A DNA stretch of 39,827 bases from Thermodesulfovibrionales bacterium (lineage in GTDB: Bacteria > Nitrospirota > Thermodesulfovibrionia > Thermodesulfovibrionales > Dissulfurispiraceae). Both the position numbers and the translations under genes were made by a program. Positions 1-39,827 of the stretch are shown here, in pieces. Under the pieces are notes generated by a model. It had not been told where the DNA came from, made no database searches, and saw nothing but the letters and a program-made list of their open reading frames with translations. The stretch lies in contig JAOAEO010000003.1 of the NCBI GenBank assembly GCA_026416735.1, forward strand, positions 1 to 39,827, given 5' to 3'. How positions within the stretch are numbered: the first letter of the stretch is position 1; every line of letters starts with the position of its first letter.

Positions 1-2
1 GA

Positions 3-461
3 TTTAACACAGTAATATACGGACTCAAAGATTCATATATAGACCTCGGTTCACGGATTCTTTTTGAAGGAAAGGATACGAAGGGTGAATCCTTAACAAG
101 AACTATAGCCAACCATAAAAGTGTCATTTATTCAAGAGGTGATCTTATAGCAAAAACACAAGATTATTGTATGGGAAGGCTTGATTGTAGAGGCATAATC
201 TTTTCAAAGGATGCTTCAATCTACGCGATTCCCCAACTTATTTCCTACGGAGCAGATCGGGCAGACCTATCCCATGAGGCATCAATAGGACCAATTTCTG
301 AAGAACAAATTGAATATCTCATGTCAAGAGGTATGACCAAAGACGAGGCAACAAGCCTTATCACAAGCGGGTTTCTAAACCTCGATATACCCTTCTTACC
401 TGAAATTATCGAAAAACACATAAAGGAGGTTATACAAATAACCTCAAAGGAAGCTTTATAA
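3..461 (+). CDS. SufB/SufD-family Fe-S cluster assembly scaffold protein, C-terminal part (truncated at left edge)
   Basis: Frame is open from base 3: FNTVIYGLKDSYIDLGSRILFEGKDTKGESLTRTIANHKSVIYSRGDLIAKTQDYCMGRLDCRGIIFSKDASIYAIPQLISYGADRADLSHEASIGPISEEQIEYLMSRGMTKDEATSLITSGFL; the H-E-A-S-I-G-x-I-x-E-E-Q-x-x-Y-L-M-S-R-G motif is typical of SufB/SufD C-termini. The listed ORF start at 171 is an internal Met. Confidence 0.9.
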   Translation, partial: FNTVIYGLKDSYIDLGSRILFEGKDTKGESLTRTIANHKSVIYSRGDLIAKTQDYCMGRLDCRGIIFSKDASIYAIPQLISYGADRADLSHEASIGPISEEQIEYLMSRGMTKDEATSLITSGFLNLDIPFLPEIIEKHIKEVIQITSKEAL

Positions 462-486
462 TCATTAGGACAATGCTATTGATCAG

Positions 487-1395
487 CTACCCACTACTTT
501 TAAATATTAGGTGGCTACCATCACAACTTTTTGAATTCCCATATTTCGGCAAATTCTCTCTACAGGTAGAAAAGGTCAAACCAAAAATACTACAAAGTTC
601 TCCTACTTTGGCTATAATACTTTCCCTCAAAGAACTATCTAAATAATATGAATTCCCTAACTTTTTCCCTCTAATTAAGTAAAGATCCTTCAAATTATCT
701 TTCCTTTCAGGAAAAAGATTCATTAATCTCTTCCAACTATCCCATCTGGGTTTAAAGGTGCTTGCTGTTACATGTCTTATACCAGCAGATTTCGCTAAAT
801 TAATAATTTGCTCTATTTCATCGTCATTTATGGAAGGGATAATGGGATCAAGCCTCAAACCAGTCTGAATACCTTCTCTACTTAATTTTTCAAGAACCGT
901 AAGCCTTTTGAAAGGAGTAGGAGCATGAGGCTCGATCTTTTCATAATATTTAAGAGTCGTGATTGTAATTGTAACGGCAACCTCCATATCCTTTAGTAAA
1001 TCAATATCTCGGCATACTATATCACTTTTGGTTATTATAAGAACCTTTATTCCATGTTCTTTAAAAATTTCGAGACATTTTCTTGTGATCCTTTTATCCA
1101 GTTCCATAGGGGGATAAGGATCAGAGGTATTACTAAGAGAAATCACACTCTGCAAATGGATCTTCTTAATCTCTCTTTTTATATTCTCTATGAGATTATT
1201 TTTTTCTCTACATTTGAAGAAATCTTTTATATAAGATGATCCATAACAGTAAACACACCCATGAGAACAACCTGTGTAAGGATTAAGAGAATATTTTGTC
1301 GGACAGGTGCAAAATTTGTTTTGCCAAGGATCAAATCTACGAATATGCATGTTATCGTACAATTTTAAATAGTCTTGGATATAAGAGAAAATCAA
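487..1395 (-). CDS. SPL-family (spore photoproduct lyase-like) radical SAM protein
   Basis: 302 aa; CSHGCVYC (CxxxCxxC) radical SAM motif preceded by SLNPYTG and followed by YGSSYIK; TSDPYPPME and TRKCLEI are typical of this family. Confidence 0.82.
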   Translation of the reverse strand: MIFSYIQDYLKLYDNMHIRRFDPWQNKFCTCPTKYSLNPYTGCSHGCVYCYGSSYIKDFFKCREKNNLIENIKREIKKIHLQSVISLSNTSDPYPPMELDKRITRKCLEIFKEHGIKVLIITKSDIVCRDIDLLKDMEVAVTITITTLKYYEKIEPHAPTPFKRLTVLEKLSREGIQTGLRLDPIIPSINDDEIEQIINLAKSAGIRHVTASTFKPRWDSWKRLMNLFPERKDNLKDLYLIRGKKLGNSYYLDSSLRESIIAKVGELCSIFGLTFSTCRENLPKYGNSKSCDGSHLIFKSSG

Positions 1396-1495
1396 TCATA
1401 AAATAGAGAAGCACCTTAGAGGGTAGTGATGTATATGTTTCTATTGGCAAAGGAGATTCTATTAAAAAGGTGCCTTAAGGTTATTATACCAAACA

Positions 1496-1669
1496 AGCAG
1501 AAATGGAGTTGAAAAAAGAAAAATAAGAGCAAGAATCAAAGGGATTTACTACAATGCAATTAGAAATTACCATGAATATTAGAAAGGCCATTATAAAAAT
1601 CAGAAATCTGAATTTGATGAATTGCCCTTTTCAGAGATAATTTTAACCTTTACTGAGGATAAAGAGTAA
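1496..1669 (+). pseudogene. possible decayed coding remnant, family unknown
   Basis: One frame reads SRNGVEKRKIRARIKGIYYNAIRNYHEY*KGHYKNQKSEFDELPFSEIILTFTEDKE* with a single internal stop; no intact ORF. Confidence 0.25.
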
Positions 1670-1956
1670 CTATTTTATTAATTAGGCATCTTCAATTATA
1701 TAAAGGATTTTGACTATAATAACACTCAATGGCTTAAGTATAGACTAAAAAGTGTCCAAATAATGAGGACTTCCCTCTCTATTTAAAGAGTAATTTAGTG
1801 AACTGTGAAAGACAATAGTTTTAGTGTCAAAGATTGAATGAAAGGATTACAGTAAGGTAAAATCACAATTTTTTTTAAGCCTCAATTTTTCATGGATTGA
1901 AACTTTTTGAACTCTCACATAAAATTATACTCAGAGGTGGGATATTGAAGCATTCA

Positions 1957-2616
1957 ATGAATAACTTACCATTCCTTTATTTTTTAATATTTCTTCTAAT
2001 AGGATTTTTGCTGACTCCACAAACGCTAACTTCGTATAGCTTCGATCAAATCTACAAAGAGATTAATAACAAAGATTGGCAGGTTCGCCTTGCTGGTGTT
2101 GAGAAGGCTGGAAAGATTAATAATAAAAAAACAACGGAAATCCTTCTTGAAATTGCTGCTTCTAAAGGCGAATACTGGCCTGTTAAGATTAGGGCTATCG
2201 AACTTCTTGGGGAGAGAGCCGATCCAATAGCCATCCAGGTACTATTGGATATATATAATGATATTTTTCTACATAGTGAGTGCCCTTCGATAAAATCTTA
2301 CACTGCTATAGCATTGGGTAATTTCAAAAGTAATGAAAATATAGTTAATGCACTAATAGAGGGCATAGACGACTCAGAGCTTTTAATTCGTGAGTCTTCT
2401 ATTATCTCCTTAGGGAAAATTGGTAATCCTAAGGCTGTTGAGCCATTGGTAAGAAAACTTAGAGATAAAAGCTTCGCTATTAGATTCGCTGCTTTGAGAG
2501 CTCTCATTGAGATAGGCGACAAAAGAGCATTTTCCTCTATCGAGGAAGTTGCTCTCAGAGATGAAGATCCTGTTTTAAGAGAGTATGCTCGTTCTGCTCT
2601 TTTGAGGTTAAAATAG
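1957..2616 (+). CDS. HEAT-repeat protein with N-terminal signal/TM segment
   Basis: ORF listed from a TTG at 1897; ATG at 1957 ([23 protein letters not shown]) is a plausible secretory start. Tandem HEAT-like units ([70 protein letters not shown]). Confidence 0.8.
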
Positions 2617-2669
2617 CTCTTCTTTATCAATTTTTATATATTTTTAAAAATTTTTTAAAAGGAGTGGAG

Positions 2670-3869
2670 ATGGGGATAAAAAAGATTGTTTTAGCCTATT
2701 CAGGTGGTCTTGATACTTCTATTATTTTGAGATGGCTAATAGAGACCTATAATGTGGAAGTTATAGCTTTTTGTGCTGATCTTGGACAAGGAGAAGATCT
2801 CGATAAGATCAAGCAAAAAGCTTTAAATACTGGAGCTTCAAAAGTTTACATCGAAGATGTCAAAGAAGAATTTGTAACTGATTATATCTTTCCAATGCTT
2901 AGGGCTAACGCTATTTATGAAGGTGGGTATCTTCTTGGAACATCAATTGCTCGACCTCTTATAGCTAAAAAGCAGATAGAGATAGCAGTAAAGGAAGGCG
3001 CCGATGGAGTTGCTCATGGAGCAACGGGAAAAGGTAATGACCAAGTTAGATTTGAGCTAACTTATTATGCTCTAAAACCAGACATTTATGTTATTAGCCC
3101 TTGGCGGCAATGGCATTTTGACTCAAGAAGCTCATTAATAGAATATGCTAAAAAACACAATATAGCTGTCCCTGTTACAGAAGAAAAGCCCTATAGTATC
3201 GATAGAAATCTTTTCCATGTTAGTTATGAGGGAGGCATACTTGAAGATATTTGGGCAGAACCACCAGAAGATATGTTTACTATGACTGTATCTCCCGAGA
3301 AAGCACCAGATAAGCCTACCTACATAGAAATAACCTATAAAAATGGTAACCCAGTAGGCATAAATGGAAAAGAGTTGAAACCTGTTGAGTTGTTACAGAC
3401 CTTGAACAATATCGCTGGTCCTAATGGAATAGGGAGAGTAGATATAGTAGAAAATAGATATGTAGGCATAAAATCGAGAGGCGTCTATGAAACACCCGGT
3501 GGTACAGTTCTGCATATTGCCCATAGAGCAGTGGAGTCGATAACTCTTGACAGAGAAGTTTTACACCAAAGAGATTCCCTTATCCCAAAGTATTCAGAGC
3601 TTATATATTATGGTTATTGGTTTTCACCAGAAAGGGAAATGTTACAGGCAGCCTTCGACTACACACAGAAGGATGTTAATGGCACAGTTAGGCTTAAATT
3701 ATATAAAGGCAATTGTATAGTCGTAGGTAGAAAATCTCCAAATTCTCTCTACAATCCAGAATTGGCGACTTTCGAAGCAGACAGAATATATAACCAAAAG
3801 GATGCCGAAGGTTTTATTAAATTAAATGCTTTAAGACTTAAAACAAGAGGCTTATCTATTAAGAAGTAA
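2670..3869 (+). CDS. argG: argininosuccinate synthase
   Basis: [19 protein letters not shown]-terminus, [15 protein letters not shown] motif, full-length ~400 aa. ATG at 2670 is preferred over GTG at 2664 because GGAG lies at 2661-2664. Confidence 0.97.
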
Positions 3870-3889
3870 CTTTATTATACAAAGAGTTA

Positions 3890-5026
3890 ATGATTAATGC
3901 TTCAACAGATGTATCTGAACTAAGATTTTGGATAGCATTAAATTTTATTAGAGACATAGGACCTATTTCCATTAAACGTCTCTTGGCAGTATTTCACTCT
4001 CCTAAAAGAATTTTCAATGCTACAATATCGGAATTGAGTGAAGTTTTTAATATTAAAAACTTCCAAGCCAAAAATATCACTCAATTTAACGAATGGGATA
4101 AGGTAGATAAAGAACTACAGAAAATAAGAGATTATAATGTAAAAGTGATAACCCTCAATGATGATGAATATCCCGAGTCCCTTAAACTCTTAGATTCTTC
4201 ACCCGTATTATTGTACACAATGGGGAAACTCCTAACGAAGGACAAATATTCTATTGCAATAGTGGGATCAAGAAAGATGACCGAATATGGTAGAAAGGTT
4301 GCAACACAGATATCTTCTGAGCTGGCTAGTAGCGGTTTTACTATTGTAAGTGGTCTGGCTACAGGTATAGATGCCACTTCCCATAAAGGAGCCTTAATGG
4401 TTGGTGGTAGAAGCATTGCTGTTTTAGGTTCTGGGGTGGACAGACCCTATCCATATCAGAATATAGGGCTTTATAAGGATTTAATAGAAAAAGGATGTGT
4501 TTTGAGCGAATTCCCTATGGGAACACCGCCTTATAAAGAAAACTTTCCAAGAAGAAATAGAATTATAAGCGGTTTATCCCTTGGAGTGGTTATCGTTGAA
4601 GCTACAAGGGATAGCGGGTCTTTGATTACAGCCAAATACGCTATTGAACAAAATAAAGAGGTCTTTGCCATCCCAGGGAATATCTTTTCTGTAAATTCAC
4701 AGGGAACAAACGAATTAATAAAGAAAGGCGCAAAACTCGTTCAAAGGATTGAGGATATTTTAGAAGAATTACGCCATCACTTAAAAGGTTCCGAACTTTA
4801 TAACCTAAGACCTTCTTCGCAAAAGCTTGAAGATAGTGTCAGCAAGATAGAACTCGATGAGGACGAAAAGAGGGTTCTGAACATATTAAATAGTAATCCT
4901 GTTCACATAGACACCATTTCGAGAGAGTTGCGTCTTGCGCCCAATAAATTATCAGCTATTTTACTCAATCTCGAGATTAAAGGTCTCATTAGGCAGACAG
5001 AAGGGAAAAAATTTTGTATAATATGA
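3890..5026 (+). CDS. dprA: DNA-processing protein DprA
   Basis: Rossmann core IAIVGSRKMTEYGRKVATQIS...SGLATGIDATSHKGAL...AVLGSGVDRPYP...FPRRNRIISGLSLGVVIVEA; C-terminal winged-helix-like segment. Confidence 0.95.
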   Translation: MINASTDVSELRFWIALNFIRDIGPISIKRLLAVFHSPKRIFNATISELSEVFNIKNFQAKNITQFNEWDKVDKELQKIRDYNVKVITLNDDEYPESLKLLDSSPVLLYTMGKLLTKDKYSIAIVGSRKMTEYGRKVATQISSELASSGFTIVSGLATGIDATSHKGALMVGGRSIAVLGSGVDRPYPYQNIGLYKDLIEKGCVLSEFPMGTPPYKENFPRRNRIISGLSLGVVIVEATRDSGSLITAKYAIEQNKEVFAIPGNIFSVNSQGTNELIKKGAKLVQRIEDILEELRHHLKGSELYNLRPSSQKLEDSVSKIELDEDEKRVLNILNSNPVHIDTISRELRLAPNKLSAILLNLEIKGLIRQTEGKKFCII

Positions 5027-5064
5027 AATTTGAAGATGAAATTAAACGTTCTTTGAGGTGAGTC

Positions 5065-5349
5065 TTGGCAAAGAGATTAATCGATATTTTAAGGGTTTTT
5101 GCTCGGGAACTTTTGGAACATGGATACGATGTAGATTACGCTTTACAAGAAATGAACATTATCGATTTGGATTTTTTAGCATTAAGTGAAGAGCTCCAAG
5201 AACTTGAATCAAGAAATGCGATAGACGGGCTCGAACTCGATACTATAAGGTTTATTCTTGCATATATCCTTATAAATGATACAGATTTAGATATAGACAT
5301 GATCTACTCCTTTATATTTTGTGGTGGTAGACAGATAGTCTGGAATTAG
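5065..5349 (+). CDS. small Smg/DUF494-like protein (tentative)
   Basis: 94 aa, TTG start, lies exactly between dprA and topA, where smg (DUF494) sits near dprA in many bacteria; the sequence fits that helical family only loosely (RELLEHGYDVDYALQEMN...LELDTIRFILAYILIND). Confidence 0.5.
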   Translation: MAKRLIDILRVFARELLEHGYDVDYALQEMNIIDLDFLALSEELQELESRNAIDGLELDTIRFILAYILINDTDLDIDMIYSFIFCGGRQIVWN

Positions 5350-5359
5350 GAGGACAAAG

Positions 5360-7690
5360 TTGGGGTCGCTTGTCATAGTTGAATCACCAGCAAAAGCAAA
5401 GACCATTAGTAAGATCTTAGGGAAGGACTATAACATCAAAGCTTCCATTGGGCACGTTAAAGATTTGCCTACTGATGAGTTAGGAGTCGATGTAAAAAAT
5501 AATTTTAAGCCCCTTTATCAAATTATACCGGGTAAAGAAAAGATTCTGAAGGAGCTTAAGAAAGAAGCAAAGAGTGCTGATAGCATTTATCTTGCAACAG
5601 ATCCAGATCGAGAAGGAGAGGCTATCGCATACCATATTGCTGAAGAGATAAAAAACCAAAGAAGAAAACAACAAATTTATAGAATAATTTTTCATGAGAT
5701 AACTAAAAAAGCTGTTGAAGAGGCAATACAAAATCCTGGAAACATAAATCTCGATAAAGTAGCTGCTCAGCAAGCTCGAAGAATCCTTGACAGACTTGTA
5801 GGTTATAATCTAAGCCCCTTTTTATGGCGTAAGGTTAGAAAGGGGCTGAGTGCAGGCAGGGTACAGTCCGTTGCTTTAAGGCTCATAGTAGAAAGAGAAA
5901 AGGAAATTCAGAACTTTATAAAAGAAGAATATTGGACTATTGAAGCACTCTTTCAGCCATTTTTGTTAACAGATAGTACTTCACCCGTTCAATTTAAAGC
6001 AAGGCTATATAAATATCGAGATTCCTTGGTAATCAATCGTGATAGGAAGGGGAATGAAAGGTTTCTAATAAAAGATGGTAAGACAGCTAATGAAATTATT
6101 GCTCTCCTTCAAAACGAAAAATATAGAATTGCCAAGGTAGAGACTAAATTGAGGAAGAAGTCTCCACCACCTCCCTTCATAACGAGCACTTTGCAGCAGG
6201 AGGCAGCAAGGAGATTTAAGTTTCAAGCTGCCAAGACTATGAAGCTTGCCCAAGAACTTTATGAAGGTATTGAATTAGGGAAAGAAGGTTCCTTTGGACT
6301 TATTACTTACATAAGAACTGATTCTGTAACTATAGCCCACGAGGCTCAAAGATGGGCAAGGGACTATATAAAAGTAAAGTTTGGTAGAGAATTTATTCCA
6401 GAGAAATTACCTCAGTACAAAAATAAAAAGACTTCTCAAGAAGCTCATGAGGCAATAAGACCTACATATCCTGACAAATCGCCCGAACAGGTTAAACCTT
6501 TCCTGACTAAGGATCAATATAATTTATATAGTTTGATATGGAATAGGTTTATTGCAAGTCAAATGGCTCCAGCCCAACTCGAGCAGACTGTCTTTATAAT
6601 AGAACCGATAGAAAATAATGCTGGTGATTTAAAAGGAACAGAATTCAGAGCCTCAGGAACAGTAATAAAATTCTTAGGTTTCATGAGCCTTTATACTGAA
6701 GCTAAAGATGAAGCCACCGATGAAGATGGAGTAATCCTCCCCTCTTTGCCAGAAGGCCTATTGCTTACTTCCTCAGATATGGAAGCAATACAGCACTTTA
6801 CCCAGCCACCACCAAGATATACAGAAGCTACTTTGGTAAAGACCTTAGAAGAGAAGGGAATCGGTCGACCAAGTACATATGCAACCATCTTATCTACCAT
6901 TCAGGATAGAAAATATGTGAAGAAGGAAGAGGGAAAGTTCATACCTACTGAACTGGGAGTTATTGTTAGTGATTTACTCGTAGCTAAATTTCCAGAGCTG
7001 ATGGATGTGAATTTTACCGCAAAGATGGAGGACAATCTCGATGAAATTGAAAATTCCCGTCTAAATTGGGTAGAGGTCGTTAAAGATTTCTTCATTCCTT
7101 TTCAGCAAGAACTCGATATAGCTTTGAAGGAAACCAATAAAGTAAAACCTGTTGACATACCTACAGATTTAAGATGTGAAAGGTGCGGACAAATGATGGT
7201 CAACAGATGGGGAAAACATGGAAGATTCTTAGCTTGTTCAGGCTATCCGAAATGCAAAAATACTAAAGAGATAATCGACTCTAACTTATCAAATGAGAAG
7301 GATTTCCAGGCTGTAGAAGAAATCTGTGACAAATGTGGTAAGCCCATGATTGTAAAAAATGGTAAATTTGGTGAATTTCTTGCTTGCACAGGTTATCCAA
7401 ATTGTAAAAATACTAAACCTATTACATTGGGTATCTCTTGCCCTTTAGATGGAGGAGAGATAATACAACGAAAGACAAAAAGGGGGAAGTTTTTCTGGAG
7501 TTGTAGTAATTACCCTGAGTGCACCTTTGCCTCATGGTATAGACCAATCTCTCAAGCCTGTCCAAAGTGTGGAGTTGGATTGTTATGTGAGAAAATCGAT
7601 AAACATGGTAAAACAATCCACTTCTGTTCATCGAAGGACTGTGATTACTCTGAGGAGGTTCAACTTTCTGAATCTTTATCTGAAAAATGA
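5360..7690 (+). CDS. topA: DNA topoisomerase I (type IA) with C-terminal zinc-ribbon modules
   Basis: LVIVESPAKAKTISKILG, ATDPDREGEAIAYH, GLITYIRTDSV, GIGRPSTYATI; four Topo_C zinc-ribbon-like modules at C-terminus. TTG start with GGAGG upstream. Confidence 0.97.
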   Translation: MGSLVIVESPAKAKTISKILGKDYNIKASIGHVKDLPTDELGVDVKNNFKPLYQIIPGKEKILKELKKEAKSADSIYLATDPDREGEAIAYHIAEEIKNQRRKQQIYRIIFHEITKKAVEEAIQNPGNINLDKVAAQQARRILDRLVGYNLSPFLWRKVRKGLSAGRVQSVALRLIVEREKEIQNFIKEEYWTIEALFQPFLLTDSTSPVQFKARLYKYRDSLVINRDRKGNERFLIKDGKTANEIIALLQNEKYRIAKVETKLRKKSPPPPFITSTLQQEAARRFKFQAAKTMKLAQELYEGIELGKEGSFGLITYIRTDSVTIAHEAQRWARDYIKVKFGREFIPEKLPQYKNKKTSQEAHEAIRPTYPDKSPEQVKPFLTKDQYNLYSLIWNRFIASQMAPAQLEQTVFIIEPIENNAGDLKGTEFRASGTVIKFLGFMSLYTEAKDEATDEDGVILPSLPEGLLLTSSDMEAIQHFTQPPPRYTEATLVKTLEEKGIGRPSTYATILSTIQDRKYVKKEEGKFIPTELGVIVSDLLVAKFPELMDVNFTAKMEDNLDEIENSRLNWVEVVKDFFIPFQQELDIALKETNKVKPVDIPTDLRCERCGQMMVNRWGKHGRFLACSGYPKCKNTKEIIDSNLSNEKDFQAVEEICDKCGKPMIVKNGKFGEFLACTGYPNCKNTKPITLGISCPLDGGEIIQRKTKRGKFFWSCSNYPECTFASWYRPISQACPKCGVGLLCEKIDKHGKTIHFCSSKDCDYSEEVQLSESLSEK

Positions 7691-7831
7691 ATTTCTTGAG
7701 AAAATCAGAAAAACCTCATTTGCTTGCACGAAAGGAGTTTTTTATAAAAAGACATCTCTTTACTTCAGTCTCTTGAATTATTCCCTTTTATAATCTAAAT
7801 TTTATTTAGCCGCCCTTAGAGGAGATAAAAA

Positions 7832-8689
7832 TTGATCCAAAGTATGACAGGTTTTGGTTTTGCAGAAGGTGGTGGTTTTAAAGTAGAGATCCGCTCTGTT
7901 AATCACCGACATATGGAGATATCGATAAAGTTACCTACTCATCTTTTAGAACATGATTTAGTTATTAGGCAAATGTTAAAGAGAAAATTTCTACGGGGTA
8001 AATTTGATGTTAACGTCCTCCTTTCTGGTGATACCAGACATAGGGTGAAACCAAATCTAAAACTTGCAAAGGAATTATATGAGGTTTTACAAAACCTTAA
8101 AGACGAGTTTTCTATCCAAGAGCCCATTTCTTTGGCTCATTTGCTCATCTTTCGAGAAATCTTATTAAGTGAAGAAATGGAATATAGCAGTGATGAATTA
8201 CTTCAAATTGTTGAAGAGGCAATCAACAAACTCTATGAGATGAGAGTTAGAGAGTCTGACGAAATAATAAGGGACATACTATCTATTTTAAATACTTTGA
8301 AAGATCTAAGAGACCAGATAGAAATTTATAGTAAAGATTCTATAAATGAGCATAGAGATAAACTTTTTAAGAAGATAACCGATTTAGTCTCTACAATACA
8401 AATCGATGAGTGGAGGTTTTCTCAGGAGGTGGCCTATATTGCACAAAGGCTTGACATAAATGAAGAGCTTGTAAGATTAAAGAGTCACTTAGAGAATTTA
8501 GAGAAAGTTTTTGTCAGAAAACACGAGGAAGAGGCAGTTGGGAAAAAGCTCGATTTCCTATCACAGGAGATCTTACGTGAGCTTAATACAGTAGCCTCTA
8601 AGACTGATAACATCGATATTATTAATAAAGTTATAGAAATGAAACTACATATCGAAAAGCTCAGGGAACATGCCCAGAATATTCAATGA
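7832..8689 (+). CDS. yicC: YicC family endoribonuclease
   Basis: IQSMTGFGFAEG N-terminus, EIRSVNHRHMEISIKLP, C-terminal EILRELNTVASKTDNIDIINKVIEMKLHIEKLREHAQNIQ; TTG start. Confidence 0.93.
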   Translation: MIQSMTGFGFAEGGGFKVEIRSVNHRHMEISIKLPTHLLEHDLVIRQMLKRKFLRGKFDVNVLLSGDTRHRVKPNLKLAKELYEVLQNLKDEFSIQEPISLAHLLIFREILLSEEMEYSSDELLQIVEEAINKLYEMRVRESDEIIRDILSILNTLKDLRDQIEIYSKDSINEHRDKLFKKITDLVSTIQIDEWRFSQEVAYIAQRLDINEELVRLKSHLENLEKVFVRKHEEEAVGKKLDFLSQEILRELNTVASKTDNIDIINKVIEMKLHIEKLREHAQNIQ

Positions 8690-8698
8690 GGAAGCATT

Positions 8699-8956
8699 TT
8701 GAAGGCTGGATTTATCAATATAGGATTTGGAAATATTCTATCAGTATCACGGATAATTGCTATACTTAATCCTGGTTCAAGAGCCCTTAAAAGACTTAGG
8801 GACGAAGCTAAAGAGAGGGGTAAACTAATTGACGCAAGTGGAGGCAAAAAGGTACGTTCTATTATAATAACTGATAGCGACCACATTATTTTATCTGCTA
8901 TTCAGGTAGATACACTGTTAAATCGCTTGAATAACTTGAATAAAGATAGTCTATAA
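8699..8956 (+). CDS. remA: DUF370/RemA-like regulatory protein
   Basis: 85 aa [69 protein letters not shown], characteristic of RemA/DUF370; between yicC and gmk. Confidence 0.88.
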
Positions 8957-9583
8957 ATGGCTAAGGAGATAAGAAATAGAAGGGGCATAATCTTTATAAT
9001 ATCAGCACCTTCAGGCACCGGTAAGACGACTTTATGTCATAAGCTTCTGAATGTATGTGATGGTCTTAAGATTTCAATTTCTTATACTACTAGAAAACCC
9101 CGAGGCAAAGAAATTAATGGAGTAGACTACTTTTTTGTTACTCAAGAAGAATTCCTCAAGATGATTGAAGCTAATGAATTCTTAGAATGGGCTACAGTTC
9201 ATGGCAATCTCTATGGAACAGTCAAAAAGGTTATAGATGACTATATTATGGAAGGTCGCGATGTATTACTCGACATCGATGTTCAAGGAGGAAAAATTAT
9301 TAAAAATAAGATTCCTGATGCAGTCGCCATCTTCCTTTTACCTCCAAGTTTGGAGATTTTAGAAAGGAGACTAAAGAACAGAATGACTGAGAATGATGCT
9401 GTAATATCTCAAAGGTTAGCCAAAGCAAAGGATGAAATAAAAGAATATAGACACTATGATTATGTGGTGGTAAATGATGTCCTCGAAGAGTCTCTTCTTC
9501 AGTTGAAGTCAATAATACAGGCAGAGCGATTTAAAGTTAGTAGAGTAAATCATGAATGGATAGATGAAAATTTTATAAGATAA
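8957..9583 (+). CDS. gmk: guanylate kinase
   Basis: IFIISAPSGTGKTTLCHKLL P-loop, SISYTTRKPRGKEINGVDYFFV, LLDIDVQGG. Confidence 0.97.
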   Translation: MAKEIRNRRGIIFIISAPSGTGKTTLCHKLLNVCDGLKISISYTTRKPRGKEINGVDYFFVTQEEFLKMIEANEFLEWATVHGNLYGTVKKVIDDYIMEGRDVLLDIDVQGGKIIKNKIPDAVAIFLLPPSLEILERRLKNRMTENDAVISQRLAKAKDEIKEYRHYDYVVVNDVLEESLLQLKSIIQAERFKVSRVNHEWIDENFIR

Positions 9584-9599
9584 TAGAGGAGGAATTTAG

Positions 9600-10031
9600 A
9601 TGGATATAATATCTCTTCCAATAGTCTTTGATAAAGAAAAGATCGATAGTCGATTCAGACTTGTAACAATTGCTACTCAAAGAGCAATAGAGCTTTCTAA
9701 GGGATCTAATTTAAAAATACAAAGTAAATATAAGAAGATTACCACCAATGCAATAATTGAGACTTTAACTGGGAAAATTGATTTTTTAACAGGTGAAGAA
9801 GCACAAGCTGCTTTGCAAAACGCCGAAAAGATGGACTACAGAAAGTGGGTGACAGAAAAGAAGAAACCATTAGCTGATATAACAGAGATTGAAAAGGATT
9901 TAAAGATCTACCTTATCGAACATGAAAGAGAGGCTCAGGAAGATACTCTAAATGTCTTTAATGCAATGAATGAGATCACAGATTTTAAACCTCTCGATAA
10001 GACTGAAGAGCAGTCAGATCAAGAAGATTGA
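9600..10031 (+). CDS. rpoZ: RNA polymerase omega subunit-like protein with extended C-terminus
   Basis: RFRLVTIATQRAIELSKGS omega-type motif (R..A..R); located between gmk and coaBC; 143 aa, longer than typical omega. Confidence 0.82.
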   Translation: MDIISLPIVFDKEKIDSRFRLVTIATQRAIELSKGSNLKIQSKYKKITTNAIIETLTGKIDFLTGEEAQAALQNAEKMDYRKWVTEKKKPLADITEIEKDLKIYLIEHEREAQEDTLNVFNAMNEITDFKPLDKTEEQSDQED

Positions 10032-11215
10032 TGGCAAAAATGTTTAAAGGAAAGAATATTCTCTTTGGTGTGACAGGCAGTATTGCCGTATATAAAGTGA
10101 TAGATGTGATACGAGCGTTAGTACAAGAAGGTGCTAATGTATCTGTGATTATGACTGAAGCATCCTGTAAATTTATTACGCCTCTCTGTATAGAATCTAC
10201 AACGGGTTGCAAAGTTTTTACAGATATGTTCAAAGATACCTTTTCTCATATTGAACTTGCTCGTAAGGCAGATTTGTTCGTCATAGCTCCAGCAACAGCT
10301 AATATTATTAATAAAAGTGCAAATGGAATCGCAGACGATCTCCTTAGTACTGCTTTGCTTGTCTACAGAGGTCCACTAATATTTGCTCCAGCTATGAATT
10401 GGAGAATGTATGAAAATCCTGTTACTCAAAAAAATCTTCAATACTTAAAAACTCTTGGAGCTAAAACAGTAGGACCTGAGCCAGGTTTATTAGCATGTGG
10501 CGAAGAAGGCCTGGGAAGAATGTCAGAACCAGATAAAATTATAGAGCATATTAGATCCGCTTTAACTCAACAGGATATGTTGAACGAGAGAGTTTTAGTT
10601 ACAGCAGGTCCTACGAGGGAACATATCGATCCTATTAGATTTATCTCCAATAGGTCATCAGGTAAAATGGGATATGCAATCGCAAGAGCTGCTGCGCGTC
10701 GCGGTGCTGAGGTTACACTGATAAGTGGACCTACCTATTTAAAGATCTATGATAACATAAAGTTAATAGAGATAAATTCTTCCGATGAGATGTACAATGC
10801 AGTTATGGAAAACCTATCTTACGCTACAATGCTAATAATGGCTGCAGCAGTGGCTGACTATAAACCTGTGAAGACTTTTACTGAGAAGATCCACAAGAGT
10901 AATAACTTTATTATAGAATTTACACAGACTAAAGACATCCTCTATGAAGTGGGTCATTTATCTAAGAGACCCTTTGTGGTAGGTTTTTCTGCAGAAACGG
11001 GTCCTAAAGTCGATAGGGCAAAAGAAAAGCTTTTCAAAAAAAATATAGATATGATAGTCTTCAATGATATCTCAAAGAGTAATTCTGGTTTCGATGTAGA
11101 CACAAATGAAGTGGTTATAATTGATAGATTAGAGCAGAAAGAATTGCCACTTATGAGTAAAGAAGAAGTGGCTATGGAGATACTAAATAGAGCTATGCAG
11201 TTAAAAAATTTTTAG
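10031..11215 (+). CDS. coaBC: bifunctional phosphopantothenoylcysteine decarboxylase / phosphopantothenate-cysteine ligase
   Basis: NILFGVTGSIAVYKVIDVIR, FAPAMNWRMYENPVTQ (PAMN), VLVTAGPTREHIDPIRFISNRSSGKMGYAIA. ATG at 10031 overlaps the rpoZ TGA (TGATG). Confidence 0.96.
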   Translation: MAKMFKGKNILFGVTGSIAVYKVIDVIRALVQEGANVSVIMTEASCKFITPLCIESTTGCKVFTDMFKDTFSHIELARKADLFVIAPATANIINKSANGIADDLLSTALLVYRGPLIFAPAMNWRMYENPVTQKNLQYLKTLGAKTVGPEPGLLACGEEGLGRMSEPDKIIEHIRSALTQQDMLNERVLVTAGPTREHIDPIRFISNRSSGKMGYAIARAAARRGAEVTLISGPTYLKIYDNIKLIEINSSDEMYNAVMENLSYATMLIMAAAVADYKPVKTFTEKIHKSNNFIIEFTQTKDILYEVGHLSKRPFVVGFSAETGPKVDRAKEKLFKKNIDMIVFNDISKSNSGFDVDTNEVVIIDRLEQKELPLMSKEEVAMEILNRAMQLKNF

Positions 11216-11462
11216 CTCTTCCATATTTATTTCAAAGTTGTCATCTAAGATGATGAAATTTAATGATTAAAGAACAGTCTTCCACTTTTTAAAAGAAGGG
11301 TTAGAAAATAATAAAACAGTACAACAAAAGAACCCTTGATTATCTACTAATTCGGTAGAGATGTAATCTAATCTATTGTTGGTCCATATGTAGTATTTGA
11401 GAAAAATTTCAAAAGCATCTCAGACTTATCTTTTTTTAGCCCTTTTATAATCTTATAGAAAT

Positions 11463-11487
11463 ATGGTTATGGTGATAAACCATTTTT
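11463..11487 (+). terminator. weak hairpin ATGGTT-N9-AACCAT followed by T5
   Basis: ATGGTT (11463-11468), AACCAT (11478-11483), then a T run to 11487; ~250 nt after coaBC, AT-rich, function uncertain. Confidence 0.25.
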
Positions 11488-11735
11488 CATGATGTACCCC
11501 ACTAACAATAGATGGATTTATACATCTTTAACATCCTCTTTTTATTCATGAGATTAAAGGTTAAGTTAATAAAGGAGTTGAAGGATGTCGCCTTCTTTGG
11601 CAATTATGAGGCTTTTTCAAAGAGATAATTTTGGGGAAACTTACAGGAAAAGTGCTGTGATGGTCGAGTGTGATATAATATATAAGAATGTAAAATATTT
11701 TATAAAAATACCTTACAAAGGGAGGATCAGTTGCA

Positions 11736-12017
11736 ATGGATTTAAAAGAAGAAATAAGCAAAGTAGCCTACGAACTCTATGTTAAGAGTGGGTGTATTCC
11801 TGGTAGAGATATGGATAATTGGCTTGAAGCTGAAAGGATAGTAATGGAGAGATATAAATCAGTTAGCATTGAAACTGCTGAAGAGGCTGGAGAACCCACA
11901 GCAGAGAAGCCTATTCCAATAAAAGTTAGGTGTAAAACTACAGCCACTTCAGAAAAGAAGAAAACTCAAACTAAAAAAGTTTCAACGAAGAAAAGCTCAA
12001 AAAAGAAAGAAAGTTAA
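11736..12017 (+). CDS. DUF2934-like protein with Lys-rich tail
   Basis: VAYELYVKSGCIPGRDMDNWLEAERIV matches the DUF2934 signature (AYELYxxxGxxxGxDxxDWLxAE); GGAGG RBS upstream; Lys/Thr/Ser-rich C-terminus. Confidence 0.8.
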   Translation: MDLKEEISKVAYELYVKSGCIPGRDMDNWLEAERIVMERYKSVSIETAEEAGEPTAEKPIPIKVRCKTTATSEKKKTQTKKVSTKKSSKKKES

Positions 12018-13027
12018 TGAAAGAAGCAATGTTTTATGAAAGAATAGGTGATTCAAAGGTTAGGTGTCATTTATGCGCCCACCAATGCGTAATACCTCCT
12101 AACAAAAGAGGCATCTGCTCTGTAAGGGAAAACAGAGATGGCACTTTATATAGCCTTGTATACGGTAAAATAATCGCAAGACATATAGACCCTATTGAAA
12201 AAAAGCCATTATTTCATTTCTATCCTACGTCAAGATCATACTCTATTGCTACCGTTGGATGCAACTTTAAGTGTTTACATTGCCAAAATTATCAAATATC
12301 TCAACTATGTAAAGATTATATAGTTGTTCCTGGTGAAGTAATGACGCCCGAAGATATCGTTAGGGAAGCTGAGACCACAGGTTGTAAAAGTATATCCTAT
12401 ACCTACACCGAGCCAACTATCTTTTTTGAATTTGCCTATGACTGTGCAAAATTAGCTAAGGAGAGAGGCATTAAGAATGTCTTCGTAAGCAATGGGTACA
12501 CTTCATCAGAAGCTGCAAGAGCTATTGCTCCTTATCTTGATGCAAATAACATCGATTTAAAGGGTGATGAAAATTTCTACAAAAGTATTGTTGGTGCTAA
12601 GCTCCAGCCCGTTTTAGATACTATCAAACTTATGAGAGAATTAGGTGTATGGATAGAGATAACGACTCTTATAATTCCAAACCATAATGACTCTGAAAAC
12701 TTTTTGAAGTGGGTTGCTGAGTTTATTAAATCCATCGATCCAGACATACCTTGGCACGTAAGCCAGTTTTATCCTACCTACCGTCTTACAGATCAGCCAA
12801 GAACACCTGTTTCAACTCTAAGGAAGGCAAGAGAGATTGGATTGCAAGTAGGTCTTCGTTATGTATATATGGGGAATGTTCCAAGAGAAGGGGGAGAGAA
12901 TACTTACTGCCCATCCTGTGGACAGTTGTTAATCGAAAGAACTGGTTTTTTCATAAGCAACATACAAATGAAAAATTCAAGATGTCTTAAATGTAATACT
13001 ATTATTGCTGGTGTAGGGATGCCCTAA
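12017..13027 (+). CDS. amrS: AmmeMemoRadiSam-system radical SAM protein (AmrS-like)
   Basis: CHLCAHQCVIPPNKRGICSVRENRDGTLYSLVYG...IEKKPLFHFYPTSRSYSIATVGCNFKCLHCQNYQISQ (CNFKCLHC radical SAM motif). Start overlaps the upstream stop (TAATG). Confidence 0.92.
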   Translation: MKEAMFYERIGDSKVRCHLCAHQCVIPPNKRGICSVRENRDGTLYSLVYGKIIARHIDPIEKKPLFHFYPTSRSYSIATVGCNFKCLHCQNYQISQLCKDYIVVPGEVMTPEDIVREAETTGCKSISYTYTEPTIFFEFAYDCAKLAKERGIKNVFVSNGYTSSEAARAIAPYLDANNIDLKGDENFYKSIVGAKLQPVLDTIKLMRELGVWIEITTLIIPNHNDSENFLKWVAEFIKSIDPDIPWHVSQFYPTYRLTDQPRTPVSTLRKAREIGLQVGLRYVYMGNVPREGGENTYCPSCGQLLIERTGFFISNIQMKNSRCLKCNTIIAGVGMP

Positions 13028-13195
13028 GAAATTTTAGACTACTTAAATTCTCTATTGTAATACCATCTCTTAGTGAAATCTAACTTTTTAACTATATCAA
13101 TTATTTTTGAAACTCCCCAAAAGTAACAGATTTCTTAACCCCTCTTTGAAAATCTATCTCTAAAACCTTCTTAAGTAAAAACACCCTCTTAATCC

Positions 13196-13342
13196 TTAGG
13201 CTTTGAAATATCCATTTACTTTAATAGCTCTCTTAAAGTCCTCTGGATACTTTCTACTTTGATTCAATATTTCTTATATCTTTAAGTTTTTCAGACCTAA
13301 ACTACAACATCTGTCCATTGCCTTAAGACAGTTAGTAAAGCT
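13196..13342 (-). pseudogene. possible decayed coding remnant, family unknown
   Basis: Minus strand reads SFTNCLKAMDRCCSLGLKNLKI*EILNQSRKYPEDFKRAIKVNGYFKA* with one internal stop; no intact ORF. Confidence 0.25.
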
Positions 13343-13893
13343 TAAGTAATGCTACTTAATCTATCAAATTCTTCTTTGAAGAAAGCGAGGGTATCTTCAC
13401 CAAAGATACAAAATTCAACGATCCTTAAAGATACAGTTGGATTTTCCTCTAAAAACCTTTTAGTCTCACCTATTAAAATCTTTGCACATCTATCTTTTGG
13501 GAAGCCAAAGATGCCAGAACTTATGGCTGGCATTGATAGGCTTTTAAAGCCTTTTTCTGATGCCAGCTTCAATGTATTTATTACAGCAGTCTTTAGTTTT
13601 CTATCTTCATCCCCTTCACCCATTCGAGGACCAACTGCGTGAATGACATACCTCGCTTTCAGATTACCACCTGAAGTAATTGCTACATTTCCAACAGGAA
13701 CGTATCCTATTTTGTCACTTTCTTCTTGTATGATCTTACCCCCCTTTCTAACGATAGCTCCTGCTACCCCAGCTCCATGCTGGAGGCGCTCATTTGCTGC
13801 GTTTACAATTGCATCGACATCTCTCTCTGTTATATCTCCTAAAAGGAGTCTCATTATACAGTCATGTACTTTATACTCTTTTATAACGCTCAT
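13342..13893 (-). CDS. macro-domain protein (putative ADP-ribose / O-acetyl-ADP-ribose hydrolase)
   Basis: LLLGDITERDVDAIVNAANERLQHGAGVAGAIVRKGG, YVIHAVGPR, SLSMPAISSGIFGFPKDRCA. Confidence 0.93.
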   Translation of the reverse strand: MSVIKEYKVHDCIMRLLLGDITERDVDAIVNAANERLQHGAGVAGAIVRKGGKIIQEESDKIGYVPVGNVAITSGGNLKARYVIHAVGPRMGEGDEDRKLKTAVINTLKLASEKGFKSLSMPAISSGIFGFPKDRCAKILIGETKRFLEENPTVSLRIVEFCIFGEDTLAFFKEEFDRLSSIT

Positions 13894-13948
13894 CTTAGTC
13901 CTCCCATTAGATATATGCTCTTATGAAACTTTTTTGTCCTCGAAGCTG

Positions 13949-13967
13949 TTTAGTTATTATAACTAAA
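13949..13967. promoter_or_regulatory. 19-bp perfect palindrome TTTAGTTAT-T-ATAACTAAA (operator candidate)
   Basis: 9-bp arms with 1-nt centre in the divergent intergenic region; contains TATAAT on the minus strand (13956-13961) upstream of the macro-domain gene. Confidence 0.45.
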
Positions 13968-14129
13968 AATCAAACTAATATTTGCCAACGCTAATCTTCA
14001 GCGAGAATTTATAAGAAAATTGATAAATAGTAACCCAATAATTTATCTTTAATCTTAGCTATAATCCATTAGAGATAATTAAAAAGCCAAGGACATTCCG
14101 AAATCTTAAATTAATTAATCGTTAATAAA

Positions 14130-17100
14130 ATGAAAAAATGGCGTTTTGCTGTAGACAGGGGTGGCACCTTTACAGATATTATAGGTCTCAGCCCAGAGGG
14201 TGAATTACAGTATTTAAAACTTCTCTCAAATTCGCCAGAATACAGAGATGCCTCTATTGAAGGTATCAGAAAGATACTCGGCATCTCTGACGGATCACCC
14301 TTACCTCAAGATATGATTGAAGGTGTTAGATTTGGTACTACCATAGCTACAAATGCATTGTTAGAAAGAAAGGGAAATAAGGTTTTACTAATAATCACTA
14401 AAGGGCTGTCTGGGATAATAGATATCGGATATCAAAATCGAACAGACCTATTTAAATTGTGCGTAAAAAAACCTCCGCCATTATATTCAGCCTTGTTAGA
14501 GGTTGACGAGAGGATAGACAGTAAAGGGCAGATTTTAAGAGATTTAGACAGGGGGGACTTAGAGCAAAAACTTACTAATCTTAATCGTTCAAGAATCGAT
14601 TCAGTTGCAGTAGTGCTAATGCATTCTTGGATTAATCCGATACATGAGCTTATCTGTGAAGAAGTTTTGCTCAAAGAAGGGTTTACAAATATCTTTCTCT
14701 CCCATAGGACCATGAATTCCATCAAAATTGTTAGTCGTGGACAGAGCACAATCGTTGATGCCTATCTTAGTATAATTATTAGAAATTACATAGAAGAAAT
14801 CAAATCTCAGATCGGAGATATTCCCTTTGAATTTATAGAAAGTAGCGGCAATCTGAGCCATCCTCAATCCTTTAAAGGTAAAAATGCTCTCTATTCAGGA
14901 CCTGCTGGTGGCGTGATAGCTACAGCCCAGATAGCAGATGAATTAAACCTAAAAGGCGTAATTGGCTTCGATATGGGGGGAACTTCAACAGATGTCTCAA
15001 GATTTGAAGGTACCTTTGAGAAAATCTATGAAAAGATGATAGAGGGTATACCTATCCAGACTGAAATGCTAAATATAATCACAGTGGCTGCAGGTGGTGG
15101 TTCTATAGTTGGATTTGATGGTCAAAAATTAACAGTTGGTCCACAATCTGCTGGATCTCTACCTGGTCCAGCCTGTTATGGTTTTGGTGGACCTCTAACC
15201 ATTACCGATGCAAATCTTCTTACAGGAAGATTAATACCAGAATTTTTTCCTCAAACTTTCGGTGAAAATAGAAAATCATCAATTAATATAGAGATAGTGC
15301 AAAAGAAGTTTGATGAATTCACAAAGAGAGTAAATGATGCTTTATCAAGTACCTATACTCCTTACGAATTAGCTGAAGGTTTGATAAGAATAGCTAATGA
15401 AAAGATGGCTATGGCTATTAAAGAAATATCTGTCTCAAAGGGTTTCGATGTGAGAGATTATGGCCTTATGTGTTTTGGAGGAGCAAGTGGACAGCATGTC
15501 TGCGCTATAGCTTCACTTCTTGATATAAAGACCATAATTGTACATCCCCTGTGCAGTGTCATGTCTGCTTATGGTATTGGATTAGCCAATAGATCCTATA
15601 GACTTACAAAGACAGTGCTTTCCATCTACAACAGAGATGTACATAACAGAGTCAACAAAATATTCGAATCTGAGGATCTCCTTTTTCGACAGAAAAGCGA
15701 TAAACCTTATTTAGTCAAGAAAGAAATAGATCTCCGCCCAAAGGGAGCTGAGGCATCTATTACTATACCTTTTAAAGATTTTGAAGAAAATTTAACTACT
15801 TTCAAATCGCAATATAAAAGACTTTTTGGATTTTATCAAGAGGATCGAGAGATTGAATTAGTAAATATCTACATGGAATTTCAAGAGGATTCAGAATTCT
15901 TTCCCCGACAAATATTTAGAAAAAAAAGAAATACAACCATCTTTCAACTCCAACCAATACTTCATAAAGAGGTATTCTATGACAAAAGTTTTTTAAAGGT
16001 GCCTGTCTATTTAGTCAGCACTATTGCAACTAATTCTAAAATCAGTGGTCCAGCCCTTATTATTGATAGCTTTTTAACTGTCTTCATCGAACCAGATTTT
16101 AATGCTTCCTTAGATGAGAAAGGTCTAATTTTCATTGAAAAAACAATCTATAAGAAGAGAGATATGAAGAGATTTACAAAGAGACAACCAGATCCTTCCC
16201 TCCTTGAAATATTTAATAATCTTTTTATGCATGCTGCTGAAGAGATGGGTATAGTCTTACAGAAATCAGCCCATTCAGTAAATATAAAGGAGAGACTCGA
16301 TTTCTCCTGTGCCATCTTTGATAACAAGGGAGATCTTGTAGCTAATGCACCCCATATCCCAGTACATCTTGGTTCAATGTCTGATGTTGTAAAAGTGATT
16401 TACTCCGAAAACAGAAACACCATGAAGCCTGGTGATATATATCTCTCAAACAATCCCTATAAAGGGGGGTCTCACCTGCCCGATTTGACGATAATTTATC
16501 CAGTATTTATAAACAGTAATAAACCAAGCTTTTTTACTGTTAGCAGAGGTCATCACTCCGACATCGGTGGTAGTATACCAGGCTCCATGCCATCTGCCGT
16601 AAACCATATAGATGAAGAAGGGTTACTTATCGACAATTTACTAATAGTTAGAGAAGAACACTTCAGGGAAAAAGAGTTAATTGAGATAATGTCATCCTAT
16701 AAGTATCCTGTCAGAAATATTGATGAGCGAATCTCTGACCTTAAAGCTCAGATAGCTGCAGCTAAAAAGGGAGAAAGGGAGATATTAAATATAGTTAAGA
16801 GATATGGATACCAAACCGTTTTGAGGTATATGAGATATATTCAAAACAACGCTGAATATCTCATAAAAAAGTCCCTACAAAGACTACTTGGCAAAGAAAA
16901 TCACTTTTATTCGACATTTACAGATTATCTCGATGATGGAACACCGATAAAGGCTAAAATTGAAATTTTATCAGGTAAAAATCCTCCTGAAACTATTAAA
17001 GCTATTATCGATTTCACCGGAACAGGCTTACAACACATGAATGACAATCTAAATGCTCCTCTCTCTGTTGTAAAATCGGCTGTAATGTATGTATTAAGAT

Positions 17101-17774
17101 CTTTAATCGATGTAGAAATTCCATTGAATAGTGGCTTTTTAAAACCCATTACTATTAAAGTTCCAAAGGGAACGATATTAAACCCTATCTATCCTGCTCC
17201 AGTGGCTTCAGGAAATGTTGAAACTTCTCAAAGAATCGTCGATGTACTATTAGGATGCCTTGAAATAACAGGTGCATCTCAAGGGACGATGAATAACCTT
17301 TCTTTTCAAGTGGAGGGCGAGTTCCCCTATTATGAGACGATAGCTGGCGGTTCTGGAGCATTAGAAGGATGTGAAGGTGCTTCGGGTGTTCATGTGCATA
17401 TGACCAATACCAAACTGACAGATCCCGAGATATTAGAACATAGACATCCTGGGATACTTCTTGAGCGATTTTTATTAAGAAAAAATTCAGGAGGGCTCGG
17501 TAAGTTTAAAGGTGGTGATGGAGTAATAAGAGAAATAAAATTTCTTAAGCCTGCGGTAGTATCAATTCTCTCTGAAAGGAGGGTCTATCAGCCTTATGGT
17601 GTGAGAGGTGGCCAATCGGGAAAGAGTGGTTTAAATATACATAAAAAAGCTAATGGTGAGGTGAAAATCCTGAAAAATCGTGAATCCATAAAAGTTGAAG
17701 CTGGCGACTCCATAATAATAGAGACCCCTGGTGGGGGTGGATATGGCCAAATAAACTCTCCTTTCTTAGCCTGA
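14130..17774 (+). CDS. fused hydantoinase A/5-oxoprolinase + hydantoinase B (OPLAH-like)
   Basis: 1214 aa; HyuA part: FAVDRGGTFTDIIG, GVRFGTTIATNALLERKG, GVIGFDMGGTSTDVSRFEG; HyuB part: SLLEIFNNLFMHAAEEMGIVLQKSAHSVNIKERLDFSCAIFDNKGDLVANAPHIPVHLGSM, GGGGYG near end. Confidence 0.93.
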   Translation: MKKWRFAVDRGGTFTDIIGLSPEGELQYLKLLSNSPEYRDASIEGIRKILGISDGSPLPQDMIEGVRFGTTIATNALLERKGNKVLLIITKGLSGIIDIGYQNRTDLFKLCVKKPPPLYSALLEVDERIDSKGQILRDLDRGDLEQKLTNLNRSRIDSVAVVLMHSWINPIHELICEEVLLKEGFTNIFLSHRTMNSIKIVSRGQSTIVDAYLSIIIRNYIEEIKSQIGDIPFEFIESSGNLSHPQSFKGKNALYSGPAGGVIATAQIADELNLKGVIGFDMGGTSTDVSRFEGTFEKIYEKMIEGIPIQTEMLNIITVAAGGGSIVGFDGQKLTVGPQSAGSLPGPACYGFGGPLTITDANLLTGRLIPEFFPQTFGENRKSSINIEIVQKKFDEFTKRVNDALSSTYTPYELAEGLIRIANEKMAMAIKEISVSKGFDVRDYGLMCFGGASGQHVCAIASLLDIKTIIVHPLCSVMSAYGIGLANRSYRLTKTVLSIYNRDVHNRVNKIFESEDLLFRQKSDKPYLVKKEIDLRPKGAEASITIPFKDFEENLTTFKSQYKRLFGFYQEDREIELVNIYMEFQEDSEFFPRQIFRKKRNTTIFQLQPILHKEVFYDKSFLKVPVYLVSTIATNSKISGPALIIDSFLTVFIEPDFNASLDEKGLIFIEKTIYKKRDMKRFTKRQPDPSLLEIFNNLFMHAAEEMGIVLQKSAHSVNIKERLDFSCAIFDNKGDLVANAPHIPVHLGSMSDVVKVIYSENRNTMKPGDIYLSNNPYKGGSHLPDLTIIYPVFINSNKPSFFTVSRGHHSDIGGSIPGSMPSAVNHIDEEGLLIDNLLIVREEHFREKELIEIMSSYKYPVRNIDERISDLKAQIAAAKKGEREILNIVKRYGYQTVLRYMRYIQNNAEYLIKKSLQRLLGKENHFYSTFTDYLDDGTPIKAKIEILSGKNPPETIKAIIDFTGTGLQHMNDNLNAPLSVVKSAVMYVLRSLIDVEIPLNSGFLKPITIKVPKGTILNPIYPAPVASGNVETSQRIVDVLLGCLEITGASQGTMNNLSFQVEGEFPYYETIAGGSGALEGCEGASGVHVHMTNTKLTDPEILEHRHPGILLERFLLRKNSGGLGKFKGGDGVIREIKFLKPAVVSILSERRVYQPYGVRGGQSGKSGLNIHKKANGEVKILKNRESIKVEAGDSIIIETPGGGGYGQINSPFLA

Positions 17775-17869
17775 AATCTATTGCTTAGATTCTCACTTTG
17801 TTACGACCAAGTTGTTCTTATCATAACCTCCCTATCCTTTTGCCATTAATATATGATTAGAGTTCTCCT

Positions 17870-18066
17870 TTAACAATTACTTTTACACCCATATTGAGTG
17901 ATGTTTTCACACAATCTCACATTTAACACTAAAAGTAGCCCTCTAACTGATTCCCTTAGAGTAGGTGTCTCACTTATTATTCCATTTGCTAACTTTACCC
18001 TATTGAAAAGTAAAGTGGGTGTCCCTCTATCCCCTCTTTTTTTTAAACCTAAATTTTGTTGATTAA
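17870..18066 (-). pseudogene. possible decayed coding remnant, family unknown
   Basis: Minus strand reads NQQNLGLKKRGDRGTPTLLFNRVKLANGIISETPTLRESVRGLLLVLNVRLCENITQYGCKSNC*, open without a clear start; a +1/-1 shift at the end gives MGVKVIVKGEL. Confidence 0.25.
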
Positions 18067-18197
18067 ATTATATTTGAAGATAAAAGAGGGGTAAAATCCT
18101 TTAAAAAATTTTTCATTTAGTGGGAAGCAAGAAGTGTGTTTTGTTATCTCAATCCTTAAATTTTGCTACCCTATCTCTAAATAAACTATCTATAGGC

Positions 18198-18225
18198 AAA
18201 AAAATTCTTTCTAAAAATAGAAAAA
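18198..18225 (-). terminator. weak AT-rich intrinsic terminator candidate at the 3' end of the dcw cluster
   Basis: On minus strand TTTCTA-TTTT-TAGAAA followed by GAATTTTTTT, just after the HAD phosphatase stop. Confidence 0.35.
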
Positions 18226-18234
18226 TGGAAGAAA

Positions 18235-18915
18235 TTAAAGTAAAGTTATAACATTCTTTAATTCTTCAATAGAAGCTATTAAAAAATCTGCGTCCTTCAA
18301 AGATTCAGCAGGTCTATAACCATAAGTAACCCCTATAGTCTTTATGTTAGCTTTTCTGCCCGCCATAATATCAAAACTACTATCACCAACGATAACGGCA
18401 GATGTATTGTCTACTGCCAGCTTAGATAATGCATAAAGAATCGGCAAAGGTGACGGCTTTCTCTCTGGGGTGGTATCACTACCGACTACTAAATCGAAAT
18501 ATTGTAGTATTCCAAGCTCTTTAAGTAGCCTTACTGAAAGGATTTCTCTTTTGTTGGATATGACAGCTTTTTTAAAGTCCTTAAAGTACTCAAGTACTTC
18601 CCTAACCCCTGGATATAAAGTAGTGTTATCGGTAAGGTGTTTTGAATAGTAATCGAGAAATCTATTAACTAAAATGTCTCTAATTGGCTGTTGAGATACA
18701 ATCTCTGGAAAGACAGTAGATCCATAAATCTCCTTTCTCTCTAAAATCTTCTCCATAAGCCTCGTGATGCCTTCTCCTACAAGGTTGATGGTCTCCTTAG
18801 GCGTTAATGGTTTAATGTCAAAGGGTTCTATAGCATAATTTATTGCATTTGTTATATCAACACAGGTATCTACTAAAGTTCCATCGAGATCGAATAATAT
18901 GAGATTTATAGCCAT
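18235..18915 (-). CDS. HAD-family hydrolase, phosphoglycolate phosphatase-like
   Basis: LILFDLDGTLVDTCVDI motif, VISNKRE, VIVGDSSFDIMAGRKANIKTIGVTYGYRP. Confidence 0.88.
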   Translation of the reverse strand: MAINLILFDLDGTLVDTCVDITNAINYAIEPFDIKPLTPKETINLVGEGITRLMEKILERKEIYGSTVFPEIVSQQPIRDILVNRFLDYYSKHLTDNTTLYPGVREVLEYFKDFKKAVISNKREILSVRLLKELGILQYFDLVVGSDTTPERKPSPLPILYALSKLAVDNTSAVIVGDSSFDIMAGRKANIKTIGVTYGYRPAESLKDADFLIASIEELKNVITLL

Positions 18916-18922
18916 ATCTTAA

Positions 18923-19825
18923 TTAAAACCTGCCTATTATTTTTATCTCTGGCTCTAAAACAATATTAAATTTTTCTTTAACCGCCCTATTGACGATGTC
19001 CATAAGTCTAAGAAACTCCTCTGCAGATCCTTTACCAGTATTTATAAAGTAGTTTGCATGTAAGTTACTAACCTGTATACCTCCCACTCTTAAGCCTTTA
19101 CAGCCTGCTTCATCAATAAGTTTTCCAGCAGATAAGCCATCGAAATTTTTGAATACACATCCAGCAGAGGGTTGATTTAGCGGCTGTTTAATTCTCTTTT
19201 CATTTAAAAATTGTTTCGTTACCTTTCTTACCTCAGCTGGTTCATTAACCTCGAGAGTGAAGGTAGCACTCGTAATAATGCAATCAGAAGAGATGTTAGA
19301 ACCTCTATATTTAAAGCCTAACTCAGACTTAAAGATTTTCCTCATGGTAGAATCTGTAGAAATAACATTAATATATTCAAGATTATCCTTGATTTCATAA
19401 CCAAAGGAACCAGAATTACCAACTATAGCTCCACCGATTGAACCCGGAATCCCAGCTAATCCTTCCATACCAGATAGACCCAGCTCAGCACAAAGAGAGA
19501 TTACTCTCTGTAAACTGCATCCACCCTGAACGGTCAATCTCCCTCCATCAATATTCATAATTTTATCCATTCTTTCTGTGAAGATTACAACTCCTTCAAT
19601 ACCTCCATCGAGGATCAAAAGATTCGTTCCACCTCCAATAATGACATAGGGCAATCCATTAATGTTCAAAAAACTTATAAGATCGGGTAATTCTTCTTCC
19701 TTAGGAAAAACTACAACGTCTGCTCTACCACCTATCTTTAAAGATGTATGGAGAGACATCGGTTCATTAAATCTCGTCTCAATATTTTTATCGATACAAA
19801 AATCTCTTAAAGAGTTATACATCAA
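18923..19825 (-). CDS. murB: UDP-N-acetylenolpyruvoylglucosamine reductase
   Basis: TSLKIGGRADVVVFP, VIIGGGTNLLILDGGIEGVVI, GIPGSIGGAIVGNSGSFG, QPSAGCVFKNFDGLSAGKLIDEAG; overlaps murC 3' end. Confidence 0.96.
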   Translation of the reverse strand: MMYNSLRDFCIDKNIETRFNEPMSLHTSLKIGGRADVVVFPKEEELPDLISFLNINGLPYVIIGGGTNLLILDGGIEGVVIFTERMDKIMNIDGGRLTVQGGCSLQRVISLCAELGLSGMEGLAGIPGSIGGAIVGNSGSFGYEIKDNLEYINVISTDSTMRKIFKSELGFKYRGSNISSDCIITSATFTLEVNEPAEVRKVTKQFLNEKRIKQPLNQPSAGCVFKNFDGLSAGKLIDEAGCKGLRVGGIQVSNLHANYFINTGKGSAEEFLRLMDIVNRAVKEKFNIVLEPEIKIIGRF

Positions 19826-21194
19826 GGCTGATTATCTCCAAAAGTTTTTCACCAATTTTATAGACATCACCAGCTCCGATTGTAAAAACTACATCGCCTT
19901 CCCGAAGGTTGTTTCTTAGATGAACTAATAATTCATCTCTTTGAGGAATATAATTTATGCCCTCCACTTTATTCCTTAATAGCTTCTCAAAAAGAACCCT
20001 CGAGTCTACACCATCAATTGGCTTTTCCCCTGCTGAATAAATATCCATCAAATATAAAAGATCAGCCTCTGCAAAGGATTGAGAGAACTCATCCATAAGG
20101 TCTCTCGTTCGAGTGTAACGGTGGGGTTGGAAAATAACGACTAATCTATTTTCTTTGAAACAATTTCTCGCTGCTTTTAATGTAGCCCTTATCTCGGTAG
20201 GATGATGTCCATAATCATCGAATATTTGTATCCCCTTACCTTCTCCCTTTAATTCAAACCTTCTTTGAATTCCACTAAAGCTTGCAAGAGCTCTTTTAAT
20301 AGTTGTAAGGGGTATCTGTAACTCCTGGGATGTAGCTATTGCAGCAAGAGCATTGAGGACATTATGTTCACCTGGTAGCGGTATTAAAAAAGTATCTATA
20401 CGCTCCCTCCCAACATAGAGATCAAACTCCATATTCCTTCCGAAGGATACAATGTTTTTGGCATAAAAATCTGCTTCCTCAGTGTATCCATATGTTATAT
20501 ACTTTCTTTCAAAATAAGGTATTATCTCTCTCGTATGTTCATTTTCAATACATACTATGGTAGTCCCATAAAAGGGAATCTTATTGGCGAATTTTAAAAA
20601 AGCTTTTTTAAGCTCTTCTATATTTTTGAAAAAATCTAAATGTTCATAATCGATATTTGTAATTACAGCTATAGTAGGATTGAGCTTTAGAAAGGATCCA
20701 TCGCTCTCGTCAGCTTCAGCTACAATGAAATCGCCTTGCCCCAGTTTTGCGTTACTCCCTATAGCCTTTAGTTTACCTCCGATAACAATTGTAGGGTCTA
20801 AATCAGCCTCTGCTAAGATAGTAGCTATGAGGGAAGTTGTTGTAGTCTTCCCGTGGGCACCTGCTATCAAGATTCCATATTTTAACCTCCCTAACTCAGC
20901 AAGCATTTCAGCTCTTGGAATTACCGGTATCCCTCGCTCCTTAGCTACTTTAATCTCTGGATTATCAGGTGAAATGGCTGATGAAATTACAACAACATGT
21001 GGTTTACTAATATTACTCTCTGAATGACCTATGAAAACCTTTATACCTAAACTCTGTAAATACTTTGTAGTCTCTGACTCCCTAATATCAGACCCAGAAA
21101 CTTGATAATTAAGTCTGTGTAGAATCTCTGCTAAACCACTCATACCAATACCACCGATGCCTATGAAATGTATCGCCTTATATCTGGAAAACAA
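19815..21194 (-). CDS. murC: UDP-N-acetylmuramate-L-alanine ligase
   Basis: IHFIGIGGIGMSGLAEIL, AGAHGKTTTTSLIA, DDYGHHPTEI, FQPHRYTRTRDL; TTG start. Confidence 0.97.
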   Translation of the reverse strand: MFSRYKAIHFIGIGGIGMSGLAEILHRLNYQVSGSDIRESETTKYLQSLGIKVFIGHSESNISKPHVVVISSAISPDNPEIKVAKERGIPVIPRAEMLAELGRLKYGILIAGAHGKTTTTSLIATILAEADLDPTIVIGGKLKAIGSNAKLGQGDFIVAEADESDGSFLKLNPTIAVITNIDYEHLDFFKNIEELKKAFLKFANKIPFYGTTIVCIENEHTREIIPYFERKYITYGYTEEADFYAKNIVSFGRNMEFDLYVGRERIDTFLIPLPGEHNVLNALAAIATSQELQIPLTTIKRALASFSGIQRRFELKGEGKGIQIFDDYGHHPTEIRATLKAARNCFKENRLVVIFQPHRYTRTRDLMDEFSQSFAEADLLYLMDIYSAGEKPIDGVDSRVLFEKLLRNKVEGINYIPQRDELLVHLRNNLREGDVVFTIGAGDVYKIGEKLLEIISLDV

Positions 21195-21197
21195 AGC

Positions 21198-22304
21198 CTA
21201 ACCCTCAGTTTTTTTAAGACTTAAAAGAATATCTATAATCTTATCAGCAGCATTTAGCTTACCAAAGGCTGCAGACATCTTCTGCATCTGACTTCGTAAA
21301 TGGTCATCATTATAAAGCTCCCTTAGAACCTTTGCAAGGATATCCCCGTTAAGTTCTCTATCTAATATCAACTTTGCAGCACCCATATCAGCCAACTTTC
21401 GAGCATTCAATTCTTGATGATTGCCAGCAGCATAAGGATAGGGGATCAATATGGCTGGTTTGCCCACAGCCGTAAGCTCAGCTAAAGTAGTAGCCCCAGC
21501 CCTACACACAACAAGATCTGCAGCACAATAAGCTTCTGCCATTTTGTAAATGAAAGGAGCTACAAAAGCCTTAAAGCCTAATTCCCTGTATACCTCCTTA
21601 ATGAAATCATAATCTGCAAAGCCCGTTTGGTGAATGAGCTGTATATTTTGCCTCAAATCTACTAAGTAATTCAACGCCCCACCTAATGCCCTATTTATAC
21701 TACTCGCTCCTGAACTTCCTCCAAAAATAAGTATAGTAAACCTTCCATGATCTAATGCAAAGGCTGAACAAGCCAACCTCTTATCTTTAAAGATTATATT
21801 TTTCCTTACTGGATTTCCTGTTAGATAGGTCTTATGAGAGGGGAAATAGGCAATACTTTCTTGGTAGGTAACTGCAATAGCATCCACAAACCTACCTAAA
21901 ATTTTGTTGGCTAACCCTGGGTAAGAATTCTGCTCAAGTATTGTAGTTGGAATACCAATAAGACGAGCAGTAAAAACTGTGCTAAAGGAGGCGTAGCCAC
22001 CAACCCCTATGACTATCTGTGGTTTAATAATTCGAAGAAGCCGAAAGGAATCGATAACCCCAAAAAAAGTAAATAAAAAAGCCTTAAGCTTACCAAAAAA
22101 GGATTTACCAACCATCCCATAAGATCTTATGAATCTTAAGGGATAGGACTCTTTAGGTATAACCCGAGCCTCAATACCATAAACAGTTCCAACAAAGAAT
22201 ATCTCGTCCTTAGAGGAAATACCTCTCTCTACAAGCGCTTCCGCTAAAGCAATCCCAGGGAAGAGATGACCACCTGTACCACCACCAGCAATTATAACCT
22301 TCAT
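21198..22304 (-). CDS. murG: UDP-GlcNAc:MurNAc-pentapeptide GlcNAc transferase
   Basis: VIIAGGGTGGHLFPGIALAEAL, GVGGYASFSTVFTA, LEQNSYPGLANKIL, CRAGATTLAELTAVGKPAILIPYPYA. Confidence 0.97.
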   Translation of the reverse strand: MKVIIAGGGTGGHLFPGIALAEALVERGISSKDEIFFVGTVYGIEARVIPKESYPLRFIRSYGMVGKSFFGKLKAFLFTFFGVIDSFRLLRIIKPQIVIGVGGYASFSTVFTARLIGIPTTILEQNSYPGLANKILGRFVDAIAVTYQESIAYFPSHKTYLTGNPVRKNIIFKDKRLACSAFALDHGRFTILIFGGSSGASSINRALGGALNYLVDLRQNIQLIHQTGFADYDFIKEVYRELGFKAFVAPFIYKMAEAYCAADLVVCRAGATTLAELTAVGKPAILIPYPYAAGNHQELNARKLADMGAAKLILDRELNGDILAKVLRELYNDDHLRSQMQKMSAAFGKLNAADKIIDILLSLKKTEG

Positions 22305-22312
22305 AGGATTTA

Positions 22313-23542
22313 CTAAAGGGAATCCCTTTTATAACGGAGTGCAGAGCAAAACCTATAACCAAAGGCCCTTTGCCACTGCCTTGTACCCCCTAAATTCTTA
22401 ACTCTCTTAAACTTTTTTATTTCATAACTACCACTGTTATCTACCATTTGATTAACGAAGCCTTCCTGATTTTTTGCAACATTGAGTAATAAACCCACTG
22501 CAGCCATATTTACTATTAGAGCTGAGCCGCCATAACTAATAAAAGGCAAGGGAAGTCCCTTCGTCGGAGCTAAGCCTGTGGTAACAAGGAAGTTAATCAA
22601 AGCTTGAAGAGTTATCATTAAAGTGGTCCCACAAACTATAAAATATGCAAAGGGCTCTGTCGTTTTTAAGGCTATTTTAACGCCTCTATAAAAAAGATGG
22701 AAGAAAAGCAAAACCACCACTAAAACAGCCAAGAACCCACCCTCTTCACCTATAAGGGAAAAGATAAAATCTGTATGGATTTCAGGAAGAAAGGCGAGTT
22801 TTTGTCGAGCTTCGCCCAAGCCAACCCCAGTCAGCCCACCACTCCCAAGGGCTATGTATGACTGAATCAATTGAAAACCGCTACCTAAAGGATCGTTCCA
22901 AGGATCGAGAAAGGCAAGTAGTCTCTTAACCCTATAAGGTTTTGCAAACAATAAAATAGCAAATAGGGCTACTGCAAAGACGCTTAAACCACCTATATAT
23001 CTTAAAGGAACCCCACCTAAAAAAAGCATAGTGATCGTAAGAACTGCTAAACTGATAGTTGCACCGAAGTCAGGTTGCATTAAAAAAATAAATTGATAAA
23101 CTGCCATAACACAAATGGGAATGATAAAACTCAAAAAACTATCTTTTTTGAAGGATTCTCTACTCATATACCAAGCAAGAAAAACTATCATAGAGAGTTT
23201 GACTAACTCAGATGGCTGAAAGGAAAAGAAAGCCACTTTAATCCATCTTGTAGCTCCCTTCACTGTAACGCCAAGATTTGTAAAAACTAAAAGGAGTACA
23301 ACCAAAGATATGAAAATAAAGAGTAAAGCCATCCTCCTGAAAAATTCCAATTTTAATTTATAGGCTATGAACATTACAATTATTCCAAAAGTCAATATCA
23401 ACAGCTGCTTTTTAAAATAATAAAATTGGTTCGTTTTGCCTTCAGGAAATTCTATAGAAGTAGAACTGTACACAGCTATCAACCCAATAAGTATTAAAAC
23501 AAAAACATTTAAAAGAATATACCTCTGATCACTACTACTCAT
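22313..23542 (-). CDS. ftsW: SEDS-family lipid II polymerase/cell division protein FtsW
   Basis: Multi-TM protein with PLGSGFQLIQSYIALGSGGLTGVGLGEARQKLAFLPEIHTDFIFSLIGEEGG and LPFISYGGSALI. ATG at 23542 (ATGA overlap with murD stop) preferred over 23551. Confidence 0.95.
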   Translation of the reverse strand: MSSSDQRYILLNVFVLILIGLIAVYSSTSIEFPEGKTNQFYYFKKQLLILTFGIIVMFIAYKLKLEFFRRMALLFIFISLVVLLLVFTNLGVTVKGATRWIKVAFFSFQPSELVKLSMIVFLAWYMSRESFKKDSFLSFIIPICVMAVYQFIFLMQPDFGATISLAVLTITMLFLGGVPLRYIGGLSVFAVALFAILLFAKPYRVKRLLAFLDPWNDPLGSGFQLIQSYIALGSGGLTGVGLGEARQKLAFLPEIHTDFIFSLIGEEGGFLAVLVVVLLFFHLFYRGVKIALKTTEPFAYFIVCGTTLMITLQALINFLVTTGLAPTKGLPLPFISYGGSALIVNMAAVGLLLNVAKNQEGFVNQMVDNSGSYEIKKFKRVKNLGGTRQWQRAFGYRFCSALRYKRDSL

Positions 23543-24984
23543 AAACTCCACACAGCTTTTTTAAATTTTCTTCCCCTATCTTCAAAGTTTTCAAACATAT
23601 CAAAACTCGCGCAGGCTGGAGACAATAGAACTACATCTCCAGATACAGCAATAGAGTAAGCTTTCTTAACAGCTCCATCCATATCGTTTTCTATAAAAAC
23701 CTCCGTAAGATCTCCTACAGCTTTTCTAATCTTTTCCTTTGCCTCCCCTATTAGAATCAAAGCCTTTACCTTCCCCTTTATGAAAGGTCTAAGAAGGCCG
23801 AAATCACTATGTTTATCCCTCCCACCAGCTATAAGTATTATGGGACTTTCAAAACTCTCGAGGGATTTCATAACTGCACCTACATTCGTTCCTTTAGAGT
23901 CATTGATGAAAACCACCCCCTTTAAATCTCGAACAAACTCAAGCCTATGTTCCAAACCAGCAAAATACCTTAGGGTATTTGAGATAGTCTCTGGGGTACT
24001 CCCACACAACAAAGCCATTAAGCTAACAGCCATAACATTCTCTATGTTGTGTACTCCCCTAATCTTGAAAGATTGAGGTCTTAGACAAAAATCTTTTGGT
24101 AAGTCACGAAGATTTGTCTTAATTTTAGCGATCTTATGGGATGGCAAATAGAAATTTATCACCTTCTCATCCTCTAAATAATAGGCACCTTCAACTCTCT
24201 TCTTTCTGCTGAAATAGAAAATCTCTGGTTTTGTCTCTTTAACTCCAAATTTGGTTTGATATCTAAATAATATCTCATTGGTTGCGGGGTCATCAGCATT
24301 AAGAACTAAGAAATCACCCTCCGTCTGGTTCAAAAAGATTCTACATTTCGCATCTATATAAGAAGACATCGAATCATAACGATCTAAATGATCAGGGGTT
24401 ATATTTAAAATTGTCGAACCAAAGGGCCTAAAGTCTCTAATAGATTCAAGCTGAAAGCTGGAAACCTCAGTCACATAATAATCCTTTTGGAATCCTTTCC
24501 CTTGATTGATTAATTCATATATTATCTCTGTTAAAGCATATCCTATATTACCACCCACAATTACCTGAAAACCGTTATCTCTCAATATATTATATAGAAG
24601 AGATGTTGCAGTAGATTTACCATTGGTACCAGTAATAGAAAGAATTTTTGATGACTCTCCATAAGTTATTATCATTCTATATGCTAACTCCAACTCGCCG
24701 ATAACCTCTATACCCCTTTTTAGAGCTCTCTGTATGGGGTCTAAATACATAGGAACACCGGGACTAAGAACTATCAGATCAGCCTCTTCAAACACAGAGT
24801 TAGGATGTTCTCCAAGCACTAAGGTTATATCATACTTCAGTTCCTTTAAGTTAAGCTCAAGGTCTTTCTTGCCTTTGATATCAGTTACTGTTACCTTAGC
24901 GCCCAATCTCGACAATAAATTTGCAGCACCTATACCGCTTTTAGCAAGCCCTACTACTGTGACTTTTTTACCTTCGTAATCCAT
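23539..24984 (-). CDS. murD: UDP-N-acetylmuramoylalanine-D-glutamate ligase
   Basis: VTVVGLAKSGIGAANLLSRLGAKVTVTD, LSITGTNGKSTATSLL, HRLEFVRDLKGVVFINDSKGTN, LLSPACASFDMFENFEDRG. ATG at 24984 chosen over TTG at 24993. Confidence 0.96.
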   Translation of the reverse strand: MDYEGKKVTVVGLAKSGIGAANLLSRLGAKVTVTDIKGKKDLELNLKELKYDITLVLGEHPNSVFEEADLIVLSPGVPMYLDPIQRALKRGIEVIGELELAYRMIITYGESSKILSITGTNGKSTATSLLYNILRDNGFQVIVGGNIGYALTEIIYELINQGKGFQKDYYVTEVSSFQLESIRDFRPFGSTILNITPDHLDRYDSMSSYIDAKCRIFLNQTEGDFLVLNADDPATNEILFRYQTKFGVKETKPEIFYFSRKKRVEGAYYLEDEKVINFYLPSHKIAKIKTNLRDLPKDFCLRPQSFKIRGVHNIENVMAVSLMALLCGSTPETISNTLRYFAGLEHRLEFVRDLKGVVFINDSKGTNVGAVMKSLESFESPIILIAGGRDKHSDFGLLRPFIKGKVKALILIGEAKEKIRKAVGDLTEVFIENDMDGAVKKAYSIAVSGDVVLLSPACASFDMFENFEDRGRKFKKAVWSL

Positions 24985-25002
24985 GTGTAACATTATCTAT
25001 AT

Positions 25003-25992
25003 CTATACCGATTTTTTAGCTTTTACACTCTTCTTTGCTTTGTTTTTCATCTTAGCAGTTAATTTCCTACTCTTTTTGGAAACATCTTTTTTCTTCACTG
25101 ATGTAAATAAAACGGGTCTATGTTTTACATCAGCGGTATAAATAATGGGAGAAGTGTTTAGACGCAAGGTATCCTCAGCCTTAGAAAGAAGATAGAGGGT
25201 ATTATGCCATAGATCATCCCTCTTAATATCACCTAAGATAACGGTAATTAATACATTTTCACCTCTCCTTTCGGCACTCACAAGGCAGTGTCCAGCGGCA
25301 CGGGTGTAACCAGTTTTGCCGCCGATATGGTCATCGTTCATCCAAAGAATATAATTAGTATTTTTTATAAGAGATTGTCTTCCGTTACCGTTCGAGATCT
25401 CCTTAGCTTTAGTATTGATGATCTCCACTATGTCAGGATAGTTTAAGGAGGCCCTCATTAGGAGAGCGAGTTCATAAGCAGTTGTATATTGACCTCGACC
25501 CGGCAGACCTGAAGAATTTATAAATCTTGTATCTTCTAAACCCAATAAACGGACCTTCTCATTCATCATCATCACAAACCTATCTTCGTCACCAGCGACA
25601 GCTTCAGCGAGAGCAACGGCAGCTCCGTTTACTGACCTCATTAAAGAGAGATATAGCAGATCTCTTACTGTATACTTCTCGCCAGCAATGAGACGGGGAG
25701 GTACTGACTGTACATTTGAAGCATTTTTACTTATAGTCACCACTGCATCAGGTCTAATGTGGTCTAAAACTACCATAGCAGTTAAGAGCTTGGTGGTGCT
25801 CGCTGGAGGTAGTCTCAAATAGGGGTTCTTTGCGTACAGAATTCTGCCAGAGTTACTATCAATAACAACTGCAGCTTTAGCCCTTATATCCTCTGCTTTT
25901 ACATTTTCAGAAAAAAGACCTATAACCAAAAAAAACGAAAACAAAAAAGCTAACTTTTTAAAATCCTCTGTTTTAATAAAATTTAAAGTCAT
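25003..25992 (-). CDS. D-alanyl-D-alanine carboxypeptidase (PBP5/DacA-like, peptidase S11) with Lys-rich C-terminal tail
   Basis: Signal peptide; AAVVIDSNSGRILYAKNPYLRLPPASTTKLLTAMV (SxxK), RSVNGAAVAL (SxN), GGKTGYTRAAGHCLV (KTG); tail KKKDVSKKSRKLTAKMKNKAKKSVKAKKSV. Confidence 0.93.
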   Translation of the reverse strand: MTLNFIKTEDFKKLAFLFSFFLVIGLFSENVKAEDIRAKAAVVIDSNSGRILYAKNPYLRLPPASTTKLLTAMVVLDHIRPDAVVTISKNASNVQSVPPRLIAGEKYTVRDLLYLSLMRSVNGAAVALAEAVAGDEDRFVMMMNEKVRLLGLEDTRFINSSGLPGRGQYTTAYELALLMRASLNYPDIVEIINTKAKEISNGNGRQSLIKNTNYILWMNDDHIGGKTGYTRAAGHCLVSAERRGENVLITVILGDIKRDDLWHNTLYLLSKAEDTLRLNTSPIIYTADVKHRPVLFTSVKKKDVSKKSRKLTAKMKNKAKKSVKAKKSV

Positions 25993-25995
25993 TTA

Positions 25996-27078
25996 TCACC
26001 TCAGTTTTAGAGTTGAAAGACTAATCAAGGCTAAAACAATTCCAATTATCCAGAATCTAACTATTATCTTAGGTTCTTTCCATCCCTTTAATTCAAAATG
26101 ATGATGCAGAGGTGCCATTTTAAAGATCCTCCTTCCAGTCCATTTGAAGTATGCCACTTGCATAACGACCGATATAGTCTCTAACACAAAAATACCACCA
26201 ACAACAGCAAGAACAATTTCATGTTTGGTCATGACAGCGAGGGTACCTAACGCTCCACCCAAACCTAAAGCTCCTACATCTCCCATAAAGAGCTCAGCTG
26301 GATGAGCATTATACCAAAGAAATCCTAAGGAAGCCCCAAGCATGGCACCACAAAAGACAGTTAGTTCACCTATCCCCGGAAGATAGATTACCTGCAAATA
26401 CCTTGCAAAGACAGCATGCCCAGAAACATATATGAAACCAGCATATGCAATCGTTGCTATGGCAACGAGTCCTATTGCCAATCCATCTATTCCATCAGTT
26501 AAATTAACCGCGTTAGAGGCACCTACAATAACAAATACAGCAAAAAAAATATAAAAGATGCCAAGATCGAAGAGCCATTTTTTAAAGAAAGGAACGCTCA
26601 ATACTGTGCTGTATGGATCAGATGAATCATAATAAAGAAGCATACATATAGAAAGGGCAACGATTGTTTGAGCAGTAAACTTATATTTAGCCCTCAACCC
26701 TTTGGAATTCCTCTTAATAACTTTTAAATAATCATCAACAAATCCTATTAGACCGAAGCAAAGAAGGGCAAACATAATAACACAGACATAATTATTACTG
26801 AAGTTGCCCCACATAATCATAGAAACAGTGATAGCTAATAGAATAACTACACCACCCATGGTAGGAGTGCCTGCCTTAGAGAAGTGGTTCTGAGGTCCGT
26901 CATCCCTTATCTGCTGGGTCATGCTGATCCTCTTCAGCCATTGAATTACATAAGGTGTTATTGCAAGCGTTATAAAGAGAGCAGTAAAAACAGCAAGAGC
27001 TGTCCTAAAAGTAATATATCTGAAGACATTGAAGGGTGAAAAGTAAATATGTAAGTCGTAAAGCAACTCATAAAGCAT
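25996..27078 (-). CDS. mraY: phospho-N-acetylmuramoyl-pentapeptide transferase
   Basis: GTPTMGGVVILLAI, GFVDDYLKVIKRNSKGLRAKYKF, NAVNLTDGIDGLA, FMGDVGALGLGGALG, PLHHHFELKGWKE. Confidence 0.97.
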   Translation of the reverse strand: MLYELLYDLHIYFSPFNVFRYITFRTALAVFTALFITLAITPYVIQWLKRISMTQQIRDDGPQNHFSKAGTPTMGGVVILLAITVSMIMWGNFSNNYVCVIMFALLCFGLIGFVDDYLKVIKRNSKGLRAKYKFTAQTIVALSICMLLYYDSSDPYSTVLSVPFFKKWLFDLGIFYIFFAVFVIVGASNAVNLTDGIDGLAIGLVAIATIAYAGFIYVSGHAVFARYLQVIYLPGIGELTVFCGAMLGASLGFLWYNAHPAELFMGDVGALGLGGALGTLAVMTKHEIVLAVVGGIFVLETISVVMQVAYFKWTGRRIFKMAPLHHHFELKGWKEPKIIVRFWIIGIVLALISLSTLKLR

Positions 27079-27080
27079 TG

Positions 27081-28466
27081 TTATAAATTCCTCTCTAATT
27101 CCGAAAGGACGTTCTCCATTTTCATTCCTCTTGAACCTTTGATCAAGACCAGATCGCCCTCTTTTATGAAGTTAGCTAAAATCTTACCACCCTCAGTCGA
27201 ATCATCTACACCATATCCGATACCTTTAAAATAAGTAAGGGCATATTTCATCCTTTTGCCAACAGCAATAAATATATCTATATTAAGGTCTGAAAGATAT
27301 TTACCCAAATTCTCATGAGCCCTTATGGAGTAGTTCCCCAATTCAAGCATATCGCCTAAAACGGCTATCATCCTATTATATTTCTTCGGAGATATTTGAT
27401 TATAGAAGATTCTGACCATTTCATTAATTGAAGCCTCCATAGAAGAAGGGTTAGCATTATAAACATCGTATAAAAGAGTTGCTCCATTAAGTCTTCTTAT
27501 TTCAAATCTTAGTCGTACACCCTGAAAGGATTCTATACCTCTTTTTATCTCTTCTAAATTCAAACCCATATATAAAGCCGCTGCAGATGCTGCAAGACAG
27601 TTATAAAGATTGAATATTCCAGTAAGTTTAGATTCTACGTCGATCGATCCTTCAATTGCATTTAGACAAAAAGATGTGCAACCTTCACGGAGATCTATAT
27701 TAGTAGCATAGACATCTGAAGGGTGATTAATACCAAAGGTTATAACTTTACCTCTATATCTATCATGAAGCCCTTCCATGAGAAACTTGTCATCATTATT
27801 AACAATCACAGTGCTTACAAAAGGAAGGATTTCGAATTCGGACTCTCTAACTCCTTCTAACGAACCAAAACCCTCGATATGTTCGTAGCCTATATTGGTA
27901 ATAACCGCTATATGAGGCAAAGCTATTCTACAGAGATCTGAGATGTCCCCAGGCTTATTAGTCCCCATCTCTACCAGCAAAATCTCTTTATCTTTATCTA
28001 ATTGACACATGCAAAGGGGCATACCAATATGATTATTTAAATTACCTTTTGTTTTTAAGATTTTAAAATTCCCCTCCAAAATATCAGCTAATATCTCCTT
28101 AGTAGTAGTCTTTCCATTACTACCGACTACAGCTATAACTTGTCCATTGAATTTCCCCCTCAGAAAAGCTGCTATGTCCTGTAGGGCTCTCAAAGTATTT
28201 TTAACAATTATGTAAGTTTTATCGGTTCCTCGGGGGATGTTATTTTTAAACCATTCCTCCTTTACAACAACTCCACTACCTCTCTTTAAAGCTTCTTTTA
28301 CAAAATCATGCCCATCAAAATTATCTCCCTTTAAAGCTATAAACAACTCTCCATCATTTATAGTTCTTGAATCTATAGAAATACCAGTGAACTCCCTGCA
28401 AGATTCGATAGCCAAGAATCCCTGGGTAGCCTTTATGATATCTTCACTGGTAAATAATATGCCCAT
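27081..28466 (-). CDS. murF: UDP-MurNAc-tripeptide-D-alanyl-D-alanine ligase
   Basis: FTGISIDSRTINDGELFIALKGDNFDGHDFV, AVVGSNGKTTTKEILADIL, LLYDVYNANPSSMEASI, AVLGDMLELG. Confidence 0.96.
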   Translation of the reverse strand: MGILFTSEDIIKATQGFLAIESCREFTGISIDSRTINDGELFIALKGDNFDGHDFVKEALKRGSGVVVKEEWFKNNIPRGTDKTYIIVKNTLRALQDIAAFLRGKFNGQVIAVVGSNGKTTTKEILADILEGNFKILKTKGNLNNHIGMPLCMCQLDKDKEILLVEMGTNKPGDISDLCRIALPHIAVITNIGYEHIEGFGSLEGVRESEFEILPFVSTVIVNNDDKFLMEGLHDRYRGKVITFGINHPSDVYATNIDLREGCTSFCLNAIEGSIDVESKLTGIFNLYNCLAASAAALYMGLNLEEIKRGIESFQGVRLRFEIRRLNGATLLYDVYNANPSSMEASINEMVRIFYNQISPKKYNRMIAVLGDMLELGNYSIRAHENLGKYLSDLNIDIFIAVGKRMKYALTYFKGIGYGVDDSTEGGKILANFIKEGDLVLIKGSRGMKMENVLSELERNL

Positions 28467-28473
28467 ATCGATA

Positions 28474-30000
28474 TTACTTCCTTTTCTTAAGAATTGCGTT
28501 TTTCAGCTCAATCGCATCGCTAAATTCAAACTTAACACCTCTAACCTCTTGATAATTCTCATGCCCTTTACCTGCCACTACCAAAATATCTCCACGGGAA
28601 GCCATATTCACTGCCATCTCGATCGCAAGTCTTCGATCTGGAATTATTACATAATTACCTTTCAAGGCACCCCTCTCCATATCTTCAATTATGTCGAGAG
28701 GATCTTCAAATCTTGGATTATCGGTAGTCATTATCACAAAGTCGCTCAAATCTGTTGCAATATTTGCCATCTTCGGGCGTTTTGACTTATCTCTATTACC
28801 TCCGCAACCAAAGACGGTTATAATTTTTTCTTTACCTGACCGAGTATTGTCTTTTAGTAATCTTCTTGCAGTATTAAGAAGTCCCTCCAGAGCATCTGGC
28901 GTATGAGCATAATCGACAATAGCCAAAAAATCCTGTCCTATATCTATTTTATGAAATCTACCTTCTACAGGTTCCATCTGAGCTATAGCCTCTTGTATTA
29001 AACCCATGGGCAACCCCAATGAGAGGGCTACAGAAATACCAGCAAGCATGTTATAGACATTAGGTAACCCGAGTAAATTAGTGCGTACAACTGTCATAGT
29101 TGAGAGTTCCTTTGAAAACTTTTCAAAAATTAACTCAAAAGTACTCCCTCTAAATGTTGTCTTTATATTACATGCCTTTATATTTGCTTCAGGATTATGA
29201 ATACCTATGGTTATAATAGAAGCCAAACTTTTTCTTTCTTCTCTGATCTCTCTATAAAGTCTCTCTCCGTAAGGGTCATCGATATTAATTATAGCAATGC
29301 CACTATCAATTAAGAGTTCAGAAAAGAGTCTCTTCTTAGCCTTATAATAATCTTCCATCGTTTTATGGTAATCCAAATGATCATGGGTTAGATTAGTAAA
29401 TACAGCCACTTTAAACTGAGAATAATCTACTCTTCGCTGAGATAAGGCATGAGAAGAGACCTCCGCTACCGCATAATGGCATCCTTGATCAACCATGCGC
29501 CTCAAAAAAAACTGAAAATCTGAAGCCTGAGGAGTTGTGTGATGAGCCTCGAAAAAATCATTCCCAATATAGTATCCTATAGTACCAATTAAACCAACTC
29601 TATAGCCACTCCTTTCAAAACAATTCTTTACAATGTATGAAGTCGTCGTTTTACCATTGGTACCGGTGATTCCTATTAAAGTTAATTGATTCGAAGGTTT
29701 TTTATAAAAGATATGAGACAATTTAGCGAGAGCGTCTCTGCTATCGGGGACACCAATCCATGTAATATTGCGATGATTATCTATAATATCTATAGATTCA
29801 TTCAATTCATAGGCTACTGCATTAGCACCTCTTCTAATGGCATCTGGAATAAAACGATGTCCGTCGGAATTTTCACCTCTAATGGCTACAAAGAGATCTC
29901 CTTCTTTTACCATTCTTGAATCATAGGTGATACCTCGTATTTCTCCCCTAAGATTACCCGATAGCTGAAACCCATCTAAACAAAAATCCTCAATCTTCAT
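28474..30000 (-). CDS. murE: UDP-MurNAc-L-Ala-D-Glu ligase adding the third residue (MurE)
   Basis: GITYDSRMVKEGDLFVAIRG, GITGTNGKTTTSYIVKN, TNLTHDHLDYHKTMEDYYKAKKRLF, VDYAHTPDALEGLL, TTDNPRFEDPLDIIEDM (DNPR motif suggests meso-DAP). Confidence 0.96.
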   Translation of the reverse strand: MKIEDFCLDGFQLSGNLRGEIRGITYDSRMVKEGDLFVAIRGENSDGHRFIPDAIRRGANAVAYELNESIDIIDNHRNITWIGVPDSRDALAKLSHIFYKKPSNQLTLIGITGTNGKTTTSYIVKNCFERSGYRVGLIGTIGYYIGNDFFEAHHTTPQASDFQFFLRRMVDQGCHYAVAEVSSHALSQRRVDYSQFKVAVFTNLTHDHLDYHKTMEDYYKAKKRLFSELLIDSGIAIINIDDPYGERLYREIREERKSLASIITIGIHNPEANIKACNIKTTFRGSTFELIFEKFSKELSTMTVVRTNLLGLPNVYNMLAGISVALSLGLPMGLIQEAIAQMEPVEGRFHKIDIGQDFLAIVDYAHTPDALEGLLNTARRLLKDNTRSGKEKIITVFGCGGNRDKSKRPKMANIATDLSDFVIMTTDNPRFEDPLDIIEDMERGALKGNYVIIPDRRLAIEMAVNMASRGDILVVAGKGHENYQEVRGVKFEFSDAIELKNAILKKRK

Positions 30001-31703
30001 CTTGTTGATGTAACTAAAATATTTTTATCTTTTACATCGTCTCGAGGAACCTCTAAATATGAGAGGGCATCATTCGCAATCTTTCTAAAGATAGGTGCAG
30101 CCACTATACCACCATAAATATGGCCCTTCGGATCATGAACAACAACAATTAAAGCTATCTTCGGTTTATCTACTGGGACAAAACCCACAAAGGAACTAAC
30201 ATAATTAATCTTGGAATATCTTTTAGTAATTGGATCAAACTTTTGAGCAGTGCCTGTCTTGCCAGCTACTATGTTTCCATCAACAGAAGCCTCCTTTGCA
30301 GTCCCACCAACCTCTGTAACTGTAGTTAATATAGATTTAAACTCCATCGTTGTTTCTTCTCTCAAGACTCTTTTTGTCTCAGGAACCGCCTTATAAAGTG
30401 TAACTCCCTCAGGGGATTGAATCTCCGAGACTAAATAGGGTTTTACAAGTAGACCTCCGTTTGCAATTACCGAATATGCCCTCAATATTTGTAAAGGAGT
30501 AGCAGCTACCTCTTGACCAATTGCAATGGAACCAATAGACATACCTGACCATTTAGCTGGTGGTCTTACCCATCCCGATACCTCACCTATTATATCGATT
30601 CCTGTCTTTTCCCCAAAACCAAATTTCTTTATGTATTCATAAAGCCTCTCTTTACCAAGAGATAAAGCTATCTTTATTGTCCCTACATTAGAAGACTTCT
30701 GTATCACCTCTTGAAAAGTGAGAACACCATGCCTGTGGACATCTTTGATTCTCTTACCACCGACCTCTATATAACCTGCCGAACAATCATATCTTATATT
30801 AGGTTTAACTAACCCCTCTTCTAATGCCGCAGCGCCAACTATTATTTTAAAGGTTGAGCCAGGTTCATAGCAATCAGTTATAGCTCGATTCTTCCTCATA
30901 TCGGCTTTTACAGTAGCTGGATTATTAAGATTGAAGGAAGGACTATTAGCCATCGCTAATATCTCACCTGTGAAAGGATCCATCATTATGGCAGAAGCAT
31001 AAGAGGCTCTCCACTGTCGAACGGCTTCATCGAGATTCCTTTCTAAAATAAATTGAAGCCCCTCATCTATAGTTAGAATAATATTATTGCCTCTAATCTC
31101 TCTCAATACCCCCTTTGAGAGAAGATTCCCTTTGGCATCCCTATAATATGATACAGTTGCTTGATTTACAGCCGTTAGTTCTCTATCATATTTACTCTCG
31201 ATTCCTTCAATCCCCTTGTTATCGATATCGACATAGCCGATCAGATGGGAGGCTAAACTGCCCTTTGGATAAAATCTCTTGCTTTCAGTAATTAAACCCA
31301 CTCCCTTTATCTTGGAATTCTTAATTTTCTCAGCAATTTCAGGAGAAACCTTTCGCTCAATCCAGCTGAATTTAGAATTTGCTTTGAGTTTAGACAAAAC
31401 TGTTTCTCTATCTTTGCCCATAATCGTAGATAATTCTGTAGCAACTTTATGGATCTGGGATTCTCCTATTTCAGAAGGATTGCAATATATCGATTCCATA
31501 TCGACGTTTATAGCAAGTTCTCTACCCTTTCTATCGAAGATGAGACCTCTCTTTATCGGGATTTCTTCTATTTTGATCTGCTGCATCTTTGCCATCTGAA
31601 CATATAAAGAGTGATTTAACAACATAATATCAACAAGTCTTATTACTACGGCCAGAAAAACAGAAGAGATAAGACAAGCAATAATTATTAACCTCGTTCT
31701 CAC
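29997..31703 (-). CDS. ftsI: penicillin-binding protein 2/3, FtsI-type transpeptidase
   Basis: RGLIFDRKGRELAINVDMESIY, YEPGSTFKIIVGAAALEEG (SxxK), QKSSNVGTIKIALSLG (SxN), VAGKTGTAQKFDP (KTG). 4-nt ATGA overlap with murE. Confidence 0.95.
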   Translation of the reverse strand: MRTRLIIIACLISSVFLAVVIRLVDIMLLNHSLYVQMAKMQQIKIEEIPIKRGLIFDRKGRELAINVDMESIYCNPSEIGESQIHKVATELSTIMGKDRETVLSKLKANSKFSWIERKVSPEIAEKIKNSKIKGVGLITESKRFYPKGSLASHLIGYVDIDNKGIEGIESKYDRELTAVNQATVSYYRDAKGNLLSKGVLREIRGNNIILTIDEGLQFILERNLDEAVRQWRASYASAIMMDPFTGEILAMANSPSFNLNNPATVKADMRKNRAITDCYEPGSTFKIIVGAAALEEGLVKPNIRYDCSAGYIEVGGKRIKDVHRHGVLTFQEVIQKSSNVGTIKIALSLGKERLYEYIKKFGFGEKTGIDIIGEVSGWVRPPAKWSGMSIGSIAIGQEVAATPLQILRAYSVIANGGLLVKPYLVSEIQSPEGVTLYKAVPETKRVLREETTMEFKSILTTVTEVGGTAKEASVDGNIVAGKTGTAQKFDPITKRYSKINYVSSFVGFVPVDKPKIALIVVVHDPKGHIYGGIVAAPIFRKIANDALSYLEVPRDDVKDKNILVTSTR

Positions 31704-31807
31704 AATATCCTTTTAGCCTTGAATTAAAGGGGTTTTTACAATAAATCAGTCCTTCTGAGATCTTAAATTCTGTCAACTTCAGACTATAACCAATACGCTG
31801 AGCGCCT

Positions 31808-32158
31808 TCATTTAATCGAAGTTTTACTCTCAGTGGGATATGAAGCAGGTAGTGGTTCTGGTTGATCGATGGTCCTCACATAGATAATCTTTTTCCGATC
31901 AGGAAAATAAAATCCTTCACCTTTTGCGTTGGCTCCTTTAATATTCCCGATGGATGCAAGACTTACCTTTGCCATAAGAAGATACTTCTTTTCTTTTAAG
32001 AGTTCTACCTTCTTTTTTTCGAGTTTGCTTATCCTATATTCTATATTTGTAAAGGTACTCTTTTGCGTTAGTATTAAAAAGATAGAGGATATTAGAAGAA
32101 CCATTAGAAAAGATTTAAATAGAAACCAATAAAAATTTCTTTTCCTTCTCTTTCTCAT
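31808..32158 (-). CDS. ftsL: FtsL-like membrane protein
   Basis: 116 aa, basic N-terminus, single TM (WFLFKSFLMVLLISSIFLILTQ), coiled-coil (NIEYRISKLEKKKVELLKEKKYLL), lies between rsmH and ftsI; overlaps rsmH by 4 nt. Confidence 0.75.
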   Translation of the reverse strand: MRKRRKRNFYWFLFKSFLMVLLISSIFLILTQKSTFTNIEYRISKLEKKKVELLKEKKYLLMAKVSLASIGNIKGANAKGEGFYFPDRKKIIYVRTIDQPEPLPASYPTESKTSIK

Positions 32159-33027
32159 ACCTTCTCACCTACTCTTAATTTTGCACTTCTACTGGAAGGA
32201 TTAATTAACCTCTCTTCTATTGAGGGAAGAATAGGTTTTTTCGTTATTACCACCATTTTCTTAGTAGAGGCGTAATCCTTTAAAAAATTCTTCACAATCC
32301 TGTCCTCAAGAGAATGATAAGAAATAACACAAAGCCTGCCACCGCTATTTAGCAATTCATAAGCCTCAATAAGTCCCCTTTGAAGACATTTGAGCTCTTC
32401 GTTAACTTCAATCCTTAGAGCTTGAAATACCTTTGTTGCTGGATGCAGTCTACCTCTACGAACATAAATCCTCTCCACGAGGGAGGCTAATTCTTTGCAG
32501 GTATTGATGCCATCTCTTTCTCTCTTTTTGACGATTGCCCTTGCAATTCTTTTAGCGTGGGATTCCTCCCCAAACTCCTTAAAAATCCGTTCGAGCTCCC
32601 TTTGTGGATATCTATTAACGATCTCCCAAGCATCGAGCTTTTGTGAAGTATCCATCCTCATATCTAACCTCGCATCAGACAAAAAACTAAACCCTCTATC
32701 TAATTCCTTTAGTTGGAATAGAGAAACTCCAAGGTCAAATAAAATCCCATCCGCTTTGTCAATGCCTATACCTCTAATCAGCTCTTTTAAACTGGCAAAA
32801 TTACCCTTTATTATTCTAAACCTCGAATCCTTTATGCTCTCTGAAAGATACTTTACCGCCTCGCTATCTCTATCGATCCCAACTAAAAAGCCTTTATTAT
32901 TGAGTTTTGATAAAATCGCTCTTGAGTGTCCACCAAAACCAGCTGTAGCATCTATATAAACACCCTCTTCCTTAATTACTAAAAATTCAACAACCTCCTT
33001 AACTAAAACTGCCCTATGGATCTCCAC
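32155..33027 (-). CDS. rsmH: 16S rRNA (cytosine(1402)-N4)-methyltransferase
   Basis: HRAVLVKEVVEFL, YIDATAGFGGHSRAILSKL, GILFDLGVSLFQLKELDRGFSF, LHPATKVFQALRIEVNEEL, CVISYHSLEDRIVKNF. Confidence 0.97.
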   Translation of the reverse strand: MEIHRAVLVKEVVEFLVIKEEGVYIDATAGFGGHSRAILSKLNNKGFLVGIDRDSEAVKYLSESIKDSRFRIIKGNFASLKELIRGIGIDKADGILFDLGVSLFQLKELDRGFSFLSDARLDMRMDTSQKLDAWEIVNRYPQRELERIFKEFGEESHAKRIARAIVKKRERDGINTCKELASLVERIYVRRGRLHPATKVFQALRIEVNEELKCLQRGLIEAYELLNSGGRLCVISYHSLEDRIVKNFLKDYASTKKMVVITKKPILPSIEERLINPSSRSAKLRVGEKV

Positions 33028-33041
33028 AGAACCTAAAATAT

Positions 33042-33233
33042 TTAAAGCCCTTTTGATTCATTGCCCATCTCTTCTATAATCCTCTTTTGAACTAAAAGCA
33101 TCTCTTCAACCGCCTTCTCAAAAAAGGACCTGCCGACTCTATGGAAAGGATACTCAAAGACTTGGGAATCTCTAACGATATCTTTCTTCTCCTCCTTTAC
33201 TTCATGGAGCACGTTAACCCCCTTAAATGCCAT
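33042..33233 (-). CDS. 63-aa ORF of unknown function between mraZ and rsmH
   Basis: MAFKGVNVLHEVKEEKKDIVRDSQVFEYPFHRVGRSFFEKAVEEMLLVQKRIIEEMGNESKGL; ATG lies 11 nt inside mraZ 3' end, collinear with the operon. Confidence 0.55.
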   Translation of the reverse strand: MAFKGVNVLHEVKEEKKDIVRDSQVFEYPFHRVGRSFFEKAVEEMLLVQKRIIEEMGNESKGL

Positions 33234-33678
33234 AACTTATCAGTTTTGCCTCGAAATCCTTTTTATCTATTTTTGAAGGATCGGCTACTGCATCCCACTC
33301 AGTCTTCTCCCATATCTCAATCTTGTCTATCTGACCCACTATAACAACCTCATTATTAATATTTGCATCCCGTCTTTGCTCATAGGGAATAAGGACCCTG
33401 CCTTGCTTATCTAAGGTCACTTCAGCCGCAGAAGCGACAACCCTTCTCAAAAAAAACTTAACGGCTTCATCCATTTTCGGTAAATTTCTTATCTTCTCTT
33501 CGAGACGCATCCACTCCTCTGAGGGATAAAGGTGTAAACATCTGTCAAAGGCAGAATTGGTTATGTACAGTTTATCTGTGTTATATTTCTTATAGAGAAC
33601 TTCCCTCAAAGGGATAGGCAACATAATTCTGCCCTTTGAGTCTAAAGTGTGATAATATTTACCGATAAAGGAGGGCAT
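33223..33678 (-). CDS. mraZ: transcriptional regulator MraZ
   Basis: FIGKYYHTLDSKGRIMLPIPLREVL (AbrB-like DxKGRxxxP) and second half AEVTLDKQGRVLIPYEQRRDANINNEVVIVGQIDKIEIW. Confidence 0.95.
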   Translation of the reverse strand: MPSFIGKYYHTLDSKGRIMLPIPLREVLYKKYNTDKLYITNSAFDRCLHLYPSEEWMRLEEKIRNLPKMDEAVKFFLRRVVASAAEVTLDKQGRVLIPYEQRRDANINNEVVIVGQIDKIEIWEKTEWDAVADPSKIDKKDFEAKLISYGI

Positions 33679-33683
33679 ATATT

Positions 33684-33708
33684 TCCACTTTTTACCACTT
33701 TTTTCTAC
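33684..33708 (-). promoter_or_regulatory. three 10-bp-periodic repeats GTAGA-AAAAA-GTGGT-AAAAA-GTGGA (candidate MraZ-binding box)
   Basis: Minus strand reads GTAGAAAAAAGTGGTAAAAAGTGGA then AATATATG(mraZ); 5-nt units separated by exactly 5 nt, matching the geometry of known MraZ boxes. Confidence 0.6.
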
Positions 33709-33737
33709 ATGATATAATTATTTAAGATATAAGTCAA
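33709..33737 (-). promoter_or_regulatory. sigma70-type promoter of mraZ/dcw operon
   Basis: Minus strand TTGACT-N17-TATCAT (each hexamer 5/6 to consensus), ~30 nt upstream of mraZ ATG. Confidence 0.6.
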
Positions 33738-33756
33738 GAGAAATTTTATGACCCAA

Positions 33757-33787
33757 TATAATGTAGTATGGTCAAAAAGTCATACTA
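33757..33787 (+). promoter_or_regulatory. -10-like TATAAT followed by inverted repeat TAGTATG-N10-CATACTA (operator/hairpin candidate for bioF-like gene)
   Basis: TATAAT 33757-33762; arms 33764-33770 and 33781-33787, perfect 7-bp complement. No convincing -35. Confidence 0.4.
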
Positions 33788-33823
33788 AATATTGAATCTT
33801 ATATTCTCATTTGCAAGTCTTCT

Positions 33824-35044
33824 ATGTTTAAAGAGGAAATCGAAAAACTAATACAAAAAAAGCTTTTAAGGGTAATAAAAGACAGAAACGCTTATAGAGA
33901 ACACTTCTATAAAGAAGACGCTTTAGATAAATCTTTCCCCTTTGATTTTAAGTCAAAGAGTTTATCTCATATATTAATAGAGGGGCAGAAATTTGTTAAT
34001 TTTTCTTCAAATGATTATTTAGGTCTTTCGCACAATCAAAGAGTAATTGAAGCCGTTAAAGAAGTTATCGAAATATTTGGTATAGGAGCTGGTGCCTCGC
34101 GGCTCCTTTCGGGTGGGACAGAATTACACCAAGAACTGGAAAAGAAAGTAGCAAAATTTAAAGGAACCGAAGCTGCGTTAATTTTCAATTCTGGATATAC
34201 TCTAAACACAAGTGTCATTCCTGCCATAAGTGATGAAAAGTCAGTCATTTTTAGTGATGAACTTAATCATGCCAGTATCATCGATGGCTGTAGGCTAAGC
34301 GCAGCAAAAAAGATTATTTATAGACACACTGATATGAACCACCTCTCTGAATTGATAAAAAAAGAAGAAGGCAGAAGAAAGATCGTAATTACAGATACAG
34401 TCTTTAGTATGGATGGAGATATTGCTCCTCTAAAAGACTTATATAACATTTGCCTTGAAAACGATGCTATTTTATACTTAGACGATGCCCATGGCACAGG
34501 AGTACTTGGCAATGGTCGGGGAGCTCTATACCATTTTGGGCTTAACCCAACAAATTGGATAATTCAAATGGGCACCTTCTCTAAAGCTTTAGGGTCCTTT
34601 GGAGCTTTCATAGCTGCCGATAAAGAGATAATAAAATGGCTAATAAACAAAAGTAGGGGGTTGATCTTTTCTACTGCATTACCCGCTACCATTGTGGCAG
34701 CTTCTATTAAAGCATTGGAGATCGTTGAGAGCGACTTCTCCTTGATCGACTCTTTGTGGGAAAACCGACAACGGCTCTTTAACGGATTGAAAAAATTAGG
34801 ATTCAACACCCTCAAGAGCCAAACACCTATTATACCTTTAGTACCTCCCCATCTATATTCGGAGGATGCCGTTGAGAATGTGAACATATTGTCAGAAATG
34901 CTTAGAAAAAAACATATTTATGCGCCAGGAATCAGACCACCTACAGTAAAAATACCAAGGATAAGGTTTTCTGTCACGGCAGCCCATACATCTGAAGAGA
35001 TCGACTATCTGTTAAAGAGCTTAACGGAACTTAAGCTGAGGTAA
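33824..35044 (+). CDS. bioF: alpha-oxoamine synthase, 8-amino-7-oxononanoate synthase-like (BioF/KBL family)
   Basis: NFSSNDYLGLSHNQRVIEA, GAGASRLLSGGTELHQELEKKVAKFKGTEAALIFNSGY, DELNHASIIDGCRLS, YLDDAHGTGVLGNGRG, MGTFSKALGSFGAFIA. BioF versus KBL not separable by eye. Confidence 0.85.
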   Translation: MFKEEIEKLIQKKLLRVIKDRNAYREHFYKEDALDKSFPFDFKSKSLSHILIEGQKFVNFSSNDYLGLSHNQRVIEAVKEVIEIFGIGAGASRLLSGGTELHQELEKKVAKFKGTEAALIFNSGYTLNTSVIPAISDEKSVIFSDELNHASIIDGCRLSAAKKIIYRHTDMNHLSELIKKEEGRRKIVITDTVFSMDGDIAPLKDLYNICLENDAILYLDDAHGTGVLGNGRGALYHFGLNPTNWIIQMGTFSKALGSFGAFIAADKEIIKWLINKSRGLIFSTALPATIVAASIKALEIVESDFSLIDSLWENRQRLFNGLKKLGFNTLKSQTPIIPLVPPHLYSEDAVENVNILSEMLRKKHIYAPGIRPPTVKIPRIRFSVTAAHTSEEIDYLLKSLTELKLR

Positions 35045-35052
35045 ACCTTATT

Positions 35053-35697
35053 TTATTCTTTCCATCCATATTCCCCAATCAAAGGCACGAAGATACAAGG
35101 GGTATGATACTCCTGCTTAAATGTTCCCTTAATCTTTTTCGCCTTAATCAAAATTTGAGAAAATCTCTGACCCACTGGGGCAACTATTATACCCCCTTCT
35201 GCTAACTGACTCTTTAAGCATTCGGGTATCTCAGGAGTAGCAGCAGTTATAATTATTCGATCAAAAGGAGATTTTTCTGGCAATCCTTTAGAGCCATCTC
35301 CTATGACCACATAAATATTTGTATACCCCATCTCTCCGAGCCTATTTTTTGCCTTATGTGCTAAGGCTTCTATTCTTTCGATAGTATATACCTCCCCTGC
35401 TAATTCACCTAAAATTGCTGCTTGATAACCTGAACCAGTGCCAATCTCTAGTACCCTTTCATCACCTTTTAATTCGAGAAGCTCTGTCATTATAGCTACC
35501 ATATAGGGTTGTGAAATTGTTTGATTCTCTCCTATGGGTAATGCCATGTCTTCATAGGCATCATCCCAAGATGTTTCTGGAATAAAAAGGTGTCTCGGCA
35601 CTTTTCTCATAACATCAAGCAATCTTTTATCTTTTATACCTCTTGGAATTAATTGAGTCTCAACCATCAGATTACGAAGTCTCTCAAAATCCCTCAT
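35053..35697 (-). CDS. pcm: protein-L-isoaspartate O-methyltransferase
   Basis: VMRKVPRHLFIPE, AYEDMALPIGENQTISQPYMVAIMTELLELKGDERVLEIGTGSGYQAAILGELAGEVYTIERIE. Confidence 0.96.
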   Translation of the reverse strand: MRDFERLRNLMVETQLIPRGIKDKRLLDVMRKVPRHLFIPETSWDDAYEDMALPIGENQTISQPYMVAIMTELLELKGDERVLEIGTGSGYQAAILGELAGEVYTIERIEALAHKAKNRLGEMGYTNIYVVIGDGSKGLPEKSPFDRIIITAATPEIPECLKSQLAEGGIIVAPVGQRFSQILIKAKKIKGTFKQEYHTPCIFVPLIGEYGWKE

Positions 35698-37121
35698 TGC
35701 TTTTCTCCAAATTTCCTCCTTCTCTTTCCATATCTCTTTAATACCTCACTTGCAGCTATTACACCCGATACGGAAGATTGAATTAGCCCCCTACTAACCC
35801 CCGCACCATCTCCTATTGCGAAGAGATTATCTATTTCAGTCTCAAGAGAAGGGGTAAGTTTCAGTTGCATAGAATAGAACTTCACCTCCACACCATAAAG
35901 TAAAGTATGCCTTGAATTTACACCAGAGGCGATATTCTCTAATGCCTCAAGCATCTCTAAAATGTTAGATAGATGGCGATAGGGTAAAACAAAGCTTAAA
36001 TCTCCTGGGGTCGCATCTTTCAGGGTGGGTTCAACCATTCCCTTAGATATCCTCTCAGGAGTGGAGCGACGACCTCTTCTCAGATCACCAAGTCTTTGAA
36101 CAATCACGCCACCACCAAGGAAATTGGCAAGCTGAGCTATATGCATCCCATAGGAGATAGGTTCATCAAAGGGTTCTGTAAAATAGGTGCTAACAAGCAG
36201 AGCAAAATTGGTATTATCCGTTTTAATTTCAGCATAACTATGTCCGTTTACAGTCCATAATCTATTTAGATGCTCCTTAACTACTACACCATAGGGATTG
36301 AAACAGAAAGTCCTTACCTTGTCATCGAACTTCTTTGAATAAAAAACAAGCTTAGGCTCATAGACTATCTTGGTAATATGTTCAAATACATTGGCGGGGG
36401 TTTCGACCCTAACTCCTATATCTACAGGATTTTTTAACAATGTCAAACCAAGTCTCTTAGATTCACTCTCAAGCCATTTAGAAAAGGCCCTGCCTGGAGC
36501 AAGGATCACAAAGTCAGCAAAAAACTCCTTCCCATCTTTCAACCTTACCCCTATAACTTTCCTATCCTTTACAAGAATCCTTTCAGCCTCAGATTCAAAG
36601 AATACAGTAAGCTTTTCTTTCAAATCTTGCCACATGTTACCCAAAACTACTCTACATCTATCCGTTCCAATATGTCTCACTTTGGAAGGTATTAGCAGAA
36701 GCTCACTAAGAAGAGCCTTTTCCTTAAGAGACTTTATCTCTTGCTCATCCACTCCATATAAATAGACAGGAGCTCCGTACTCCAAATAAATACTGTCTAC
36801 ATAGCCTATTAAATTTTTCAAAGTCTCTGCGTCTATATATCTATTCAAAAAACCTCCTATCTCGGAGGAGAGATTAAGTTTTCCGTCACTAAAGGCACCT
36901 GCACCACCCCAACCACTTATTAATTGGCAGATAGAACAGGAAAGACATTTCCCTCTACCAGAGCTTAAAGGGCATTTACGACTGTTAATATCCTTACCCC
37001 TTTCGATAATTAGTATCTTCAAATTTGGAGCATTCCTTACTAATTCTATCGACGAAAAAATCCCAGCCGGACCCGCTCCAACAATAATTACATCGTATTT
37101 ATTACTTCCAATCCTTCCCAT
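35694..37121 (-). CDS. FAD-dependent dehydrogenase/oxidoreductase (COG2509-type)
   Basis: DVIIVGAGPAGIFSSIELVR dinucleotide-binding motif, CPLSSGRGKCLSCSICQLISGWGGAGAFSDGKLNLS, FADFVILAPGRAFSKWLES, NLFAIGDGAGVSRGLIQSSVSGVIAA. Confidence 0.88.
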   Translation of the reverse strand: MGRIGSNKYDVIIVGAGPAGIFSSIELVRNAPNLKILIIERGKDINSRKCPLSSGRGKCLSCSICQLISGWGGAGAFSDGKLNLSSEIGGFLNRYIDAETLKNLIGYVDSIYLEYGAPVYLYGVDEQEIKSLKEKALLSELLLIPSKVRHIGTDRCRVVLGNMWQDLKEKLTVFFESEAERILVKDRKVIGVRLKDGKEFFADFVILAPGRAFSKWLESESKRLGLTLLKNPVDIGVRVETPANVFEHITKIVYEPKLVFYSKKFDDKVRTFCFNPYGVVVKEHLNRLWTVNGHSYAEIKTDNTNFALLVSTYFTEPFDEPISYGMHIAQLANFLGGGVIVQRLGDLRRGRRSTPERISKGMVEPTLKDATPGDLSFVLPYRHLSNILEMLEALENIASGVNSRHTLLYGVEVKFYSMQLKLTPSLETEIDNLFAIGDGAGVSRGLIQSSVSGVIAASEVLKRYGKRRRKFGEKQ

Positions 37122-37869
37122 CTATCTGCCAAGTTTTTTTTAAATATTCGAGAGCTTCATAATTAGTAAGGTCGAGATGTACTGGGGTAATTGATACATA
37201 TCTCTCAATAATAGCCTGTATATCCATATCTTCGCCATGCTCCCAATAGGGATCTCCTCCACCTATCCAATAATGTTTATCCCCCCAAGGAGAAAAAACT
37301 TCTTTAATAGCATTATCATAAATTCTCTTCCCTTGCCTCGTAAATTTAACACCTTTTATCGTATCCAGAGGCACATTTGGGACATTTACATTGAGCAAGG
37401 TATCATAAGGTAAAGATTTATCAAGAATATATTTAGCAATCATAATTGCAAAGGGGACAGCGCTTTCGTAGAAAAAGGGCCTGCTACCTGCCAAAGAGAT
37501 AGCAAAAGAGGGAACCCCTAAAATGGTACCCTCAATTGCAGCAGAGACAGTTCCAGAGTATGTTATATCATCACCAAGATTTGCCCCACTGTTTATCCCA
37601 GAAGCTATCAGATCAGGTTTCTTAGGTAAAATCTTATTGATTGCTAAAGCAACACAATCGGTTGGAGTGCCGTTTACACTGAAGACCTTTCTTCTTACCT
37701 CTTCTACCTTTAATGGTCTGTGTAAAGTAAGGGCGTGGCTCACTGCACTCCTTTCCCTATCAGGAGCGACTATGAATGCTTCACCTATCTGATTCATCGC
37801 CTCAAAGAGCACTTGTAACCCAGGAGATAATATACCATCGTCATTAGTGACAACTATATAAGGCAACAT
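37102..37869 (-). CDS. surE: 5'/3'-nucleotidase SurE
   Basis: IVVTNDDGILSPGLQVLFEAM, VAPDRERSAVSHALTLHRPL, SVNGTPTDCVALAI, SGINSGANLGDDITYSGTVSAAIEG. Confidence 0.97.
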   Translation of the reverse strand: MLPYIVVTNDDGILSPGLQVLFEAMNQIGEAFIVAPDRERSAVSHALTLHRPLKVEEVRRKVFSVNGTPTDCVALAINKILPKKPDLIASGINSGANLGDDITYSGTVSAAIEGTILGVPSFAISLAGSRPFFYESAVPFAIMIAKYILDKSLPYDTLLNVNVPNVPLDTIKGVKFTRQGKRIYDNAIKEVFSPWGDKHYWIGGGDPYWEHGEDMDIQAIIERYVSITPVHLDLTNYEALEYLKKTWQIDGKDWK

Positions 37870-37918
37870 ATGTCTGGCTCCATTAAATAATTAATTAAAA
37901 TATCTTTTACTTTTATGT

Positions 37919-38911
37919 TCATTTTTTAAATTCCTTCATTGCTTCGTCATACAAATCTTGGGGACAATTTATGTATTTTGGCGAAAAATGTATTAGTATC
38001 AAATTTTTAACTCCAGCCTCTCGGGCAAGCCGTCCAGCATCAGCTGCTGTTAGATGGTGTCTCTCTATAGCTCTTTGTCTATCCCTTTCGAGGAAATATC
38101 CTTCACAGAAGAGATAGTCAGAATCTCTAATAAATTCTTTAAGCCTTTCAAAATTCTCCTCTGTAGGTGAGACATCCATAACATAAGATATCTTTTGACC
38201 CTTAGTAATAATGGCTATAGGCAACAACTGAGCAAGAGAATATAAACGACCCTTCACTTCAAAAGTCACATCATCTTGCAACAAAGAACCACTTTCCATA
38301 TCGTAGTTAATCCGTAAAGACCTCTTAAAATCTGAAAGCCACGGACCAACAGAAAGACCAATCTCCGATAATTTTTCTTTATTAATATTGATATGGTAAT
38401 CCTCTAATAGCGAAAAAGCAAGGACTGGTATTTGATGAGTAAGCTGTAACCCCCTAACTGTGTAAAGGGTATCTTTATACAATACACCTTTAAATTCCCA
38501 ACTTTCGTTATCAGCTCTCTTAAACTGGTTTTCTGCATGAAAACTCGAATGGTATATATTGCTATTTTTAATTTCAAAAACCTCGATCTTTAGGGGATAA
38601 TCCCTTATAAGATTCCAAGTATAACCATTTAACTTACCCTCTATACAACCAATTATTCCTTCAGGTCCATAGATCCTCAAAGGCATCTCTCTTCTAAGAA
38701 CTAATCTTAATATCATATCGAATCCAATAAAGTGGTCAATATGGGTATGAGTCACAAAGACATCGGTTACCTTTAAAAGATTACCTGGCTCAAGAGAGCT
38801 AATATGACCTACATCAAAAAGCAAAGCTTTCCTTTCCCTCAAAATTCTTATAAAAAGGAATGGATCATCAAAGGGGTTAAGGGTATAAGTTGCATGAAAA
38901 GTCTGCCTCAT
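37919..38911 (-). CDS. ribonuclease Z-like metallo-beta-lactamase-fold protein
   Basis: VFVTHTHIDHFIGFDMILRL (HxHxDH), SYVMDVSPTEENFERL, ERHHLTAADAGRLAREAGVKNLILIHFSPKY, as in RNase Z-type MBL proteins (COG1234). Confidence 0.85.
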   Translation of the reverse strand: MRQTFHATYTLNPFDDPFLFIRILRERKALLFDVGHISSLEPGNLLKVTDVFVTHTHIDHFIGFDMILRLVLRREMPLRIYGPEGIIGCIEGKLNGYTWNLIRDYPLKIEVFEIKNSNIYHSSFHAENQFKRADNESWEFKGVLYKDTLYTVRGLQLTHQIPVLAFSLLEDYHININKEKLSEIGLSVGPWLSDFKRSLRINYDMESGSLLQDDVTFEVKGRLYSLAQLLPIAIITKGQKISYVMDVSPTEENFERLKEFIRDSDYLFCEGYFLERDRQRAIERHHLTAADAGRLAREAGVKNLILIHFSPKYINCPQDLYDEAMKEFKK

Positions 38912-39034
38912 AAGCTATGGTCTAAATGTCTTACAAATAAAAACCTTAATAACAAGGCAAGTAAGACAAACAGGCTTGATAAAAGAATAGTTTTGATTTT
39001 TACTTCTGCCTAATAGTCATGTCCAATACTATGC

Positions 39035-39826
39035 TTATTCTTTATAAATTTTTTGTGCCATTCTCCCCAAAGATGTTAGTATTTCATAAGGAATTGTATT
39101 GGCTCTATAAGCTAATTCAGAAGCACTGATAAATTCAGTTCCTTGTCTACCCATAATGATAACCTCATCGCTTTCCTCGACTCCATCTTTTATATCAGTT
39201 AAATCTATCATCGTCAAATCCATACAAACTCTACCTATGACAGGCAATCTCTTACCCCTAATTAAGACCTCTGCATTATTTGAGAAAGCTCTAAAAAACC
39301 CGTCAGCATAACCTATAGAAATTACACCAATTAGACTTTCTCTCTTAGTAACAAAGGTTCTCCCATAACTAATGGGGGTGCCCGACGGAACCTTTCTAAT
39401 GGAGACTAATCTTGTTTTTACAGACATAGCAGGTGTTAGTAAAATATTTGACATTGCACTGCTTTGATTATCAAAGGGTGAAACGCCATAAAGTATTAGA
39501 CCAGGCCTGACCGCATCAAAATGGGACTCTGGCAAAGAGACAATAGCAGCGCTATTTGCCATATGGAATATTTTTACCTTTATCCCTCTTTCTACTAATT
39601 GTTTCCTAAGTAAATTAAATCTCTCGATCTGTAACTTTGCGAAAGACTGATCAGTAGAGTCGGAATCAGAAAAGTGGCTCATTACCCCAGAGATCTTTAG
39701 CCCCTTTAATTCAGCGATCTCACAGATATTATCAACCGGATCATTAATGAATCCCATGCGACCCATGCCTGTATCTACCTTAATGTGTACCGTTATATCC
39801 TTGTAGTTTTTTTGTGCAGCCTTGGA
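39035..39826 (-). CDS. alr: alanine racemase, truncated at right edge (N-terminus outside window)
   Basis: Frame remains open to the edge: SKAAQKNYKDITVHIKVDTGMGRMGF; SGVMSHFSDSD, HMANSAAIVSLPESHFDAVRPGLILYGVSP, SYGRTFVTKRESLIGVISIGYADGF, GRVCMDLTMIDLT. Confidence 0.96.
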   Translation of the reverse strand, partial: SKAAQKNYKDITVHIKVDTGMGRMGFINDPVDNICEIAELKGLKISGVMSHFSDSDSTDQSFAKLQIERFNLLRKQLVERGIKVKIFHMANSAAIVSLPESHFDAVRPGLILYGVSPFDNQSSAMSNILLTPAMSVKTRLVSIRKVPSGTPISYGRTFVTKRESLIGVISIGYADGFFRAFSNNAEVLIRGKRLPVIGRVCMDLTMIDLTDIKDGVEESDEVIIMGRQGTEFISASELAYRANTIPYEILTSLGRMAQKIYKE

Positions 39827-39827
39827 C

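Follow-up and report, generated by a model that had tools for sequence, protein, structure and literature searches.

A predicted MraZ operator at the dcw cluster promoter of a Thermodesulfovibrionales bacterium and its conservation across Nitrospirota

Introduction

In the genome of a Thermodesulfovibrionales bacterium, three short repeats are squeezed in between a promoter and the start codon of mraZ, and the question raised by this locus is what these repeats are for. A sequence-only reading of the 39,827-nt stretch of DNA analysed here (the window) took them for an MraZ box at the mraZ promoter. The conservation of the repeats in the order and the phylum, at mraZ or at rsmH, supports that reading, and very probably we are dealing with the operator through which MraZ controls the promoter of the division and cell wall (dcw) cluster.

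The promoter and the box array

Read from 33737 to the mraZ ATG at 33678, the minus strand is TTGACT-N17-TATCAT-GTAGA-AAAAA-GTGGT-AAAAA-GTGGA-AATAT-ATG. The -10 hexamer abuts box 1 directly, and the ATG begins 5 nt past box 3 (Table 1). The sequence and coordinates reported earlier, with TTGACT-N17-TATCAT running into three repeats and then the ATG, were borne out when the minus strand was read again. The same account had described three 5-mers at an exact 10-bp period; the spacing stands, but the first copy, GTAGA, is degenerate and does not fit GTGGN.

Table 1. Features of the mraZ promoter region and of the downstream cluster (positions in the window)
Feature	Coordinates	Strand	Basis or remark
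-35 hexamer TTGACT	33732..33737	minus	sequence; TTGACA at that position in nearly all relatives
-10 hexamer TATCAT, spacer 17 nt	33709..33714	minus	-10-like hexamer 0-8 nt before first box in 62/67 upstream regions
Box 1, GTAGA, degenerate	33704..33708	minus	most relatives GTGGT
Box 2, GTGGT, intact MraZ box by sequence	33694..33698	minus	sequence, conservation
Box 3, GTGGA, intact MraZ box by sequence	33684..33688	minus	many relatives GTGGAGG (box + Shine-Dalgarno) there
Predicted transcription start, 7 nt past -10	33702	minus	inferred from -10 position
mraZ, 151 aa, presumed binding protein	33223..33678	minus	TIGR00242, PF02381, DSKGR + DKQGR
rsmH (mraW), next dcw gene under promoter	32155..33027	minus	TIGR00006, 339 bits
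Small membrane ORF in ftsL position	31808-32158	minus	position in cluster
ftsI-type PBP and murE, further dcw genes	28474..31703	minus	profile/cluster context

It is the combination of promoter and boxes, together with its conservation, that is significant here, and not any single part. Promoter hexamers by themselves are unremarkable in the window (7 sites, with 5.1 +/- 2.2 expected), and GTGG-N6-GTGG by itself shows no genome-wide enrichment, with 11 matches against 15 for the reversed control. The full pattern GTRG-N6-GTGG-N6-GTGG, in turn, matches once in the window and in none of 100 dinucleotide shuffles, and the exact pair GTGGTAAAAAGTGG occurs as a single copy in the 1.7-Mb assembly, at the mraZ array. 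A chance repeat is ruled out by the shuffles and the conservation taken together. A wider regulon in this genome was also considered and rejected: in none of the ten other GTGG-N6-GTGG pairs is the consensus spacer present, such pairs are not more frequent than in the control, and near-matches are scattered like those of the reversed control. For an RNA element, no Rfam match was found in 33100-34300.

The array thus consists of GTG-core direct repeats with a 10-bp period, two of them perfect and one degenerate; it lies downstream of the -10 of a dcw cluster promoter, is kept at the same place in relatives, and belongs to a genome that encodes an MraZ protein.

The mraZ gene and its cluster

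The mraZ product scores 120.9 bits against TIGR00242 (cut-off 98.35), and PF02381 is found above its cut-off in each half of the protein, giving the two AbrB-like repeats of the family, with two D-x-x-x-R motifs, DSKGR and DKQGR. Solved structures of MraZ homologues include 1n0e, 9qlg and 9qlr. This mraZ is genuine, and together with rsmH, the ORF in the ftsL position, the ftsI-type PBP gene and murE it makes up the standard dcw order. An in-frame N-terminal extension was tried and rejected, as the 13 open codons upstream hold no in-frame ATG, GTG or TTG; since relatives also begin at the same residue, the ATG at 33678 stands as the start.

The gap between mraZ and rsmH is filled by an ORF of 63 aa (33042-33233, minus strand) whose ATG overlaps the end of mraZ. 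Because it has a weak match in the same-genus genome L013 and none that is convincing in other relatives, this ORF would seem to be either fast-evolving or not a gene.

Comparison with known systems and a proposed mechanism

Eraso and colleagues reportedly described the MraZ box of E. coli at Pmra in 2014. In E. coli K-12 (NC_000913), the DNA before mraZ reads TTGACA-N18-TAAACT-N7-GTGGG-N5-GTGGG-N5-GTGGG, so that both organisms have a sigma-70 promoter followed by boxes at an exact 10-bp period, ahead of mraZ-rsmH. The two differ in the cores (GTGGG in E. coli, GTGG[T/A] here), in the number of intact boxes (three in E. coli, two plus the degenerate box 1 here) and in the position of the first box, which in E. 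coli lies 7 nt past the -10 and thus further away than here. In Burkholderia cenocepacia, a member of another phylum, the MraZ site of PmraBc is likewise located on the downstream side of the -10, where it overlaps the start site, and in vitro binding of MraZ to a PmraBc fragment has been demonstrated (PMC7761207); its GTG repeats share the 10-bp period, but there are four of them and each has seven nucleotides. The MraZ site of the Mollicutes (Fisunov et al. 2016) is described in PMC8475190 as AAAGTG[T/G] repeats. The unit is almost identical to those found here, AAAAAGTGGT and AAAAAGTGGA; it occurs in wall-less bacteria with a four-gene cluster. Judged by its sequence, then, the array appears to be of the ordinary MraZ site type, with a layout of promoter and repeats that is kept across Nitrospirota and in E. 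coli.

A mechanism can be proposed on this basis. The sigma-70-type promoter is followed by GTGG boxes with A-rich spacers which, from known MraZ biology, would present one box per helical turn, so that every box looks to the same side of the helix; neighbouring subunits of an MraZ ring could therefore bind side by side. The bound protein would occupy roughly -5 to +20 and cover the start site, in agreement with the published anatomy in E. coli and B. cenocepacia (PMC7761207) and with the previous proposal that the box covers +1. Binding may then hinder open-complex formation or promoter escape, so that expression of the cluster, from mraZ and rsmH through ftsI and murE to the later genes, would fall in concert and MraZ would limit its own level. 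A separate block of elongation, which had also been suggested, and the choice of repression over activation go beyond what sequence alone can establish.

The same MraZ operator could, after all, serve to activate the dcw promoter, and the lower dcw transcripts of Neisseria elongata lacking mraZ (PMC9395523) point that way. We nevertheless regard activation as unlikely at this locus. The boxes cover the predicted start and the transcribed leader, where a bound protein normally blocks initiation, and E. coli MraZ represses through the same layout, as reported in PMC7761207.

Conservation in the order

Among 60 relatives, mraZ was found in 58. The repeats, whose absence from related genomes would have counted against the MraZ reading, proved nearly invariant in the order and present phylum-wide. 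Almost without exception, the upstream regions of the relatives carry TTGACA-N17-TATNAT followed by GTGGTAAAAAGTGGTAGAAAGTGGAGG or a near variant. Three exact GTGG cores at the 10-bp period are seen in 59/64 distinct upstream regions, box 1 follows the -10 after 0-8 nt in the great majority of relatives (Table 1), and the core pair GTGGTANAANGTGG occurs in 53/60 relatives, nearly always at mraZ only.

Upstream of mraZ in two Desulfomicrobium relatives (L044 and L045), three and four exact GTGG boxes follow one another, and the copy number therefore varies between close relatives. One member of the family has a second, distant mraZ-like gene (L075, G019:C3:42651-43022; 34% identity) with no boxes upstream.

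A-tracts that recur in 10-bp phase bend DNA, and the A-rich spacers, which are fairly conserved in this order, might thus be the functional part of the array, tuning promoter strength by curvature without any MraZ. The pattern of conservation makes this very unlikely. In 34 non-redundant relatives the GTGG columns hold 1.8-2.0 bits of information, the spacers 0.7-1.8 and the columns just upstream about 0.4-0.9, so that GTGG varies least; the spacers of distant families become, for example, GGGGAA or GGGATA with GTGG unchanged, and those of E. coli are AAATT and GCAAA.

Conservation in the phylum: the operator apart from its regulator

In 118 Nitrospirota genomes there are 114 strict matches to the triple GTGG pattern, 85 of them no more than 300 bp ahead of mraZ or rsmH: 71 precede mraZ (in 69 genomes), and 14 precede rsmH in genomes where mraZ is unlinked. 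The other 29 look like background, because the reversed-pattern control gives about 33 matches. G070 and G078 aside, the genomes without a strict triple mostly have an 11/12 version behind a TTGACA-type promoter, on a box score for which the best of 2000 shuffled 310-nt stretches is 10; the weakest array, that of G080, reaches 9/12.

The Nitrospira-like family f22 and the family f25 (L086-L096 and L106-L115) are of particular value here. Their mraZ is unlinked from the dcw cluster and, as identified by eye, follows a short helix-turn-helix-like ORF in the f22 loci that were read and an apparent phosphoribosyltransferase gene in f25. No boxes are found upstream of these mraZ genes; the promoter and box array stand before rsmH instead. 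Since in f22 the boxes stay at the dcw promoter and are absent at the relocated mraZ, control of the dcw cluster through this site is presumably in trans.

These families also bear on the possibility that the repeats serve the divergent bioF-like gene (33824-35044) and not mraZ. The two genes share a 145-bp intergenic region that is conserved in families f1 and f10, and a plus-strand TG-TATAAT promoter-like site, with its -35 in box 2, is present both here and in L013. That site, however, has no full match outside the genus, and the boxes are kept in families of the order whose mraZ has no divergent bioF next to it (e.g. L017, L019, L022 and L033-L043) as well as at rsmH in f22. An assignment to the bioF-like gene is thus highly improbable; from the boxes at rsmH in f22 and f25 and the boxes without a bioF neighbour it follows that the operator tracks the dcw promoter, and neither mraZ nor bioF. 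The proposal that G-rich repeats form a G-quadruplex controlling the promoter, made for Staphylococcus aureus mraZ, where a G4 motif is reported downstream of the promoter (PMC11796246), has a negligible chance of applying here: the array holds just two GG runs and lacks GGG, and an intramolecular quadruplex needs more than that.

What is particular to this genus

The predicted MraZ operator described here departs from that of its relatives in a few respects. The G-to-A change at the third base of box 1 is shared only with L013, whose array is composed of GTAGT, two GTGGT and one GTGTA; this composition suggests a downstream shift of the array in this genus. In 32/64 relatives box 3 is fused to the Shine-Dalgarno as GTGGAGG. 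In many relatives its sequence would accordingly be doubly constrained, because in the mRNA it is also the ribosome-binding stretch. No Shine-Dalgarno is visible between box 3 and the ATG in this genome (AATAT-ATG). The remark that a separate Shine-Dalgarno is lacking was thus correct for this genome, and the suggestion that the box covers the ribosome-binding region gains support from the relatives in which box 3 merges with GGAGG. By comparison with these sequences, box 1 appears to have decayed and the Shine-Dalgarno to have been lost in this genus, leaving two perfect boxes.

The plus-strand promoter-like site spans 33691-33718 (TTTACC-N16-TATAAT, with TG before the -10) and faces the bioF-like gene. 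One could imagine that box 2 doubles as the -35 of an extended -10 promoter of that gene, so that cell division and a second pathway, that of biotin or a related one, would both answer to one array; the missing Shine-Dalgarno and the lost box 1 would mark a rewired, weaker operator, with box 3 acting as operator and translation leader. We hold this to be a rather improbable scenario.

Significance

The MraZ-dcw control circuit would, with these results, extend to a whole phylum in which there has been little genetics. The fixed position of the boxes relative to the -10 may also serve as a practical guide to dcw promoters. The Nitrospira-like bacteria provide a natural experiment in which the regulator gene and the operator have come apart; the operator nevertheless stays with the dcw promoter, an argument for control of the cluster, and not of mraZ alone, as its conserved role.
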